Below, in pieces: positions 1 through 64,000 of a stretch of DNA of 64,000 nt (positions within the stretch are counted from its first letter, which is position 1; the number at the start of each line of letters is the position of its first letter). The notes under the pieces were generated by a model, which was given only the letters and a program-made list of their open reading frames with translations, was not told the DNA's origin and searched no databases. This DNA comes from Streptomyces atratus. Lineage in GTDB: Bacteria > Actinomycetota > Actinomycetes > Streptomycetales > Streptomycetaceae. The DNA is taken from the NCBI RefSeq assembly GCF_900119365.1, contig NZ_FPJO01000003.1:62001-126000 (forward strand), written 5' to 3'. The position numbers were made by a program, and so were the translations under genes.

Positions 1-2508
1 TTCCCGGGCACCGTACCCAGGATCTGGAACGCCCCACCGCGCAACCCCGGCTTCACCGGCCGCTCCCTGGTCCTGGAACGGATGCGCGACCAGCTCGGCG
101 GCGGCATGGCCGTCGTGCTGCCGCAGCCGCAGACCCTGTACGGACTCGGCGGCGTCGGCAAGACCCAGGTCGCCCTGGAGTACGTACACCGCTTCATGGC
201 CGACTACGACCTGGTCTGGTGGATATCGTCCGAGCAGACCGACGACGTGGTGGCCGCGCTCGCCGAGCTCGCGGTCCGGCTGGGCGCCCAGGGCGGCGAC
301 GACATGGCGGCATCCTCCCAGGAGGCCGTCGACCTGCTGCGGCGCGGTGTGCCCTCGGACCGCTGGCTGCTGGTCTTCGACAACGCCGACGATCCCGAAC
401 GGCTCCGGCGCTACTTCCCGCAGGGGGGTTCCGGCCACATCCTGGTCACTTCGCGGAACCAGGCCTGGTCCCAGCACGGCGACGCGCTGCCCGTCGACGT
501 CTTCCTGCGTGAGGAGTCCATCGAACACCTTCAGCGCAGGGCCCCGGGGCTGAGCGACGAGGACGCCGCCCAGGTGGCCACCGCGGTCGGTGACCTGCCG
601 CTGGCCGTCGAGCAGGCGGCGGCCTGGATCGCGGAGACCGCCACCCCGATCGACACCTATCTGGAACAGCTGGCCCGGCAGGCCCCGGAGGTCCTGGCGC
701 TCAACCAGCCGGCCGGATACCCGGAGCCGGTCGCCGCGACCTGGAACATCTCCATCCAACGGCTCAAGGAGCGCTCGCCCGCCGCGGTGCGGCTGCTCCA
801 GCTCTGCGCCTTCTTCGCCCCCGAGCCGATCTCCGGGAACCTCCTGTACAGCAAGGAGATGATCGATGCGCTGAAGCCGTACGACGCTTCGCTCCAGGAG
901 AAGCTGGTGCTGGGCCGGGTCATCCGGGAGATCGGCCGGTTCGCCCTCGCCAAGGTGGACCAGGTATCCAACTCCATCCAGGTGCACCGGCTCGTCCAGG
1001 CCGTCATCCGGGCGCAGCTCACCGAGGAGGAACAGCAGGACGCCCGGCACGCCGTCCACCGCATCCTGGCGGGTGCCCGGCCCGACGACGAGAACGAGCC
1101 GATCGACAACCCCGCGAGCTGGCCGCAGTTCGCCACGATCTGGCCGCACCTCGGCCCGTCGGATGCCCGCAACTGCAAGGAGCCCGAGGCCCGCAGGCTG
1201 CTGATCGACCGGGTTCGCTATCTCTGGAAGCGAGGTGACTTCAGGACCGCCGCCGCTCTCGGTGAGGAACTGCGTGCCCTCTGGAAGGAGACGCTGGGGG
1301 AGCGGGACATCCAGTACCTCTACCTCTGTTTCCACCTCGCCAACGTCTACCGTTCGCGCGGCCGTTACGTGGAAGCGAGGGAGCTCGACGAGATCACCCT
1401 GGCGATGCAGCAGGAGGTCCTGGGCCCGGAGCACCCGCACACGTACATGAGCACCAGCAGCCTGGCGACCGACCTCGGCACGCTGGGTGAGTACACCAGG
1501 GCGATCGAGCTGGCGACGGAGGCGACCGACGGGTTCAACCAGATCTTCCACGACTCGCACCCGAGGACCCTGGCGGCGGCCAACAACCTGGCGTTCACCC
1601 TGCGGTCCATCGGGCAGTACGCCAAGGCCAGGGAGATCGACCAGGACGTCTTCGACAAGCGGGTCGAGGTGCTCGGCGCGGAGCATCCCTACAGCCTCTC
1701 CTCGGCCATGAATCTGGCCCGCGACCTGCGTGACGTCGGGCGGTACGAGGACGCGGTCGGCATCCTCAGCCGCACGTACGACAGCTACAAGGCGACGCTC
1801 GGCCGGGCCTTCCCCGGCACGCTGAGCGCGGCGAAGAGCCTGGCGGTGTCGCTGCGCCGGGCGGGCAGACTGGAGGACGCCCGCAGGCTCACCGCGGCCA
1901 CCCGTGCCAGGTACCGGGCCAAGTACACCGCCGCCAACCCGGAGTCACTGGCCTGTGACCTCAACATGGCCGCCGACCTGTACGCGGCAGGCGAGGCGAC
2001 CGAGGCCAGGGACACCGCGCAGGAGGTCGTCGACCAGTACATGAAGGTGCCGGGGGAGAAACACCCGTACACCTTGGCCGCCCTGAACAACCTCGGCGTG
2101 TACCAGCTGGGGGCCGGCGAGGTGGAGGAGTCGGAACGGGTGCTGACCCGGGTGGTCGCTTCGATGCGCGAGGTGTACGGGCCGGAGCACCCCAACACCC
2201 TGTTCTGCGTGATGAACCTGGCCAACGCGACGGCCGAGACGGGCAATCTCGACATCGTGCTGGAGACCGAACGGAAGGTGGCCGGACAGCTCAGGCGCGT
2301 CCTCGGGGCGCACCACCCGGAGACGCTGGCCATGATGTCGAACATGGCGGTCACGCTCGACGCGATGGGACGCAAGGACGAGGCGATACGGCTGCGGGCG
2401 GAAACGGTCGAGGAGCTGTCCCGGCAGCTCGGCGAGGACCACCCGATGAGCCGGATCGCCCGGGACGAGCGCCGGTTCGAGCGTGAACTGGAACCGATGG
2501 CGGTATGA
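1..2508 (+). CDS. FxSxx-COOH system NB-ARC/TPR protein, 5' partial
   Basis: The reading frame is open from base 1, so the gene begins outside the window; 835 residues are visible. The first visible residues (RIWNAPPRNPGFTGR) and the P-loop GLGGVGKTQ about 48 residues in, followed by LLVFDNADDP as Walker B, mark a STAND-type NTPase. The C-terminal half is built of roughly 42-residue tetratricopeptide repeats with the recurring GxxHPxTL pattern seen in NB-ARC/TPR-12 proteins. This architecture matches the TPR partner of FxSxx-COOH radical-SAM peptide clusters (family knowledge). The peptide, radical SAM and FxsC-like genes would be expected to the left, outside the window. Its role there is unknown; nucleotide-switched scaffolding is an inference. 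An internal ATG at 82 is not the start, because homologous sequence precedes it. Confidence 0.8.
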   Translation, partial: FPGTVPRIWNAPPRNPGFTGRSLVLERMRDQLGGGMAVVLPQPQTLYGLGGVGKTQVALEYVHRFMADYDLVWWISSEQTDDVVAALAELAVRLGAQGGDDMAASSQEAVDLLRRGVPSDRWLLVFDNADDPERLRRYFPQGGSGHILVTSRNQAWSQHGDALPVDVFLREESIEHLQRRAPGLSDEDAAQVATAVGDLPLAVEQAAAWIAETATPIDTYLEQLARQAPEVLALNQPAGYPEPVAATWNISIQRLKERSPAAVRLLQLCAFFAPEPISGNLLYSKEMIDALKPYDASLQEKLVLGRVIREIGRFALAKVDQVSNSIQVHRLVQAVIRAQLTEEEQQDARHAVHRILAGARPDDENEPIDNPASWPQFATIWPHLGPSDARNCKEPEARRLLIDRVRYLWKRGDFRTAAALGEELRALWKETLGERDIQYLYLCFHLANVYRSRGRYVEARELDEITLAMQQEVLGPEHPHTYMSTSSLATDLGTLGEYTRAIELATEATDGFNQIFHDSHPRTLAAANNLAFTLRSIGQYAKAREIDQDVFDKRVEVLGAEHPYSLSSAMNLARDLRDVGRYEDAVGILSRTYDSYKATLGRAFPGTLSAAKSLAVSLRRAGRLEDARRLTAATRARYRAKYTAANPESLACDLNMAADLYAAGEATEARDTAQEVVDQYMKVPGEKHPYTLAALNNLGVYQLGAGEVEESERVLTRVVASMREVYGPEHPNTLFCVMNLANATAETGNLDIVLETERKVAGQLRRVLGAHHPETLAMMSNMAVTLDAMGRKDEAIRLRAETVEELSRQLGEDHPMSRIARDERRFERELEPMAV

Positions 2509-2513
2509 GTCCG

Positions 2514-2543
2514 AGGAGCGTCCGGCCGCCGCCGGACGCTCCT
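2514..2543 (+). terminator. Perfect 12-bp hairpin after the TPR gene
   Basis: AGGAGCGTCCGG (2514-2525) and its exact reverse complement (2532-2543) flank a 6-base loop, starting 6 bp after the TPR gene stop. There is no long T-tract, as is usual in Streptomyces. It lies between two convergent genes and could act in both directions. Confidence 0.7.
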
Positions 2544-2562
2544 TCGCCTGCCCGCCCGTCGC

Positions 2563-3438
2563 TCAGCAGGCGGGCGGGTCCAGCAGCCAGTTCAGGATCC
2601 TGGGCAGTGCGTGCAGGGCGTCGAAGTGCGCTGCCGCCGGTTCCACCACGACGGTGGAGTTCGGGATGCGTTCGGCCAGCCAGCGGGAGTGGCCCACCGG
2701 GGAGAACACGTCCTTCTCGCCGTGCCACAGCATCACGGGACCCGTGATGTCCGCGGGGTCGAACCCCCACGGATTGCTGAACGCGATCGCGTCGTCGATC
2801 CAGCCCCAGGCGGAAGTGCGCAGCCCCTCACGGTAGTTGCGCAGCAGCATGGTGCGGACCCCGGCGTCGTTGACCACCATCCGGTCGGATTCGGTCAGCT
2901 CCTGGCGCAGATCGTCGATGAGCCGGACCGGGTTCTTCCTGATCACCGCGGACCGCGAGATGAACGACTCCGCGAGCCCGTCCGGATCGGCCGCAGCGGT
3001 GGAGTACGCCAGCACATTGGAGGCGGCCATCCCGTCGAACCAGTCGAGACCGTCGGCCCCCCACGGGGCCAGTCCGACCAGCGCGGCGGTACGGGTCACC
3101 CGCTCGGGCATCAGCGCCGCGCAGGCCAGGGCGTGCGGGGCGCCACCGGAACGGCCCACCACGGCGAAGCGATCGAGACCGAGGTGGTCCGCGATGGCCC
3201 GCACGTCCTGCACGGCATCGGCGACACAGCGGCCCGGCAGCCGGTCGGACTCGCCGTAGCCCGGCCGGTCGTAGGTGATCAGCTGGGTCTTGCGCTGGTA
3301 CAGGACCATGCCGCGCGGAGCCGGACCGAGCCTGCTGCCGGGCATTCCGTGCAGCAGGAATACCGGTCTGCCACGGGGATCCCCGAGACGCTCCACCACC
3401 AGATGCCGCCCGTCCACCGCGCGCACCCGACTACGCAC
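2563..3438 (-). CDS. Alpha/beta hydrolase
   Basis: 291 aa, GTG start with an AGGAGG-type site about 6-8 bp upstream. Alpha/beta-hydrolase fold signs are clear: oxyanion-hole HGMPGS at residues 30-35, nucleophile elbow GRSGG with Ser97, an acidic residue in WHGEKDVFSP, and the terminal His in AAAHFDAL. No signal peptide, so probably cytosolic. The substrate cannot be read from the sequence; family members include esterases, epoxide hydrolases and haloperoxidase-like enzymes. It is a single gene convergent with the TPR gene, with no operon partner. Confidence 0.85.
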   Translation of the reverse strand: MRSRVRAVDGRHLVVERLGDPRGRPVFLLHGMPGSRLGPAPRGMVLYQRKTQLITYDRPGYGESDRLPGRCVADAVQDVRAIADHLGLDRFAVVGRSGGAPHALACAALMPERVTRTAALVGLAPWGADGLDWFDGMAASNVLAYSTAAADPDGLAESFISRSAVIRKNPVRLIDDLRQELTESDRMVVNDAGVRTMLLRNYREGLRTSAWGWIDDAIAFSNPWGFDPADITGPVMLWHGEKDVFSPVGHSRWLAERIPNSTVVVEPAAAHFDALHALPRILNWLLDPPAC

Positions 3439-3805
3439 TTGGCGCCTCCTCCGTATGGTGCGGGCACCGCGTGCCCGACTTTTCCCACCCGATGTGATGA
3501 TGGCTCATCAGAGCCCTTACCGGGATGGTGTGTTGGGAAACCGCAAGAGGTGTTCGGGGCGCGCTCGATATTCCACCGCACCATGTCCGCCGGTGGCTGA
3601 CCCTGCGGACAGCCGGCTGCGACCTGCGGGGTACTGAGCGCCCACGAGGTGCCGCTGCTCCGGCTGTTCCCGTTGGTGCCGCTGCCGGAGGACCCGCCCT
3701 GGGCAGTGGGGGGCGGCAGGGCCGTCGGACGAATCGGCGGAACCCGCAGGCCGACACCAGGGGCAGTCCTGGCAGTACGACCGGTCAGCGGCGTCGGTCG
3801 TGGGT
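3439..3805. other. Gene-poor spacer of 367 bp
   Basis: This stretch lies between the hydrolase start and the 3' end of the vWA gene, both on the minus strand. Open frames cross it on both strands (for example 3525-3875 plus), but none has a ribosome binding site, a recognisable domain or a convincing composition. It probably carries the hydrolase promoter. No RNA gene or strong hairpin was recognised. Confidence 0.5.
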
Positions 3806-5050
3806 TCACCGCCTGCCGGGAGCCGCCCCGATGACCACCGTGCGCGCCCACTCGGGCGGGGAGCCCGGGACGTAGTAGGGATCGTCCTCGTCCCACACCC
3901 GGGGGAACAGGCCCACCACCGTCCGGCACGACGGCTGTGCACTCGGCCACGGGGTCTGGCCGTCGGTCAGGACCACGACGACATCGGGTCGCGGCTGCAA
4001 GCGGAGGGCCCTGGCGAAGCCCGAGCGCAGGTCCGTGCCCCCGCCGCCGACCAGCGGGATTCCCTCGGCACGGCACAGCGGATGCGCGACCCGGGCCGCC
4101 GCGTCGCACGGGAGGACGGTGACCAGGTCGCGGCGGCCGCCGACGGCGCGGGAGATCCCGGCGACCTCCAGGAGCGCGCTGCCCAGTTCGGTGTCACTGA
4201 CCGAAGCGGACGTGTCGATGACCACGGCGACCCGGGGCGGTGTGCGTCTCAGGCTCGGCAGAACGGCGCCGGGCACACCGGCCGAGCGCCGTGACGGTCG
4301 GCCGTACGTGTAGTCATCGCCCGCGCCGGACCCGGAGGCGGCCGAGCGTACCGCCGCGCCCAGCAGCTCCCGCCACGGCTGCGGCGGGTGGAACGCCTCC
4401 TCCGCCCACCGCTTCCACCCCTTCGAGGCGTTGCCCGGACGGCCGGTGATGCCCTGCGCCACCCGGAACCGGACCGCGTCCCGTTCCTGCTCGCTGAGGC
4501 CGTGTGCGCCGTCCGGCCCGAGGTCCCACTCCCGCTCCAGCCCGTCGGCGCCACTGCCGCAGTCCAGCCAGGCCAGGTCCTGTGTATGCGGCCCGAGCCG
4601 GAACTGACGCAGATAGTCCTCCATGAGCTGCCCCTCGGGGAGCCCCAGGGAGGCCGGATCGACGGCGCCCTCCGGCCGGGCCAGGCCCTCGCCGAACACG
4701 TCGTCGTTGATCTCGCAGTCGGCGGCGATGTTCATCCGCAGCCGTTCCGCGGGGCCGGTCAGCCCGCGCTCCCGCGCGACCCGGTCGCTGCGCCCGTGGT
4801 GGTCGCGCAGCAGGTGCGACACCTCGTGCACCCAGACCCCGGCCAGTTCCTCCACCGGGGTCCTGTCCACGAAACCGGGCGAGACATAGCACCGCCAGTG
4901 CCGGTCGACGGCCATCGTCGGTACCCGCCGTGACTCCACGACCCCCAGGGCGAACAGGGCCGTCGCCAAGTAGGGGCGGGCCCGGACGGCTTGCAGCCGG
5001 GCGGCGAAGAGCTTGTCGAGGTCGAGCGCCCCCGGCTCGTCGGGTGTCAT
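3806..5050 (-). CDS. vWA domain / HExxH putative metallopeptidase (DUF2201 type)
   Basis: 414 aa. The start at 5050 is fixed by an ATGA overlap with the stop of the upstream AAA gene. The N-terminal half carries a zinc-protease-like HEVSH (residues 75-79) inside VWVHEVSHLLRDHH. The C-terminal half is a von Willebrand A domain with a MIDAS motif (DTSAS, residues 279-283), a later GGTD threonine and VVVLTDG. This matches proteins with the DUF2201_N/DUF2201 pair (family knowledge). Such proteins commonly pair with MoxR ATPases, which are thought to remodel or activate a vWA-bound partner; that is the likely arrangement here. Whether it is proteolytic is untested. It is the last gene of a three-gene operon. 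Confidence 0.85.
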   Translation of the reverse strand: MTPDEPGALDLDKLFAARLQAVRARPYLATALFALGVVESRRVPTMAVDRHWRCYVSPGFVDRTPVEELAGVWVHEVSHLLRDHHGRSDRVARERGLTGPAERLRMNIAADCEINDDVFGEGLARPEGAVDPASLGLPEGQLMEDYLRQFRLGPHTQDLAWLDCGSGADGLEREWDLGPDGAHGLSEQERDAVRFRVAQGITGRPGNASKGWKRWAEEAFHPPQPWRELLGAAVRSAASGSGAGDDYTYGRPSRRSAGVPGAVLPSLRRTPPRVAVVIDTSASVSDTELGSALLEVAGISRAVGGRRDLVTVLPCDAAARVAHPLCRAEGIPLVGGGGTDLRSGFARALRLQPRPDVVVVLTDGQTPWPSAQPSCRTVVGLFPRVWDEDDPYYVPGSPPEWARTVVIGAAPGRR

Positions 5051-6321
5051 CGGCCGGCCCTCGCGGCGACCGCTTCCCGGTCCGCCGTCCGGGCCGCCGC
5101 CCGGTCCGCCCGCCGGGACAGGGACACCGCTCCGGCGAGCTGCTCGATCGACGCCGGGACGTCCCAGTCCTCCCGGCGCAGCGAGGCGAGCGTGGTCGCG
5201 GGGACGACCACCACGTCCGGGGCCCCGGTCTCCAGCGCCCGGACCAGGAGCGCCCATGCCGCGTCCCAGCGGGACTTCTCCGGGCGGTTGCGGACCGCCG
5301 CCACCACACCGTCGAGCACGGCCTGCCGCAGATCCCCGCGCTCGGGCAGGTCGGCCCCCGCCGGGTCGGCGAGCAGCGTCTCGGGGTCCGGCAGGTCCAT
5401 CCGGTCCAGGCTCGCCAGCAGCTCCAGCCCCGGACCGTCCCCCACGGTGCCCCTGACCAGCTGGGAGAGTACGTCTCTGGAGGAGCCGGCCGCGGTCGCG
5501 AACGCGATCAGGGACAGCGTCATGTCCCAGCTCCGGGGCGACGGCCAGGGGCCGCCCCGGCGCGTCTCGTTGCCGGGCAGCCGGTGCACGAGCGCCGGGC
5601 GGGCGGTGAGGAGCCCGCACACCGCGCGGCGGGCGAAGTCCACGGCCTCCGGCAGCCGTTCGGGGGCGAGCCGGGGCAAGGTCGCCCTGGGCCAGGTCCC
5701 GCCGAGGCCGCGCACCACGACCTCGTGGTCGTGGGTCCACTGGAGGTGTACGAACCGGTTGGCCAGCGGCGGACTCAGCTCCCAGCCGTCGGCCGCCGAG
5801 GAGCGCGGATTGGCGGCGGCCACGATCCGGACGCCGGGCGGCAGTCGCAGGGCGCCGATCCGCCGTTCCAGTACGAGCCGGAGCAGGGCGGCCTGAACGG
5901 CCGGCGGCGCGGTGGACAGCTCGTCCAGGAACAGCAGCCCCCGGCCGGCCCGCACCAGGCGCACCGCCCAGTCCGGCGGCGCCATCGGGACGCCCTGTTC
6001 GGCGGGATCGTCCCCGACGATGGGCAGCCCCGAGAAGTCGGACGGCTCATGGACGCTGGCGATGACCGTGGTCAGCGGAAGGTCCAGGGAGGCGGCGAGC
6101 TGGGTGAGGGCGGCGGTCTTGCCGATGCCGGGCTCGCCCCACAGGAGTACGGGCAGATCGGCGGCCACGGCCAGGGTCAGGGCCTCCAGCTGGGTGTCGG
6201 GGCGGGGTTCGGTGGTGGTGTCGCGCAGCAGAGCCGTCAGCTCACCGGCGATGTCGAGCTGGGAGACGGGGTCCCGGCCGGCGGGAGCTTCGGGCATGAC
6301 GAAAGGGGTGCGTACAGGCAT
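5047..6321 (-). CDS. MoxR-type AAA ATPase
   Basis: 424 aa. Walker A GEPGIGKT (residues 62-69) and Walker B LLFLDE (129-134) are intact, followed by the sensor-type stretch VAAANPRSS. The arrangement is that of MoxR/RavA-like AAA+ ATPases, which act as chaperone-like remodellers with vWA partners. ATG start with AAAGGTGA 6 bp upstream. It is coupled by a 4-bp overlap to the downstream vWA gene and follows the 468-aa gene by 50 bp, so the three are very likely co-transcribed. The physiological client is unknown. Confidence 0.88.
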   Translation of the reverse strand: MPVRTPFVMPEAPAGRDPVSQLDIAGELTALLRDTTTEPRPDTQLEALTLAVAADLPVLLWGEPGIGKTAALTQLAASLDLPLTTVIASVHEPSDFSGLPIVGDDPAEQGVPMAPPDWAVRLVRAGRGLLFLDELSTAPPAVQAALLRLVLERRIGALRLPPGVRIVAAANPRSSAADGWELSPPLANRFVHLQWTHDHEVVVRGLGGTWPRATLPRLAPERLPEAVDFARRAVCGLLTARPALVHRLPGNETRRGGPWPSPRSWDMTLSLIAFATAAGSSRDVLSQLVRGTVGDGPGLELLASLDRMDLPDPETLLADPAGADLPERGDLRQAVLDGVVAAVRNRPEKSRWDAAWALLVRALETGAPDVVVVPATTLASLRREDWDVPASIEQLAGAVSLSRRADRAAARTADREAVAARAGR

Positions 6322-6371
6322 GGGTGATCACCTTTGGGTCGTGGTGAGCGTGCAGAGGTCGGGGGACCGGG

Positions 6372-7778
6372 TCAGCGACGGACCGCGTGGCGCGGGTGCG
6401 AGCGGCGGTGGGCGGGGCGGCTGCGGTACGGGTGGAGGCGGTCGGGTCCTTCGACCAGGCCGGCCCGGAACAGCCCGTAGGTGATCCGCTGCCGCGCGGC
6501 CGCCTCCAGCTCGTCCCGCAGTTCGCCGCTGCGCAGCAGTGCGCCGGGGCCCAGCAGGCCCTCGACGACGGCCAGCGCACCGGCGATGTCGCCGTGGTCC
6601 AGGCGTTCGCGTACACCGGTGAGGCAGTCCGGACGGCGGTGCGCCTCGTCGATGGCCTGGAGGCAGGGCAGCGGGGTGCCGGTCAGCGCGACCAGCAGTT
6701 CCTCGCGGCGGATCTCGTCCGGGTCGTGGTCGAGCGGGGCCAGCACCCCGTCTACCAGGCCGATCCGGTGCTGGGCGCCCCGGCATTCCACGAGGCGTGG
6801 CTGTCCTGCCCGGTCCGGAGGCCGTGCCGGGCCGGCCGGTGGACGGTCCGGTGCCAGCGCCGCGGCGACCAGCGGATGCAGCCGGCCGGCCTCGATCGCA
6901 CCGGTACGGAGCAGATCGAGGTCCGGCAGCACCCAGGTCGCCGCGTCGGGCAGGACGGGCGGGGCAAAGGTGCCGCCGTCCGTGGCCGAGGAAGCGGACG
7001 CGACCCGCAGCGCGGGCGGCCCGGAGCCGTCCCCGTCCGGGGCCAGATCCAGGAGCAGCCGGTGTCCGGCCCCGAACCGCACGGCGACGGTACCGTCGGT
7101 CCGTCCCTCGGCCCGGAGCAGGATCCCCGCCTCGGCCGCCCACCGGTCGACGGCGCAGCGGCGCCCCGGCGGCACCGTCTCCAGTACCTCCGAAGGCACC
7201 GGGGGACGGCCGTCGGCGGCCGGCCCGTCGGACCCGGACCGGATCCGCAGCTCACCGGCCCTGCGCGCGTCCCACAGATGGCGGTGCAGGTCCAGGCGGA
7301 ACCGAGAGTTCGGGCGGTGGTGCGGATAGCGGCGGGCATCGGCCCCGGAGTCGGATCCGTCCCACAGCGCGAGCCCGATCCGCTGACCGGCATCCGCCCA
7401 GGCAGGCGGAGTCCGCACCACCAGGTGCACCGGGCGCACACCGCCGGGCCCCTCGGTGTCGTACCGGGCCAGAGAGATTGTCAGGCCCGGACGCAGCAGT
7501 CCGCGAGGGGCGATCCTCGGCATGTGCCAGCGCAGCAGGTCAGGAGCCAGATGGCGCAGATCGTCCCGGATCCGGGACGCGAGTTCCCGGCCGTGGGTGC
7601 GTGCCACGGACCGTGGATTGAGATCGACGTCGACGCCTGCGGCGGCACAGGCCCCCGACCAGTCGCCGGCATGACGGCGGGCGGTCGCGGTCTCGATCAT
7701 GGAGGGCGCCACGGCGAACTCTCGCACGCGCAGCCAGAAGGAAAGGCGGGAATCCTCGTTCGCGGTCTGAGTGAGCAT
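6372..7778 (-). CDS. Uncharacterised 468-aa protein, first gene of the MoxR-vWA operon
   Basis: I recognise no catalytic domain. Start ATG 7778 is preferred over GTG 7784 because AAGGTGAG lies about 5 bp before it. The N-terminal 110 residues look helical and ordered (SMIETATARRHAGDWSGAC; LRHLAPDLLRWHMPRI). The middle is rich in Arg, Gly and Pro, and a C-terminal block (about 360-440) is again helical. There is no signal peptide or membrane segment. From memory, similar proteins lie beside MoxR/vWA pairs in other streptomycetes, so a client or adaptor role for the ATPase is the natural guess. This is inference from context only. Confidence 0.75.
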   Translation of the reverse strand: MLTQTANEDSRLSFWLRVREFAVAPSMIETATARRHAGDWSGACAAAGVDVDLNPRSVARTHGRELASRIRDDLRHLAPDLLRWHMPRIAPRGLLRPGLTISLARYDTEGPGGVRPVHLVVRTPPAWADAGQRIGLALWDGSDSGADARRYPHHRPNSRFRLDLHRHLWDARRAGELRIRSGSDGPAADGRPPVPSEVLETVPPGRRCAVDRWAAEAGILLRAEGRTDGTVAVRFGAGHRLLLDLAPDGDGSGPPALRVASASSATDGGTFAPPVLPDAATWVLPDLDLLRTGAIEAGRLHPLVAAALAPDRPPAGPARPPDRAGQPRLVECRGAQHRIGLVDGVLAPLDHDPDEIRREELLVALTGTPLPCLQAIDEAHRRPDCLTGVRERLDHGDIAGALAVVEGLLGPGALLRSGELRDELEAAARQRITYGLFRAGLVEGPDRLHPYRSRPAHRRSHPRHAVRR

Positions 7779-7895
7779 CAGCACTCACCTTGCGCGGACG
7801 GGTCCCCCGATCTGATATCGAAGTGAGTTGTCATCGCTGGCAGCGTAGTTCCTCCTTCCCCGATCCGCCAGGTGCTTCTGCCGGGGCGTACGGGC

Positions 7896-7911
7896 GCGAA
7901 TCGGTATTCGC
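7896..7911. promoter_or_regulatory. Palindrome between divergent MoxR operon and CoiA-like gene
   Basis: GCGAAT-CGGT-ATTCGC, 6-bp perfect arms, in the 215-bp gap between divergent genes. It is well placed to serve as an operator for either side; the regulator is unknown. Confidence 0.35.
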
Positions 7912-7993
7912 TGTGAACTGTGCGAACGAAGCGCATGCTTCAATATCTGCACTGGTGGGGTGGATCGTGTGAATTGTTCGGGGGAGGGGCCTC

Positions 7994-9082
7994 ATGGCCG
8001 AATCGGATCACCGGCTGGTGCAGACCGCGGTCATAGGCAGTGCCACATCGGGTCTGGGCATCGTCCTGCCGCAGGAGGCCGACGAGCTCCGGCGTCTGCG
8101 GCGGCGGCATCCGACGTACACCTACTGGTGCGGCACCCAGCTCGGCGGTTGCGGCAACAAGTTGTCCGACCGGCTCTGTGCGGACAAGGTCTGCCACTTC
8201 GCCCACGCGCCGAATGCCTCCTGCCACCGCAAGGCCAACGGCGCGAACAGCGCGGACCACCTCTTCATCAAGCAGGACCTCGCCCGCTGGGCCCGCGGGA
8301 GCGGTGTCGACGCGCGGGCCGTACTGCGTGATCTGGGTTCGGGTCCGGGCGACGCCGTCGACTTCCGGGTCCGTGGCAGCCGGCAGCGGGTGCGCTTCCA
8401 GTTCCGGAGGCTGACGCACCCCCAATGGCGTTCCGCGGGCGAGGAGTTGGAGCGCGATGCGGCGAGCCTGGACTGGGTCTTCGGGCCGGGTTCCGCCCAC
8501 CCGGAAACCGTGGCGGAGATGTACGGGAGGTTCGGCCACGTACTCCGCTTCCGTTTCGAGACCGAGGGTGTGGCGCGGCGTATCCGGATCAGGGCGGAGG
8601 AGGCGCGGAGCAGTACCGACTGGGTGCCGCTCGACGCCTGCGCGATGACGCCTGAGGGCCTGCGGGTTCCGGGTGTGGAGAGGCGAAGGCGCACGAGCCG
8701 CCCCGTCGTGGCGCCGCGGACTCCGCCGGGCGGTGCTGCCCCTGCCCGAGTGCCCGTTGCTCCGGGTGCTCGGGCGTCCGTCGCTCCCGGGCGGGGCTCT
8801 TCGGCGGACGCTCCCGATCGGCGGGCCGACGCCGGTGCGGGCGCCAGCCCGCTCGTGCGGAAGGTCCAACGCCTGGTGGAGGAGCTGAACGTGCTCGCGG
8901 CGCCGGCGGAGGCCGACATACGGATGAAGGCCGAGCGGCTGGACCGCGAGGCGGCGTCGTGGGCCGTGCGGTACGGGCGGCTGACGAGCTCGGACTTCTG
9001 GTCCGGCAAGGCCACGAAGGTCGCAGCCCAGGGAGATTCGCTGGCCGGCCGGCTGGAGAAGCTGGCGCAGCACCTGAAATGA
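7994..9082 (+). CDS. CoiA-like zinc-finger/nuclease-type protein
   Basis: 362 aa, ATG with GGGGGAGG about 8 bp upstream. Residues 41-78 hold a Cys/His cluster (C46, C53, C62, C67, H68, H71, C77, H78) with the signature KVCHFAH, resembling the zinc ribbon of competence protein CoiA, where a CHFAH-like motif recurs. It is followed by ADHLFIKQDLARW (87-99), resembling the acidic-His...Lys helix of CoiA-type restriction-endonuclease-fold domains. The strand VRFQFRRLTHPQW may be the second core strand, but I see no classic ExQ or ExK. Residues from about 225 to 285 are low-complexity Pro/Ala/Arg, and the C-terminus is helical. Nuclease activity is plausible but unproven. Divergent from the MoxR operon. 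Confidence 0.6.
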   Translation: MAESDHRLVQTAVIGSATSGLGIVLPQEADELRRLRRRHPTYTYWCGTQLGGCGNKLSDRLCADKVCHFAHAPNASCHRKANGANSADHLFIKQDLARWARGSGVDARAVLRDLGSGPGDAVDFRVRGSRQRVRFQFRRLTHPQWRSAGEELERDAASLDWVFGPGSAHPETVAEMYGRFGHVLRFRFETEGVARRIRIRAEEARSSTDWVPLDACAMTPEGLRVPGVERRRRTSRPVVAPRTPPGGAAPARVPVAPGARASVAPGRGSSADAPDRRADAGAGASPLVRKVQRLVEELNVLAAPAEADIRMKAERLDREAASWAVRYGRLTSSDFWSGKATKVAAQGDSLAGRLEKLAQHLK

Positions 9083-9100
9083 CGCGCCCGCGAGGCCCGG

Positions 9101-10138
9101 TCAGGCGGGATTCGAGCCGAACGGCGGCCGTTCGCCGGTGAGTTCCTCCGGTTTGCGGCGCATGGCGACCAGGAGTGTGACGGCCGTGCCCACCACCGCC
9201 CACGCGGACAGCACCAGCAGGGGGCCGGTGACCGCGTTGCCCTTGAAGTAGGCGATCGAGCGCGCCACCCAGGTACCCGCCCCGGGCGGCAGTGCGGGAC
9301 CGATCGCCCGCCAGAAGTCCGGGATCATCGGCAGCGGGTAGGCGCCGCCGGCGCTCGGGTTGCCCGCGATCACCACGATCAGGACGGCCAGGCCGATGCC
9401 GACGATGCCGGTGAGGGCCTGGAGGGCGAGGGTGATCATGCCGACCGCGAAGACGGTCAGCGCGCCCAGGCCCGACAGGCCCCAGAAACTTCCGGGCAGG
9501 GCGCCGAGGATCGGGCCGATGATGATCGCGCCGCCGATTCCGCCCACGATCGAGTACAGCGCCATGACGCCGGTCCGGATCACCGCGCGCTGACGGTTGG
9601 CGGGCTTGGTGCCCGCGCTGATCGCCAGGATCGAGGCGCAGAGGTAGCCGCCGACGCACCAGCCCACGACCAGGTAGAACGAGGAGATCCCGTTGAAGTC
9701 CTGGTCGGAGGCGGGGGCCAGGTCCACGGTCCGTACGGTGCGCTGCTGGGTCCGGTCGACCTCCGTGATGATCTTCGTCAGGCTGGTGGCCAGCGAGGTG
9801 CCGCTGCCGGAGGCGACCAGCAGGGTGTCGGTCGTGCCCTGAGGGCTGACGATCAGGGCACCGTCGATCTCGCGGTCGAGGATCTGCTCCCGGGCCGTGG
9901 CCGCGTCGGCGACCGTGCGGGGGTCCAGCGGGCCTCCGGGGAGGTCCTTCAGCTCGGTGAGGAGCCGCGCGGAAATCTGCTGGGGCGCGACGAGGCCGAA
10001 GGGTACGTCCGTCGGCTTCGGTCTGTGCAGCGCCCCGACGTAGGACGCGATGAACAGCAGCTGCAGTCCGAGCACACCGATGACGAGCAGTGCGGCCCGT
10101 GGAGTGACGGCGTTCTTCACCTCGTCAGCGAAAGTCAT
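9101..10138 (-). CDS. DUF3533/YhgE-like membrane protein
   Basis: 345 aa starting at MTFADEVK (ATG 10138); an upstream in-frame start at 10216 would add 26 non-conserved-looking residues. There is one N-terminal transmembrane helix (LLVIGVLGLQLLFIASYVGAL), an extracytoplasmic domain of about 150 residues and then five or so hydrophobic helices, ending in a charged tail. This topology is typical of DUF3533 and ABC-2-permease-like proteins of the YhgE/Pip class (family knowledge). No ATPase gene is adjacent. It is divergent from dnaE2, with the LexA-type box in the shared intergenic region. Transport substrate unknown. Confidence 0.75.
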   Translation of the reverse strand: MTFADEVKNAVTPRAALLVIGVLGLQLLFIASYVGALHRPKPTDVPFGLVAPQQISARLLTELKDLPGGPLDPRTVADAATAREQILDREIDGALIVSPQGTTDTLLVASGSGTSLATSLTKIITEVDRTQQRTVRTVDLAPASDQDFNGISSFYLVVGWCVGGYLCASILAISAGTKPANRQRAVIRTGVMALYSIVGGIGGAIIIGPILGALPGSFWGLSGLGALTVFAVGMITLALQALTGIVGIGLAVLIVVIAGNPSAGGAYPLPMIPDFWRAIGPALPPGAGTWVARSIAYFKGNAVTGPLLVLSAWAVVGTAVTLLVAMRRKPEELTGERPPFGSNPA

Positions 10139-10253
10139 GTCCCCACGCTCCGGGGCGTCGGCCGTTCGTGCAGTCGGGGCTGGACCGAATGGCTGACGGG
10201 ACCCCTTGCCGATCACCGGCCCGGGTCCGGGCGGCCGTTCCGCGCTCCGGGTA

Positions 10254-10269
10254 TCGTACGAATGTTCGA
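10254..10269. promoter_or_regulatory. LexA (SOS) box upstream of dnaE2
   Basis: TCGTAC-GAAT-GTTCGA differs at one base from the actinobacterial LexA consensus TCGAAC-N4-GTTCGA. It lies 59 bp before the chosen dnaE2 start and 115 bp before the divergent DUF3533 gene. DnaE2 is LexA-controlled in other actinobacteria, so DNA-damage induction of the dnaE2 operon is expected. Confidence 0.8.
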
Positions 10270-10328
10270 AACTTGGTCTATGGTGGAGAGCGAGGGGGTG
10301 ATGAGTACGGTCGGTTCAGGAGGTGCGG

Positions 10329-13300
10329 GTGCCCGGGTTCACGCATCTGCATACCGTTTCCGGGTTCTCCCTGCGGTACGGGGCATCGCACCCGGAGCGG
10401 CTGGCGGAGCGCGCCGCCCAGCGGGGGATGGACGCTCTGGCCCTGACCGACCGGGACACGCTCGCGGGCGCGGTCCGCTTCGCCAAGGCCTGTGAGGGCG
10501 CCGGAGTGCGGCCGCTCTTCGGGGTGGAGCTCGCGGTGGATTCCGCGGCGGCGGAGCATACGAGAGAGGGCGGGCGTACGCATCGGCTGCGGACCCCGGT
10601 CCGCGGCGGCGCCTTCGTCGACGAATCCGCACCCCGGGCCACCTTCCTCGCCCGGGACGGCGCCCGGGGCTGGGCGGAGCTGTGCCGTCTCGTCACCGCC
10701 GCCCACGGCCCCGCGCCCGACAGTGCGGGGCAGCCTCTGGTCGGCCGGTCCGAACTGCCCGCCGAAGGGCTCACCGTGCTGCTCGGCCCCGCCTCCGACG
10801 TCGGCAGGGCACTGACCGCCGGCCGCCCGGACCGGGCCGCCGCGCTGCTCGCCGGCTGGCGGGAGATCTACGGCGACGACCTGCGCCTCGAAGCCGTCCA
10901 CCACGGCCGCGAGGGCACCGGGCCCGGATCGCTGCGGCTCGCCGCCCGTACCGTCGGCTTCGCCGCCGAGCAGGGAGTGCGGGCCGTGCTGACCAACGCC
11001 GTCCGGTACGCCGACGCCGGGCAGGGCCCGGTCGCCGACGTACTCGACGCAGCCCGCCGGCTGGTGCCCGTCGACCCCCGCCGCGCCCCGCTCGACAGCG
11101 GGGAGCGCTGGCTGAAGGACGCCCGCGCGATGGCGGAGACCGCCGGGCGGATCGCCTCGGCCGCCGGTCTCGGCCGGGATGCCGGGGAGCGGCTGCTCGT
11201 GGAGACCCGGCGCACCGCCGACGCCTGCGTCGTCGGCCCCGAGGGCGACCTCGGCCTCGGCTCCGTCCACTTCCCCGAACCGGAGCTCGTCGGCGCCGGG
11301 CGGCGCACCGCCCAGCGGGTGCTGGCCTCCCGCGCCGCCGCCGGCATGGTGCTGCGCGGCTACGACCGCAGGCGCGACTACTGGGAGCGGATGCACCAGG
11401 AGCTGGACATCATCGCCCACCACGGCTTCGCCTCTTACTTCCTGACGGTTGCTCAAGTAGTCGATGACGTAAGGGCGATGAAGGTACGGGTCGCCGCCCG
11501 GGGCTCCGGCGCGGGCTCCCTGGTCAACCACCTTCTCGGGATCGCGCACGCCGATCCGGTCGAGCACGGGCTGCTGATGGAGCGCTTCCTGTCCAGGCGC
11601 CGCTTCGTGCTGCCCGACATCGACATCGACGTGGAGTCCGCCCGCAGGCTCGACGTCTACCGCGCGATCATCGGACGCTTCGGCACCGAACGGGTCGCGA
11701 CCGTCGCCATGCCCGAGACCTACCGGGTGCGCCACGCCATCCGGGACGTGGGCGCCGCGCTCTCCATGAACCCGGCCGAGACCGACCGGCTCGCCAAGGC
11801 CTTCCCGCACATCCGGGCCCGCGACGCCCGCGCGGCCATGGAGGAGCTGCCCGAACTGCGTGAAGTGGCACGGGAGAAGGGCCGGTACGGACGGCTCTGG
11901 GAGCTGGTGGAGGCGCTGGACGGGCTGCCGCGCGGCATCGCCATGCACCCGTGCGGGGTCCTCCTCTCGGACGCCACGCTGCTGCGCCGCACCCCCACCG
12001 TGCCCACCAGCGGTGACGGCTTCCCGATGGTGCAGTTCGACAAGGAGGACGTGGAGGACCTGGGGCTGCTCAAGCTCGATGTGCTGGGTGTGCGGATGCA
12101 GTCGGCGATGGCGCACGCGGTCGCGGAGATCGGGCGGGCCTCGGGGCAGGACGTGGACCTGGACGCGGTGGAGCCGGACGACCCGGAGACGTACCGGCTG
12201 ATCAGGAGCGCCGAGACGCTGGGCTGCTTCCAGATCGAGTCGCCGGGCCAGCGCGACCTGGTCGGCAGGCTCCAGCCGGCCGGCTTCCACGATCTGGTGG
12301 TCGACATCTCGCTGTTCCGCCCCGGGCCGGTCGCCGCCGACATGGTCCGGCCGTTCATCGAGGCCCGGCACGGCCGGACCCCCGCGCGCTACCCGCACCC
12401 CGATCTGGAAGGACCGCTGCGCGAGACGTACGGAGTGGTCGTCTTCCACGAGCAGATCATCGAGATGGTCGACATCATGACCGGCTGCGGCCGGGACGAG
12501 GCCGACCGGGTGCGGCGCGGGCTCTGTGACCCCGAATCGCAGGGCCGGATCAAGGTGTGGTTCGCGCAGCGGGCGGCGGAGAAGAAGTACGGCGCCGAGG
12601 TGATCGCCCGGACCTGGGAGATCATCGAGGCGTTCGGCAGTTACGGCTTCTGCAAGGCGCACGCGGTGGCCTTCGCCGTGCCGACGTACCAGTCGGCCTG
12701 GCTCAAGGCGCACCACCCGGCGGCCTTCTACGCCGGGCTGCTCACCCATGACCCCGGGATGTACCCGAAGCGGCTGCTGCTCGCGGACGCGCGCCGGCGC
12801 GGGGTGCCGGTGCTGGGACTGGACGTGAACCGGTCGTCGGCCACCCATCGAATCGAACTGGTGTCCGATGATGAGAAAGGGAAGGGCATCTGGGGGGTGC
12901 GGCTCGCGCTCTCGGACGTCCATGGCATCGGCGAGGCCGAGGTCGCCCGGATCGAGGCCGGACAGCCCTACGCCTCGCTGCTGGACTTCTGGCAGCGGGC
13001 CAGGCCGGGCAGACCGGCCGCCGAACGGCTGGCCCGGGTGGGCGCGTTGGACGCGTTCGGCACCAACCGGCGCGATCTGCTGCTGCACCTGTCCGAACTG
13101 CACCGCGCCCAGCGGGGCACGGGCTCCGGCGGCTCCGGCGCACAGCTCCCCCTCGGCGGCGGGCACCGGACCGGCTCCACAGGTCTGCCCGACCTCAACG
13201 ACGCGGAACGGCTCAGTGCCGAGCTGGGCGTCCTGAGCATGGATGTCTCCCGCCATCTGATGGACGATCACCAGGCCTTCCTGGAGGAGCTGGGCGCGGT

Positions 13301-13802
13301 CTCCGCCAAGCGGCTGCGCGAGGCACGGCACGGCGAGACCGTGCTGGTCGCGGGCGCCAAGGCGGCCACCCAGACCCCGCCGGTCCGCTCCGGCCGCCGG
13401 GTCGTCTTCACCACCCTGGACGACGGTACGGGCCTGGTCGACCTGGCCTTCTTCGACGACAGCCACGCCGCCTGCGCGCACACCGTCTTCCACTCCTGGC
13501 TGCTGCTGGTGCGCGGAGTGGTGCAGCGGCGCGGACCGCGGAGCCTGAGCGTGGTCGGCTCGGCCGCCTGGAACCTGGCGGAGCTGGCCGAGCTGCGGCG
13601 TACCGGCGGACTCGACGCGGTCGCGGACCGGCTGGCGGCGCAGCCCCCGGCCGAGGACGCTCCCGGCGACGGTGACAACGGCCGCCGCATCCAGCTGCCG
13701 ACGGGGTACGAGATGAACCCCTGGTCCGACCTCCAGCCGCCCGGCGAGGGCGTCGCCACCGGCAGGAAGCTGTGGCACCAGAGCCCGGGGAGCGCGGGAT
13801 GA
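10329..13802 (+). CDS. dnaE2: Error-prone DNA polymerase III alpha subunit DnaE2
   Basis: 1157 aa. GTG 10329 (MPGFTHLHT) is preferred over GTG 10323, since AGGAGG at 10318-10323 sits 5 bp before the former and overlaps the latter. Domains in order: PHP domain beginning with HLHT (residues 6-9), C-family polymerase palm with catalytic LPDIDIDVE near 430, fingers with FGSYGFCKAHAVAFA, a helix-hairpin-helix segment, and a C-terminal OB fold (VLVAGAKAA...VVFTTLDDGTG). Its length of about 1,150 aa and strong match to short DnaE2 types separate it from replicative DnaE1. It performs translesion synthesis in the damage-induced mutasome. It is coupled by ATGA overlap to the Y-family gene and preceded by a LexA box. 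Confidence 0.95.
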   Translation: MPGFTHLHTVSGFSLRYGASHPERLAERAAQRGMDALALTDRDTLAGAVRFAKACEGAGVRPLFGVELAVDSAAAEHTREGGRTHRLRTPVRGGAFVDESAPRATFLARDGARGWAELCRLVTAAHGPAPDSAGQPLVGRSELPAEGLTVLLGPASDVGRALTAGRPDRAAALLAGWREIYGDDLRLEAVHHGREGTGPGSLRLAARTVGFAAEQGVRAVLTNAVRYADAGQGPVADVLDAARRLVPVDPRRAPLDSGERWLKDARAMAETAGRIASAAGLGRDAGERLLVETRRTADACVVGPEGDLGLGSVHFPEPELVGAGRRTAQRVLASRAAAGMVLRGYDRRRDYWERMHQELDIIAHHGFASYFLTVAQVVDDVRAMKVRVAARGSGAGSLVNHLLGIAHADPVEHGLLMERFLSRRRFVLPDIDIDVESARRLDVYRAIIGRFGTERVATVAMPETYRVRHAIRDVGAALSMNPAETDRLAKAFPHIRARDARAAMEELPELREVAREKGRYGRLWELVEALDGLPRGIAMHPCGVLLSDATLLRRTPTVPTSGDGFPMVQFDKEDVEDLGLLKLDVLGVRMQSAMAHAVAEIGRASGQDVDLDAVEPDDPETYRLIRSAETLGCFQIESPGQRDLVGRLQPAGFHDLVVDISLFRPGPVAADMVRPFIEARHGRTPARYPHPDLEGPLRETYGVVVFHEQIIEMVDIMTGCGRDEADRVRRGLCDPESQGRIKVWFAQRAAEKKYGAEVIARTWEIIEAFGSYGFCKAHAVAFAVPTYQSAWLKAHHPAAFYAGLLTHDPGMYPKRLLLADARRRGVPVLGLDVNRSSATHRIELVSDDEKGKGIWGVRLALSDVHGIGEAEVARIEAGQPYASLLDFWQRARPGRPAAERLARVGALDAFGTNRRDLLLHLSELHRAQRGTGSGGSGAQLPLGGGHRTGSTGLPDLNDAERLSAELGVLSMDVSRHLMDDHQAFLEELGAVSAKRLREARHGETVLVAGAKAATQTPPVRSGRRVVFTTLDDGTGLVDLAFFDDSHAACAHTVFHSWLLLVRGVVQRRGPRSLSVVGSAAWNLAELAELRRTGGLDAVADRLAAQPPAEDAPGDGDNGRRIQLPTGYEMNPWSDLQPPGEGVATGRKLWHQSPGSAG

Positions 13803-14806
13803 GCACCGCACCCGACGCACCGGGAATCCTGTACCTGCGGTTCCGCAAGATCGGCGGCGGCCTCCCGGACGGCGCCGGTTACGAGGGGCTGCTCGCCCTG
13901 CTCGGCGCGTTCACCCCGGTGGTCGAGGCGGTCCCGCCCGACGGGGCGCTCGCCGATGTGCGCGGCGCGCTGCGCTACTTCGGGCGGGACGCGAGGGGGC
14001 TGGCCTCGGTGATCCGGATCCGCGCGCTCGCCCTGCACGGCGTGGACTGCGCGATCGGGGCGGCGGAGAACCCGATGCTGGCCCGGATGGCGGCACGGCA
14101 GGCCGCACCCGGGGCGACCTTCGTGGTGCCCGGCGGCGGGGGAGCGGAGTTCCTCGCGGACCGGCCGGCCGCGGCGCTGGACGGTGTCGGTGCGGCGACG
14201 GCCCGCACCCTGTGCGGATACGGGCTCGACTCCGTCGGCCGGATCGCGGCGGCCCCGCTCGGCACCCTGCAGCGGATCACCGGCGTACGGACCGGACGCG
14301 AACTGTGGGAGCGGGCGCGCGGCATCGACCGTACGGCGGTCGTGCCGGGCTCCGCGGCCCGGTCGATCGCAGCCGAACGCTCCTTCCCGCGCGACGAGCT
14401 GGACCGGGAACGGCAGCGCCGCGCACTCATGTCGCTCGCCGAGGAGCTGGGGGCCAGGATGCGCGGGGACGGCCAGGTCTGCCGCGGCCTAGCGGTCTTT
14501 GTGCGCTACGCCGACCGCACCGGATACTCGACGCTGACCCGCAGCCGTACGCTCCGGGAACCCACCGCCCACTCCGCGGCGCTCACCGCACTCGCGTACC
14601 GGATCCATGATTCGTTCGCCCTGCAACGGGCCCGGGTGCGGGGGATCGGGTTGCGCGCCGAGGGGCTGACGGACGGCGAGCGGGCCACGCACCAGCTCTC
14701 CTTCGACCCGGTGGACGAACGGGCGCGCCGGATCGAGGCGGTGGCGGACCGGCTGCGGGCCAGGTACGGCCCACGGGCCGTGATGCCGGGGCGGCTCGCT
14801 GCCTGA
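13799..14806 (+). CDS. Y-family polymerase-like protein (ImuB-like accessory)
   Basis: 335 aa, ATG in the ATGA overlap with dnaE2. The family fold is visible: a helix-hairpin-helix-like LDGVGAATARTLCGYGLDSVGRI stretch near residues 127-150 and a little-finger-like C-terminus. The N-terminus reads ILYLRFRK where active Y-family enzymes have a DMDAFF-like motif, and the usual SxDE motif is not found (PPDGALADVRG). It therefore appears catalytically inactive, as ImuB is. ImuB bridges DnaE2 to the beta clamp in the ImuA-ImuB-DnaE2 mutasome (known). No imuA-like gene is next to it, and a clamp-binding peptide is not obvious. Order dnaE2-then-imuB is the reverse of the common imuA-imuB-dnaE2 cassette. 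Confidence 0.8.
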   Translation: MSTAPDAPGILYLRFRKIGGGLPDGAGYEGLLALLGAFTPVVEAVPPDGALADVRGALRYFGRDARGLASVIRIRALALHGVDCAIGAAENPMLARMAARQAAPGATFVVPGGGGAEFLADRPAAALDGVGAATARTLCGYGLDSVGRIAAAPLGTLQRITGVRTGRELWERARGIDRTAVVPGSAARSIAAERSFPRDELDRERQRRALMSLAEELGARMRGDGQVCRGLAVFVRYADRTGYSTLTRSRTLREPTAHSAALTALAYRIHDSFALQRARVRGIGLRAEGLTDGERATHQLSFDPVDERARRIEAVADRLRARYGPRAVMPGRLAA

Positions 14807-14846
14807 ACCCTCCCCAGGGTTACTCCGATTGATGGTTCGTCACTTT

Positions 14847-14891
14847 TTACCGACGCGTAACTTCCCACGCCACCTTACTCGCGCGTAATTT
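14847..14891. promoter_or_regulatory. Paired TTAC-N6-GTAA elements upstream of lipase
   Basis: TTACCGACGCGTAACTT (14847) and TTACTCGCGCGTAATTT (14875) are near-identical direct repeats 28 bp apart, and each contains an inverted TTAC...GTAA. They lie about 100-140 bp before the lipase start. They look like paired operators for a dimeric regulator not identifiable here. Confidence 0.45.
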
Positions 14892-14989
14892 GACCCGGGA
14901 ACACAGAAGAACCAGCAGTCAGAACTTGTGGTCCGGGCCGCAGGGTGTACAGACATCGCAACTCCCTTGAGCCGCAAGGAGACCACACG

Positions 14990-15883
14990 ATGCTGCCCTG
15001 GACACGTGCGCCGCGTACCCCACGTGCGCGGAGGACCCTCGCCGCACTGCTCCTCGCCGTCGCCGCAGTCGCCACCCCCACGGCCACTGCCGCTGCAGCC
15101 GCCCCCACCGCCGCCACGACCGCCTCCCGCGGCTGGAACGACTACTCCTGCAAGCCCTCCGCAGCCCATCCCCGCCCCGTCGTCCTGGTCCACGGAACCT
15201 TCGGGAACTCGATCGACAACTGGCTGGTCCTCGCCCCCTACCTCGTCAGCCGGGGCTACTGCGTCTACTCGCTCGACTACGGGCAGCTGCCCGGTGTGCC
15301 GGTCTTCAACGGCCTCGGCCCGGTCGACAGGTCGGCCGGACAGCTCGCCTCGTTCGTCGACAAGGTGCTCGCCGCCACCGGCGCGGACAAGGCCGACCTG
15401 GTGGGCCACTCCCAGGGCGGCATGATGCCGAACTACTACCTGAAGTTCCTCGGCGGGGCCGCCGAGGTGAACGCCATGATCGGGATCGCACCCGACAACC
15501 ACGGCACCACCCTGCTCGGCCTGACGAAGCTGCTGCCGTACTTCCCGGGGGTGGAGGACCTGCTGAACGCCAACACACCCGGTCTCGCCGACCAGGTGGC
15601 GGGCTCCCCGTTCATCACCAAGCTCAACTCGCTCCCCGACACCGTGCCCGGAGTGCACTACACCGTCATCGCGACCAGGTACGACGAGGTCGTGACCCCG
15701 TACCGCACACAGTTCCTGGACGGGCCGGACGTGCGCAACGTCCTGCTCCAGGACCTGTGCCCGGTCGACCTCTCCGAGCACGTGGCGATCGGCACCGTCG
15801 ACCGGATCGCCTTCCACGAGGTGGCGAACGCCCTGGACCCGTCACACGCCACCCCCACCACCTGCGCCTCGGCCGTCGGATAG
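14990..15883 (+). CDS. Secreted triacylglycerol lipase/esterase
   Basis: 297 aa; ATG 14990 has AAGGAG 8 bp upstream. A Sec signal peptide occupies roughly residues 1-39 (Arg-rich start, LAALLLAVAAVATPTATAAAAA). The mature enzyme has VLVHGTFGN (oxyanion loop), nucleophile GHSQGG with Ser141, an Asp in the TRYDEVVTPY region and a C-terminal His (SEHVAIG). Cysteines at the mature start (YSCKPS), in YCVYS, in LCPVD and at the end (TTCAS) suggest disulfides in the secreted form. It resembles extracellular streptomycete lipases of the LipA/EstA type acting on triglycerides or short-chain esters. Monocistronic, followed by a strong hairpin. Confidence 0.9.
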   Translation: MLPWTRAPRTPRARRTLAALLLAVAAVATPTATAAAAAPTAATTASRGWNDYSCKPSAAHPRPVVLVHGTFGNSIDNWLVLAPYLVSRGYCVYSLDYGQLPGVPVFNGLGPVDRSAGQLASFVDKVLAATGADKADLVGHSQGGMMPNYYLKFLGGAAEVNAMIGIAPDNHGTTLLGLTKLLPYFPGVEDLLNANTPGLADQVAGSPFITKLNSLPDTVPGVHYTVIATRYDEVVTPYRTQFLDGPDVRNVLLQDLCPVDLSEHVAIGTVDRIAFHEVANALDPSHATPTTCASAVG

Positions 15884-15904
15884 CACCGACGCGCGGGAAG
15901 CAGC

Positions 15905-15947
15905 GGTACGAGGGGCCAAGAGCCCCGGCCGGGGGATCCCTCGTACC
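15905..15947 (+). terminator. Hairpin after lipase
   Basis: GGTACGAGGG (15905-15914) pairs perfectly with CCCTCGTACC (15938-15947). The loop contains a further GC-rich inner palindrome (CCCCGGCCGGGG). It starts 21 bp after the lipase stop. Confidence 0.65.
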
Positions 15948-16003
15948 GACGATCCCCCGTACCGGGCGGCCCGGATGTCAGCGGCGGCTGGCACGATCTA
16001 CCC

Positions 16004-17551
16004 ATGACGACGATCGACTGGGACTCCGCAGCCGACTCCTTCGACGAGGAACCCGACCACGGGCTGCTCGACCCGGCCGTCCGGCACGCCTGGGCGCAGC
16101 GGTTGGAGAGCTGGCTGCCCGGTGGGCGCTCCGAGGTGCTCGACCTGGGATGCGGCACCGGGAGCCTGGCCCTGCTCGTCGCCGGGCAGGGCCACCGGGT
16201 CACCGCCGTCGACCGCTCCCCGCGCATGGTGGAGCAGGCCCGCGCCAAGCTCACCGGCACGGGCACCGAGGTGCTCGTCGGCGACGCGGCGCGGCCGCCG
16301 GTCGGCAAGCAGCAGTTCGACGTGATCATGGTCAGACATGTGGTGTGGCTGCTGCCCGACCCGGCCGGGGCCCTGCGCCACTGGTTCACCCTGCTGCGGC
16401 CGGGCGGCCGGCTGATCCTGATCGAGGGCGTCTGGGGCGGCGTCGGCCTCTGTGCCGAGCGGCTGACCGGACTGCTCTCGGAGTTCACCGAACGCATCCA
16501 CCACGAGCGGCTCTCCGACGATCCGGCGCTGTGGGGAAAGCGGGTCGACGACGAGCGTTACGCGCTGGTGGCCCGCGCCCAGCCGCCGCACCGGCACACC
16601 GAGGTCGTCGATGTGCATCTGATCCTCCGCCGCGGCCCGGAGGTCCTGCTCGCCCGCCGGGCCGGCACGGGGTACGCGGACGGGCTGTTCAACGGCCCGT
16701 CCGGACATGTCGAGGACGGCGAGGACGTCCGCGAGGCGGTGATCCGGGAGGCCGCCGAGGAGATCGGTGTCGAACTCGGCCCGGACGAGCTGCGGGTCGC
16801 CCTGGTCATGCAGCACCGCGGCCCCGGCGGCAGGCCCAGGACCGGCTGGTTCTTCGAGGCGGAGTACGACCCCGGCCGCGAGCCGTACAACCGTGAGCCG
16901 GACAAGTGCTCCGAGCTGGCATGGTTCCCGCTGGACGCCCTGCCGGACGACATGGTCGCCTACTCCCGGGCGGCGCTCGACGGCTACCGCGCCGGCGAGC
17001 ACTTCCTGATCCACTGGCACGAGGACGGCGACACCGTGGCGTACCAGCCGCACGGCATCCGCCGCGCCGTCCCGCTGCCGGCCGGCGGGGCGGGCACCGG
17101 CGGGGTGCACCACATCGAGCTGTGGGTGCCCGACCTGGCGGTGGCCGAGCGGGGCTGGGGCTGGCTCCTCGGCGAGCTGGGCCATCTCCCGTACCAGCGC
17201 TGGGAACACGGGCGGAGCTGGCGGCGCGGCGACAGCTATGTGGTGGTCGAGCAGTCGCCCGACCTGACTCCGGGGCCGCACGACCGGCGCCGCCCCGGGC
17301 TCAACCACCTCGCGTTCCACGTCAGTGACCGGGCCACCCTCGACGCCCTGGTGGCCAGGGCCCCGGAGCACGGCTGGCGGCCGCTCTTCGAGGACCGCTA
17401 CCCGCACGCGGGCGGTGACGGACACATCGCCGCCTACCTGGAGGACACCGCGGGGTACGAGGTGGAGCTGGTCGTCGGAGCCCGGCAGCCCCGCCCGGCA
17501 CCGGAGGAACCGGCGCCGTACACCGATGTGTGGGCGCGGCGCCGGGACTAG
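16004..17551 (+). CDS. Methyltransferase-Nudix-VOC three-domain fusion
   Basis: 515 aa in one uninterrupted frame. Residues 1-180 form a class I SAM methyltransferase (motif I VLDLGCGTG at 45-53, then VTAVDRSPRMVEQAR). Residues about 195-340 form a Nudix hydrolase with a perfect Nudix box (GHVEDGE...REAAEEIGV, near 234-256). Residues about 365-490 form a vicinal-oxygen-chelate/glyoxalase-type domain starting VHHIELWVPDL. No single substrate is evident. The fusion suggests stepwise handling or detoxification of a nucleotide-like or small modified metabolite (inference). Cytosolic; monocistronic, convergent with the DUF402 gene. Confidence 0.88.
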   Translation: MTTIDWDSAADSFDEEPDHGLLDPAVRHAWAQRLESWLPGGRSEVLDLGCGTGSLALLVAGQGHRVTAVDRSPRMVEQARAKLTGTGTEVLVGDAARPPVGKQQFDVIMVRHVVWLLPDPAGALRHWFTLLRPGGRLILIEGVWGGVGLCAERLTGLLSEFTERIHHERLSDDPALWGKRVDDERYALVARAQPPHRHTEVVDVHLILRRGPEVLLARRAGTGYADGLFNGPSGHVEDGEDVREAVIREAAEEIGVELGPDELRVALVMQHRGPGGRPRTGWFFEAEYDPGREPYNREPDKCSELAWFPLDALPDDMVAYSRAALDGYRAGEHFLIHWHEDGDTVAYQPHGIRRAVPLPAGGAGTGGVHHIELWVPDLAVAERGWGWLLGELGHLPYQRWEHGRSWRRGDSYVVVEQSPDLTPGPHDRRRPGLNHLAFHVSDRATLDALVARAPEHGWRPLFEDRYPHAGGDGHIAAYLEDTAGYEVELVVGARQPRPAPEEPAPYTDVWARRRD

Positions 17552-17566
17552 AGCTCCTCGCCCGGA

Positions 17567-18061
17567 TCAGACCAGCAACGACGCGAGGCCCTCCGTACGG
17601 GCCAGGTGTTCCAGCTCGTCCAGCGCCCGGCGCGCCGCGTCGGCCGCCGCCGGATCGCGTCCGGCGAGACCACTCTCCTCGAACTCGTCCTCGTCCAGCC
17701 GCAGTACGGACGAGCCGTCCGCCGACACCCACAGATCGAGGTCCAGGTCCTCCACCAGGAGCTGTCCGTCCCGAAGCACCGCGGGGCGGGTGATGTCGCA
17801 GTACCAGCCCTTGAGCCCGCCCTCGCCGGTACGGACCTCCTTCACGGCGAACCAGCGGTCGCGCCAGTAGTGCTCGGTGAAGACATCGCCCGGCTCGAAC
17901 CGGACGAAGCCGAAGTCACGGACCCCCGGCGCCGCCCACGGCGCACGCACCGTGACCCGTACCCCGTCGTCGCGGACCACGTCCGCCGGATACCGGATCT
18001 TGGTCCGCCCGGCCTTCACCAGGGCGACCTCCAGCGTGGTCTCAGCCGAGCCTGCGGACAT
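17567..18061 (-). CDS. DUF402 (FomD-like) protein
   Basis: 164 aa starting at MSAGSAET (ATG 18061); a longer frame to 18136 would run through the GNAT 3' end and is not supported. The central WYCDITRPAVL...LLVEDLDLDLWV segment, with an acidic cluster following the aromatic core, matches the DUF402/FomD fold, whose characterised members are metal-dependent nucleotide or cytidylyl-conjugate hydrolases (family knowledge). The start lies 20 bp inside the upstream GNAT gene, so translation is probably coupled. Confidence 0.75.
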   Translation of the reverse strand: MSAGSAETTLEVALVKAGRTKIRYPADVVRDDGVRVTVRAPWAAPGVRDFGFVRFEPGDVFTEHYWRDRWFAVKEVRTGEGGLKGWYCDITRPAVLRDGQLLVEDLDLDLWVSADGSSVLRLDEDEFEESGLAGRDPAAADAARRALDELEHLARTEGLASLLV

Positions 18062-18962
18062 GGCGCACCTCCGTGGCACAGATCTCGTAACCGAACCACT
18101 GATTGACCGCCAGCATCGGGCCGTTGTCCGCGTCATTGCCGGTGTACGCGTCCGTGTACCCGGCGGCGCGTGCCCGGTGCAGCGAGTCGTTCTTGGCGAG
18201 CTTGGCCAGGCCCCGGTTGCGGTACGCCCGGCGGGTGCCGGTCATCCCGGACATGTACCGGGTCAGGCCGTCGGTCTCTGCGGCGCTGAACGCCGCCACC
18301 TCCCCGTCCACCACCGCGACCGAGGTGAGCTCGTGGTCGAGCGCGGGGGAGCGCCAGGTGTGGTTGAGCCAGTCCTCGTAGTCGGACAGCTCCATCGGGG
18401 TGTCGCTCGGCTCGTCGGCCGTGGTCTCGGCGTCCGCCTCGAAGAGCGGGCGCGGGTCGTCCGCGAAGTCCGCGGCGGTACGCAGCTCGACGCCGGGCGG
18501 CAGCTCCTGACGGGGCGGCAGCGATCCGCCCGCCAGGTCGAGGTGGAGGAAGTGCGCCGGACGGCTCGGCGCATAGCCGTGCTTCTCGGCGAACGCCAGG
18601 TTCGACGGGGTGTCGAGCACCCAGGTGTAGACCGAGGTCGCGCCCTCCCGCGCCAGGTACTCCTCGGCCGTGCGCAGCAGCAGCGCACCCGCCCCGCGCC
18701 CGGTGCGGTCCGGATGCGTGTACGTGTTGCAGAAGCCCTGACCGGGTTCGGGGCTGTCGTGGACGAGGCCGACCTGCGCGGTCCCGATGAGCTCACCGTC
18801 CTCCTCGGCGACCAGCAGCCGGGCGCGCTTGTCCGGGTGGGCCGAGGCCAGTTCGAAGGTGACGCCCTCGGGCGTCGTCACCATGAAGGGCAGGGCGGCG
18901 CGCCGGATCCGTACCCAGTCCTGCGCGTCGGCGGGGAGGAAGTCGCGAACGATGACAGTCAT
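18042..18962 (-). CDS. Tandem GNAT acetyltransferase
   Basis: 306 aa with two GNAT modules. The N-terminal one (1-150) has a good acetyl-CoA loop (THPDRTGRGAGALLL) and the VLDTPSNLAFAEKHGY C-terminal strand. The second (about 155-306) is more diverged (TRRAYRNRGLAKLAKND; WFGYEICA). The duplication resembles mycothiol-synthase-like and other tandem GNATs. Mycothiol synthase identity is not claimed, because the enzyme-specific residues cannot be checked here. First gene of a two-gene operon with DUF402, divergent from a GntR regulator 80 bp away. Confidence 0.85.
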   Translation of the reverse strand: MTVIVRDFLPADAQDWVRIRRAALPFMVTTPEGVTFELASAHPDKRARLLVAEEDGELIGTAQVGLVHDSPEPGQGFCNTYTHPDRTGRGAGALLLRTAEEYLAREGATSVYTWVLDTPSNLAFAEKHGYAPSRPAHFLHLDLAGGSLPPRQELPPGVELRTAADFADDPRPLFEADAETTADEPSDTPMELSDYEDWLNHTWRSPALDHELTSVAVVDGEVAAFSAAETDGLTRYMSGMTGTRRAYRNRGLAKLAKNDSLHRARAAGYTDAYTGNDADNGPMLAVNQWFGYEICATEVRHVRRLG

Positions 18963-19042
18963 GGGCCGGACGTTACGCGGGGGCCGCCACCGGTCGCCCC
19001 TGATTTTCCGGCGGCGGGGCGGACGTGGGGGAGAATCGGGGC

Positions 19043-19420
19043 GTGACCCTGAAGATCGTTCTTGATCCCGATGCCGGTACCGCCCCGTACGAGCAACTGC
19101 GCACGCAGATCTCCGAACTGGCCCGCTCCGGCGCGCTGCCCGTCGGCTTCAGACTCCCGACGGTACGCGGCTTCGCCGAGGAGCTCGGCCTCGCCGCGAA
19201 CACCGTCGCGAAGGCGTACCGCGCGCTGGAGGCCGACGGGGTGATCGAGACCCGCGGGCGCAACGGCACGTTCGTCGCCGCCGCCGGTGACGCGGCGGAC
19301 CGTCATGCGGCGGCCGCGGCACAGGAGTACGCGGAGCAGGCGCGGCGGCTGGGCCTGTCCCGGGACGAGGCGCTGTCCCTGGCGCAGGACGCGGTACGGG
19401 CGGCGTACGGGTCGGGGTGA
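19043..19420 (+). CDS. GntR-family regulator, YtrA type (short)
   Basis: 125 aa, GTG 19043 with GGGGAG 10 bp upstream (GTG 19025 is an alternative). The N-terminal winged helix is complete: PYEQLRTQISEL, LPTVRGFAEELGLAANTVAKAYRALEADGVIETRGRNGTFV. Only a 45-residue helical tail follows, characteristic of the YtrA subfamily, which lacks a large effector domain and usually controls adjacent transporters. No transporter is adjacent here; the divergent GNAT gene is the nearest candidate target. Confidence 0.85.
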   Translation: MTLKIVLDPDAGTAPYEQLRTQISELARSGALPVGFRLPTVRGFAEELGLAANTVAKAYRALEADGVIETRGRNGTFVAAAGDAADRHAAAAAQEYAEQARRLGLSRDEALSLAQDAVRAAYGSG

Positions 19421-19472
19421 GCCCGGAGCGGGGCGGGCGCGCCGGGTCCGGAGCCGCGGGCCCGCGCCGGGT

Positions 19473-20567
19473 TCACAGATACAGGCCCGCGTCCGCCCCG
19501 GAGTCCTGCTTCGGCACCGACGCGGGACCGCTTCCGCGCCGCAGCGCGTACAGCTCGGCGAGTGTCGCGCCCTCGCGGCCGCACCCTTCCTCCGTGCCCA
19601 GCCAGGCCACCGCCTCCTTGCGGGTCAGTGAGCCCACCTCGATCCTGGCGAGGCAGCGGCCGGGCCTGACCACGGCCGGATGGAGCCGCTCCAGGTCCTC
19701 GTTGGTGGTGACGCCCACCAGCACATTGCGGCCCTGCCCGAGCAGCCCGTCGGTGAGGTTCAGCAGCCGGGACAGCGCCTGGCCCGCGGTGTGCTTGGCC
19801 TCGCCGCGGATCAACTCGTCGCAGTCCTCCAGGAGCAGCAGCCGCCACCGGCCCTTGGACGTGCCGTCGTCCTCGCCGATCGCGATGTCCATCAGATAGC
19901 CGACGTCGTTGAAGAGCCGCTCGGGATCGAGCACGCAGTCGACCTGGCACCAGTCCCGCCACGAGCGCGCGAGCGTGCGCAGCGCGGAGGTCTTGCCGGT
20001 GCCCGGCGGCCCGTGCAGCAGGAGCAGCCGGCCCGCGATGTCGTCGGGCGTGACCTTCATCAGCCGGTCCATGGCATCGGCCACCGGCGCCGTGTAGTTG
20101 CCCCGGACCTCGTCCCAGGTGCCGGCGGCGATCTGCCGGGTGGTGCGGTGCGGGCCGCGGCGCGGGGAGACGTACCAGAAGCCCATCGTCACGTTCTCGG
20201 GCTGGGGTTCGGGCTCGTCCAGGGCGCCGTCCGTCGCCTGGCCGAGGATCTGCTGGGCCAGCTCCGGGCTGGTCGCGGTGACCGTGACATCGGCGCCGCG
20301 GTTCCACCGCGAGACGAGCAGCGTCCAGCCGTCGCCCTCGGCGAGTGTGGCACTGCGGTCGTCGTCGCGGGCGGCGCGCAGCACCTTGGCGGCCGGCGGC
20401 AGCAGGGTCGCCCCGGCCTTGACGCGTTCCAGGGAGGAGCTGTGCGAGTACGGCTGCTCGCCCGTCGCGAAACGGCCGAGGAACAGGGCGTCCACGACAT
20501 CCGACGGGGAATCGCTGTCGTCGACGTTGAGCCGGATCGGCAGCGCGGACTCAGGGGTGGCGGACAT
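19473..20567 (-). CDS. DUF5925-type AAA ATPase
   Basis: 364 aa from MSATPES (ATG 20567); ATG 20576 (MGTMSAT) is equally possible and neither has a strong ribosome site. The N-terminal 120 residues (ALPIRLNVDDSDSPSDVVDALFLGRFATGEQPY) are the DUF5925 region. The C-terminal part is an AAA domain with Walker A HGPPGTGKTS and Walker B LLLLEDCDEL, plus the sensor-like VGVTTNEDLERLHPAVVRPGRC. From memory it is conserved across streptomycetes. The cellular role is unknown; it may remodel protein complexes like other AAA+ enzymes. Monocistronic. Confidence 0.85.
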   Translation of the reverse strand: MSATPESALPIRLNVDDSDSPSDVVDALFLGRFATGEQPYSHSSSLERVKAGATLLPPAAKVLRAARDDDRSATLAEGDGWTLLVSRWNRGADVTVTATSPELAQQILGQATDGALDEPEPQPENVTMGFWYVSPRRGPHRTTRQIAAGTWDEVRGNYTAPVADAMDRLMKVTPDDIAGRLLLLHGPPGTGKTSALRTLARSWRDWCQVDCVLDPERLFNDVGYLMDIAIGEDDGTSKGRWRLLLLEDCDELIRGEAKHTAGQALSRLLNLTDGLLGQGRNVLVGVTTNEDLERLHPAVVRPGRCLARIEVGSLTRKEAVAWLGTEEGCGREGATLAELYALRRGSGPASVPKQDSGADAGLYL

Positions 20568-20795
20568 GGTGCCCATGATCCGGCACGGGGGTACCCGGCG
20601 CACCAGGGTTTCACTGCCTTCCTCCCCTTTTCCGGCAGCGGCCCCGGACATGACGGGGGCTCAAGGGAGCGCGTAGGGGAGCTCGAGCCATGGAGGGCAA
20701 GTTGGCATGCACACTTCCGGTGGGGGTGCCGGTACTGCTACCACGGACTCGGCAGACCGCGCGGAGATCCCACCGGTCGGTCCAAGGGAGGTTCC

Positions 20796-21605
20796 ATGAA
20801 GATGTCCAGACTCGCGGCGCTCTCGTCCTCGCTCCTGCTCGGTGCCGTACTCGCTCTGACCGGAGCGGCCACCGCCAGCGCCGCCACGTCTGTTCAGGCC
20901 GTCGACTACGTCGCCCTCGGCGACTCGTACTCCTCGGGTGTCGGATCCGGCAGTTACGACAGCGCCAGTGGTGACTGCAAGCGCAGCGCCAAGGCGTATC
21001 CGGCCCTCTGGGCCGCCGCCAACTCGCCCGCCTCGTTCTCCTTCGCCGCTTGCTCGGGCGCTCGTACGGGTGATGTGAAGGCCAATCAGCTCGGCCCCCT
21101 CAGCTCCTCGACCGACCTCGTCTCGATATCCATCGGCGGCAACGACGCCGGCTTCGCCGACGTCATGACGACCTGTGTCCTCCAGTCCGAGGCCACCTGC
21201 CTCAACCGGATCGCCACCGCCCGCAGCTATGTCGAGTCCACCCTGCCCGGCAACCTGGACTCGGTGTACACGGCGATACACGCCAAGGCGCCGTCCGCCC
21301 GTGTCGTCGTCCTCGGCTACCCGCACTTCTACAAGGTCGGCGGCAGCTGTGCCGTCGGCCTGAGCGACAAGGTGCGCACCGCGATCAACGGGGCGGCCGA
21401 GTTCCTCAACACGACGACCGCCAAGCGCGCGGCCGACCACGGCTTCTCCTTCGCCGATGTCGCGGGCAAGTTCACCGGCCACGAGATCTGCTCCGGAAGC
21501 GCCTGGCTGCACAGCGTCAACTGGCTCAACATCGGCGAGTCCTACCACCCCACCGCCGCCGGACAGTCGGGCGGCTACCTGCCCGCCCTCAACTCGGCGG
21601 CCTGA
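20796..21605 (+). CDS. Secreted SGNH/GDSL lipase
   Basis: 269 aa; ATG 20796 with AGGGAGG 4-5 bp upstream. Signal peptide about residues 1-30 (LLLGAVLALTGAATASA). The SGNH blocks are complete: block I GDSYSSG with Ser44, block III GGND, and block V with the catalytic His in ESYHP. Three cysteine pairs are likely disulfides. It is close in length and sequence style to the S. rimosus and S. coelicolor SGNH lipases, which hydrolyse acyl esters extracellularly (family knowledge). Monocistronic with a clear downstream hairpin. Confidence 0.93.
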   Translation: MKMSRLAALSSSLLLGAVLALTGAATASAATSVQAVDYVALGDSYSSGVGSGSYDSASGDCKRSAKAYPALWAAANSPASFSFAACSGARTGDVKANQLGPLSSSTDLVSISIGGNDAGFADVMTTCVLQSEATCLNRIATARSYVESTLPGNLDSVYTAIHAKAPSARVVVLGYPHFYKVGGSCAVGLSDKVRTAINGAAEFLNTTTAKRAADHGFSFADVAGKFTGHEICSGSAWLHSVNWLNIGESYHPTAAGQSGGYLPALNSAA

Positions 21606-21650
21606 CACCGCCAGCGCTTCCGCCGGGCCCGTCCGGCCGTCCGACGGGCA

Positions 21651-21676
21651 GGAGACCCCAGTTCGCCGGGGTCTCC
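21651..21676 (+). terminator. Hairpin after SGNH lipase
   Basis: GGAGACCCC (21651-21659), an 8-base loop and GGGGTCTCC (21668-21676): a 9-bp perfect stem 45 bp after the stop. Confidence 0.65.
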
Positions 21677-21811
21677 GTCCGGCGAACGCAAGGACGGCCC
21701 GGGGCCCGGGGCGGGACCGCGGCCGGAGTGCCTCCATCCGCTTCCGTTCTGTCCAAGTCGCCCTGAAATCGGGAGGATTCATGAATGAGGTGTCAACCTC
21801 TGTATGACTGT

Positions 21812-21825
21812 GCGCAATCTTGCGC
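21812..21825. promoter_or_regulatory. Palindrome upstream of the 87-aa gene
   Basis: GCGCAA-TC-TTGCGC, a perfect inverted repeat about 80 bp before the start at 21905. Probable operator or recognition site; no regulator can be assigned. Confidence 0.4.
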
Positions 21826-21904
21826 CCGGGATACACGAGTGTCGTCGCGGGGCGATAGGGTTAACCTGCCCGGGCCGGGTGCCCTCGTACGGGTGGGGAG
21901 TGAC

Positions 21905-22168
21905 ATGGAACAGATAGCGATGCGGAGCAGGCCGCGTGTGCCTGCCATCACCTGCGGGAGCGGTGCGACGAGTTCGCGCCTCGACCGCCATCTCGCGGTG
22001 CTCGGCGGCCCTGCCGTGCCGCAGCGGGAAGCCGCGGAGGCGACACTGCTGATGCGGGAGCTCACCTCGCGCGACGCCGCCCACCATCGCCGGAGCAAGA
22101 GCGCGCGCGTCTCGCTCTTCGCGCCGCTGCGACGACTGAGGCGTTCACTCTTCGGCAGCCGCCGCTGA
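21905..22168 (+). CDS. Small uncharacterised protein, 87 aa
   Basis: ATG 21905 is preceded by GGGGAG at 21895-21900; the frame extends further upstream but without a binding site. The protein has no recognised domain. Its middle (SSRLDRHLAVLGGPAVP...ATLLMRELTSRD) looks helical and the last 25 residues are strongly basic (RRSKSARVSLFAPLRRLRRSLFGSRR), which could bind nucleic acid or membrane. There is no signal peptide. It stands alone between the SGNH lipase and a TetR gene, behind a palindromic element. Confidence 0.6.
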   Translation: MEQIAMRSRPRVPAITCGSGATSSRLDRHLAVLGGPAVPQREAAEATLLMRELTSRDAAHHRRSKSARVSLFAPLRRLRRSLFGSRR

Positions 22169-22418
22169 CCCGACGGCCCGTCACGACCGCCCGTCGGCCC
22201 TCCGCCCGGGCTCCCCGGCCAGGGTCCGCCGCCCGGCCTCCCGCTCGGGGCCGTGTGCGAGCACACCGTCCCGGCGCTGCGCTGCTGTCCGCCCTCCCGT
22301 CATCCCCAGGGCCCACGGCAGCGCTTCGGTGTGTGCACCGGGCGCCGGAGGGTGATGGCCCGGATCCCCGAAGACACTTCGCCGAAGCACTTCTGGGCTG
22401 CGCTTCTAGACTGTACGT

Positions 22419-23027
22419 ATGTCCGAAAAGCGAGCTGCGCGCCTGAGCCCCGACGAACGGAGGGCCCAGCTGGTCGCCATCGGCCTGGACATGCTCGCCG
22501 ACCGGTCGCTGGACGAACTCTCCACGGACGACGTGGCGCGGCGGGCCGGTATCTCGCGGGGGCTGCTCTTCCACTACTTCGACTCCAAGCGCGACTTCTA
22601 CCGCGCCGTGGTGCAGCAGGAGTGCGACGACTTCGTCGCAGCCACGGAGCCGGACCCCTCGCTGGGGCCCGTCCCCTGGCTGCGGTCGTTCATCGCCGGC
22701 TTCGTGCGGTACGTACTGGAGCACCGCAAGGTCTATCTCGCCCTGGTCCGCGGCGCCGCGGGCAGTCACCCCGCGGTGGAGGACATCGTCGACGGAACCA
22801 GGGCCACCCTCGCCCGGCGGGTGGCGGAGGGGCAGCGGCGGCTCGGGATGCCGGACTCGCCGCGGCTGGCCGTCGCCGCCAGGGCCTGGACGGCGTTCGC
22901 CGAGGAGGCCGTGACCAGCTGGCCGCGCGGTGGACCGGAGGCGCCGGCGGAGCTCGGGGCGTTCCTGGAGTCGAGCTTCATCAGCCTGCTCGGTGCCCTG
23001 GACCGGCCCTGTGCGCTGCCCCGGTGA
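22419..23027 (+). CDS. TetR-family regulator
   Basis: 202 aa. The helix-turn-helix (ELSTDDVARRAGISRGLLFHYFDSKRDFYRAVV, near residues 35-67) is typical; the C-terminal ligand domain is divergent. The -10-like TAGACT (22407-22412) lies 6 bp before the ATG, so the message is probably leaderless. A short palindrome CGAAG-ACA-CTTCG (22369-22381) just upstream could be its own operator. It is convergent with the ABC transporter pair; the target is unknown. Confidence 0.9.
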   Translation: MSEKRAARLSPDERRAQLVAIGLDMLADRSLDELSTDDVARRAGISRGLLFHYFDSKRDFYRAVVQQECDDFVAATEPDPSLGPVPWLRSFIAGFVRYVLEHRKVYLALVRGAAGSHPAVEDIVDGTRATLARRVAEGQRRLGMPDSPRLAVAARAWTAFAEEAVTSWPRGGPEAPAELGAFLESSFISLLGALDRPCALPR

Positions 23028-23045
23028 GCGGAGCGCGCGGGGCCG

Positions 23046-23873
23046 TCACTCGCCGCCGCGCGCGTAACGCCGTACGGACAGCGGCACGAACACCGCGAGG
23101 AGCACCGCCGACCAGGCGAGCGTCCCGGCCACCGGGTGGGCGACCGGCCAGGCGGCGTCGGCCGCCGGGGACGCGTTGCCGAACAGGTCACGGGTGGCCG
23201 AGGCCATGGCGCTGATCGGGTTCCACTCCGCGACCGTCCGCAGCCAGCCCGGCAGATTGTCGGTCGGGATGTACGCGCTCGACAGCAGCGGCAGGATGAA
23301 CGTGGCGCTGCCCAGCTGACCGGCGATCTCCTCGTTGCGGATCAGCAGGCCCAGCCAGCAGCCCAGCCACGACGTGGCGAACCGCAGGAGCAGCAGCAGC
23401 CCGAAGGCGCCCAGGGCGGCGAGCGGCCCGCCCTCGATCCGCCAGCCGACCGCGAGTCCGACGAGGATCAGCGGGACCATGCCGATGGCCGTGGTCAGCA
23501 GATCGGCGGCGGTCTGGCCGAACGGCACGGCGGGCCGGCTCATCGGCAGCGTACGGAACCGGTCCATCACTCCGCGGTGGCAGTCCTGCGAGGCCTGGAA
23601 CATCCCGACCATGATGCCGTTGGCCGCCGTCGCCGCCAGCAGGCCCGGCACCAGGAACGCGCGGTACTCCTGGCCGGGCATGGCCAGCGCGCTGCCGAAC
23701 ACGTACCCGAAGAACAGCAGCATCGTGATCGGCATGGTCTGGGTCAGGATCACCACGCCCGGCGCCGCCTTGATCCGCTGGAGGTGGCGGCCCAGTACGG
23801 CCAGGGAGTCGGCGACGGGGGTGCTCGTGGCGGTCGTGGCGGGCCGCTCCTGGACCAGTGTCGTGCTGCTCAT
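23046..23873 (-). CDS. ABC-2 type transporter permease (DrrB-like)
   Basis: 275 aa, six hydrophobic helices (for example ITMLLFFGYVFGSAL, AATAANGIMVGMF, MVPLILVGLAVGW, AFGLLLLLRFATSWLGCWLGLL and a final LAWSAVLLAVFVPLSV). The sequence FQASQDCHRGVMDRFRTLPMSR is the conserved ABC-2 cytoplasmic segment of daunorubicin-type DrrB permeases. Start ATG 23873 overlaps the ATPase stop (ATGA), so the two subunits are made together. Predicted drug or lipid export from the inner membrane. Confidence 0.9.
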   Translation of the reverse strand: MSSTTLVQERPATTATSTPVADSLAVLGRHLQRIKAAPGVVILTQTMPITMLLFFGYVFGSALAMPGQEYRAFLVPGLLAATAANGIMVGMFQASQDCHRGVMDRFRTLPMSRPAVPFGQTAADLLTTAIGMVPLILVGLAVGWRIEGGPLAALGAFGLLLLLRFATSWLGCWLGLLIRNEEIAGQLGSATFILPLLSSAYIPTDNLPGWLRTVAEWNPISAMASATRDLFGNASPAADAAWPVAHPVAGTLAWSAVLLAVFVPLSVRRYARGGE

Positions 23874-24847
23874 GCTGCCGTCTCCTTCAGTGGCGGGGAG
23901 GTGCGGCCGTCGCCGCGGTCGGTCAGGCGGAGGAAGACCTCGTCGAGCGTCGGCGGACGCAGGCTCGCGTCGATCACCGGGACGCCCGCCGCGTCGAGTT
24001 CGCGGACGATACGGGGGAGGGTGAGCGTGCTGTCGGACGCGACGGCTCCCACGGTGCGGCGCTCGTGGTCGAGCACCGGTTCGGCGCCGGTGAGCTGGTC
24101 GAGCACGCCGGCCGCCGGGACCAGCGCCGACTCATGGGAGACGACCACTTCGGCGTAACTCCCGATCCGGGACTTCAGCTCGGCGGGGGTGCCGCGGTGG
24201 GCGGCCCGGCCCCGGTCGATCAGCACGATGTCGTCAGCCAGCTGATCGGCCTCCTCCAGATACTGCGTGGTGAGCAGGACGGTGGTGCCCCGGCCGGCCA
24301 GCTCCCTCACCGCCGCCCAGATCTGGTTGCGGCTGTGCGGGTCGAGGCCGGTGGTCGGCTCGTCCAGGAAGAGCACCCGCGGGCGGGTCAGCAGGCTGGC
24401 GGCGAGGTCGAGGCGGCGGCGCATGCCGCCCGAGTAGGTGCGGGCCGGGCGGTCGGCCGCCTCGGTCAGCTCGAAGCGCTCGAGGAGTTCGTCGGCGCGG
24501 GTGCGTGCCGCCTGGCCGCGGAACCGTTGCAGCTTGGCGAAGAGCCGCAGATTCTGCCGGCCGGACAGCTCGCCGTCGACCGAGGCGTCCTGCCCGGTGA
24601 CGCCGATCGCGGCGCGGACCGAGGCCGCCTCGCGCACCACGTCGTGGCCCGCGACCAGGGCGCTGCCGCCGTCCGGTGCCGTCAGCGTGGTGAGCACCCG
24701 GACGGCGGTGGTCTTGCCCGCGCCGTTCGGCCCCAGCACTCCGCAGACGGTGCCCTCGGTGACCGCGAGGTCGAGCCCGCGCAGCGCGTGGACATCGCCG
24801 TAGCGCTTCTCCAGACCTTCACTAAGTACAGCGTACGTAGTTGTCAT
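23870..24847 (-). CDS. ABC transporter ATP-binding protein (DrrA-like)
   Basis: 325 aa from MTTTYAVLSEG (ATG 24847). Walker A GPNGAGKTT, Q-loop GVTGQDASVD, signature YSGGMRRR, Walker B VLFLDEPTTGLD and switch His region TTQYLEEAD are all present. The C-terminal extension is of DrrA type (LDEVFLRLTDR). It energises the downstream permease. The gene starts within a cluster of TACGTA-rich palindromic sequence shared with the divergent TetR gene, so repression by that TetR with relief by an exported compound is expected. Confidence 0.92.
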   Translation of the reverse strand: MTTTYAVLSEGLEKRYGDVHALRGLDLAVTEGTVCGVLGPNGAGKTTAVRVLTTLTAPDGGSALVAGHDVVREAASVRAAIGVTGQDASVDGELSGRQNLRLFAKLQRFRGQAARTRADELLERFELTEAADRPARTYSGGMRRRLDLAASLLTRPRVLFLDEPTTGLDPHSRNQIWAAVRELAGRGTTVLLTTQYLEEADQLADDIVLIDRGRAAHRGTPAELKSRIGSYAEVVVSHESALVPAAGVLDQLTGAEPVLDHERRTVGAVASDSTLTLPRIVRELDAAGVPVIDASLRPPTLDEVFLRLTDRGDGRTSPPLKETAA

Positions 24848-24866
24848 ACGGTCCACCGTACTGCAC

Positions 24867-24883
24867 TACGTACGGTGTACGTA
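24867..24883. promoter_or_regulatory. TetR operator between ABC transporter and tetR
   Basis: TACGTAC-GGT-GTACGTA is a perfect 7-bp-arm inverted repeat midway between the divergent ATG codons at 24847 and 24912. A further GTACGTA lies at 24833-24839 inside the start of the ATPase gene, and a -10-like TACGAT for tetR follows at 24886-24891. This is a standard layout for autorepression and transporter repression. Confidence 0.7.
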
Positions 24884-24911
24884 ACTACGATGGTGGGCGA
24901 GGTGATGATCG

Positions 24912-25619
24912 ATGGTGGGGCGACCCGCTGTACCCGAAGTGATCTGGGCGCGCCCCGAGCGTGCGGGCCGGGGCCCCAGGCCCGCGTTCAGCCGAGCGGA
25001 CATCGCGGCGGCCGCCGTCCGTATCGCCGATGCGGAGGGCCTGGACGCGGTGTCCATGCGCAAGGTCGCGGCGGAGCTCGGCTGCGGCACGATGTCGCTC
25101 TACAACTACGTGCCGCGCAAGGAGGACCTGTACGAGCTGATGTTCGACGCGGTCAGCGGGGGGTACGAGTACCCCGAACCGTCCGGCGACTGGCGCGCCG
25201 ACCTCGTCGCACTCGCCCACCAGGCCCGCGCGATGATGCACCGCCACACCTGGGCTCCCCGGCTGATGTCACCCGTGTACGGCTTCAGTCCGAACGCCCT
25301 GCGGTACCTGGAGTACGCGCTCAGCTGTCTGGACGGGGTCGACGCACGGTTCGGCGAGAAGATGGAACTCATCGCGATGGTCAACGGTGTGGTCACCACC
25401 TATGTGGCCAACGAGATCGCCACGGCGGAGCGCAGCCGGTCGCTGCCCTGGTCCGAGGAGCAGGAGAACGCCGTGCGCACCGGCTATCTGATCAGCCAGA
25501 TCGCGACCGGGAAGTATCCGCGGATGGCGGCGGGATTCGCCGAGGACCCGGGGCCGATCGATCTGGACGGGGTCTTCGACCGGGCGCTCCAGCGGGTGCT
25601 GGACTCCTTCGACCGGTAG
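24912..25619 (+). CDS. TetR-family regulator of the ABC transporter
   Basis: 235 aa; ATG 24912 with GGCGAGG 9 bp upstream. The DNA-binding domain (FSRADIAAAAVRIADAEGLDAVSMRKVAAELGCGTMSLYNYVPRKEDLYELM) and the C-terminal domain pattern (MMHRHTWAPRLMS...NALRYLEYALSCLDG) are those of TetR_C_1 drug-sensing regulators. It is divergent from the DrrAB-like pair with the perfect palindrome between them. Likely ligand: the transporter's substrate (inference). Confidence 0.9.
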   Translation: MVGRPAVPEVIWARPERAGRGPRPAFSRADIAAAAVRIADAEGLDAVSMRKVAAELGCGTMSLYNYVPRKEDLYELMFDAVSGGYEYPEPSGDWRADLVALAHQARAMMHRHTWAPRLMSPVYGFSPNALRYLEYALSCLDGVDARFGEKMELIAMVNGVVTTYVANEIATAERSRSLPWSEEQENAVRTGYLISQIATGKYPRMAAGFAEDPGPIDLDGVFDRALQRVLDSFDR

Positions 25620-25632
25620 CCCTGCCCGGCAT

Positions 25633-26862
25633 TCACAGCAGCGCGAACTGCCCGTCCGGGCCCTCCTCCTGATGGCCGAGCACCGACGCGGGCCGCCGGG
25701 CGGTGGCCGGGACGGGCAGGACGCCCGCCGTGCGGAGATCGGCGGCCGTGATCCGCGGGCCGTCGGCAATTCCCTCCTGCCGGGGCCGGAGTCCGTCCAG
25801 CAGGGCGAGCAGCGTGATCAGCTCCAGCAGCTCCGAGGTCCACTCCTGGGGCCAGGCCCGGGGCCGGACCGCCTCCAGGCCGTCCGCGCCCTCCGCCCCG
25901 GCCGCCGACCGCCGCTCGAACCAGAGCTCCAGCATCCGCACCCCGCCCACCCGGAACTCCCACGCCCCGGCCGACACCGGCGAGATCCGGCCCGTGCCCA
26001 GCGTCAGCGCCTCGCCGTCCGGGTCGTACGCCAGGCCGGCCGGTACGGGCGGAATCGCGGCCCGCACATAGGGCCGCCGCCCGCCGGGCAGCCGCGGGCG
26101 CTCCCCGCCGCGGGCACCCCGCAGCTGCAACCGCAGCAGCTCCTGCCCCAGCTCCACCCCGGCCGACCAGCGCGCGGTGTCGGCGGGCAGCGGGACCACG
26201 CATCCGGCGGGGGAGCGGCGGGCCGCCGCGAGCGCCCACGCCAGCACCGAACGGGCGGTCACCGACTCCCCGTGGCGGGCGCGCAGCAGGCCGAGCAGCC
26301 CGGGGGCCAGATTGGGTTCGTGGCCGTCGGGGCGCCGGTAGAGCGGCCGGATCCGGCCGGGCCGGCCCGCGGGGGAGTGGCCGTCCGGCAGCAGCGCCGT
26401 CACGGACAGGGCGGGGCCGGTGTCCTGCGGCACGTACCCGTGCTCCACCGCGAAGAGCTGGTGCCCGTCGGCGACCCGCCACAGCTCGGGGCGGGCGGCG
26501 TCGATCAGCCGGTGGTCGGGGAGCAGCCACTGCTCGTCGAACGGGCCGTGCGCGATCCGTACCGGCTCGGGGCACGGCCCCTCCTCGCGGGCGAACCGGC
26601 CGGTACCGGTGGCCTGTCCGGGCAGCGCGGCCACCGGGGTCTGCGGGGTACGGGCACGGGTCGCCCGGAACAGCCGCTCACGCTCATCGGCCGGGGCCCG
26701 GACCAGCCGCTCCCAGCGTGCTCTGAGGGAGGCGGCGTCGGGGGCCATCACCCAGGGACGGCCGGTGCGCAGCGGCCGTACGGACCAGGGCATGAGGTCG
26801 TCGAGGAGCGGGGCGTCCGCGTCCTGGCCGTCACCGGAGCCGTCCGCCGCCCGTGCTGCCAC
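25633..26862 (-). CDS. Type ISP restriction/modification-like orphan protein
   Basis: 409 aa from GTG 26862, which has GGGGAGG 8 bp upstream; the open frame extends to 26964 without a better start. The opening DAPLLDDLMPWSVRPLRTGRPWVMAP and the block FDEQWLLPDHRLIDAARPELWRV resemble the specificity/C-terminal region of actinobacterial 'type ISP' restriction-modification proteins as I remember them. No methylase motif (NPPY, GxG), P-loop or nuclease core is visible, so it is not a complete R-M enzyme by itself. Convergent with tetR and upstream of nothing related. Function unknown; it may be a repurposed target-recognition-like domain. Confidence 0.6.
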   Translation of the reverse strand: MAARAADGSGDGQDADAPLLDDLMPWSVRPLRTGRPWVMAPDAASLRARWERLVRAPADERERLFRATRARTPQTPVAALPGQATGTGRFAREEGPCPEPVRIAHGPFDEQWLLPDHRLIDAARPELWRVADGHQLFAVEHGYVPQDTGPALSVTALLPDGHSPAGRPGRIRPLYRRPDGHEPNLAPGLLGLLRARHGESVTARSVLAWALAAARRSPAGCVVPLPADTARWSAGVELGQELLRLQLRGARGGERPRLPGGRRPYVRAAIPPVPAGLAYDPDGEALTLGTGRISPVSAGAWEFRVGGVRMLELWFERRSAAGAEGADGLEAVRPRAWPQEWTSELLELITLLALLDGLRPRQEGIADGPRITAADLRTAGVLPVPATARRPASVLGHQEEGPDGQFALL

Positions 26863-26977
26863 CGTGTCGTCCTCCCCGTCGCCACGTCCGCCCGCCTTCC
26901 GGCATCGTAGCCGCGCCCCTGCGGCACGAGGCAGTGCGTCAGTGGCCCTCCGGGTGGTCAGCACCCTTCCGTGGTGG

Positions 26978-27754
26978 TCAGTGCGCTTCCACGGTGACCG
27001 AGAAGGAGAAGCGGTCGCCCCGGTAGCGGATCTGCGCCACGTCGACCACCTGGCCGCTCTCGTCGTACGTCACGCCCGTGTAGAACAGGATCGGGCTCAG
27101 CAGCGGGACCTGGAGGAGTCCGGCGGTCGCCGGGTCGGCCAGGCGCGCCTCGACCGTGTCGGTGATGCGCGCGATGCGGACGCCGACCCGGTCGCGCAGC
27201 ACCTTGGTCATCGGCCAGCGTTCGAGATCGGCGACGTCGAGGCGGTCCGCGATCTCGGGACGCACCACGTTCTCCGCCCAGTTGGTGGGCTCGTCGCTCT
27301 CCCCGTCGCGGCGCAGCCGGCGGTAGCTCACCAGTTCCGCGCAGTCGGGGAAGTACTCGGCGAGATCCCCCGGCACGGCGACCGGGCCGTGGCCGAGCAC
27401 CGAGGCCCGCTCGCCCGACTGCTGGGCCACGATCGCGTCGATCGAACCCAGCAGCCGGACCGGCGACACCCGGCGGGCGCGCGGCTCGATGAAGGTGCCG
27501 CGCCGCCGGTGCCTGCTGATCAGCCCTTCCGTCTCCAGCTCCTTGAGCGCCTGGCGCATCGTCAGGACGCTGACGCCGTAGTGCGCGGCGAGCTGCTCCT
27601 CGGTCGGCAGCCGCGTCGAGGCGTCCTTGGCGCGGCCCAGTATCGAGGCGCGCAACGACTGCGAGACCTGGTACCACAGCGGCAGCTTGCGGTTCAGGAC
27701 CAGCGAGTCGGGGGCGAAGGCCGGCCCCGTGGGGATCTTGGGCGTCTGAGGCAC
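26978..27754 (-). CDS. GntR/HutC-family regulator
   Basis: 258 aa. An N-terminal winged helix (LPLWYQVSQSLRASIL...LPTEEQLAAHYGVSVLTMRQALKELETEGLISRHRRRGTFI) is followed by a UTRA effector domain (about 100-255). It begins 49 bp after hmgA on the same strand, so it is probably co-transcribed with it. A palindrome overlapping the hmgA promoter -10 is the likely operator, making it the probable local regulator of homogentisate breakdown; the inducer would be a pathway intermediate (inference). Confidence 0.88.
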   Translation of the reverse strand: MPQTPKIPTGPAFAPDSLVLNRKLPLWYQVSQSLRASILGRAKDASTRLPTEEQLAAHYGVSVLTMRQALKELETEGLISRHRRRGTFIEPRARRVSPVRLLGSIDAIVAQQSGERASVLGHGPVAVPGDLAEYFPDCAELVSYRRLRRDGESDEPTNWAENVVRPEIADRLDVADLERWPMTKVLRDRVGVRIARITDTVEARLADPATAGLLQVPLLSPILFYTGVTYDESGQVVDVAQIRYRGDRFSFSVTVEAH

Positions 27755-27803
27755 CTGGGGCCTTTCGTTCGGATCGGGCCGGGGCGGGAGCGGCGGGTGT
27801 CTC

Positions 27804-29132
27804 CTACGGCCTGAAGTTGCGGCTCAGACCCTGCCACACGTCGTCGTAGCCGTGCTGCAGGTGGCCGGCGGTCGCCGCCTGCTCCGTCGCCGTCACCGGC
27901 CAGCGGGTCTCGAACATGAAGGCGAGGCCGTCGTCGATCTTCTGCGGTTTCAGCTCCGCCTCGCTCGCCCGGTCGAAGGTCTCCCGGTCCGGGCCGTGCG
28001 CCGACATCATGTTGTGGAGCGAGCCGCCACCCGGTACGAAACCGCCCTTGCCGGCCGTCTTCGCGTCGTACGCGCCCTCGATCAGGCCCATGTACTCGCT
28101 CATCACATTGCGATGGAAGTACGGCGGCCGGAAGGTGTCCTCGCCGACCAGCCAGCGCGGCGCGAAGACGACGAAGTCGACACCGGCCAGACCGGGGGTG
28201 TCGGACGGCGAGGTCAGCACCGTGAAGATCGACGGGTCGGGGTGGTCGTAGCTGATCGAGCCGATGACATTGAAGCGGCGCAGGTCGTAGACGTACGGGG
28301 TGTGGTTGCCGTGCCAGGCGACCACATCGAGCGGCGAGTGGTCGTAGGTCGCCGACCAGAGGTTCCCGCAGAACTTGTTGATCACCTCCACCGGGCGGTC
28401 GTCGTCCTCGTACGCGGCGACCGGGGCGAGGAAGTCCCGGGCGTTGGCGAGGCCGTTGGCGCCGATCGGACCGAGGTCGGGGAGGGTGAACGGCTGGCCG
28501 TAGTTCTCGCAGACATAGCCGCGGGCGGTGGCGTCGAGCAGCTCCACGCGGAAACGGACGCCGCGCGGGATCAGCGCGACATGCCCCGGTTCGGCACGCA
28601 GCAGGCCCAGTTCGGTACGGAGCAGCAGACCGCCGCGCTCCGGGACGATCAGCAGCTCGCCGTCCGAGTCGCTGAACACCCGGTCCGTCATGGAGGTGTC
28701 GGCGTGATAGAGGTGCACGGCCATGCCGGTGCGCTGCGCCGCGTCGCCGTTGCCGCCGAGGGTCCACAGGCCCGCCAGGAAGTCCGTCCCGGGCGTGGGC
28801 TCGGGGAGCGGATCCCAGCGCAGCCGGTTGGGGTCCGGCACGGATTCGGTGAACGGGGCGGTCCGGATCGCCCCGTTGCCGATCCGGGTGAACGGGGGAT
28901 GGGCGGCCGACGGGCGGATCCGGTAGAGCCAGGAACGGCGGTTGTGGGCCCGCGGTTCGGTGAAGGCCGAGCCGCTCAGCTGCTCCGCGTAGAGCCCGAG
29001 GGGCGCGCGCTGGGGGGAGTTGCGGCCGTGCGGCAGCGCCCCCGCAACCGCCTCCGAGCTGTGCTGATTGCCGAAACCGGCGGAATGCTCCAGTGCTTCC
29101 GCCGTCTTCCTCGCCTGCTCGTTGCCGCTCAT
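27804..29132 (-). CDS. hmgA: Homogentisate 1,2-dioxygenase
   Basis: 442 aa from MSGNEQ (ATG 29132, GGGAG just upstream). Family-typical stretches are clear: [24 protein letters not shown] at the start, the cupin core ([45 protein letters not shown]) and the iron-site region ([18 protein letters not shown]...[14 protein letters not shown]). It opens the ring of homogentisate with O2 using Fe(II), giving maleylacetoacetate in tyrosine/phenylalanine catabolism; loss causes melanin-like pigment (known). The length is normal for the family. Followed in operon by a GntR regulator; its promoter carries a palindromic operator. Confidence 0.97.
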
Positions 29133-29152
29133 GTGCGCTCCCGGTGCCGAAG

Positions 29153-29195
29153 GATTCCTATGGGTAACCGTAGGAATCAGATCGGGGTGAGTCAA
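29153..29195 (-). promoter_or_regulatory. hmgA promoter with overlapping operator
   Basis: On the minus strand, TTGACT (29195-29190) and TACGGT (29172-29167) form -35/-10 boxes with an exact 17-bp spacer. GATTCCTA...TAGGAATC (29153-29178, 8-bp perfect arms, 10-bp centre) covers the -10 and start site. Repressor binding there would block transcription; the downstream GntR protein is the best candidate. Confidence 0.72.
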
Positions 29196-29218
29196 CGGCA
29201 TTCGTGATGCACGAGGGG

Positions 29219-29234
29219 GTTCAATAAGTTGAAC
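29219..29234. promoter_or_regulatory. Palindrome upstream of beta-helix operon
   Basis: GTTCAA-TAAG-TTGAAC, a perfect 6-bp inverted repeat 20 bp before the ATG at 29255, with TAAGTT inside as a possible -10. Likely operator for the envelope operon, distinct from the hmgA operator. Confidence 0.45.
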
Positions 29235-29254
29235 AATGCTCTACTCTCCCGCAC

Positions 29255-31339
29255 ATGTCGTGGACACGAAGACTTCTGGTGGTCCTGGCAGCGCTGGCCG
29301 CCGCCCTCCTCGCGGCCCCGGCCGCCCAGGCGCACGAGGAACGCCCGGTCACCCTGCCCGATGGAACCGGCAGCGTCCCCGTGTACCGCACCGGGGAACC
29401 CGATCTGCTGGTCTGCAAGAGCGACCGGGCGGACTTCGAGCGCCGGGTGTCCGGCTTCCCGGACGCGCTGCGGGCCCGGAACCTGAAGCTCTTCGAACGG
29501 TGCCGGAAGTCCGGCTACCGACATCTGCAGCAGGCCGTCGACGCGGTGGACCGGCCCGGCATGAACATCGCCGTCCTGCCCGGCCTGTACGAGGAGGAGC
29601 CCTCGCTGCCCAAGCCGACGGGGGAGTGCGCCCGGCTGAAGGCGCCCGAATCCCAGCTCGGCTACCAGATCCTGTCGTACGCCCAGCAGGCGCGGTGCCC
29701 GCACAATCAGAACCTGGTGGCCATCCTCGGCAAGAAGAACCTCCAGATCGAGGGCACCGGCGCCGAGCGCACGGACGTGGTCGTCGACGCCAAGTACCAG
29801 AAGCTCAACGCGATCCGCGCGGACGGCTCCGACGGCATCTACTTCCGGAACTTCACCGCCCAGCGCACCACTTTCAACTCCCTGTACGTGCTGGCCCAGG
29901 ACGGCTTCGTCATCGACTCCGTCCTCACCCGGTGGAACGACGAGTACGGCTTCCTGACCTTCGCGAGCGACCACGGGCTGTACAAGAACTGCGAGTCGTA
30001 CGGGAACGGCGACTCCGGCATCTACCCCGGTAGCGCGTCGAACATCAACGACGCCTACGGCTATGACGTGCCGCGCTACTCCATCGAGATCACCGGCTGC
30101 CGAAGCCACCACAACATGGTCGGCTACTCCGGCACCGCGGGCGACTCCGTCTATGTCCACGACAACGAGTTCGACCACAACATGGGCGGCGCCTCGATGG
30201 ACAGCGCCTTCCCCGGCCACCCCGGACTGCCCCAGAACCACGCCCGCTTCGAACGCAACCTGATCCACGACAACAACGCCGACTACTACCCCTACGTCGC
30301 CGACGGCACCTGCGCCAAGCCGCCGGTGGACCGGGGCTACGAGGAGGGGGTCGTCTGCCCGCAGATCTCCATGCCGCCCGGCTCCGGCATCATCACCGCG
30401 GGCGGCAACTGGAATCTGTACGAGAACAACTGGATCTACGGGCAGCAGCGCGCCGCCTTCGTCCTGACCGCCGTGCCCGCCTTCATCCGCGGTGAGGGCG
30501 CGATGGCCAAGCAGGCCGACACCTCGCACCACAACCGGTACGCGGGCAACCACCTCGGCAGGGACAAGGCGGGCAACTCCCGGCCCAACCGCACCGATGT
30601 GTGGTGGGACGGCCAGGGCGAGGGCAACTGCTGGCAGGCGGACGCCGGGCCGTCCTCCCCGCGCGCCCTGCCCGCCTGCGGTTCCGCGCGCGGTGAGGTG
30701 TCCGTGCGCACCGACCGGCTCGTCGGCGAACCGGTCAAGCTCGCCCAGCTGCTGGTCTGCGCCGACTACAACGTGCAGGCGCGCCGGCTGCCGGCCGGCT
30801 GCGACTGGTACGGGGCGCGGGGCATCGAGCGCATCGAGGTGCAGATGGCGCTGGCGGTCGCGGTGGTGCTCGTGCTGGTCGGCGGGGTGCTGTGGTGGCG
30901 CAGGCTGCGCGGCAGCAGGCTCGCCGCGGTGGCCACGGGGCTCGGCGTGATCGGCCTCGGGCTCGACGTGGCCGGATCGACGACGGGGCTGGCCGCCACC
31001 CATGTGCCCGCGCTGGCGCTGCTGCTGACGGGGCTGTGGTGGACCGGCATCGGTCTCGTACTCCGGAGGGAACGGCCCTGGCTGGGCTGGACCACGGTGG
31101 TGCTGGGTGCGCTCACGCTGCTGGACGCCGTGGACAAGGCCTTGTTCATGATCCCGTGGATTCCGCTCAGCCCGGCCTGGGTGCGGGGACTGCTCGGCGT
31201 GGTCTGGGTGGTGTGGGCCGTGATCGCCGCCGCCCGCCACGGAGACCGCACCCCGCCGGAGGAGACCGGGACCCCGGCCCCGGACCTCGCCCCGACTTCC
31301 CCGACTCCCGGTTCCGCGCCGGAAGGAGACGCATCGTGA
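29255..31339 (+). CDS. Exported beta-helix repeat protein with C-terminal membrane helices
   Basis: 694 aa. Signal peptide at 1-27 (LLVVLAALAAALLAAPAAQAHE). Residues about 85-500 form a right-handed parallel beta-helix (short Asn/Asp/Gly-turn coils such as GLYKNCESYGNGDSGIY and HDNEFDHNMGGASMD), the fold of NosD-like periplasmic proteins and pectate lyases. No lyase catalytic set is evident. Several Cys pairs fit an extracellular location. Residues about 535-670 hold four transmembrane helices, ending in a Pro-rich cytoplasmic tail. It shares a GTGA stop-start overlap with the lipoprotein gene. Surface-attached sugar- or metal-related function is possible but unproven. Confidence 0.85.
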   Translation: MSWTRRLLVVLAALAAALLAAPAAQAHEERPVTLPDGTGSVPVYRTGEPDLLVCKSDRADFERRVSGFPDALRARNLKLFERCRKSGYRHLQQAVDAVDRPGMNIAVLPGLYEEEPSLPKPTGECARLKAPESQLGYQILSYAQQARCPHNQNLVAILGKKNLQIEGTGAERTDVVVDAKYQKLNAIRADGSDGIYFRNFTAQRTTFNSLYVLAQDGFVIDSVLTRWNDEYGFLTFASDHGLYKNCESYGNGDSGIYPGSASNINDAYGYDVPRYSIEITGCRSHHNMVGYSGTAGDSVYVHDNEFDHNMGGASMDSAFPGHPGLPQNHARFERNLIHDNNADYYPYVADGTCAKPPVDRGYEEGVVCPQISMPPGSGIITAGGNWNLYENNWIYGQQRAAFVLTAVPAFIRGEGAMAKQADTSHHNRYAGNHLGRDKAGNSRPNRTDVWWDGQGEGNCWQADAGPSSPRALPACGSARGEVSVRTDRLVGEPVKLAQLLVCADYNVQARRLPAGCDWYGARGIERIEVQMALAVAVVLVLVGGVLWWRRLRGSRLAAVATGLGVIGLGLDVAGSTTGLAATHVPALALLLTGLWWTGIGLVLRRERPWLGWTTVVLGALTLLDAVDKALFMIPWIPLSPAWVRGLLGVVWVVWAVIAAARHGDRTPPEETGTPAPDLAPTSPTPGSAPEGDAS

Positions 31340-32190
31340 AGCGTTCCAGCACACCGTCGCGGCCCGGCCGGCCGCTTCGGCCCACCCGCCCGGTCGCCGC
31401 CGCCGTCACCGTGCTCACCGCGGGCGCCCTCGTGTTCGGTGCGAGCGCCTGCGGCGGGCGGGCCACCACCCACCACAAACCCGGCACCAGCCATGAGCAG
31501 GCCGGCGGCAGCGTCGGCCGGCTGCTCGCCGCCGACGACGGCTCCGGCAACCGGCTGCGCCAGGTCGACGCCGAGGGCGCCCCCGCGGTGACGGTCGCCG
31601 TACGACCCGACTCCGAGGACGGGTGGAACGTCCATCTCTCTGTACGGAACTTCAGGTTCACCCCGGACAGCGTGGGCGGCGCCGCGCTCCCCGGGCGCGG
31701 CCACGCCCGGCTGTTCCTCGACGGCCACCCCCTCGCCCGCGTCTACGGCTCCTGGTTCCACCTCCCCGCCTCCCTCGTCCGCGCCGCCGGCGGCGGCACC
31801 GGCCTCACCGCACGGCTCTACGCCGACGACCACACCGCCTGGGCCGTGAACTCCACCCCCGTCCAGGCCACCGCCTCCCTTTCCGCTCCCTCCGCCCCCG
31901 AGGAGAGCCGATCGGCAACACCCCGTCCCGACACCACACTTGAGATCGTCGTCTCCCACGGCAAGGTCAGCCCGGACCCCGGCCGCACCGAGATCGAGAA
32001 GGGCCGGACCGTCGAACTCCGGGTCCGCAGCGATCGCGCCGACACCCTGCATGTCCACGGCTACGACAAGGAGGCCCGGCTGCCCGCGGGCAAGACCGTC
32101 ACCCTCACGTTCACCGCCGACCGCAGCGGGCTCTTCGAGGCCGAGACCCATGAATCCGACCTGCTCCTGACCCAACTCGTCGTACGGTGA
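31336..32190 (+). CDS. Cupredoxin-like secreted lipoprotein
   Basis: 284 aa, GTG 31336 with GGAAGGAG 7 bp upstream and a 4-bp overlap with the beta-helix gene. An N-terminal hydrophobic helix ends in GASAC at Cys39; the -3 position is Ala rather than Leu, so lipidation is likely but not certain. The first domain (about 65-180) is unassigned and strand-rich. The last 90 residues (TTLEIVVSHGKVSPDPGRTEIEKGRTVELRVRSD...DTLHVHGYD...GLFEAETHES) look like a cupredoxin fold. The type-1 copper Cys and Met ligands are not evident, although three His and acidic residues could bind metal. Coupled again by GTGA to the membrane protein. Confidence 0.72.
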   Translation: MKRSSTPSRPGRPLRPTRPVAAAVTVLTAGALVFGASACGGRATTHHKPGTSHEQAGGSVGRLLAADDGSGNRLRQVDAEGAPAVTVAVRPDSEDGWNVHLSVRNFRFTPDSVGGAALPGRGHARLFLDGHPLARVYGSWFHLPASLVRAAGGGTGLTARLYADDHTAWAVNSTPVQATASLSAPSAPEESRSATPRPDTTLEIVVSHGKVSPDPGRTEIEKGRTVELRVRSDRADTLHVHGYDKEARLPAGKTVTLTFTADRSGLFEAETHESDLLLTQLVVR

Positions 32191-33470
32191 GCGTCCTCGC
32201 CCACGGCATCGGCGCCCAGCACGACCTCCCGCTTTCCCCCTTCTACGCCTTCGCCGGTGCATTCGCCGCGCTCTTCGTCTCCTTCCTCGCGCTCGGCCTG
32301 CTCTGGTCCGCCTCCCGGTTCCGCGGCGACCGGGCGGGCCGCCCGCTCCCGTCCGCCCTCCAGCGCCTCGCCGACGCCCGCCCCACCCGTATCGCGCTGC
32401 GCGCGCTCGGCCTCGCCGCCGCCCTGTACGTCACGCTCAACCTCCTCCTCGGCCCGGACGACCCTGACCGCAACCCGGGCCCCGGGGCCGTATACGTACT
32501 CCTCTGGGTCGGGCTGGTGCCCGCATCGCTCCTCCTCGGTCCCGTCTGGCGGCTGCTCAACCCGCTGCGCACCGTCCACCTCCTCGGCTGCCGCGCACTG
32601 GGCCGCGACCCCGCCGCGGGCCGGCCCTTTCCCGTACGGCTCGGTCTGTGGCCCGCCGCCGCCGGGCTCCTCGCCTTCACCTGGCTCGAACTCGTCGCCC
32701 CCGACCCCGCGTCGGCCACCGCTCTCCTGCTCTTCCTCTCGCTCCACACCGCCGTCCACCTCGCGGGCGCCGCCCGCCACGGCGCCGGGTGGTTCGACCG
32801 GGCGGACGCCTTCGAGGTCTACTCGGGGCTGCTCGCCCGGCTCTCCCCGCTCGGCCGCCGCCCCGCCGACCGCCGCCTCGTGCTCCGCTCCCCGTTCAAC
32901 GGACTCGACGCCACCCCGCAGCCCCCCGGACTCGTCGCCACCGTCTGCGTCATGCTCGGCTCCACCGCCTACGACGGCTTCTCCGACTCCCCGTCCTGGA
33001 TCACCACCGTCCAGACCTCACCCCTGGGCCGCACCACCGCGGCCACGCTCGGACTCCTGGGCGCCGTCGCCCTCGTCGCCGCCCTGTACGCCCTCTGCAC
33101 CGGCGCCGTCCGGCTGATCTCCGGCCAACTGAGCCACCCGCTCACCGCCTTCGCCCACTCGCTCGTCCCGATCGCGCTCGGCTATCTCGTCGCCCACTAC
33201 TTCACGCTCTTCGTCACCGAAGGACCACGCACAGTCATGGTGGCATCCGGCACTGACAATCCGGCCCCGCCCGAGCCGCTCCTGGGGCCCGGTGGGGTCG
33301 CCACGCTCCAGGTCGCCGCGATCGTCCTCGGCCACGTACTCGGCGTCATCGCCGCCCACGACCGGTCCGTGCGCCTTTTCCCGCCCGGCCGCGCCGTCGC
33401 GGGGCAACTCCCGCTGCTGGTCCTGATGATCACGTACACCATCGGCGGGCTGTCGCTGCTCATCGCGTGA
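32187..33470 (+). CDS. Polytopic membrane protein, 'fenitrothion hydrolase'-type
   Basis: 427 aa with about nine hydrophobic helices (AFAGAFAALFVSFLALGLLW, VYVLLWVGLVPASLLLG, FPVRLGLWPAAAGLLAF, TLGLLGAVALVAALYAL and others), starting at GTG 32187 in a GTGA overlap. The motifs VWRLLNPLRT, RADAFEVYSGLLARLSP and VMLGSTAYDGFSDS are those of actinobacterial membrane proteins that, from memory, are often labelled 'fenitrothion hydrolase'. No hydrolase fold is visible and that label should not be trusted. Its tight coupling to a cupredoxin-like lipoprotein and a beta-helix protein suggests one envelope complex, perhaps for metal or cofactor handling (inference). Confidence 0.75.
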   Translation: MSVLAHGIGAQHDLPLSPFYAFAGAFAALFVSFLALGLLWSASRFRGDRAGRPLPSALQRLADARPTRIALRALGLAAALYVTLNLLLGPDDPDRNPGPGAVYVLLWVGLVPASLLLGPVWRLLNPLRTVHLLGCRALGRDPAAGRPFPVRLGLWPAAAGLLAFTWLELVAPDPASATALLLFLSLHTAVHLAGAARHGAGWFDRADAFEVYSGLLARLSPLGRRPADRRLVLRSPFNGLDATPQPPGLVATVCVMLGSTAYDGFSDSPSWITTVQTSPLGRTTAATLGLLGAVALVAALYALCTGAVRLISGQLSHPLTAFAHSLVPIALGYLVAHYFTLFVTEGPRTVMVASGTDNPAPPEPLLGPGGVATLQVAAIVLGHVLGVIAAHDRSVRLFPPGRAVAGQLPLLVLMITYTIGGLSLLIA

Positions 33471-33556
33471 GAACCGCGCCGGATTCCGGTGGTCACCCGC
33501 CCGCCGCCCGCCCCGGAACCCACCGGCCACCCGCAGCAGAGGAGACCCACGGCATC

Positions 33557-34177
33557 ATGGAGCCCGTGCCCCATGCGAACACGAACCTCCGCCGCGCCCC
33601 CGTGCAGCAGCGCAGCGCCGAGCGCCTCGCCCGGATACTCGACGCCTGCGCCGAACTCCTCGACGAGACCGGCTACGAGCACCTGTCCACCCGGGCGGTG
33701 GCCATCCGTGCCGGGGTCCCCATCGGCTCCGTCTACCGGTTCTTCTCCAACAAGCGCGCGCTGACCGACGCGCTGGCCCGGCGTAATCTGGACAGCTACG
33801 CCGAGCGCATCACCGCCCGCCTCGCCGTCATCCCGACCGCCGACTGGCGCGGCGCCATCGACGCCGTACTGGACGAATACCTGGCGATGAAGCGCTCCGT
33901 GGCCGGATTCGCCCTCGTCGACTTCGGTGCGCCCGCCCCCGAGGACGACCCCGCCGGCGACGCCAACCAGCGGGTCGCCGGCCGGCTCACCGAACTGCTC
34001 TCCGGGCACCTCGGCCGCGCCCCCGACGAGGATCTGCTGCGCACCGTCCTGGTCTGCGTCGAGGCCGCCGACGCCCTCCTCCGGCTCGCCTTCCGCGCCG
34101 ACCCGTCGGGCGACCGGGCCATCGTCGTCGAGACCCGCATCCTGATCCGGGCCTACCTGGCGTGCGTCCTGGACTGA
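33557..34177 (+). CDS. TetR-family regulator
   Basis: 206 aa from MEPVPH (ATG 33557). Helix-turn-helix YEHLSTRAVAIRAGVPIGSVYRFFSNKRALTDALARR lies near residues 35-75. The ligand domain includes YLAMKRSVAGFALVDFG, a hallmark of one TetR_C group. From memory its S. coelicolor counterpart in this neighbourhood is SCO1712, reported to affect antibiotic production; this is recall, not derived here. It lies 86 bp after the membrane-protein gene on the same strand and is followed by a hairpin, so it may be the last gene of the envelope operon. Confidence 0.88.
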   Translation: MEPVPHANTNLRRAPVQQRSAERLARILDACAELLDETGYEHLSTRAVAIRAGVPIGSVYRFFSNKRALTDALARRNLDSYAERITARLAVIPTADWRGAIDAVLDEYLAMKRSVAGFALVDFGAPAPEDDPAGDANQRVAGRLTELLSGHLGRAPDEDLLRTVLVCVEAADALLRLAFRADPSGDRAIVVETRILIRAYLACVLD

Positions 34178-34233
34178 CCGGTCTGCACCGGGCGGCACCG
34201 GACGTCTGCACTTCGCAGAGGGACCCCGCCGAT

Positions 34234-34276
34234 GCGCCCCGCCGATGCACCCCACCGGTGCGGCCCGGCGGGGCGC
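34234..34276 (+). terminator. Hairpin after tetR
   Basis: GCGCCCCGCC (34234-34243) pairs perfectly with GGCGGGGCGC (34267-34276), with an inner GCACC/GGTGC stem in the loop. It separates the tetR transcript from the citrate transporter. Confidence 0.65.
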
Positions 34277-34428
34277 CGGTTGTGCCCAAGCCGTGACCCC
34301 CGCGTTGACCTGGGGTTTTGCTCGTATTGCTCGCATGTCAACATCTTGTTAACGCTGCGAGCCGCGCCCTAACGTCATCCGCACCGCCGAGTCCGGCGGG
34401 AGTTCAAGGGTGAGCGATAGGTATCCAC

Positions 34429-35877
34429 ATGCTGACAATCCTCGGCTTCGCCATGATCGCGACCTTCCTGGTCCTGATCATGATGAAGAAGATGTCGCCG
34501 ATCGCGGCGTTGGTCCTGATCCCCGCGCTGTTCTGCGTCGCCGTCGGGCAGGGCGCGAAGCTCGGTGACTACGTCATCGAAGGCGTCGGCAATCTCGCCC
34601 CGACCGCCGCGATGCTGATGTTCGCCATCGTCTACTTCGGCGTGATGATCGACGTCGGCCTCTTCGACCCGATCGTGCGGGGCATCCTGCGCTTCTGCAA
34701 GGCCGACCCGATGCGGATCGTCGTCGGTACGGCCGTGCTCGCCGCCATCGTCTCCCTCGACGGTGACGGCTCCACCACCTTCATGATCACCGTCTCGGCG
34801 ATGTATCCGCTCTACAAGCGCCTCAAGATGAGCCTGGTCGTGATGACCGGTGTCGCCGCCACGGCGAACGGCGTCATGAACACCCTTCCCTGGGGCGGTC
34901 CCACCGCCCGCGCCGCCACCGCGCTCAAGCTGGACGCGGGCGACATCTTCGTCCCGATGATCCCGGCGCTCGGCATCGGGCTGGTCGCGGTCCTGCTCCT
35001 CGCCGTCGTGCTGGGCCGGCGCGAGCGCAAGCGGCTCGGCATGCTCAGCCTCGACGAGGTGCTGGCCACCGGAACGGCCGCCGAGCCGGAGACCGTTCTC
35101 CTCGGAGCGGGCGGCGGTGGCGGCGACCGTACCCGCAAGAACTCCGGCGGAGCCGGTACCGGAACGGACGGCGACGCGGCGCAGAACGCGGGAGCGGACG
35201 CGGACAGGGACGGGGACGGGGACGGGGACGAGGGCTTCAAGGGGCTGGACCCGAACCGGGCCACCCTGCGCCCCAGGCTCTACTGGTTCAACGCCGGCCT
35301 CACCGTCGCCCTGCTCACCGCGATGATCATGGAACTGATGCCGATCCCGGTGCTCTTCCTGCTCGGCGCGGCCCTCGCCCTCACGGTCAACTTCCCCCAC
35401 ATGCCCGAGCAGCGGGCCCGGATCGCCGCCCACGCCGACAACGTCCTCAACGTCTCCGGCATGGTCTTCGCGGCCGCCGTCTTCACCGGCGTCCTCTCCG
35501 GCACGGGCATGGTCGAGCACATGGCCGACTGGCTCGTCGGCGCGATCCCCGACGGCATGGGCCCGCACATGGCGGTCGTCACCGGCATCCTCAGCATCCC
35601 GCTGACGTACTTCATGTCCAACGACGGCTTCTACTTCGGCGTCGTCCCGGTGCTCGCCGAGGCGGGTGCCGCCCACGGTGTCTCCCCGCTGGAGATCGCC
35701 CGCGCCTCCCTGGTCGGCCAGCCCCTGCACATGTCCTCCCCGCTGGTCCCGGCCGTCTACGTGCTGGTCGGCATGGCGAAGGTCGAATTCGGCGACCACA
35801 CCAGGTTCACCGTCAAGTGGGCCGCGCTCACCTCGCTGGTGGTCCTGTGCGCCGGGCTCCTGTTCGGCATCATCTGA
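34429..35877 (+). CDS. CitMHS-family metal-citrate:H+ symporter
   Basis: 482 aa, about eleven transmembrane helices. Conserved family stretches include SPIAALVLIPALFCV, YFGVMIDVGLFDP, VSLDGDGSTTFMITVSAMYPLYKRL, TANGVMNTLPWGGPTAR and YFMSNDGFYFGVVPVLAE. These transporters move citrate complexed with a divalent metal or Fe(III); from memory the S. coelicolor member SCO1710 prefers Fe- or Ca-citrate. A 60-residue hydrophilic Gly/Asp-rich loop (about 218-280) separates the two halves and contains a short tandem repeat. Monocistronic; no two-component regulator is adjacent. Confidence 0.92.
   Translation: MLTILGFAMIATFLVLIMMKKMSPIAALVLIPALFCVAVGQGAKLGDYVIEGVGNLAPTAAMLMFAIVYFGVMIDVGLFDPIVRGILRFCKADPMRIVVGTAVLAAIVSLDGDGSTTFMITVSAMYPLYKRLKMSLVVMTGVAATANGVMNTLPWGGPTARAATALKLDAGDIFVPMIPALGIGLVAVLLLAVVLGRRERKRLGMLSLDEVLATGTAAEPETVLLGAGGGGGDRTRKNSGGAGTGTDGDAAQNAGADADRDGDGDGDEGFKGLDPNRATLRPRLYWFNAGLTVALLTAMIMELMPIPVLFLLGAALALTVNFPHMPEQRARIAAHADNVLNVSGMVFAAAVFTGVLSGTGMVEHMADWLVGAIPDGMGPHMAVVTGILSIPLTYFMSNDGFYFGVVPVLAEAGAAHGVSPLEIARASLVGQPLHMSSPLVPAVYVLVGMAKVEFGDHTRFTVKWAALTSLVVLCAGLLFGII
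35208..35231 (+). repeat. GGACGG tandem repeat in citrate transporter loop
   Basis: Three GGACGG units and a degenerate fourth encode alternating Asp-Gly in the central cytoplasmic loop. The unit is a multiple of three, so copy-number slippage would change loop length without a frameshift. Confidence 0.7.
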
Positions 35878-35912
35878 CCGGGCGCACCGTCCAGGAGCCC
35901 GGCAGGAGCGGG

Positions 35913-36079
35913 CTGCTGCGCCTCGTCATCGCCTTCGCCTTCGCCTTCGCGCAGGGGGTGTCTCCGCGACCGACATCCTCACCGCGTACCCGCCCGTCGT
36001 CGGCGAACACCGGGGCATCGCCCCCGCCACCATCGGACTGCTGCTCAGCCTGCGAGCCGCCGCGGCCATCGCCTGCCGC
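35913..36079 (+). pseudogene. Frameshifted N-terminal remnant of an MFS transporter
   Basis: Two adjacent frames read as parts of one membrane-transporter start: LLRLVIAFAFAFAQGV in frame from 35913, then after a +1 shift near 35955, ATDILTAYPPVVGEHRGIAP and TIGLLLSLRAAAAIACR up to 36079. This resembles helices 1 and 2 of a major-facilitator protein. The rest is missing; the SoxR-type promoter of the next gene follows within 15 bp. There is no usable start. Best read as the stub left by a deletion. Confidence 0.5.
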
Positions 36080-36092
36080 CGGAACCCGGCCG

Positions 36093-36123
36093 TTGACCTC
36101 AAGTCCACTGGAGGTCGTACGTT
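36093..36123 (+). promoter_or_regulatory. SoxR box in a 19-bp-spacer promoter
   Basis: TTGACC (36093-36098), an exact 19-bp spacer and TACGTT (36118-36123) form the stretched promoter used by MerR-family activators. The spacer region carries CCTCAAGTCCACTGGAGG (36097-36114), 15 of 18 identical to the classical SoxR box CCTCAAGTTAACTTGAGG. Transcription should start at about 36130, the A of the ABC gene ATG. Confidence 0.85.
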
Positions 36124-36129
36124 CCTCCC

Positions 36130-38031
36130 ATGAGCATGGAAACCACGGCGTGGACACAGCTCCACAACGTCATGAACGCGCAAGCGGACCGACGCCCCTT
36201 CGACCGGAACACCCTGCGGCGCATCGCCGCCTTCGCCCGCCCGCACCGGCGCCGCGTCGCCCTCTTCCTGATCCTGAGCGTGGCGACGGCACTGCTCGCG
36301 GTCGCCACCCCCGTCCTCGCCGGCCGCGTCGTGAACGCGATCGTGAGCGGCAAGGAGTCGGGCACCGTCACCCGGCTGTCCCTCCTCATCGCCGTGATCG
36401 CCGTCGCGGAGGCCGCACTGGGCCTGGTCAGCCGCTGGCTCTCGGCCAATCTCGGCGAGGGCCTGATCCTCGATCTGCGCACCGCCGTCTTCGACCATGT
36501 GCAGCGCATGCCGGTCGCCTTCTTCACCCGGACCCGCACCGGCGCGCTCGTCAGCCGCCTCAACAACGACGTCATCGGGGCCCAGCGAGCCTTCAGCAAC
36601 ACGCTGTCCGGGGTCGTCAGCAATGTCGTGACGCTGCTGCTCACCCTCGGTGTCATGCTCTCCATCTCCTGGCAGATCACCGTGCTCGCGCTGGTGCTGC
36701 TGCCAGTGTTCGTGCTGCCGGCCCGGCGGATGGGCACCCGGATGGCGCGGCTCCAGCGGGAGGCCGCCGCCCACAACGCCGCGATGGGCACCCGGATGAC
36801 CGAGCGCTTCTCCGCCCCCGGCGCCACCCTGATCAAGCTCTTCGGCCGCCCCGCCGACGAGTCCGCCGAATTCGCCGTCAGAGCCGGCCGGGTGCGCGAC
36901 ATCGGCGTACGCACGGCCATGGCCCAGTCCGCGTTCATCACCGCCCTCACCCTCGTGTCCGCGCTGGCCCTCGCCCTGGTCTACGGGCTCGGCGGGTTCT
37001 ACGCACTGCGCGGGCAGCTCGACGCGGGCGCGGTCGTGGCCCTCGCCCTCCTGCTGACCCGGCTGTACGCACCGCTCACCGCACTCGCCGGGGCGCGCGT
37101 CGAGGTGATGAGCGCACTCGTCAGCTTCGAGCGGGTCTTCGAGGTCCTCGATCTCAAGCCGCTCATCGACCAGAAGCCGGACGCGCGGACGGTCCCGGAC
37201 GGACCGGTGTCCGTCGAGTTCGACCGGGTGCGGTTCGGCTACCCGTCCGCCGACAAGGTCTCGCTCGCCTCGCTGGAGGATGTCGCGAGCCTCGACACCC
37301 GCGGCGGCGGAGAAGTGCTGCGCGGAGTCTCCTTCCGCGCCGAGCCCGGCCAGACCGTGGCACTCGTCGGCTCCTCCGGCGCGGGCAAGTCGACCATCGC
37401 CCAACTGCTGCCGCGGCTGTACGACACGGACGAGGGCGCGGTACGCATCGGCGGCGTCGACGTACGCGACCTGACCGCCGACACCCTGCGCGACACCCTC
37501 GGCATGGTCACCCAGGACGGCCACCTCTTCCACGAATCGGTGCGCGCCAACCTGCTGCTCGCCCGCCCCGACGCCGCCGAGGAGGACCTCTGGGACGCGC
37601 TGCGCCGCGCCCGCCTGGACGGTCTCGTCGCCTCGCTGCCCGACGGGCTCGACACCGTCGTCGGTGAACGCGGCTACCGGCTCTCCGGCGGCGAACGCCA
37701 GCGCCTGACCATCGCCCGGCTGCTCCTGGCCCGCCAGCGCGTCGTCATCCTCGACGAGGCCACCGCCCACCTCGACAACACCTCCGAGGCGGCCGTCCAG
37801 GAAGCACTCGCCGAGGCGCTCGCCGGTCGCACCGCGGTCGTGATCGCCCACCGGCTCTCCACGGTACGGACCGCCGACCTCATCCTGGTCGTGGAGGACG
37901 GGCGGATCGTGCAGCGGGGCACGCACGACGAACTCCTCGCGGCGGGCGGCCGGTACGAGGAGCTGTACCGCACCCAGTTCGAGAACCCCGGTGCGCAGCA
38001 CGGGGAACTCGACCGGCAGCCCCTGGCGTGA
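36130..38031 (+). CDS. ABC exporter (fused membrane and ATPase domains), SoxR-regulated
   Basis: 633 aa. A six-helix type I exporter domain spans residues 25-310 (VALFLILSVATALLAVATPVLAGRVVN onward; FFTRTRTGALVSRLNNDV coupling helix). The ATPase domain has Walker A GSSGAGKST near 414-422, signature LSGGERQR near 517, Walker B VILDEATAHLD near 539 and the AHRLST His switch. It works as a homodimer or with another half-transporter to expel drugs or lipids. The start at 36130 coincides with the predicted transcript start, so it is leaderless. The SoxR box predicts induction by redox-active compounds, suggesting a pump for quinone or phenazine-like metabolites (inference). Confidence 0.92.
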   Translation: MSMETTAWTQLHNVMNAQADRRPFDRNTLRRIAAFARPHRRRVALFLILSVATALLAVATPVLAGRVVNAIVSGKESGTVTRLSLLIAVIAVAEAALGLVSRWLSANLGEGLILDLRTAVFDHVQRMPVAFFTRTRTGALVSRLNNDVIGAQRAFSNTLSGVVSNVVTLLLTLGVMLSISWQITVLALVLLPVFVLPARRMGTRMARLQREAAAHNAAMGTRMTERFSAPGATLIKLFGRPADESAEFAVRAGRVRDIGVRTAMAQSAFITALTLVSALALALVYGLGGFYALRGQLDAGAVVALALLLTRLYAPLTALAGARVEVMSALVSFERVFEVLDLKPLIDQKPDARTVPDGPVSVEFDRVRFGYPSADKVSLASLEDVASLDTRGGGEVLRGVSFRAEPGQTVALVGSSGAGKSTIAQLLPRLYDTDEGAVRIGGVDVRDLTADTLRDTLGMVTQDGHLFHESVRANLLLARPDAAEEDLWDALRRARLDGLVASLPDGLDTVVGERGYRLSGGERQRLTIARLLLARQRVVILDEATAHLDNTSEAAVQEALAEALAGRTAVVIAHRLSTVRTADLILVVEDGRIVQRGTHDELLAAGGRYEELYRTQFENPGAQHGELDRQPLA

Positions 38032-38051
38032 CGGGCGTCTCTGGCGCCTGA

Positions 38052-38070
38052 AAACTAACAGCGCTAGTTT
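38052..38070. promoter_or_regulatory. TetR operator copy 1, upstream of aldehyde dehydrogenase
   Basis: AAACTAACAGCGCTAGTTT has 6-bp inverted arms and matches the palindrome at 41784-41799 in 13 of 16 core bases (ACTARCAGYGCTARTT). It lies 47 bp before the aldehyde dehydrogenase start. Confidence 0.65.
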
Positions 38071-38116
38071 GGATTGCGGACGACCCCGTCCGCAACGGTG
38101 ACCGGGAGGAACAGCG

Positions 38117-39505
38117 ATGAAGGCCCACGACGGCATGTACATCGACGGGGCCTGGCGGCCCGCCGCGGGACGGGACACGATCGCGGTGGTGAATCCGGTG
38201 GACGAACAGGTCATCGCCGAGGTCCCGGCGGGCACCGTCGAGGACGTGGACGCCGCGGTACGGGCCGCCCGCGCCGCGCTCCCCGCCTGGGCGGCCACCG
38301 CGCCCGCCGAGCGGGCCGCGCGGATCGCCGCCCTGCGTGACGTGCTCGTCGCCCGCAAGGACGAGATCGCCGAATCCGTCACCGCCGAACTCGGCGCGCC
38401 GCTGCCCTTCTCGCAGGCGGTGCACGCGGGCGTGCCGATCCTGGTGGCCGGTTCGTACGCCGAGCTCGCCGCCTCGTACGCCTTCGAGGAGAAGGTCGGC
38501 AACTCCACCGTGTACGCCGAGCCGGTCGGCGTCGTCGGCGCGATCACCCCGTGGAACTACCCGCTGCACCAGATCGTCGCCAAGGTCGCCCCCGCGCTCG
38601 CGGCGGGCTGCACGGTCGTCCTCAAGCCCGCCGAGGACACCCCGCTGACCGCCCAGCTCTTCGCCGAGGCGGTCCATGAAGCGGGCGTCCCCGCAGGCGT
38701 GTTCAACCTGGTCACCGGCCTCGGCCCGGTCGCCGGACAGGCCCTGGCCGAGCACGAAGGCGTCGACCTGGTCTCGTTCACCGGCTCCACCGCCGTCGGC
38801 AGGCGGATCGGCGCCACGGCCGGCGCAGCCGTCAAACGCGTCGCCCTCGAACTGGGCGGCAAGTCCGCCAACGTCATCCTGCCGAGCGCGGACCTCGCCA
38901 AGGCCGTCGCCGTCGGCGTCGCCAACGTCATGGGCAACTCCGGCCAGACGTGCAGCGCCTGGACCCGGATGCTGGTGCACACCTCACAGTACGACGAGGC
39001 GGTCGCGCTCGCCGCGGAGGCGGCCGCCAAGTACGGCGACCGCATCGGCCCGCTCGTCAACGCCAAGCAGCACGCGCGGGTGCGCGGCTACATCGAGAAG
39101 GGTGTGGCGCAGGGCGCCCGCCTCGTCGCGGGCGGCCCCGAAGCCCCGCGCGAACAGGGCTACTACGTCAGCCCCACCGTGTTCGCCGATGTCACCCCGG
39201 AGATGACCATCGCCCAGGAGGAGATCTTCGGCCCCGTCGTCTCGCTCATCCGCTACGAGGACGAGGACGACGCCCTGCGCATCGCCAACGGCACCGTGTA
39301 CGGCCTCGCGGGCGCGGTCTGGGCGGGCGACGAGGCGGAGGCGGTGGCCTTCGCCCGGCGGATGGACACCGGTCAGGTCGACATCAACGGCGGCCGGTTC
39401 AACCCGCTCGCCCCGTTCGGCGGCTACAAGCAGTCCGGCGTCGGCCGCGAACTCGGCTCCCACGGGCTCGCGGAGTACCTCCAGACCAAGTCCCTCCAGT
39501 TCTGA
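38117..39505 (+). CDS. NAD(P)-dependent aldehyde dehydrogenase
   Basis: 462 aa, ATG with GGGAGG 8 bp upstream. Complete active site: TPWNYPLHQ with the substrate-orienting Asn, KPAEDTP cofactor lysine region, FTGSTAVG, general base Glu in LELGGKS and nucleophilic Cys in NSGQTCSAW. The [12 protein letters not shown] motif is also intact. It oxidises an aldehyde to the acid, consistent with the alcohol dehydrogenase gene 51 bp downstream supplying the aldehyde. The pair should be repressed by the TetR at 41079-41753, whose operator-like sequence lies in its promoter. Confidence 0.93.
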
Positions 39506-39556
39506 CCGCCCCGCACCGCCCCGTTTCCCCGCTGCCGATCGTCAAGGAGCCTGTTC

Positions 39557-40639
39557 GTGGTCCGCGCCGCCGTACTGCCCGCCGTCAAAGCTCCCCTGGA
39601 GATCACCGACATCGAACTCCCGGAGCCCGGCCCCGGCCGGGTGAGGGTCGCCCTCGCCGCCGCCGGCGTCTGCCACTCCGACCTCTCGCTGTCCGACGGC
39701 ACCATGCGGGTGCCCGTCCCCGCCGTCCTCGGCCATGAGGGCGCGGGCACCGTCGTCGCGGTCGGCGAGGGCGTCACCCATGTCGCGCCGGGCGACGGCG
39801 TCGTCCTCAACTGGGCTCCCTCCTGCGGCAGTTGTCATGCCTGCGCGCTGGGCGAGGTCTGGCTGTGCGCCAATGCCCTGAACGGAGCGGGCGCCGTGCA
39901 CGCCCGGCGCGCCGACGGCGGCGGCGAGCTGCACCCCGGTCTCAACGTCGCCGCGTTCGCCGAGGAGACGGTGGTCCCGGCGGGCTGCGTCCTGCCCGTC
40001 CCGGGCGGCATCCCGCTCACCGACGCCGCCCTCCTGGGCTGTGCGGTCCTCACCGGATACGGCGCCGTGCACCACTCGGCGCGGCTGCGCGAGGGCGAGA
40101 CGGTGGCCGTGTTCGGCGCCGGGGGAGTGGGGCTGGCCGCGCTCCAGGCCGCCCGTATCGCCGGAGCCTCGCGCATCGTCGCGGTCGACGTCTCCCCGCA
40201 GAAGGAGGAGCTGGCCCGCCGGGCGGGCGCCACCGACTACGTGGTCGCCTCGGAGAACACCACCCGCGAGATCCGGGCCCTCACGGACAAGCAGGGGGTG
40301 GACGCCGCCATCGAGTGCGTGGGCCGCGCCACCACCATCCGCACCGCCTGGGAGTCGACCCGCCGCGGCGGCCGGACCACGGTCGTCGGCATCGGCGGCA
40401 AGGACCAGCAGGTCACCTTCAACGCCCTGGAGATCTTCCACTGGGGACGCACCCTCTCCGGCTGCGTCTACGGCAACTCCGACCCCGCGCGGGACCTGCC
40501 GGTGCTGGCCGCCCATGTCAGGGAGGGGTGGCTCGACCTCGGCGCCCTGGTGACCGAGCGCATCACCCTCGACGGCATCCCGGCCGCGTTCGAGAACATG
40601 ATCGCGGGGAAGGGAGGGCGGGCTCTGGTGATCTTCTAG
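39557..40639 (+). CDS. Zinc-dependent alcohol dehydrogenase
   Basis: 360 aa, GTG 39557 with AAGGAG 8 bp upstream. Catalytic-zinc ligands appear in GVCHSD and GHEGAG; the structural-zinc lobe is complete (C-x2-C-x2-C-x7-C in CGSCHACALGEVWLC). The Rossmann motif is GAGGVGLAALQAARIAGAS with a following VDVSPQK acidic residue, favouring NAD. It resembles class III/aryl-type alcohol dehydrogenases. Operon partner of the aldehyde dehydrogenase. Its last 77 bp overlap the 3' end of the ArsR-EamA chimera on the other strand. Confidence 0.92.
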   Translation: MVRAAVLPAVKAPLEITDIELPEPGPGRVRVALAAAGVCHSDLSLSDGTMRVPVPAVLGHEGAGTVVAVGEGVTHVAPGDGVVLNWAPSCGSCHACALGEVWLCANALNGAGAVHARRADGGGELHPGLNVAAFAEETVVPAGCVLPVPGGIPLTDAALLGCAVLTGYGAVHHSARLREGETVAVFGAGGVGLAALQAARIAGASRIVAVDVSPQKEELARRAGATDYVVASENTTREIRALTDKQGVDAAIECVGRATTIRTAWESTRRGGRTTVVGIGGKDQQVTFNALEIFHWGRTLSGCVYGNSDPARDLPVLAAHVREGWLDLGALVTERITLDGIPAAFENMIAGKGGRALVIF

Positions 40640-41063
40640 GGCGCGTCCGGGAGACCGCCACCCCGGCCAGGCAGAGCAGCCCTCCGGCGACCGCGAGCGG
40701 CGCGGGCACCTCGTCCAGCAGCAGCCAGGACATCAGCACCACCAGGGCCGGTACCGCGTATGTGGTGGCGCCCATCCGCCCCGCCAGGTTCTCGACGAGG
40801 TGCGCGATCCGTTCGTCGGCCAGCCGCAGATAGCGGTGGCGGCCCTGCCGCTCCTCGGCCAGCAGCCCGCCCGCGACGAGCTTGCCGAGGTGTTCGCTGG
40901 CGGTCGACGGCGCCACGGAGGCGTACCGGGCCAGTTCCCCGGCGGTCCAGGCCCGGCCGTCGAGCAGGGCCAGGCAGAAGGCGGCGCGGGTCGCGTCGGC
41001 GAGGAGCGCGGCCAGGGCGGCCAGCCGGGGTGCGGCCGGGTCGGGGTGTGCCATGCGTGCCAT
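40563..41063 (-). pseudogene. ArsR regulator fused to the last helices of an EamA transporter
   Basis: A single 166-codon frame reads as two unrelated pieces. Residues 1-92 are an ArsR-type winged helix (LADATRAAFCLALLDGRAWTAGELARYASVAPSTASEHLGKLVAGGLLAEERQGRHRYLRL). From about residue 99, ATTYAVPALVVLMSWLLLDE and the following LAVAGGLLCLAGVAVSR are the final two helices of an EamA/DMT permease. The join matches an in-frame deletion between a neighbouring regulator and transporter. The tail then runs into the alcohol dehydrogenase 3' end. The DNA-binding half may still be functional, perhaps membrane-tethered, but decay is more likely. Confidence 0.65.
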
Positions 41064-41078
41064 GGGAACCAGGATGCG

Positions 41079-41753
41079 TCAGGAACGCTTCGGTGCCGGC
41101 CGAACCGTTCCGCCCGGTGACAGGAGTTCGTACTGCAGCGAGAGGCCGTCGACCAGGGCCCGCAGCCCGGTCTCGAAGGCCCCCTCGTCGACCTTCTGGC
41201 GCCGTTCGGCCAGCAGATGGGCCTGGCCGAGGTGCGGGTAGTCGGCGGGGTCGTACGCCGTCTCGTCGTCGACGAAGCCGCGGGCGAAGGAGCCCAGTGC
41301 CGAACCGGTGATGAAGTACCGCATCAGGGCCCCGATGTACGTCGCCTGGGCGGGCGGCCAGCCGGCCCGGACCATCGCGCCGAACACCGCGTCGGCGACC
41401 CGGAGACCGGCCGGCCTGCGGCCCGGCCCCTGGGCGAGCACCGGAACGATGTGCGGGTGCTCGGTGAGCGCCGCACGATAGGAGACGGCCCAGTCGTGCA
41501 GGGCGGCACGCCAGTCGCGGGTGTCCGGCTCGTCGAACATCGACAGATCGACCTGCGCGGACACGGCGTCCGCGACCGCGTCCAGGATCTCGTCCTTGTT
41601 GCGGAAGTGGTTGTAGAGCGAGGGTCCGCTGACCCCGAGTTCGGCCGCGAGCCGACGGGTGGACACGGCGTCGAGCCCCTCGGAGTCCACGAGTGCGCTC
41701 GCCGCCTCGACGATGCGGTCTCTGCTGAGGAGGGGCTTGCGCGGTCGGGCCAT
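41079..41753 (-). CDS. TetR regulator of aldehyde/acyl-CoA dehydrogenase genes
   Basis: 224 aa from MARPRK (ATG 41753). DNA-binding domain LLSRDRIVEAASALVDSEGLDAVSTRRLAAELGVSGPSLYNHFRNKDEIL, then a TetR_C domain (EHPHIVPVLAQGPGRRPAGL...YIGALMRYFITGSALGSFARGF). A -10-like TACTAT on the minus strand (41766-41761) places the transcript start at or beside the ATG, so it is probably leaderless. The palindrome at 41784 overlaps its promoter, and a second copy precedes the aldehyde dehydrogenase operon, predicting autoregulation and control of both flanking units. Confidence 0.9.
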   Translation of the reverse strand: MARPRKPLLSRDRIVEAASALVDSEGLDAVSTRRLAAELGVSGPSLYNHFRNKDEILDAVADAVSAQVDLSMFDEPDTRDWRAALHDWAVSYRAALTEHPHIVPVLAQGPGRRPAGLRVADAVFGAMVRAGWPPAQATYIGALMRYFITGSALGSFARGFVDDETAYDPADYPHLGQAHLLAERRQKVDEGAFETGLRALVDGLSLQYELLSPGGTVRPAPKRS

Positions 41754-41783
41754 GCGGCACATAGTAGGGCCTGCAAGCGAAAA

Positions 41784-41799
41784 ACTAGCAGTGCTAATT
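41784..41799. promoter_or_regulatory. TetR operator copy 2, tetR/acyl-CoA dehydrogenase intergenic
   Basis: ACTAGCAGTGCTAATT, the partner of the element at 38054-38069 (13 of 16 identical). It sits between the divergent tetR (41753) and acyl-CoA dehydrogenase (41819) starts, 20 bp before the latter. Confidence 0.65.
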
Positions 41800-41818
41800 A
41801 AAAGTGGGGAGTCGAAGG

Positions 41819-42970
41819 ATGAACCTGGAGCTCGGCGAGGAGCAGGAAGCCGTCCGGCAGCTCGCCAAGGACTTCGTCGCCCGCGAGATCGCCCCGCACG
41901 TCGTGGAGTGGGACCGGGCCGAGAGCGTCGACAAGTCGATCGTGAAGAAGCTGGGCTCCGTCGGCTTCCTCGGGCTGACCGTCCCCGAGGAGTACGGCGG
42001 CTCGGGCGGCGATCACCTCGCGTACTGCCTGGTCACCGAGGAGCTCGGGCGCGGCGACTCCTCGGTCCGCGGCATCGTCTCCGTCTCCCTCGGCCTCGTC
42101 GCCAAGACCATCGCCGCCTGGGGTGACGAGAAGCAGAAGCGGCACTGGCTGCCCGGGCTCACCGCGGGCGAGGTGATCGGCTGCTTCGGCCTCACCGAGC
42201 CCGGCACCGGCTCGGACGCCGGGAACCTGACGACGAGGGCCGTCCGGGACGGTGACAACTACGTCGTCAACGGCAGCAAGATGTTCATCACCAACGGCAC
42301 CTGGGCCGATGTGGTGCTGCTTTTCGCCCGCACCGACGACACCCCCGGCCACAAGGGCATATCCGCCTTCCTGGTCCCCACCGACACCCCCGGCCTCAGC
42401 CGCCGCACCATCCACGGCAAGCTCGGCCTGCGCGGCCAGGCCACCGCCGAGGTGGTCCTGGAGGACGTCCGGGTGCCCGCGTCGGCGCTCCTGGGCCCGG
42501 AGGGCAAGGGCTTCGCCATCGCCATGTCCGCCCTGGCCAAGGGGCGGATGTCGGTCGCGGCCGGCTGTGTCGGCATCGCACAGGCCGCCCTCGACGCCGC
42601 CGTGGGCTACGCGGGCGAGCGCGAGCAGTTCGGCAAGTCCATCGCGAGCCACCAGCTCGTCCAGGAGCTCATCAGCGACATCTCCGTGGACGTCGACGCC
42701 GCCCGGCTGCTGACCTGGCGGGTGGCGGACCTCATCGACCGCGGCGAGGACTTCGCCACCGCCGCCTCCAAGGCCAAGCTCTTCGCCTCCGAAGCCGCCG
42801 TCCGCGCCGCCAGCAACGCGCTCCAGGTCTTCGGCGGCTACGGCTGCATCGACGAGTATCCCGTCGGCAAGCTGCTGCGCGACGCCCGTGTGATGACGCT
42901 GTACGAGGGCACCAGCCAGATCCAGAAGCTGATCATCGGCCGCGCGCTGACGGGGGTCTCCGCCTTCTGA
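41819..42970 (+). CDS. Acyl-CoA dehydrogenase
   Basis: 383 aa from MNLELGEEQ (ATG 41819, GGGGAG 7 bp upstream). FAD-binding motifs CFGLTEPGTGSDAG and MFITNGTWADV, the middle strand domain and the C-terminal helices (REQFGKSIASHQLVQELI) are complete. The catalytic Glu is in DARVMTLYEGTSQIQ, typical of short-chain and branched-chain acyl-CoA dehydrogenases. It introduces a 2,3-double bond in acyl-CoA and passes electrons to ETF. Predicted to share TetR control with the aldehyde dehydrogenase operon, suggesting one degradative route from alcohol through aldehyde and acid to acyl-CoA (inference). Confidence 0.93.
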   Translation: MNLELGEEQEAVRQLAKDFVAREIAPHVVEWDRAESVDKSIVKKLGSVGFLGLTVPEEYGGSGGDHLAYCLVTEELGRGDSSVRGIVSVSLGLVAKTIAAWGDEKQKRHWLPGLTAGEVIGCFGLTEPGTGSDAGNLTTRAVRDGDNYVVNGSKMFITNGTWADVVLLFARTDDTPGHKGISAFLVPTDTPGLSRRTIHGKLGLRGQATAEVVLEDVRVPASALLGPEGKGFAIAMSALAKGRMSVAAGCVGIAQAALDAAVGYAGEREQFGKSIASHQLVQELISDISVDVDAARLLTWRVADLIDRGEDFATAASKAKLFASEAAVRAASNALQVFGGYGCIDEYPVGKLLRDARVMTLYEGTSQIQKLIIGRALTGVSAF

Positions 42971-43058
42971 CCCGCACCGCCGCTCGAACGGACGTCTGAG
43001 TACCGGCTGAGTACCGGAGCGGATGTGGCACACGCCACGTCGGCCGATGCTGGGTGCC

Positions 43059-43349
43059 ATGAGTGAGACAGCATCGGTCAAGCAGCAGAGCACCGCGGCC
43101 TTCTACGGCCAGGCCGTCGCCTCCTTCGGGGTGGCGATCGGCGCCGTGGCTCTCGGTATCTACTTCCTCGACGCCGACGCCTGGGTCCGCGGATTCCTCG
43201 CGATCGGCGTCCTCTACCTCGTCACCTCCTGCTTCACCCTGGCCAAGGTCATCCGTGACCGCCAGGAGGCGGGACAGATCGTCAGCCGGGTCGACCAGGC
43301 CCGGCTGGAGAAGATCCTCGCCGAGCACGACCCCTTCCAGAAGCTCTGA
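43059..43349 (+). CDS. YiaA/YiaB-type two-helix membrane protein
   Basis: 96 aa from MSETASVKQ (ATG 43059). Two hydrophobic helices (AFYGQAVASFGVAIGAVALGIYFL and WVRGFLAIGVLYLVTSCFTLAKVIRDRQE) with short loops give the yiaA/B two-helix fold of the inner membrane. Function is unknown in the family. It lies between the acyl-CoA dehydrogenase and a TetR gene, 88 bp after the former, and is probably transcribed separately. Confidence 0.8.
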   Translation: MSETASVKQQSTAAFYGQAVASFGVAIGAVALGIYFLDADAWVRGFLAIGVLYLVTSCFTLAKVIRDRQEAGQIVSRVDQARLEKILAEHDPFQKL

Positions 43350-43368
43350 CGGTCCCGCCGGACGGGCC

Positions 43369-43384
43369 CTAAGCGCTTGCTCAG
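43369..43384. promoter_or_regulatory. TetR operator copy 1 (CTAAGCGCTTGCTCAG)
   Basis: CTAAGCGCTTGCTCAG follows the palindrome CTnAGCnnnnGCTnAG. It lies 46 bp before the TetR start at 43431 and recurs base for base at 44584-44599. Confidence 0.78.
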
Positions 43385-43430
43385 GTTCGGGGTATGGTGT
43401 TCGTCCTGCTGACGAGAGGGGCGAGTGACG

Positions 43431-44054
43431 ATGAGCACGGCGGAGGAGACCGACGGCGACAGCGCGCCGTGGGCCGAGGTGACGCCCGAGGCGGCCCGGC
43501 GGCTGCTCGTCGCCGCCGTCGACGCCTTCGCCGAGCGCGGGTACCACGCCACCACCACCCGCGACATCGCGGGCCGGGCGGGGATGAGTCCCGCCGCGCT
43601 CTACATCCACTACAGGACGAAGGAAGAGCTGCTCCACCGGATCAGCAGGATCGGCCACGACCGCGCCCTGTTCGTCCTGGAGGCCGCCGCCGACGGCGGG
43701 GGCACGGCGGCCGAGCGGCTGGCCGAGGCCGTACGGTCCTTCGTCCGCTGGCACGCCGAGCGGCACACCACCGCCCGCGTGGTCCAGTACGAGCTCGACG
43801 CCCTCGGCGAGGAGCACCGCGCCGAGATCGTCGAGCTGCGCCGCAGGAGCGACGCGGTGGTGCGCCGGATCATCGGTGAGGGTGTGCGGGCGGGGGAGTT
43901 CGACGTCCCCGACGTCCCCGGCACCACGCTCGCGGTGCTCTCGCTCTGCATCGACGTGGCGCGCTGGTTCAACGCGCAGGGCAGCCGGACGCCGGACGAG
44001 GTCGGCGAACTCTACGCCGACCTCGTGCTGCGCATGGTCGCCGCCAAGCGGTAG
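43431..44054 (+). CDS. TetR regulator (autoregulated, controls maoC)
   Basis: 207 aa from MSTAEET (ATG 43431, GAGGGG 9 bp upstream; GTG 43425 is less well placed). DNA-binding domain LLVAAVDAFAERGYHATTTRDIAGRAGMSPAALYIHYRTKEELLHRIS, followed by a KstR2/FadR-like C-terminal domain (RHTTARVVQYELDALGEEHRAEIVELRRR). The 16-bp palindrome in its promoter recurs in front of the convergent MaoC gene. Acyl-CoA or CoA-thioester ligands are typical of this TetR group (family knowledge). Confidence 0.9.
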   Translation: MSTAEETDGDSAPWAEVTPEAARRLLVAAVDAFAERGYHATTTRDIAGRAGMSPAALYIHYRTKEELLHRISRIGHDRALFVLEAAADGGGTAAERLAEAVRSFVRWHAERHTTARVVQYELDALGEEHRAEIVELRRRSDAVVRRIIGEGVRAGEFDVPDVPGTTLAVLSLCIDVARWFNAQGSRTPDEVGELYADLVLRMVAAKR

Positions 44055-44072
44055 CGGCGGCGGTCCGCGTCG

Positions 44073-44534
44073 TCAGAAGTAGTAGCGGGACACCGACTCG
44101 GCCACGCACACCGGCTTGTCGCCGCCCTCGCGCTCGACCGTGACGGCGGCGGTGACCTGCACCCCGCCCCCGGCCTCCTCGACGCTCTTCAGGACGGCCG
44201 AGGCGCGCAGCCGTGAGCCCACGGGCACGGTGGACGGGAAACGGACCTTGTTCGTCCCGTAGTTGATGCCCATCTTCATGCCCTCGACCCGCATGATCTG
44301 CGGTACGAGCGCCGGCAGCAGCGAGAGCGTGAGATAGCCGTGGGCGATGGTCCTGCCGAACGGCCCGGCGGCGGCCCGCTCCGGGTCCACATGGATCCAC
44401 TGGTGGTCGCCGGTGGCCTCGGCGAAGAGGTCGATCCTCTTCTGGTCGACCTCCAGCCAGTCGCTGTGCCCCAGCTGCTCGCCCACCCCGTCGCTCAGCT
44501 CCTGCGCGGACGTGAAGATCCTCGGCTCTGCCAT
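44073..44534 (-). CDS. MaoC-family enoyl-CoA hydratase
   Basis: 153 aa from MAEPRIFTS (ATG 44534). Hot-dog fold with the hydratase-2 signature FAEATGDHQWIHVDPERAA and AHGYLTLSLLP; the catalytic Asp/His pair is in this motif. It hydrates (R)-specific enoyl-CoA. A longer upstream frame exists but runs through the soxR gene and is a shadow. The 16-bp operator shared with the neighbouring TetR lies 50 bp before the start, so it is the likely target gene. Convergent with tetR, divergent from soxR. Confidence 0.9.
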   Translation of the reverse strand: MAEPRIFTSAQELSDGVGEQLGHSDWLEVDQKRIDLFAEATGDHQWIHVDPERAAAGPFGRTIAHGYLTLSLLPALVPQIMRVEGMKMGINYGTNKVRFPSTVPVGSRLRASAVLKSVEEAGGGVQVTAAVTVEREGGDKPVCVAESVSRYYF

Positions 44535-44583
44535 GTCCCTGGTCCCTGCCCTTCCCGCTCCGGTCCATCCTCCGTCGCGCTGT

Positions 44584-44599
44584 CTAAGCGCTTGCTCAG
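44584..44599. promoter_or_regulatory. TetR operator copy 2 (CTAAGCGCTTGCTCAG)
   Basis: Exact 16-bp copy of the element at 43369-43384, between the divergent maoC (44534) and soxR (44667) starts. A role in repressing maoC is likely; an effect on soxR is possible but the site lies 68 bp from it. Confidence 0.78.
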
Positions 44600-44666
44600 C
44601 ATGGTTGGCGGGTGCGTTCCTGTCAACGGCGGACCGGCCGGAGGGCGGGCCAGTAGGGTTGGAGGG

Positions 44667-45140
44667 GTGCCCCAGATCCCACAGACACTCCATGAACTCA
44701 CGGTCGGACAGCTTTCCGCGCGCAGCGGCGCCGCCGTTTCCGCCCTGCACTTCTACGAGGCCAAGGGCCTGATCAGCAGCCGCCGCACCAGTGGCAACCA
44801 GCGCCGCTACAGCAGGGACGCGCTGCGCAGGGTCGCGTTCGTCCGTGCGGCGCAGCGGGTCGGCATCCCGCTCGCCACCATCCGGGACGCCCTCGCCGAA
44901 CTCCCCGAGGAGCGCACCCCGAACCGCGAGGACTGGGCACGGCTCTCCGCGGCCTGGCGCTCCGAACTGGACGACCGCATCGAGCAGTTGGGGCGGCTGC
45001 GGGACCATCTCACCGACTGCATCGGCTGTGGCTGTCTGTCGTTGGGGAACTGTGTGCTCTCCAACCCGAACGATGTCTCGGGCCGGCGGATCAGCGGCTC
45101 GCGCCTGATGCCGGAGCGCCCGCCGGCGGAGCGCGCGTAG
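44667..45140 (+). CDS. soxR: Redox-sensing MerR-family activator SoxR
   Basis: 157 aa, GTG 44667. MerR helix-turn-helix (LTVGQLSARSGAAVSALHFYEAKGLISSRRTSGNQRRY), a dimerisation helix and the [2Fe-2S] cysteine cluster CIGCGCLSLGNC near residues 115-126 (C-x2-C-x-C-x5-C) make the identity firm. In streptomycetes SoxR is activated by redox-active secondary metabolites rather than superoxide (known). A -10-like TAGGGT (44654-44659) puts transcription start at the GTG, so it may be leaderless. A near-consensus SoxR box precedes the ABC exporter at 36130 in this window. Confidence 0.95.
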   Translation: MPQIPQTLHELTVGQLSARSGAAVSALHFYEAKGLISSRRTSGNQRRYSRDALRRVAFVRAAQRVGIPLATIRDALAELPEERTPNREDWARLSAAWRSELDDRIEQLGRLRDHLTDCIGCGCLSLGNCVLSNPNDVSGRRISGSRLMPERPPAERA

Positions 45141-45149
45141 CGCCGGGCG

Positions 45150-45172
45150 CCGCCCGTCCGGGTGCCGGGCGG
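45150..45172 (+). terminator. Hairpin between soxR and convergent gene
   Basis: CCGCCCG (45150-45156) pairs with CGGGCGG (45166-45172), starting 10 bp after the soxR stop, between convergent genes. Confidence 0.4.
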
Positions 45173-45203
45173 GCGTGGCCGGGGCGGACGCCCTCGTCGC
45201 GCG

Positions 45204-45815
45204 TCACGCCGCCGATGCCAGGTCCCGCCGCGGTGTGCTCCGGGCCTTCGCCAGTGCCCGCGGGGTCAGTACCGGCTGCGGCACCACGATCCCGCACCCC
45301 GTGCAGACCGGCCCCGCCCACGGGGCGCACCGCAGATCCTGCCGCCAGCGGATCCCGGCGCCCGCGCACACCGGGCAGACCGTGCCCGGCTCCGACTCCA
45401 GCGCCGTGATCAGCCGGCTCAGCACCTCGGCGAGCGGCGCCGACGGATGCACCGCCGGGTCCTCGCAGCGGGCGACCCCGTGGCCGCCCCAGGTGCGCCG
45501 GTGCCAGTCGTCGAAAGCGCCGGGCCGACGCAGCCCGTCGTGCTTCTCCCGCCTGCGGCGCTCGGCGAACCCCGCTTCGTAACCGAGCCAGACCGTCCGC
45601 GCCGCCTCCAGCTCGTCCAGCGCGCGCGTCAGCCGCGCCGGATCGGGGGACCGGTCCTCGGGCCCGATTCCGTGCCGGGTGCACAGATGGTCCCAGGTCG
45701 CCCGATGTCCGTAAGGGGCGAACCTCTCCAGGCACTTGCGCAGCGAATACCGCCGCAGTGCCAGGTCGCTCCGCGGGTCGCGCACCTGTCTCGCAAGACT
45801 CCGGAATCCCGCCAC
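45204..45815 (-). CDS. Uncharacterised 203-aa protein with zinc-ribbon-like Cys pairs
   Basis: No known domain recognised. The first 130 residues are Arg-rich and helical (MAGFRSLARQVRDPRSDLALRRYSLRKCLERF). The C-terminal third has CPVCAGAGIRW and CTGCG, a C-x2-C...C-x2-C pattern typical of a zinc ribbon. There is no signal peptide. It stands alone, divergent from penicillin acylase. Binding of nucleic acid or another protein is possible; nothing more can be said. Confidence 0.65.
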   Translation of the reverse strand: MAGFRSLARQVRDPRSDLALRRYSLRKCLERFAPYGHRATWDHLCTRHGIGPEDRSPDPARLTRALDELEAARTVWLGYEAGFAERRRREKHDGLRRPGAFDDWHRRTWGGHGVARCEDPAVHPSAPLAEVLSRLITALESEPGTVCPVCAGAGIRWRQDLRCAPWAGPVCTGCGIVVPQPVLTPRALAKARSTPRRDLASAA

Positions 45816-46044
45816 CGCACCGTCACCTCCGTCGCTCGTACTTCGGCGTCAAGGGATGGACGTACGACTGCCCCGTTCGGATCCCGCGAAGACTGATGTT
45901 GTCCGGAATTCGGCGTGGCCCACCGGTGCGGCGCCGCCGCGGAAGACGCCATGTGACGATTCGGAAAAGGTGACGGTTACTCATCTTATCGACGGGTCGT
46001 ACCGCCAGTAACCTCCGGCGCATCGGCCTCTCGGAGGAGCACGC

Positions 46045-48867
46045 ATGCCCCCACGCACCGTCAAGTTCAGAGCCGCCACCGTCGCGGCGGTCCTCGCGCT
46101 CGGCACCACCCTGCTCGCGGCCTCGCCGCAGGCCGGTGCCGCGGAACCCGACCCCGTCACCGACTACTGCCAGGGGCAGTGCGACGACATCCTGCCGCCC
46201 GGCGAGAACGGCAACGCCACCCTCGTCGAGATCCTCGGCAACAAGGCGTTCGGCACGCACCCCAAGCACAGCGACGACCAACTCGACCGTTACGACGGCC
46301 TGGTGGCCGGACACACCGGTCTCACCGACCAGAAGCTGACCGACTTCTTCAACGACGCCTCCTTCGGTGTGCCCGAGGATCAGGTCGAGTCCGTCGCCTC
46401 GCCGCGCGACGACGTCACCATCACCCGCGACAAGGCCTCCGGTGTCCCGCACATCAAGGGCACCACCCGCTACGGCACCGAGTTCGGCGCCGGATTCGCC
46501 GCCGGGCAGGACCGGCTCTGGCTGATGGACCTCTTCCGGCACATCGGACGCGGCGAACTGACCTCGTTCGCCGGCGGCGCCCTCGCCAACCAGGGCCTGG
46601 AGCAGCAGTTCTGGCCGCAGGCCCCGTACACCGAGGCCGATCTCGAAGCCCAGGTCGAGTACATCAGGACCCACGAGGGTGCCCGCGGCGAGCAGGCCAT
46701 GGCGGATGCCCAGGCATACGTCGACGGCATCAACGCCTACCGGGAGAAGTCCAAGAACGGCCGCTACTTCCCGGGCGAGTACGTCCTCACCGGCAAGATC
46801 GACGCCATCACCAACGTCGGTGAGATCCAGCCGTTCAAGCTGACCGACCTGATCTCCATCGCCTCGGTCGTCGGCGGTCAGTTCGGCGGCGGCGGTGGCG
46901 GCGAGGTGCAGGCAGCGCTCTCGCTGCTGGCCGCCCAGCAGAAGTACGGCGTGGCCGAGGGCACCAAGGTCTGGGAGTCGTTCCGTCAGCGCGAGGACCC
47001 CGAGGCGGTGCTGACGGTCCACGACGGCACCTCGTTCCCGTACGCGGGCAAGCCCGACAAGGCCCGCGGCACCGCGCTGCCCGACTCCGGGTCCGTCACC
47101 GCCGAGCCCCTGATATACGACCGCACCGGCTCCGCGGGCACCGACAAGAAGGCCCCGGTCAAGGCCCCGGCACCGCTCAAGAAGGCCCAGGGCATCTACG
47201 ACGACGGCGTCATCCCCGAGGGCTCGCTGCCCGGATCCGGCTCCGGCGCCCAGAAGCGCGGCATGTCCAACGCCCTGCTGGTCTCCGGGAAGCACACCGC
47301 GAGCGGAAACCCCATCGCCGTGTTCGGCCCGCAGACCGGCTACTTCGCCCCGCAGCTGATGATGCTCCAGGAACTCCAGGGGCCGGGCATCAGCGCCCGC
47401 GGTGTCTCCTTCGCGGGCGTCGGCATGTACATCCAGATGGGCCGCGGCCAGGACTACGCCTGGAGCGCCACCTCGGCCGGCCAGGACATCACCGACACGT
47501 ACGCCATCGACCTGTGCGAGCCCGACGGCTCCACGCCGACCAAGGACTCCACGCACTACCTCCACCGCGGCACCTGCACCGCCATGGAGACGCTGGAGCA
47601 CACCAACTCCTGGAAGCCGACCGTCGCCGACTCCACGGCGAAGGGCTCCTACCGGATGCAGGTCCGGCGCACGAACTACGGCGTCGTCACTCACCGCGCC
47701 ACCGTGGGCGGCAAGCCCGTCGCGTACACCTCGCTGCGCAGCACCTACCGCCACGAGGCCGACTCGATCATCGGCTTCCAGATGTTCAACGATCCGTCGT
47801 ACGTCAAGGACGCCGCCTCCTTCCAGCGGGCGGCGAGCAATATCGACTACGCCTTCAACTGGTTCTACGCCGACTCCCGCACCGCCGCCTACTACAACAG
47901 CGGCATGAACCCGGTGCGCGCGACGGGCGTCGACCCGGCGCTGCCGGTGCGGGCCGAGCGGGCCTACGAGTGGCAGGGGTACGAACCGGCCGCCAACACC
48001 GCCGCGTACACCGCGTTCGCCGAGCACCCGCACTCCAGCGGGCAGGACTACTACGTCTCCTGGAACAACAAGCAGGCCAAGGGGTACGCCGCCGCGGGCT
48101 TCGGTCTCAGCGCCGTGCACCGGGGCGACCTGCTGGACGACCGGGTGGCGAAGCTGGTCGAGGAGGGCGGGGTGACCCGCGCGTCCCTCACCCGGGCCAT
48201 GGCCGAGGCCGCCGTCACCGATCTGCGCGGCGAGCAGCTGCTGCCCGAACTGCTGAAGGTGATCCGCTCCCGGCCGGTGACCGACCCCGAACTCAACGGC
48301 GCCGTCCAGCAGTTGGAGTCCTGGCGGGCGGCGGGCTCGCAGCGCCGGGAGAGCAGCCCCGGTTCGCACGCCTACAGCCACGCCGACGCGGTGCGGATCA
48401 TGGACGCATGGTGGCCGGAACTGGTCGAGGCCGAGTTCGAGCCGGGGCTCGGCGACGGTCTGTACGCGGCGCTGACCGCCAACCTCGCCACGGACGAGTC
48501 CCCGGCGGCGAGCCACGGACCCAGTGGGGCGCACAGCGGATCCGCGTTCCAGTACGGCTGGTGGGGCTTCGTGGACAAGGATCTGCGCCAGGTCCTCGGG
48601 CAGCCGGTCAAGGGGCCGCTGGCCAGGACGTACTGCGGCAACGGCGATCCGGACAGCTGCCGTGACGCGCTCCTCGCGTCCCTGAAGCAGGCCGTGGCCC
48701 GGCCGGCGACGGAGGTCTATCCGGGCGACGGCAGCTGCAAGGCGGGCGAGCAGTGGTGCACCGACTCGATCGTCCACCGGCCGCTCGGCGGGATCGGCCA
48801 GAAGGCCATCCACTGGCAGAACCGCCCGACGTACCAGCAGGTGGTGGAGTTCCCCGCCCACCGGTAG
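46045..48867 (+). CDS. Secreted penicillin-acylase-family N-terminal hydrolase
   Basis: 940 aa preproprotein with a signal peptide (VAAVLALGTTLLAASPQAGA, cleavage near residue 32). The alpha region includes HIKGTTRYGTEFGAGFAAGQDRLWLMDLFRH; a Lys/Pro/Gly-rich spacer precedes RGMSNALLVSG, where Ser408 would become the N-terminal nucleophile of the beta chain after autocatalysis. The beta chain contains FGPQTGYF and SFAGVGMYIQMGRGQDYAWS. The family cleaves acyl amides, including penicillins, acyl-homoserine lactones and lipopeptides. The natural substrate is not inferable. Monocistronic, with a strong bidirectional hairpin downstream. Confidence 0.92.
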   Translation: MPPRTVKFRAATVAAVLALGTTLLAASPQAGAAEPDPVTDYCQGQCDDILPPGENGNATLVEILGNKAFGTHPKHSDDQLDRYDGLVAGHTGLTDQKLTDFFNDASFGVPEDQVESVASPRDDVTITRDKASGVPHIKGTTRYGTEFGAGFAAGQDRLWLMDLFRHIGRGELTSFAGGALANQGLEQQFWPQAPYTEADLEAQVEYIRTHEGARGEQAMADAQAYVDGINAYREKSKNGRYFPGEYVLTGKIDAITNVGEIQPFKLTDLISIASVVGGQFGGGGGGEVQAALSLLAAQQKYGVAEGTKVWESFRQREDPEAVLTVHDGTSFPYAGKPDKARGTALPDSGSVTAEPLIYDRTGSAGTDKKAPVKAPAPLKKAQGIYDDGVIPEGSLPGSGSGAQKRGMSNALLVSGKHTASGNPIAVFGPQTGYFAPQLMMLQELQGPGISARGVSFAGVGMYIQMGRGQDYAWSATSAGQDITDTYAIDLCEPDGSTPTKDSTHYLHRGTCTAMETLEHTNSWKPTVADSTAKGSYRMQVRRTNYGVVTHRATVGGKPVAYTSLRSTYRHEADSIIGFQMFNDPSYVKDAASFQRAASNIDYAFNWFYADSRTAAYYNSGMNPVRATGVDPALPVRAERAYEWQGYEPAANTAAYTAFAEHPHSSGQDYYVSWNNKQAKGYAAAGFGLSAVHRGDLLDDRVAKLVEEGGVTRASLTRAMAEAAVTDLRGEQLLPELLKVIRSRPVTDPELNGAVQQLESWRAAGSQRRESSPGSHAYSHADAVRIMDAWWPELVEAEFEPGLGDGLYAALTANLATDESPAASHGPSGAHSGSAFQYGWWGFVDKDLRQVLGQPVKGPLARTYCGNGDPDSCRDALLASLKQAVARPATEVYPGDGSCKAGEQWCTDSIVHRPLGGIGQKAIHWQNRPTYQQVVEFPAHR

Positions 48868-48883
48868 GGGGTTGAACCGCTGA

Positions 48884-48919
48884 GCCGGGCGGGTCCGGAC
48901 TCCTTCGGGCCCGCCCGGC
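48884..48919. terminator. Bidirectional hairpin between convergent genes
   Basis: GCCGGGCGGG (48884-48893) pairs with CCCGCCCGGC (48910-48919), with three more near-pairs inside. It lies 17 bp after the acylase stop and 7 bp from the namZ-type gene stop. Confidence 0.72.
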
Positions 48920-48925
48920 GCCGTC

Positions 48926-50191
48926 TCACCGGTACTGGAGATACCGCTTCCGTACGGCACGGAACGCGGCGAGATCCTCCGACCAGGCCCCCACCACCTC
49001 GTCCGTGTCCGCCCCGGCGTCGATCATCGTGCGGACCCGGGTGTTGCCGGTGAGCTTGTCGATCCAGTTGTCCGAACGCCAGGCGAACCCGTTCCAGGTC
49101 CGCTTCGCCGTCACCAGCAGCGCGATGCCCGTGCGTACCGGATCGAAGGCCTCGCGGTCATGGACGTGCAGCTGCACACCACCGACCGTCTTCCCCTGGA
49201 ACTTGGAGAACGTCGGCGCGAAGTACGCCTCGCGGAACGCCACCCCGGGCAGGCCGAGCGCGTTCGCGGCCGCCGCCCAGCGGTGGTCGATGCCCTCCGC
49301 GCCGAGCAGTTCGAACGGCCGGGTCGTGCCGCGCCCCTCGGAGAGGTTCGTGCCCTCGAACAGGCAGGTACCCGAGTAGACGAGCGCGGTGTCGGGCGTC
49401 GGCATGTTGGGGCTCGGCGGCACCCACGGCAGCCCGGTCGCGTCGAAGAAGTCCGAGCGCTTCCAGCCGGACATCTTCACGATGCGCAGGTCCACCGGCC
49501 GGTCGGCCAGGAACCGGGCGTTGAAGAGCAGGGCCAGCTCGGTGACCGTCATGCCGTGCGCCTGCGCGATCTCCCGGCGGCCCACGAACGTGCCGAACGC
49601 CGGGTCGAGGACCGGGCCGAGCGCCGCCCGCCCGGTCACCGGGTTCGGCCGGTCCAGGACGACGAACCGCTTCCCCGCGCGCGCCGCCGCCTCCATGCAG
49701 TCGTACAGCGTCCAGATGTACGTGTAGAAGCGGGCGCCCGCGTCCTGGATGTCGAAGACGACCGTGTCCACGCCGGACGCCGTGAAGACATCGGCGAGCG
49801 GCTGACCGCTCTTCAAGTACGTGTCGTAGACCGGCAGTCCGGTCGCCGGGTCGTCGTACCGCCCCTCCGAACCGCCCGCCTGCGCGGTGCCCCTGAAGCC
49901 GTGCTCGGGCCCGAAGACGGCGATCAGGTCCACCCGCTCGTCCGGGTGCATCACATCGACGATGTGGCGCACGTCGGAGGTGATCCCGGTCGGGTTGGTG
50001 ACGACCCCGACCTTCTGGCCCTTCAGCAGCGCGTAGCCGTCCGCCGCCAGCCGGTCGAAGCCGGTGCGGACCCGGCCGTGCCCCTTGCCCGCGGCGGGGG
50101 CGGCGCTCGCGGCCCCGGTCCCGGCGGCCGTCGCCGCGAGGGCCCCCACCGCACCACCGGCGGCCAGCAAACCACGTCTGGTCAGGCTCAT
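48926..50191 (-). CDS. Tat-exported exo-beta-N-acetylmuramidase (NamZ, DUF1343)
   Basis: 421 aa from MSLTRRGLLAAGG (ATG 50191); the twin-arginine motif TRRGLL and an Ala-rich helix make a Tat signal. The DUF1343 core is clear: GVVTNPTGIT, VFGPEHGFRG, PVYDTY, VVFDIQDAGARFYTYIWTL, VLDRPNP and PSPNMPTPDTALVYSGTCLFEGTNLSEGRGTT. Family members (NamZ, GH171) release terminal N-acetylmuramic acid from peptidoglycan fragments (known). Likely role: wall turnover and recovery of MurNAc outside the cell. No MurQ or AmgK partner is adjacent. Confidence 0.9.
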   Translation of the reverse strand: MSLTRRGLLAAGGAVGALAATAAGTGAASAAPAAGKGHGRVRTGFDRLAADGYALLKGQKVGVVTNPTGITSDVRHIVDVMHPDERVDLIAVFGPEHGFRGTAQAGGSEGRYDDPATGLPVYDTYLKSGQPLADVFTASGVDTVVFDIQDAGARFYTYIWTLYDCMEAAARAGKRFVVLDRPNPVTGRAALGPVLDPAFGTFVGRREIAQAHGMTVTELALLFNARFLADRPVDLRIVKMSGWKRSDFFDATGLPWVPPSPNMPTPDTALVYSGTCLFEGTNLSEGRGTTRPFELLGAEGIDHRWAAAANALGLPGVAFREAYFAPTFSKFQGKTVGGVQLHVHDREAFDPVRTGIALLVTAKRTWNGFAWRSDNWIDKLTGNTRVRTMIDAGADTDEVVGAWSEDLAAFRAVRKRYLQYR

Positions 50192-50320
50192 TCGGCTACC
50201 TCCATGATCGCGACGTCTGTCATGGTCACGCACGCTAGCGCGCGATCAGGCCATACGGAACGAGCCTGACGTGACGGGTGTGACGGGAGTGCTTCCCGGG
50301 CGGTGTCCACCCCTTCCGCT

Positions 50321-50348
50321 CCGGCATACCGACTGGTTAGTCTGCCGG
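50321..50348. promoter_or_regulatory. TetR operator upstream of SDR-tetR operon
   Basis: A 28-bp imperfect palindrome centred at 50334.5: outer CCGGCA/TGCCGG arms and inner ATACCGACTGGT. The 13-base CATACCGACTGGT (50325-50337) recurs on the minus strand at the phosphotransferase promoter (59483 region). A -10-like TAGTCT (50338-50343) lies inside, as expected for repression. Confidence 0.7.
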
Positions 50349-50376
50349 TGCAGTCGGCTGAGGGAGGCGGGACCCG

Positions 50377-51141
50377 ATGAGTGCGGTGCAGGGCGCGGGC
50401 GTGGTGGTCACAGGGGCCGGAGGCGGCATCGGCGCCGCACTGGCCCGCCGGTTCGCGGCGCAGGGCGCGCGGGTCGTGGTCAACGACCTCGACGAGGCGA
50501 GGATCAAGACGCTGGCCGAGGAGATCGGCGGCATCGCCGTCGCCGGTGACGCCTCGCGGATCGTGGACGCCGCCAGGGACGCGCTCGACGGCACCGTCGA
50601 CGTCTACTGCGCCAACGCCGGCCTCGCCTCGCCCGGCGACGTCTTCGCGGACGAGGAGGTCTGGGCCGCGGCCTGGGACGTCAATGTGATGGCCCACGTC
50701 CGCGCGGCCGGGGCGCTGCTGCCCGGCTGGCTGGAGCGCGGCAGCGGACGCTTCGTCTCGACCGCCTCCGCCGCCGGACTGCTGACGATGATCGGCGCCG
50801 CGCCGTACAGCGTCACCAAGCACGGCGTCGTCGCCTTCGCCGAATGGCTCTCGCTCACCTACCGCCACCGCGGCATCAAGGTCCACGCGATCTGCCCGCA
50901 GGGGGTGCGTACGGACATGCTCACCGCCGCCGGATCGGCCGGGGAGCTCGTCCTCGCCCCCAGCGCCATCGAGCCCGAGGCGGTCGCCGACGCGCTCTTC
51001 GACGCCATGGCCGAGGACCGCTTCCTGGTCCTGCCGCACCCTGAGGTCGCCGGGTACTACCGGGCCCGCGCCAAGGACACCGACCACTGGCTCGGCAGCA
51101 TGAACCATCTCCAGCAGAAGTGGGAGGAGACCGGCGCATGA
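50377..51141 (+). CDS. Short-chain dehydrogenase/reductase
   Basis: 254 aa. Cofactor motif TGAGGGIGAALARRF, NDLDEARIK acidic residue, YCANAGLAS and the Ser-Tyr-Lys site (STASAAGLL...YSVTKHG) are all intact. The C-terminus (LPHPEVAGYYRARAKDTDHWLGSMNHLQQKW) is that of a common actinobacterial SDR group linked to fatty-acid or steroid-like substrates. It overlaps a 30-codon acyl-CoA-synthetase tail by ATGA and is followed by tetR, so it is probably in one operon with that regulator. Confidence 0.9.
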   Translation: MSAVQGAGVVVTGAGGGIGAALARRFAAQGARVVVNDLDEARIKTLAEEIGGIAVAGDASRIVDAARDALDGTVDVYCANAGLASPGDVFADEEVWAAAWDVNVMAHVRAAGALLPGWLERGSGRFVSTASAAGLLTMIGAAPYSVTKHGVVAFAEWLSLTYRHRGIKVHAICPQGVRTDMLTAAGSAGELVLAPSAIEPEAVADALFDAMAEDRFLVLPHPEVAGYYRARAKDTDHWLGSMNHLQQKWEETGA

Positions 51142-51230
51142 CCGAGTCGCGCGAGGTCGAGATCCTGAGCGAACTCCCGAAGACGGCGAGTGGGAAGATC
51201 CTCAGGCGGGAACTGCGTTCCCCCCGATAG
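51138..51230 (+). pseudogene. 30-codon remnant of an acyl-CoA synthetase C-terminus
   Basis: An ATG in the ATGA overlap with the SDR stop opens a 30-residue frame whose last part, VEILSELPKTASGKILRREL, is the A10 motif at the end of ANL-superfamily acyl-CoA synthetases (PKTxSGKxLRREL with the adenylation Lys). Nothing else of the enzyme remains. It probably marks a deletion that joined the last codons of a ligase to the SDR gene. A translated peptide is possible but should not be active. Confidence 0.72.
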
Positions 51231-51260
51231 ACCGATTCACGCGGAAGGAAGGTGGCGGCA

Positions 51261-51854
51261 ATGGCCAAGGCGACGGACGGGGACACGGCTCCCGTCCCTC
51301 AGCGGCTGCTGGCCGCCGCCACCCGGCTCTTCGCCGAGCAGGGCTACGACCGCACCTCGGTCCAGGAGATCGTCGAGGCGGCCGGCGTCACCAAGGGCGC
51401 GCTCTACCACTACTTCGGCTCCAAGGAGGACCTCCTCCAGGAGGTCTACGCCCGGGTGCTCCGCCTCCAGCAGGAGCGCCTCGACGCCTTCGCCGACGCC
51501 GACGCCCCGGTGGAACAGCGGCTGCGCGACGCCGCGGCCGACGTGGTCGTCACGACCATCGAGAACCTCGACGACGCCTCGATCTTCTTCCGGTCCATGC
51601 ACCACCTGAGCCCGGAGAAGAACAAGCAGGTCCGGGTGGAGCGGCGGCGCTACCACGAGCGTTTCCGGGCCCTGGTGGAGGAGGGCCAGCGCAGCGGGGT
51701 GTTCTCCACGGCCACCCCGGCCGACCTGATCGTCGACTACCACTTCGGTTCGGTCCATCATCTGTCCACCTGGTACCGCCCCGACGGCCCGCTCAGCCGG
51801 CAGGAGGTCGCCGACCACCTGGCCGACCTGCTGCTGCGGGCGCTGCGTCCCTAG
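51261..51854 (+). CDS. TetR regulator in the SDR operon
   Basis: 197 aa from MAKATDGD (ATG 51261, AAGGAAGG 8 bp upstream). Helix-turn-helix RTSVQEIVEAAGVTKGALYHYFGSKEDLLQEVY; C-terminal domain of the KstR/FadR-like type (SIFFRSMHHLSPEKNKQVRVERRRYHERF). Ligands of this group are often acyl-CoAs. It lies 30 bp after the ligase remnant in the SDR operon, whose promoter carries the palindrome shared with the phosphotransferase/acyl-CoA dehydrogenase operon, so it is the best candidate for the shared repressor. Confidence 0.9.
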   Translation: MAKATDGDTAPVPQRLLAAATRLFAEQGYDRTSVQEIVEAAGVTKGALYHYFGSKEDLLQEVYARVLRLQQERLDAFADADAPVEQRLRDAAADVVVTTIENLDDASIFFRSMHHLSPEKNKQVRVERRRYHERFRALVEEGQRSGVFSTATPADLIVDYHFGSVHHLSTWYRPDGPLSRQEVADHLADLLLRALRP

Positions 51855-51860
51855 ACGCCG

Positions 51861-52259
51861 TCAGCCGGTCGAGGAGTGCCTCCGCCGCCGGGTTGCGCGG
51901 CCCGGGCGCCCGCCCGGCGAGGACCACGGTCCGGCCAGTCTCCGTACCGCGGTCTCCAGCCCGGTGCCCGCACGGAAGTCCACGAACGGCTCGTCGGCGA
52001 GATCCTTGATCAGGGTGCGCCCGGCGGTCGCCAGTCGATGGCCCGGCGCGGTGATCAGTACCAGGTCCTCGTGCCAGTCGCGAACCCGGCGATGCCCTCG
52101 GGCAGTTCGGCAGTTCGGCAGCTCGGCCCCCAGCCCCCGTTCGAGGTTGCGCACGGAGGTGCTCGGCGCGGACTGCACGATCAGCTCGGCACCGGCGGCG
52201 GCGGTGAAACCGCCGTGCGTGACCACCGCCATGAAGTGGCGGAGTTGGCGTAGCTCCAT
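51861..52259 (-). pseudogene. Internally deleted LysR-family regulator
   Basis: A LysR start is plain (MELRQLRHFMAVVTHGGFTAAA, then STSVRNLERGLGAEL). The helix-turn-helix is followed directly by fragments of the effector domain (LVLITAPGHRLATAGR; DEPFVDFRAGTGLETAVRRLA) and a nonsense tail. About 130 residues are missing relative to a normal LysR, and the junction (near 52110) contains a short duplicated GAACTGCCGAACTGCC-like stretch on the minus strand. Almost certainly non-functional. Confidence 0.75.
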
Positions 52260-52333
52260 CCATCCACGCTATCGATCGCAGCCGGCTGAACCATCTGTTG
52301 GACCGATCACGGACGCGGGCCGAAGCTGGAGGT

Positions 52334-52498
52334 ATGACTCACATCCAGCCGTCCGCGCACGTCCCCGCACTCTGGACCGCGGCGTACGGCCCCCACCACG
52401 CGCCGGCCGTGCGCTTCGCCGCCCGGTGCCTGCTGAGGGTGAGGGCCTTCGTCCGCGAACTGGCCCTGGCGGACCACGTGGGTTCCGGCGGCTACTGA
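52334..52498 (+). CDS. Possible small protein, 54 aa
   Basis: An ATG at 52334 follows GGAGG with only one base between them, which is poor spacing. The frame gives a 54-residue basic, helical-looking product without a recognised domain, divergent from the collapsed LysR gene. It could be the stub of the LysR target gene or chance. Low confidence. Confidence 0.22.
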   Translation: MTHIQPSAHVPALWTAAYGPHHAPAVRFAARCLLRVRAFVRELALADHVGSGGY

Positions 52499-52564
52499 GG
52501 CGGCCGGGAGCGCAGGCCCGAAACCCGTTGGTGGGGCCGGAGAGTGCCCGGCTAGCATCCGACG

Positions 52565-55500
52565 ATGCAGACGCCGGCCGACGAACAGTTCCACGCCCTG
52601 GGGCGACTGATCGGGCACGAGGACCCCGGGCAGCGTCATCTCGGGCTGGTCCTGCTCACCGAGCGCGTCACCGGGTGCCCTCCGTCCGACGACCGGGAGA
52701 CGGACGGGCTCGCCGGGCTGCTGCCCGCATCGCTGACCGGACTTCCGGAGGCCGATCTCCTCCTGGCCGGGCTCTACGAGCGGCTCGGCCACCGCCTCAG
52801 GGGCCGCCCCCGGCCGCCGTGGCGCACGGCCGGGCAACTGCCGGCGGGGGTACGGATCGCCTGGCTGCGCGCCGATGTGCTCCACGATCCCGAGGTGCTC
52901 CGCGACGAGGCCCCGGGCGAACTCCTGTACCAGGCCGTGCGGGGGGCGGGCATCACCGGTACGCACCGGCCGGCGCGGCTCGTGGACGAGCTGGCGGGCA
53001 GCGGCGACCCGGTGCTCCAGGCCGAGGCACTGCGGCTGGCCCGGGAGGGGCTGCACGCCGGACTGCTGGCCCCGGCACTGGTCCGGGAGGACCTGATCGG
53101 TCTGCTGGGAGCCGGCAGCGCCCCGGTCGTCGCCGGTGCGCTGGGCGAGCTCGCCGAACCGTGGGCGGCGACCGATCCGCTGCCGCCCGGCCTTCTCGCT
53201 CCGTTCCTCTCGGCCGATCCGGTACGGGAACACGCCGGTCAACCGGATCGGGTACCGGTGCGGGAGTGGCCCGCGGTGGCCGATGCCGCCCTCCAGGCCG
53301 CCGCGCGCCACGGCCACCGGGACCTGCTGCGCCGGGCCGTCGAGAACCCCGGCCTTCCGCCGGGCCTTCGCCGACGCGCGATGGAGCTCCTCGGCGATCT
53401 GGCGGACCGCGCCGGCATCGGCGAGCTGACGGCCGTGGCCGCACGCGATCCGCTGCTGTTCGGCGGGCCGGCCGTGACCTGTCTGCGCGGACTCCACCGG
53501 CGAGGCCACTTCCCGGACGGGCCGGACGTCCCCGCCGTCATCGGACTCGCCCTGTCCGACCGTTCCATTCCGGCCCGCGACGTGGCCACGATCCTCTTCA
53601 CCGCCCGGAAGGAGGCGCTCCGCGTACTGACGGACGCACCGGCCGACGATCCCGGCTGGCCGCGACGGCTCGCCCTGCTGGTCGCCCTGGCCGGGCAGGG
53701 CGCCGGTGACCTCCCGATCGGGGACGCCGTCGCCCGCGTACTGCCCTCCGCACCCGCACCCGGGCCGTTCCTCGACGCGATCCGTGAACTGCGCCACGAG
53801 GACGCCGAGGAGGCCGTGATCGCCCTGCTGCCCTCGGCACCGGGCGCAGCCCTGGACACGCTGGAGGCGATCGGCGGGGACCGGACGGTACTGGCCCTGC
53901 GCCAGGGGCTGGGCCTCACCACCGACGAGGGGGCGGCACCCCATCTGCGCGCCGTACGCGACCGCGCCCTCGAACTGCTGTGGCAGCTGAACCGCGATCC
54001 GGAGCAGCGCCGCGCCCTCCTCGTACGGCTCGATCCCGTCGGCCTGCCGCCGCGTATCGCGGCCGACCTCGGCGGCCCGGACGAGCGGGAACTGGCTCTG
54101 CTGCGCTCCCACCTGGACCCGGACGAGCCGGTGGCGGCGCTGTGCCGGCTGGCGGCCCACGGCAACGCCGCCACCCTCCCGGTCATCGCCGACCTGCTGC
54201 TGCGCGTCGTGGCCGAGCAGGCCGCGTCGAGGAGCCCGGAAGCGGTGCCCAGGACCGGGGAGCACGGAGAGCCGGCCGGTGAGCCCGCGGTGCCGCAGGA
54301 GGTCCTGGACGCGGTGAGCGCCCTGGGCCGCCGGCTCCACGCGCGGCGCGCGATCCGGCCGGTCTGTCTGCTCGGCACCGCGGACGCCCAGGAGGCCGGG
54401 CACGCACTGGTCGCGACTCTGGCGCTGGACCTGCTGGACCGCCCCGGGCTCTGCGACGACGAGCAGGTGGTCCTGCTCGAACTGCTGCTGCGCGCCCCGT
54501 GGAAGGGCACCCGTGCACGGGTGCACCGGCTGCTGCGCCACCGGGACCGGCACGTACGCAAGCACGTCATCGCCCTGCTCGCCCGCGACGCCACGGGCGA
54601 GGACGCCCAGGCGCTCTCGGCGACGCTGATCGCGCTGACGCGGGCCCAGGACATCCAGACCGTCCGGCAGGCGCTGCTCGCGCTGGGCCACGCCCGCGCC
54701 CACTGGGCGAGCGCCGCGATCGCCGCCTGCCTCGACCGTCCGAACATGAACATCAGGAAGACGGCGGCCGAGGCGCTGGTCCGCGCGGGCACACCGCAGG
54801 CGCTCCCGAAGCTCCTCTTCCGGCTCGGGCACCACGACAACCCCGGCCTGCGCGACACACTCGTCGCGGCCCTGCGCGCCGTCCTCGGCGACGCCTACGC
54901 GGCCACCCTCGTCGCCGCCGCCGAGCAGAGCCGGGACGACTGCGCCCGCCGCCTGCTGCTGGAGGGCCTGCACGGCGTCCTCGCCGCACGCTCGGTCCTG
55001 GCACTGGACGACCAGGAGTCACCGGTGGCCGGCCCGCTGCTCTCCCTGGTGGCGTCCGGCCGGGTCGGGCTGGCCTCCGGCACCGTGCAGGACCTGGCGA
55101 TACCGATGGCCCGGCACGGGATCACCGCACCGGCCACCGGGGAGCCGTCGTCGGCGGCCGGTCGGGCGGACCGCGACATCGAGGCCCTGGTGGCCGGGGG
55201 CTGGGACCCCGAGGTCGCGCTGCGCGTCGCCGAGCGGGACGAGCCGCTCCGCCCCGACCGGACGGAGCAGCTGCGGCCGATGCTGGCCGACTGGCTCCGG
55301 CTGGCCGACTCCCGGCCGGCACTTCGGAACAAGGCACGCCGGAACAAGGTGGCGCGGTTCGCGCTGCGGCTCTGCGCCGAGCCCCGGGACGGTGCGGAGC
55401 TCACGGCACTCGCCCGGTCCGCCCCGCTCCTGCTGGACGCGCTCACCGAGGCCCGGGACGGGGACCGGCACGACCTGATCGCCGTGCTCGAAGCGGTCGC

Positions 55501-57154
55501 GCCGATGCTGACGGCCACCGCGAAACCGGCCGCCGTCGCCGCGGTACGGGCCCTGCGGCCCGCCCCGGCGGCCCCCAGCCGGTCCACGCTGACCCTGCTG
55601 CGCCGCCTCGGCGCGGTGCCGGTCCGCGCCGACCTCGACCGGGAGCTCGCGGGCGCGCGGCTCGGCGCCGACCCCTGGCGGGCCGGGACCGCCGTGCTCC
55701 GGGAGGCCTTCGCCGTACCGGAGACCGCCGACGGGCCCCTGCCCGCCGGGACCCGGGCCTGGCGGGCCGCGCTGGACGACGCGGTCCGCACACCGGGCGC
55801 ACTGGAGGAGTTCCGCCGACGGGACGACGGCACTGTCCCCTCGCGGGACCGGCTGACCGCGCTGATCGAGGCCCACCCGAGCGCCGGCCCCGGGGTCCGG
55901 GCCGCGCTCATCGACTGGATGACGCTGCTCCAGCCCATCGACGCACCGCCCTGGACCATCGCCGAGACCGCCCACGCACCGGAGCCGCCACCGCGCCGGG
56001 TCCACGTCGACGACCTGGACCAGCCGCGCTCGGCGGCGCTGCGGGAGCGGCTGCTGGCCATGCTGAGGTCGGCCGAGGCGGACCGCAGACAGGCCGCCGC
56101 CCAGGCGCTGGCGCGATGGCCCGAGCCGGAGGCCCGGCTGCCGGTGCTGCGCGCGTACCTCCGCGGCCGGGTCGACCTGCCCGCCGGCGCCGGCCCGGCC
56201 CGCGAACTGGGCGCCGTCGGCGGGACGGAACTCAGGGGCGACGGCATCCTGCGCGACAGGGTGGCGCGCGCGGCCGCCGCACTCGACCCGTGGGAGAGGG
56301 AACGGCTGGTCCCGCTGCTGCTGGAGTGGTGGGAACACGCGCCGCCCGCCGTCGGCCGGACAGTGGGCGACGCACTGCGCGCCCACCCCGCCGACGCGCT
56401 GGCCGGGGCCCTGAGCGACCGGCTCGACGCCGGGGCCTGGGGCTTCCTGGACCTGCTCGCCGGCCGCCCGCTGCTGCGCACCCCCGCGCTGACCCGGACC
56501 CGCCGACGGCTGCGCGCCGAAGGACGCGACGAACTCGCGGACCGGCTCCTGCTCGTCGAGGGCCCCTTGCGCGGCCCGGACGCCGAGCGGCAGGACGCGG
56601 CGGCACTGGCGGCGCTCCGCGACCGGGACGCGGTCGCACCCGCCGGAACCCGGCGCCGCCCCACCCGGCAGGAACTGCTGGACCTGGCCGGCACCGGCAC
56701 CGCGGAGCAGATCTGCCGGGCGCTCACGGAACTCGCCGGGGCACACACCGGCCCGGAGCCCGATCAGGACCAGCAACTCCTCGATCTACTGGGCGCGTTG
56801 CTCGCCCACCCCCGGTCCAGGGTCCGGCTCCGCGCCCACCGGGCCTCACGGGCGATGCTCGCCCCGCAGGCCCATCTGCGTCACACCGAACTCCTGCTGG
56901 ACGACCCCCGGCCGGACGTGGTGCGCATGGCGATCGGCACGCTCTGCCGGGCGCGCTGGGAACCCGCGATCCCCGCGGTGACCGGGCTGCTCGCACACCC
57001 GCAGGCCGCGGTGCGCGAGACGGCGGCCGAGGGGCTCGCCGCAATGGGCGGGGCGGCGGTCCCGGCCCTGCGCAACGCCGCCGCCCACGCCCGCCCCGAC
57101 CGGCGCACCCTGTACACGGACGTACTGGACCGGATCAGGGCCGGTGAAGGCTGA
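52565..57154 (+). CDS. Giant HEAT-repeat protein, 1529 aa
   Basis: An uninterrupted alpha-solenoid: many 30-40-residue helical hairpins of HEAT type, clearest at RKHVIALLARDATGEDAQ...NMNIRKTAAEALVRAGTPQALPKLL (about 660-760) and at the C-terminus (HPQAAVRETAAEGLAAMGGAAVPAL). No catalytic motif, P-loop, signal peptide or membrane segment was found. The ATG coincides with the predicted transcript start (TAGCAT at 52553-52558), so it is probably leaderless. Solenoids of this size act as scaffolds or lyases of phycobilin type in other bacteria; no such context exists here. Monocistronic, convergent with the acyl-CoA dehydrogenase gene. Function unknown. Confidence 0.85.
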   Translation: MQTPADEQFHALGRLIGHEDPGQRHLGLVLLTERVTGCPPSDDRETDGLAGLLPASLTGLPEADLLLAGLYERLGHRLRGRPRPPWRTAGQLPAGVRIAWLRADVLHDPEVLRDEAPGELLYQAVRGAGITGTHRPARLVDELAGSGDPVLQAEALRLAREGLHAGLLAPALVREDLIGLLGAGSAPVVAGALGELAEPWAATDPLPPGLLAPFLSADPVREHAGQPDRVPVREWPAVADAALQAAARHGHRDLLRRAVENPGLPPGLRRRAMELLGDLADRAGIGELTAVAARDPLLFGGPAVTCLRGLHRRGHFPDGPDVPAVIGLALSDRSIPARDVATILFTARKEALRVLTDAPADDPGWPRRLALLVALAGQGAGDLPIGDAVARVLPSAPAPGPFLDAIRELRHEDAEEAVIALLPSAPGAALDTLEAIGGDRTVLALRQGLGLTTDEGAAPHLRAVRDRALELLWQLNRDPEQRRALLVRLDPVGLPPRIAADLGGPDERELALLRSHLDPDEPVAALCRLAAHGNAATLPVIADLLLRVVAEQAASRSPEAVPRTGEHGEPAGEPAVPQEVLDAVSALGRRLHARRAIRPVCLLGTADAQEAGHALVATLALDLLDRPGLCDDEQVVLLELLLRAPWKGTRARVHRLLRHRDRHVRKHVIALLARDATGEDAQALSATLIALTRAQDIQTVRQALLALGHARAHWASAAIAACLDRPNMNIRKTAAEALVRAGTPQALPKLLFRLGHHDNPGLRDTLVAALRAVLGDAYAATLVAAAEQSRDDCARRLLLEGLHGVLAARSVLALDDQESPVAGPLLSLVASGRVGLASGTVQDLAIPMARHGITAPATGEPSSAAGRADRDIEALVAGGWDPEVALRVAERDEPLRPDRTEQLRPMLADWLRLADSRPALRNKARRNKVARFALRLCAEPRDGAELTALARSAPLLLDALTEARDGDRHDLIAVLEAVAPMLTATAKPAAVAAVRALRPAPAAPSRSTLTLLRRLGAVPVRADLDRELAGARLGADPWRAGTAVLREAFAVPETADGPLPAGTRAWRAALDDAVRTPGALEEFRRRDDGTVPSRDRLTALIEAHPSAGPGVRAALIDWMTLLQPIDAPPWTIAETAHAPEPPPRRVHVDDLDQPRSAALRERLLAMLRSAEADRRQAAAQALARWPEPEARLPVLRAYLRGRVDLPAGAGPARELGAVGGTELRGDGILRDRVARAAAALDPWERERLVPLLLEWWEHAPPAVGRTVGDALRAHPADALAGALSDRLDAGAWGFLDLLAGRPLLRTPALTRTRRRLRAEGRDELADRLLLVEGPLRGPDAERQDAAALAALRDRDAVAPAGTRRRPTRQELLDLAGTGTAEQICRALTELAGAHTGPEPDQDQQLLDLLGALLAHPRSRVRLRAHRASRAMLAPQAHLRHTELLLDDPRPDVVRMAIGTLCRARWEPAIPAVTGLLAHPQAAVRETAAEGLAAMGGAAVPALRNAAAHARPDRRTLYTDVLDRIRAGEG

Positions 57155-57181
57155 GAGCAACCCTCCGGGCCGGGTCGCCGC

Positions 57182-58396
57182 CTACACGTACCGCTTGATC
57201 TCCCGCCGGGCCAGCGACCGCTGATGCACCTCGTCCGGACCGTCCGCCAGCCGCAACGTCCGGGCCGCCGCCCACAGTTCGGCCAGCGGGAAGTCCTGGG
57301 AGACCCCGCCCGCTCCGTGCAACTGCACCGCCTGGTCGAGGATCCCGACCACCGCGCGCGGGGTGGCGATCTTGATGGCCTGGATCTCCGTGTGCGCGCC
57401 CCGGTTGCCCACCGTGTCCATCAGCCACGCCGTCTTCAACACCAGCAGCCGCAGCTGCTCCACCGTGACCCGCGCGTCCGCGATCCAGTTCTGCGCGACG
57501 CCCTGCTCGGCCAGCGGCTTGCCGAAGGCCGTACGGGAAACCGCCCGCCTGCACATCAGCTCGATGGCCCGCTCGGCCATGCCGATCAGCCGCATGCAGT
57601 GGTGGATCCGGCCCGGCCCCAGCCGCGCCTGGGCGATGGCGAAGCCGCCGCCCTCCTCGCCGATCAGATTCCCGGCCGGCACCCGCACATCGGTGAGGAC
57701 GACCTCCGCGTGACCGCCGTGGTAGTGGTCCTCGTACCCGTACACCTGCATGGCGCGGCGCACTTCGAGGCCCGGGGTGTCGCGGGGGACCAGGATCATC
57801 GACTGCCGGCGGCGGATGTCGGGACCGTCCGGGTCGGTCTTGCCCATCACGATGAAGATCTCGCAGTCCGGGTTCATCGCCCCGGAGATGTACCACTTGC
57901 GGCCGTTGATGACGTAGTCGTCGCCGTCGCGCACGATCCGGGTCTCGATGTTCGTCGCGTCCGACGAGGCCACCTCGGGTTCCGTCATCGCGAACGCCGA
58001 GCGGATCTCACCGGCGAGCAGCGGCTCCAGCCACTGCTTCTTCTGCTCGTTTGTGGCGAACTGGAAGAGCACCTCCATGTTCCCGGTGTCCGGGGCCGCG
58101 CAGTTGAGCGCGATCGGCGCCAACTGCGGGGAACGGCCGGTGATCTCGGCGAGCGGGGCGTACTGGAGGTTGGTCAGCCCGGCCCCGTACTCGGCGTCCG
58201 GCAGGAAGAGGTTCCACAGGCCCTGCCTGCGCGCCTCGGCCTTCAGGTCCTCGACGATCCGCGGGGTGTCCCACGGGGAGGCCAGCAGTGCGCGCTGCTC
58301 GTCCGCGATCTTCTCGGCCGGGTACACGTGCTCGTCCATGAAGGCGAGCAGCCCGGTGCGCAGCTCTTCGGTGCGGGCGTCGAATGCGAAGTCCAT
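57182..58396 (-). CDS. Acyl-CoA dehydrogenase (ACAD10/11-like)
   Basis: 404 aa. FAD/substrate motifs AFAMTEPEVASSDATNIET, the YVINGRKWYISGAMNPDCEIFIVMGKTDP segment and the C-terminal GAGGVSQDFPLAELWAAARTLRLADGPDEVHQRSLARREIKRY are those of long-chain/ACAD11-type enzymes. It lies 6 bp after a phosphotransferase gene. In animals ACAD10/11 carry both domains in one chain and process 4-hydroxyacyl-CoAs through a phosphorylated intermediate (known); the bacterial pair LvaA/LvaC acts similarly on 4-hydroxyvaleryl-CoA. A like role is inferred here. Confidence 0.9.
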   Translation of the reverse strand: MDFAFDARTEELRTGLLAFMDEHVYPAEKIADEQRALLASPWDTPRIVEDLKAEARRQGLWNLFLPDAEYGAGLTNLQYAPLAEITGRSPQLAPIALNCAAPDTGNMEVLFQFATNEQKKQWLEPLLAGEIRSAFAMTEPEVASSDATNIETRIVRDGDDYVINGRKWYISGAMNPDCEIFIVMGKTDPDGPDIRRRQSMILVPRDTPGLEVRRAMQVYGYEDHYHGGHAEVVLTDVRVPAGNLIGEEGGGFAIAQARLGPGRIHHCMRLIGMAERAIELMCRRAVSRTAFGKPLAEQGVAQNWIADARVTVEQLRLLVLKTAWLMDTVGNRGAHTEIQAIKIATPRAVVGILDQAVQLHGAGGVSQDFPLAELWAAARTLRLADGPDEVHQRSLARREIKRYV

Positions 58397-58402
58397 GGGG
58401 GG

Positions 58403-59425
58403 TCAGCCTTCCTGGAGGGTGGTGAGGCCGTGCTCGATGAAGACGGGGACGAGGTCGCCGATGCGATCGAAGCCGGCGCCCACGGTCCGGCCCAGGGTGT
58501 AGCGGTAGTGGATGCCCTCAAGGATCACGGCGAGCTTGAACCAGGCGAACGCCGTGTACCAGGAGATGGCGGAGGGGTCCCGGCCGGAGCGGGCGGCATA
58601 GTGCTCGATCAGCTCGGCGGGGGAGGGGTGGCCCGCCGCGCCGCTGGTGGTGGAGACCGGTGATTCGGCCAGACCGGGATCGGAGCTGTACATCACCAGC
58701 AGGCCGAGGTCGGTCAGCGGGTCGCCGAGCGTCGACATCTCCCAGTCGAGGACGGCCTTGATCCGGTCGTCGGAGCCGATCAGGACGTTGTCCAGCCGGT
58801 AGTCGCCGTGCACGACGGTGGGCGCGGGCGAGACGGGCAGCGCACGCCCGAGCGCGGCGTGCAGTTCGTCGATGCCGGCCAGCTCGCGGTCGCGCGACGC
58901 GTCCAGCTGCTTGCCCCAGCGGCGCAGCTGCCGGCCGAGGAAGCCCTCGGGCCGTCCGAAGTCGCCGAGCCCGACGGACTCCGGGTCCACGGCGTGCAGC
59001 GCGACGAGGGTGTCGACGAGCCCGAGGACCGCCTCCCGGGTGCGCTCGGCGCCCAGCGGCGCGAGCTGCTCGGCGGTGCGGTACGGGGTGCCCTCGACGT
59101 ACTCCATGACGTAGAAGGGCGACCCGATCACCGAGTCGTCCTCGCAGAGCAGCACCGGCCCGGGCACCGGGACGGCCGTCGGGTGCAGGGCGCTGATCAC
59201 CCGGTGCTCGCGCTTCATGTCGTGCGCGGTGGCCAGCACATGGCCCAGCGGGGGCCTGCGGACGACCCAGCGGCCGGTGCCATCGGTGACGACGTACGTC
59301 AGATTCGACCGGCCGCCCTCGATCAGCCGGGCTTCGAGCGGTCCGCTCACCAGCCCCGGCCGCTCGCGGTCGAGGTGTCCGCGCAGCCGGTCGAGGTCGA
59401 GACCTGGCGGGTGGACTGAGCTCAT
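58403..59425 (-). CDS. APH-family phosphotransferase (putative hydroxyacyl-CoA kinase)
   Basis: 340 aa from MSSVHPPG (ATG 59425, GGAGGTG 7-8 bp upstream). Kinase-fold elements: EGGRSNLTYVV, VVRRPPLG with the ATP-site region, catalytic loop VVHGDYRLDNVLI (HGDxxxxN) and metal-binding LDWEMSTLGDPLTDLG. It is of the aminoglycoside-phosphotransferase/choline-kinase fold paired with acyl-CoA dehydrogenases, not an antibiotic-resistance enzyme. Co-transcribed with the ACAD11-like gene. Its promoter carries the palindrome shared with the SDR-tetR operon. Confidence 0.9.
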   Translation of the reverse strand: MSSVHPPGLDLDRLRGHLDRERPGLVSGPLEARLIEGGRSNLTYVVTDGTGRWVVRRPPLGHVLATAHDMKREHRVISALHPTAVPVPGPVLLCEDDSVIGSPFYVMEYVEGTPYRTAEQLAPLGAERTREAVLGLVDTLVALHAVDPESVGLGDFGRPEGFLGRQLRRWGKQLDASRDRELAGIDELHAALGRALPVSPAPTVVHGDYRLDNVLIGSDDRIKAVLDWEMSTLGDPLTDLGLLVMYSSDPGLAESPVSTTSGAAGHPSPAELIEHYAARSGRDPSAISWYTAFAWFKLAVILEGIHYRYTLGRTVGAGFDRIGDLVPVFIEHGLTTLQEG

Positions 59426-59465
59426 CGTGCACACCTCCGGGGGTGAAAGACGGTCGGCGACCATC

Positions 59466-59483
59466 ATGCCGACCAGTCGGTAT
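59466..59483. promoter_or_regulatory. TetR operator upstream of phosphotransferase operon
   Basis: Read on the minus strand it is ATACCGAC-TG-GTCGGCAT, an 18-bp palindrome with 7 of 8 arm pairs matching. Its ATACCGACTGGT half and preceding C are identical to the element at 50325-50337. It lies 41 bp upstream of the phosphotransferase start and 120 bp from the divergent glucarate dehydratase gene. Confidence 0.72.
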
Positions 59484-59603
59484 GTCGTCCAGTACATGCC
59501 CGGGATCCATCGGCCGGGCCCGCGGCGCGATCCGGCGGCCGGACTCGTCCCCGACTTGGCCCGGAGTCTGGCGTTCAGTCGCATCCCTGAATAGGGTTCA
59601 CGT

Positions 59604-60893
59604 ATGAATACAGAGCTGCTGATCGACGAAGTCCGGCTGACCCCGATCCTGATAGCCGACCCGCCCCTGCTCAACACCCAGGGCGTCCACCAGCCCTACA
59701 CCCCTCGGCTCATCGTGGAGGTCGTCACGCGCGGTGGGGTCACCGGGATCGGGGAGACGTACGGGGACGGCAAGTACCTCGAACTCGCCCGGCCGCTCGC
59801 CGCCGCACTCGCCGGACGCCCGGTCAGCGATCTGAACGGCCTGTTCGCTCTGGCCGATGAGGTGTGCGGTGATTCATGGGCGGCCGACGAACGGGTCGAC
59901 GCGGGCGGACTGCGCGGCGTGCAGACCGCCGACAAGCTCCGGCTCTCCGTCGTCTCCGGCTTCGAGGTCGCCTGCCTGGACGCGCTGGGCAAGTCCCTCG
60001 GCCTGCCCGTGCACGCCCTGCTCGGCGGGAAGGTCCGCGACAGCGTCGAGTACAGCGCGTACCTCTTCTACCGCTGGGCCGCCCACCCCGAGGGCGGCGA
60101 GAAGGACGACTGGGGCGCCGCCCTCGACCCGGCCGGTGTCGTCGCCCAGGCCCGGCGCTTCGCCCGCGAACACGGCTTCTCCTCCTTCAAGCTGAAGGGC
60201 GGCGTCTTCGAACCCGACCGGGAGATCGCCGCGATCCGCGCCCTGGCCGAGGAGTTCCCCGGACAGCCGCTGCGGCTCGACCCCAACGGCGCCTGGTCCG
60301 TCGAGACCTCGCTGTACGTCGCCGAGCAGCTGAAGGACGTACTCGAATACCTGGAGGACCCGGCGAGCGGCACGGACCTGATGGCCGCGGTCGCCGCCGG
60401 CACCGACGTACCGCTCGCCACCAACATGTGTGTGACCACCCTCGCAGAGGTGCCGGAGGCCTTCGCCCGGGGCGCCGTGCAGGTGGTCCTCTCCGACCAC
60501 CACTACTGGGGCGGGCTGCACCGTACCCGTGAACTGGCCGGGATCTGCCGCACCTTCGGCGTCGGACTCTCCATGCACTCCAACACCCACCTCGGCATCA
60601 GCCTCGCCGCGATGACCCATGTCGCGGCCACCGTCCCCAACCTCGACTACGCCTGCGACAGCCACTACGCCTGGCAGAGCGAGGACGTCATCACCGCCCG
60701 CCATGTCTTCCGAGGCGGCCGGCTCACCGTGTCCGACGCACCCGGCCTCGGTGTCGAGCTCGACCGCGAGCGCCTGGCCGCCCTGCACCGGCGCTGGCTC
60801 GACGACGACGGCACGATGCGCGAGCGCGACGACGCGGCCGCGATGCGCAAGGCCGAACCGCAGTGGGAGACACCGACGATCCCGCGCTGGTGA
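59604..60893 (+). CDS. Glucarate dehydratase (enolase superfamily)
   Basis: 429 aa. The full set of enolase-superfamily GlucD residues is visible: KLKGG Lys motif, metal ligands in DPNGAW, EDPASG and TNMCVT, Asp in LSDHHYWGG and general-base His in MHSNTHLGIS. It dehydrates D-glucarate to 5-keto-4-deoxy-D-glucarate using Mg2+ (known family reaction); related acid sugars are possible. TAGGGT at 59592-59597 puts the transcript start at the ATG, so it is probably leaderless. No other glucarate-pathway gene (KDG aldolase, transporter) is adjacent. Confidence 0.93.
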   Translation: MNTELLIDEVRLTPILIADPPLLNTQGVHQPYTPRLIVEVVTRGGVTGIGETYGDGKYLELARPLAAALAGRPVSDLNGLFALADEVCGDSWAADERVDAGGLRGVQTADKLRLSVVSGFEVACLDALGKSLGLPVHALLGGKVRDSVEYSAYLFYRWAAHPEGGEKDDWGAALDPAGVVAQARRFAREHGFSSFKLKGGVFEPDREIAAIRALAEEFPGQPLRLDPNGAWSVETSLYVAEQLKDVLEYLEDPASGTDLMAAVAAGTDVPLATNMCVTTLAEVPEAFARGAVQVVLSDHHYWGGLHRTRELAGICRTFGVGLSMHSNTHLGISLAAMTHVAATVPNLDYACDSHYAWQSEDVITARHVFRGGRLTVSDAPGLGVELDRERLAALHRRWLDDDGTMRERDDAAAMRKAEPQWETPTIPRW

Positions 60894-60898
60894 CGGGC

Positions 60899-60919
60899 CC
60901 GCCGCCCGGGGTGCGGCGG
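60899..60919 (+). terminator. Hairpin after glucarate dehydratase
   Basis: CCGCCGC (60899-60905) and GCGGCGG (60913-60919) with a 7-base loop, 5 bp after the stop. Confidence 0.5.
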
Positions 60920-60960
60920 CCTGACTTGCGGGGGCCCGGACCCGCACCGATGGTCGGTGC

Positions 60961-61905
60961 ATGAAGGCGATCAGCTACAGCGGGTACGGCGGGGCCGACG
61001 TCCTGGAGTACGGCGAGCGGCCCGACCCCAAGGTCGGCCCGGACACCGTTCTGGTGAAGGTGCGGGCCGCGGCCGTCAACCCGGTCGACTGGAAGGCCCG
61101 CGAGGGCCACTTCGACGCCGCTCTGCAGGCCGTCTTCCCGGTGATCCCGGGCTGGGACGTCTCCGGCGTCGTCGTGCAGCCCGGCGCGGCCGTCGACGAG
61201 TTCGCGGTCGGCGACGAGGTCATCGGCTATGTGCGGGAGGACTTCCTCTGCCGCGGCACCTTCGCCGAATACGTCGCCGCACCCGTGCGCACCCTCGCCC
61301 GCAAGCCGCTGAGCCTGAGCTTCGAGGAGGCGGCGGGACTCCCGCTGGCCGGTCTCACCGCCTACCAGGTCCTGCACCGCACGCTGAGGATCCGCGAGGG
61401 CGACACGGTCCTCGTCCACGCGGCGGCCGGCGGGGTCGGCTCGTTCGCCGTCCAGCTCGCCCGGCACGCCGGCGCCCGCGTCATCGGCACCACGAGCGAA
61501 CGCAACCACGACCACGTCCGGCAGCTCGGCGGGGAACCGGTGGCCTACGGGGACGGCCTCGCCGACCGGCTGCGGGCCCTGGCCCCGGACGGCATCGACG
61601 CCGCGTTCGACACCGTCGGCGGCGAGGCGCTCCGGGTCTCCGCCGAAGTGCTGAAGCCCGAGGGCCGCCTGGCCTCCGTCGCGGACGCAGAGGTCCTCGC
61701 GTACGGCGGCCGCTACGCCTACGTACGCCCGGACGCCGAGGACCTCACCCGGCTGGCCGAACTGGCCGAGCAGGGCATCGTCACGGTCCATGTGGAACAG
61801 GTCTTCCCCCTGGAGCGGGCGGCGGACGCCTACCGGCTGAACGAGCAGGGACGCACCCGCGGAAAGATCGTCGTCACCGTCCCCTGGGAGGTCCCGGACC
61901 TCTGA
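60961..61905 (+). CDS. NADPH:quinone oxidoreductase / zinc-free MDR
   Basis: 314 aa. Medium-chain dehydrogenase/reductase fold without zinc ligands: AAAVNPVDWKAREG, IPGWDVSGVV, EAAGLPLAGLTAYQVL and the nucleotide motif HAAAGGVGSFAVQLARHAG with TTSERN, favouring NADPH. It reduces quinones or 2-alkenals by two electrons. It lies about 65 bp after glucarate dehydratase on the same strand but behind a hairpin, so separate transcription is likely. Confidence 0.9.
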   Translation: MKAISYSGYGGADVLEYGERPDPKVGPDTVLVKVRAAAVNPVDWKAREGHFDAALQAVFPVIPGWDVSGVVVQPGAAVDEFAVGDEVIGYVREDFLCRGTFAEYVAAPVRTLARKPLSLSFEEAAGLPLAGLTAYQVLHRTLRIREGDTVLVHAAAGGVGSFAVQLARHAGARVIGTTSERNHDHVRQLGGEPVAYGDGLADRLRALAPDGIDAAFDTVGGEALRVSAEVLKPEGRLASVADAEVLAYGGRYAYVRPDAEDLTRLAELAEQGIVTVHVEQVFPLERAADAYRLNEQGRTRGKIVVTVPWEVPDL

Positions 61906-61923
61906 CGGCCCCGTACCCGGCCC

Positions 61924-62235
61924 TCAGAACAGCATGGCCGCGGCGAACACCGCGAGCGCCACCGTGCACGCCGCCGCGGTCAGCGCACCGCGTGCCGACA
62001 GCGGTCGCGGCCGGGCGGTCCCCATCCCGAGCACCCGCAGATGCGCCACCCACAGAAACCCCAGCCAGGCCAGCGCGCTCAGTGACACCGCCACGATCGC
62101 GGCCGGGCCCGCCCCGCCGTGCAGCGCCTGCTTGACCGCCAGCAGCGCCACCACCGTGCACGACAGCGTCGTACGCCGCCAGGCCAGCCGGGTCCGCTCG
62201 GGCTGAAGTCCGGGGTCGCGCCCCGCGGTGGTCAC
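61924..62235 (-). CDS. DUF202-type small membrane protein
   Basis: 103 aa from GTG 62235 in a GTGA overlap with the upstream DUF202 gene. Begins with the DUF202 motif QPERTRLAWRRTTLSC and has three hydrophobic helices (VVALLAVKQAL, AAIVAVSLSALAWLGFLWVA, LTAAACTVALAVFAAAMLF). Function unknown. The tandem DUF202 pair probably forms one membrane complex. Confidence 0.85.
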   Translation of the reverse strand: MTTAGRDPGLQPERTRLAWRRTTLSCTVVALLAVKQALHGGAGPAAIVAVSLSALAWLGFLWVAHLRVLGMGTARPRPLSARGALTAAACTVALAVFAAAMLF

Positions 62236-62627
62236 CGGCCCTCCCAGCCGAAGAGGACCACCACCACCATCGTCACCGCGACGACGCCGACGGCCAGTGC
62301 GAGCAGCGTCGGGAACCGCGAGACCGGAAGGTCCTCCCCGCGTCGCATCGCCCGCTCGCAACGCACCCAGTGGTTGACCGCCCGCAGCGCGCACAGCACA
62401 CCGGCCGCCAGCAGTGCGAGCGCCAGACCGGCGCGTACCGCCCACGCCAGCTCCGGCAGGAACTGGTCGACCGCGAATCCGCCGCCGATCAGCGCCAGAG
62501 CCGTCCGGATCCAGGCGAGGAAGGTGCGCTCGTTGGCGAGCGAGAACCGGTAGTCGGGGGTGTCGCCCTCTTCGCGGATGCGCTGCGGTGCGAACCACAG
62601 CCGCAGGCCCTGTACGAATTCGTTCAC
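62232..62627 (-). CDS. YidH/DUF202-family inner membrane protein
   Basis: 131 aa with the family motif FSLANERTFLAWIRTALALIGGGFAVDQF and three transmembrane helices. First gene of a coupled pair with another DUF202 protein. YidH-like proteins are broadly conserved without an established function. Start ATG 62627. Confidence 0.9.
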   Translation of the reverse strand: MNEFVQGLRLWFAPQRIREEGDTPDYRFSLANERTFLAWIRTALALIGGGFAVDQFLPELAWAVRAGLALALLAAGVLCALRAVNHWVRCERAMRRGEDLPVSRFPTLLALAVGVVAVTMVVVVLFGWEGR

Positions 62628-62662
62628 TCGTGAACCTTATCTGCCGGTGTCCGCCGTCCGGC

Positions 62663-63184
62663 TCAGGAGGCCGTACCGGCCGGCCGGAAGGCGCGCAGCC
62701 GGTGATACGCCTCCAGGCCGTCCGGCACCCAGTCCCAGTCGTCGATCCGCTGAGCCAGCTCCTCATCGGTGAGGAAGGTGTGCCAGGCGACCTCCTCCAC
62801 CTGCGGGTTCACCGGCAGCTCGCACCGTACCCGGTAGACGTACGACCACCAGGAGTGCCCGGCGGTCTCGTAGAGGAACTTGAAGAGCGGTTCGGGCCGG
62901 GGGAGCCCGGACACCCCCAGTTCCTCCTCGGCCTCCCGCAGCGCCGCCTCGTCGTACGACTCACCGGCGCCGACCACCCCGCCGACGAACATGTCGTAGT
63001 GGGACGGGAAGACCAGCTTGCCCGGGGTCCGGCGGTGGACGAAGAGCCGGCCCTCCGCGTCCCGGACCTCGATGAAGGCGCAGCGATGGCGAAGGCCCCG
63101 CGCGGTGGCCTCACCGCGCGGGGCCTGCCCCACGACCACGTCGTTCTCGTCGACGATGTCCAGGATCTCGTCAGAAGGAGTCAT
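62663..63184 (-). CDS. Nudix hydrolase (YfcD-like)
   Basis: 173 aa from MTPSDE (ATG 63184). The Nudix box is intact in GVVGAGESYDEAALREAEEELGV. The preceding ATARGLRHRCAFIEVRDAEGRLFVHRRTPGKLVFPSHYDMFVGG resembles the YfcD and isopentenyl-diphosphate-isomerase-like branch. Substrate unknown; a nucleoside-diphosphate derivative is typical of the fold. Follows an SDR gene by 35 bp on the same strand, so it may share its transcript. Confidence 0.88.
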   Translation of the reverse strand: MTPSDEILDIVDENDVVVGQAPRGEATARGLRHRCAFIEVRDAEGRLFVHRRTPGKLVFPSHYDMFVGGVVGAGESYDEAALREAEEELGVSGLPRPEPLFKFLYETAGHSWWSYVYRVRCELPVNPQVEEVAWHTFLTDEELAQRIDDWDWVPDGLEAYHRLRAFRPAGTAS

Positions 63185-63219
63185 GCTCCTCATCCAACAT
63201 CAGGCCATCGCGGGACGGG

Positions 63220-63999
<780 letters not shown>

Positions 64000-64000
64000 T

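Follow-up and report, generated by a model that had tools for sequence, protein, structure and literature searches.

A predicted SoxR-controlled promoter fused to the start codon of an EcaA-like ABC exporter in Streptomyces atratus

The open reading frame at 36130-38031 of the window, by which we mean the whole 64,000-nucleotide stretch of Streptomyces atratus DNA that was analysed, codes for an ABC exporter that is likely orthologous to EcaA, and a SoxR-type box lies in the 19-bp spacer of its promoter. We predict that oxidized SoxR switches on this promoter and that the likely leaderless mRNA begins at the ATG, a reading to which we give a probability of about 0.9. The initial annotation had placed the exporter in the SoxR regulon; comparison with related genomes and what has been published on EcaA/SCO7008, its likely orthologue (PMC4146615), strongly support this, and the predicted control by SoxR is well supported. 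Since the exporter is likely this known SoxR-controlled pump, the core of the circuit is not new and as such is ordinary; a published antibiotic-sensing export circuit was independently recovered from raw sequence. The fusion of operator and start codon is its less familiar part, and natural soxR-less genomes from which the operator has gone add to the published circuit.

Table 1. Promoter, exporter and soxR features of the window
Feature	Position	Strand	Basis
-35 element TTGACC	36093-36098	+	sequence read directly
SoxR-type box CCTCAAGTCCACTGGAGG, dyad, predicted SoxR operator	36097-36114	+	read directly and pattern scans
19-bp spacer between -35 and -10	36099-36117	+	sequence read directly
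-10 element TACGTT	36118-36123	+	sequence read directly
ABC exporter, half-transporter (membrane domain and ATPase), likely EcaA orthologue	36130-38031	+	ORF, 633 aa
soxR, redox-sensing MerR-family activator	44667-45140	+	GTG start; TIGR01950 match
SoxR cysteine cluster CIGCGCLSLGNC, CX2CXCX5C, predicted [2Fe-2S] ligand set	45018-45053	+	motif present

RESULTS

Promoter and SoxR-type box

Direct reading bore out the annotated promoter, TTGACC-N19-TACGTT (36093-36123) with a box ahead of the exporter, and six bases separate the end of the -10 element from the ATG at 36130. An over-long 19-bp spacer carrying a dyad between the -35 and -10 elements, the arrangement expected of a SoxR target, is present. 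The box had been described as centred in the spacer and this was corrected, the centre of the box (36105.5) being 2.5 bp upstream of that of the spacer (36108). A simple sigma-70 scan, which permits only spacers of 16-18 bp, called no promoter at the exporter site.

When up to three mismatches to CCTCAAGTNNACTTGAGG were allowed, the exporter site was the sole match in the window (mean of 0.04 in shuffled sequences). The proposed genome-wide scan for the box also returned it as the best match, with one mismatch, followed by four others with two or three; a reversed-pattern control yielded 12 matches per strand genome-wide at the same threshold. The pattern TTGACCTCAAN6TTGAGGTYNTA gave three sites in the genome, of which the exporter site was the best, versus none in the control. 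With the shorter TTGACCTCAAN6TTGAGGT there were eight matches versus one in the control, and the exporter site tied with two others at one mismatch. The 24-mer was also compared with 1985 random stretches of the window, each 300 nt long; all had at least eight mismatches to it, against one at the exporter site.

Conservation among close relatives

The relatives compared were the best 80 of at least 583 confirmed exporter matches, that is, the closest ones. The box was kept in 79 of these 80 loci (L028 being the miss), which together with the window make up a set of 80 boxes. Throughout this set the 19-bp spacer occurs in identical register, and the -10 hexamer begins with TA and ends in T; since the -10 bases played no part in picking the boxes, the spacing was scored independently of selection. 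The -35 bases TTGA were also found in 80/80 boxes, but they belong to the string used for picking. From box to ATG, 72 of the 80 have one or other of two adjacent distances and eight have a longer one, and 71 of the 80 relatives retain the box, the -10 spacing and the ATG distance together. Between the window and S. gelaticus, 39 of 40 bases from the -35 element to the ATG are identical, versus 27 of the 60 bases 5′ of it.

Leaderless layout

A -10 element 6-7 bases before the start codon and no Shine-Dalgarno sequence, the layout expected of a leaderless mRNA, are found in the window, where the gap is six bases. Shine-Dalgarno-like bases were found in none of the 71 exporters with the fused promoter and in all eight exporters with a leader. 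The comparison thus supports the annotated start site at the exporter ATG, as a prediction; the tight box-to-ATG layout, kept in most close relatives, predicts an mRNA without a leader, and a start at the A of the ATG (36130) is strongly supported by these sequence comparisons.

A survey of the genus gave 88 SoxR-type boxes; for 45 of these, in front of several gene families, the start of the -35 element and an in-frame ATG lie 37-39 bases apart. In this mixed set the Shine-Dalgarno contrast is weaker (8/44 fused versus 19/37 leadered), and the zinc-type oxidoreductase arm of the regulon kept its leader in all 16 cases seen. We tentatively suggest, at somewhat less than even odds, that the Streptomyces SoxR response is largely hard-wired to leaderless translation: operator, 19-bp promoter and start codon would form a fixed cassette of 37-38 bases before the exporter, the flavin reductase and the transketolase-like gene, with the zinc-type oxidoreductase arm leadered. 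If this is true, a redox-active antibiotic would induce messages translated by the leaderless route. The positional constraint offers a cheap test of whether the redox stress responses of antibiotic producers favour leaderless translation.

Identity of the exporter and its neighbours

The exporter combines PF00664 and PF00005, membrane and ATPase domains being fused in one protein. It is very probably EcaA (SCO7008) of S. coelicolor, a published SoxR target; ecaA is under SoxR control in that species, where the ABC transporter depends on soxR (PMC4146615). According to the same paper all 55 Streptomyces surveyed (100%) conserve EcaA and a soxbox commonly lies within 1 kb of ecaA, although its Table 4 lists S. 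venezuelae as being without ecaA. No record named SCO7008 occurred among the 120 proteins listed (of 7843 found) or among the 80 loci. In the genus survey the group of the window's exporter was the sole ABC exporter cluster behind the box (24 of 88). It is plausible that the pump ships a redox-active metabolite, its predicted substrate class.

Further box-bearing genes in the same genome encode flavin reductase-like, transketolase-like and antibiotic-type monooxygenase-like proteins, and for this reason the exporter probably belongs to a small regulon.

The possibility that the exporter shares an operon with the aldehyde and alcohol dehydrogenase genes that follow it (38117-40639) was considered and rejected, as close matches to these two occur in S. 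gelaticus alone. Across the 80 loci the aldehyde dehydrogenase is 97% identical in S. gelaticus and 33-46% identical in the other seven of its eight matches; the alcohol dehydrogenase is matched in S. gelaticus (97%) and at one further locus (40%). A search of 35850-38300 turned up no terminator-like site, so transcription may read through from the exporter into the dehydrogenases.

soxR and the distribution of the box

The annotation of a bona fide soxR 8.5 kb from the exporter held up: besides the cysteine cluster, which follows the published CX2CXCX5C definition for SoxR (PMC4146615), the gene scores 226-228 bits against TIGR01950, whose curated cut-off is 116.9. It alone exceeds this cut-off among 18 matches in the genome, the 17 others falling below.

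The status of soxR was tested in 58 of the 80 named loci (8 + 50). The box was found in all 55 named genomes with soxR, and a box-like site in all 23 soxR-bearing genomes with the exporter in a family sample; four matches at 53-62% identity were left out of that sample as likely paralogues, and these had no box (9-11 mismatches). Four genomes (G037, G026, G034 and G010), which fall into two separate clades of the exporter tree, kept the exporter and have neither soxR nor box; all candidates for soxR in them were scored, the best being 33-37% identical, and none was soxR. A wider look at the genus of G026 found the exporter in 4 of 14 genomes, the same four as before, and no new case. Three further genomes have the box without an intact soxR: none was found in L044 and L054, and in G201 the gene apparently carries a frame-breaking internal deletion. 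Recent loss or assembly gaps may account for these three. Of the seven genomes without intact soxR four lack the box and three have it, and only two losses of the box are separate on the tree. A one-sided Fisher test of 55/55 versus 3/7 gave 6e-5, uncorrected and with the seven genomes not independent; the tree-corrected test of co-loss, with three independent pairs on starred branches and four on all, was underpowered (p 0.5-1).

DISCUSSION

In the mechanism we propose, a SoxR dimer would bind 36097-36114 and redox-active metabolites would oxidize its [2Fe-2S] cluster. Oxidized SoxR would then untwist the over-long 19-bp spacer, allowing RNA polymerase to use TTGACC and TACGTT. Transcription would start at A36130, the transcript would be translated without a Shine-Dalgarno site, and the pump would expel the inducing small molecule or one related to it.

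Several other explanations were weighed against this one. That the box is a chance sequence without function is barely credible: three-mismatch sites do arise by chance genome-wide, as the control shows, but this one is kept in nearly all loci and the conserved -35-to-ATG segment adjoins diverged upstream DNA. It is quite unlikely that the box serves a different MerR-family regulator whose recognition helix is similar, SoxR not being the main activator. The 17 lesser TIGR01950 matches could bind similar boxes, and three genomes keep the box without an intact soxR; yet none of the 17 reaches the cut-off, every named or sampled soxR-bearing genome with the exporter has a box or box-like site, the four soxR-less genomes described above have lost it, and ecaA of S. 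coelicolor is SoxR-controlled (PMC4146615). An unlikely though less improbable case is that SoxR regulates the exporter through a leadered mRNA, with an upstream start or with translation from a later in-frame ATG (Met3, 36136). An ATG does lie in frame six bases downstream of 36130, and the longer box-to-ATG distances in eight of 80 boxes would suit a leader. However, the -10-to-ATG spacing suits a start at A36130, fused and leadered genes alike match the relatives from the same first codon onwards, and Shine-Dalgarno-like bases are absent from all 71 fused relatives.

The initial annotation had seen a closed circuit, a physically linked module of exporter and soxR that would regulate itself. 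The two genes are near each other in the window and also in S. gelaticus, but we find the idea very improbable. Autoregulation was rejected because no box lies upstream of soxR, the best 24-mer in 500 bases having 11 mismatches. A conserved module was likewise rejected, as S. gelaticus is the only one of the 80 relatives with soxR within the examined flanks of the exporter, 16 of these loci being shorter than 20 kb; in S. scabiei the pair lies at about 1.37 and 8.04 Mb. Most likely the 8.5-kb proximity is accidental, a matter of gene order in this lineage. We therefore retain SoxR control of a leaderless exporter message, with no closed loop.

The promoter of E. coli soxS has a 19-bp spacer and a dyad box that overlaps the last two -35 bases, and the window's exporter promoter shares both features. 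The target in E. coli is a second regulator, whereas that in the window is a pump, and the exporter mRNA, unlike that of soxS, is predicted to be leaderless. The SoxR regulon of P. aeruginosa, induced during the organism's own phenazine production, comprises two transporters and one monooxygenase (PMC4146615); transporters and a monooxygenase are under direct control there, as in the predicted regulon of the window's genome, and the introduction of that paper makes no mention of leaderless transcripts. In S. coelicolor, 21% of primary start sites yield leaderless mRNAs, with AUG preferred (PMC4895711), and the window's exporter is likewise predicted to be leaderless with an ATG start; the main text of that paper makes no mention of SoxR or SCO7008. 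Like the window's gene, that for EcaA (SCO7008) of S. coelicolor encodes an ABC exporter and has a SoxR box upstream; by locus number SCO7008 and soxR (SCO1697) are far apart, whereas in the window soxR lies 8.5 kb away.

Promoter, exporter and SoxR

The sequence from 36093 to 36130 confirmed the promoter TTGACC-N19-TACGTT with a SoxR-type box that the initial annotation had placed ahead of the exporter ATG. In the window, 36097-36114 was the sole match to the CCTCAAGTNNACTTGAGG pattern at up to three mismatches. The genome-wide box scan that had been proposed was carried out on the 8.5-Mb assembly, where this site was the best match among 5 in total (reversed-pattern control, 12 per strand). 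The pattern TTGACCTCAAN6TTGAGGTYNTA with ≤3 mismatches found 3 sites in the genome versus 0 for the reversed control, and with TTGACCTCAAN6TTGAGGT the exporter site and two others tied at 1 mismatch. Against the 24-mer, the exporter site had 1 mismatch, compared with at least 8 in each of 1985 random 300-nt stretches drawn from elsewhere in the window.

The exporter ORF matched both PF00664 and PF00005 and is an ABC exporter; its best solved relatives are P-glycoprotein-type exporters, followed by TM_0288. The claim of a bona fide soxR with its cysteine cluster held: of 18 soxR-profile matches in the S. atratus genome, this gene alone exceeded the cut-off, and its cluster is the [2Fe-2S] motif described in the introduction of PMC4146615. 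The gene may itself be leaderless; a TAGGNT-N7-GTG layout was seen in 7 of 8 soxR loci inspected, including its own genome, with one (L102) lacking a motif match.

No CitMHS match was found in the S. gelaticus locus. Close matches to the aldehyde/alcohol dehydrogenase pair occurred only in S. gelaticus among the best 80 of at least 583 relatives' loci.

Features of the exporter region and soxR
Feature	Position	Remarks
CitMHS-type transporter gene	34429-35877	just upstream of box
MFS-like fragment	about 35915-36080	split over two frames (by eye); just upstream of box
-35 TTGACC	36093-36098	sequence read directly
Box CCTCAAGTCCACTGGAGG	36097-36114	18-mer; one difference from CCTCAAGTNNACTTGAGG
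Spacer, -35 to -10		19 bp; sequence read directly
-10 TACGTT	36118-36123	sequence read directly
Exporter ATG	36130	start of 633-aa ORF
Aldehyde and alcohol dehydrogenase genes	38117-40639	exporter strand; start 86 bp past exporter
TAGGGT, seven bases, GTG	44654-44669	possible leaderless start of soxR
soxR	44667-45140	226 bits versus cut-off 117; CX2CXCX5C cluster

Conservation of the box and of soxR

Among the best 80 of at least 583 exporter relatives from a scan of species genomes, 79 have an upstream box; the exception is L028, from Streptacidiphilus jeojiense. The TA and T of the -10 lie at identical spacing in all 80 boxes (79 relatives plus the window); the -10 bases played no part in choosing the box. 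The distance from box to ATG takes two neighbouring values in 72 of these 80 and is longer in 8. Between the window and S. gelaticus, 39 of 40 bases from the -35 through the ATG are identical, versus 27 of the 60 bases upstream of the -35.

The presence of soxR was tested in the genomes of 58 of the 80 named loci (8 + 50; the remaining 22 are outside the count). Fifty-five have soxR over the cut-off, all with the box; of the three without soxR, L028 lacks the box while L044 and L054 have it. In a partly overlapping family sample, with 13 candidates scored per genome, 276 of 297 genomes had soxR over the cut-off. The exporter was searched in 80 genomes, namely that of L044 and 79 of the 297, hand-picked to cover all 21 without an over-cut-off soxR match, and was found at ≥77% identity in 29. 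All 23 soxR-bearing genomes with the exporter carry a box-like site that differs from the 24-mer at 2 to 7 positions, the site with 7 (G051) being close to the random floor of 8. Four genomes (G037, G026, which is that of L028, G034 and G010) have the exporter and no soxR even with all candidates scored, and no box was found upstream of their exporters (11-12 mismatches); G034 and G010 nevertheless retain GAGGTTCTAC and the start-fused -10. These four exporters form two separate clades on the exporter tree, and a tree-corrected test of co-loss would need more than two losses. In G201 (L146/L172) soxR apparently carries a frame-breaking internal deletion and the exporter box is kept. Decay of the operator after loss of the regulator would give this pattern, with three genomes not yet decayed.

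The G201 soxR adjoins a MaoC-like neighbour, like that of the window. In L115 and L116, from two of the four genomes lacking both soxR and the box, the right half-site and start-fused -10 (GAGGTTCTAC) survive, but neither the left half nor the -35 does. Among 24 hand-picked Streptomyces genomes, with 15 candidates scored in each, 7 had no EcaA-like exporter at E ≤ 1e-150, two of them also lacking soxR. This contrasts with the conservation in 100% of 55 Streptomyces reported for ecaA in 2014 (PMC4146615), although Table 4 of that paper shows none for S. venezuelae.

Genes behind the box

With ≤2 mismatches, TTGACCTCAAN6TTGAGGTNNTA matched in 41 of 41 Streptomyces genomes, versus 1 of 41 for the reversed control. 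From the matches listed we assembled 88 boxes: 29 loci (excluding the window's own), 55 more with ≤1 mismatch and 4 S. atratus sites, with one duplicate dropped and the remaining listed two-mismatch sites left out. SoxR, rather than another MerR protein, is presumed on sequence grounds to use each of them. The proteins behind these boxes group into few clusters.

Protein clusters behind the 88 boxes
Cluster	Boxes	Fused layout
Exporter cluster	24	17/24
Zinc-type oxidoreductases	16	0/16
Flavin reductases	14	10/14
Small winged-helix-like proteins (by eye)	9	
Transketolase-like	6	6/6
NmrA/epimerase	4	
Monooxygenases	4	
Other proteins	11	

The winged-helix-like cluster (L190, L199, L206, L210, L216, L219, L230, L241 and L258) recurs behind SoxR-type boxes and is absent from the six-gene S. 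coelicolor regulon; its one representative tested gave no Pfam match. Besides that of the exporter, S. atratus boxes precede transketolase-like, flavin reductase-like and antibiotic-type monooxygenase-like genes. The box-bearing genes named in PMC4146615 include SAV_1623 (transketolase), SCO2478 (flavoprotein reductase) and SCO1909/ecaB (monooxygenase), with which the S. atratus genes were paired through clusters and Pfam matches of representatives rather than direct alignment.

Fused and leadered starts

Measured from the first base of the -35, 45 of the 88 boxes have an in-frame ATG at a distance of 36-39 bases (9 at 37, 35 at 38 and 1 at 39), compared with 3 ATG in the other frames. Elsewhere between 28 and 75, each four-base bin contains 0-5 ATG, except 44-47 (15, mostly the exporter Met3 codon by eye) and 68-71 (9); the counts rise to 10 at 76-79 and 19 at 80-83, a mixture of leadered starts and internal codons. 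Including GTG starts, 46 of 88 boxes are fused, and the layout is specific to particular families. Shine-Dalgarno-like bases (GGAG, GAGG or AGGA ahead of the start) were found in 0 of 71 fused versus 8 of 8 leadered exporter loci, L028 excluded. The contrast is weaker in the mixed set (8 of 44 versus 19 of 37), a count that drops the 7 of 88 without an in-frame ATG in range. On the exporter tree, leader class requires at least 4 changes. Fused promoters thus prevail in the relatives examined, and a few lineages have leaders with a ribosome site.

Comparison with known systems

RNA-seq and qRT-PCR in PMC4146615 identified SCO7008/ecaA as a SoxR-dependent ABC transporter; the paper also reports direct binding of SoxR to the promoters of the five known targets and gives distances to start codons in Figure 3C. 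An exporter is mentioned as a SoxR target in PMC5288332, and PMC11538686 recovered the SoxR regulon from transcriptomes. Leaderless mRNAs make up 21% in S. coelicolor according to PMC4895711, whose main text names neither SoxR nor SCO7008. A search by titles and abstract openings, with most subscription journals outside its scope, turned up nothing about leaderless messages from the SoxR regulon in Streptomyces; one Streptomyces paper among those listed concerns the sigma factor SigR.

The 'closed circuit' of the initial annotation was not supported. SoxR control of the exporter is very likely. What merits experiment is the way operator, promoter and start codon are fused across several regulon genes. 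The exporter circuit is of a kind already known, to which the window supplies another member.
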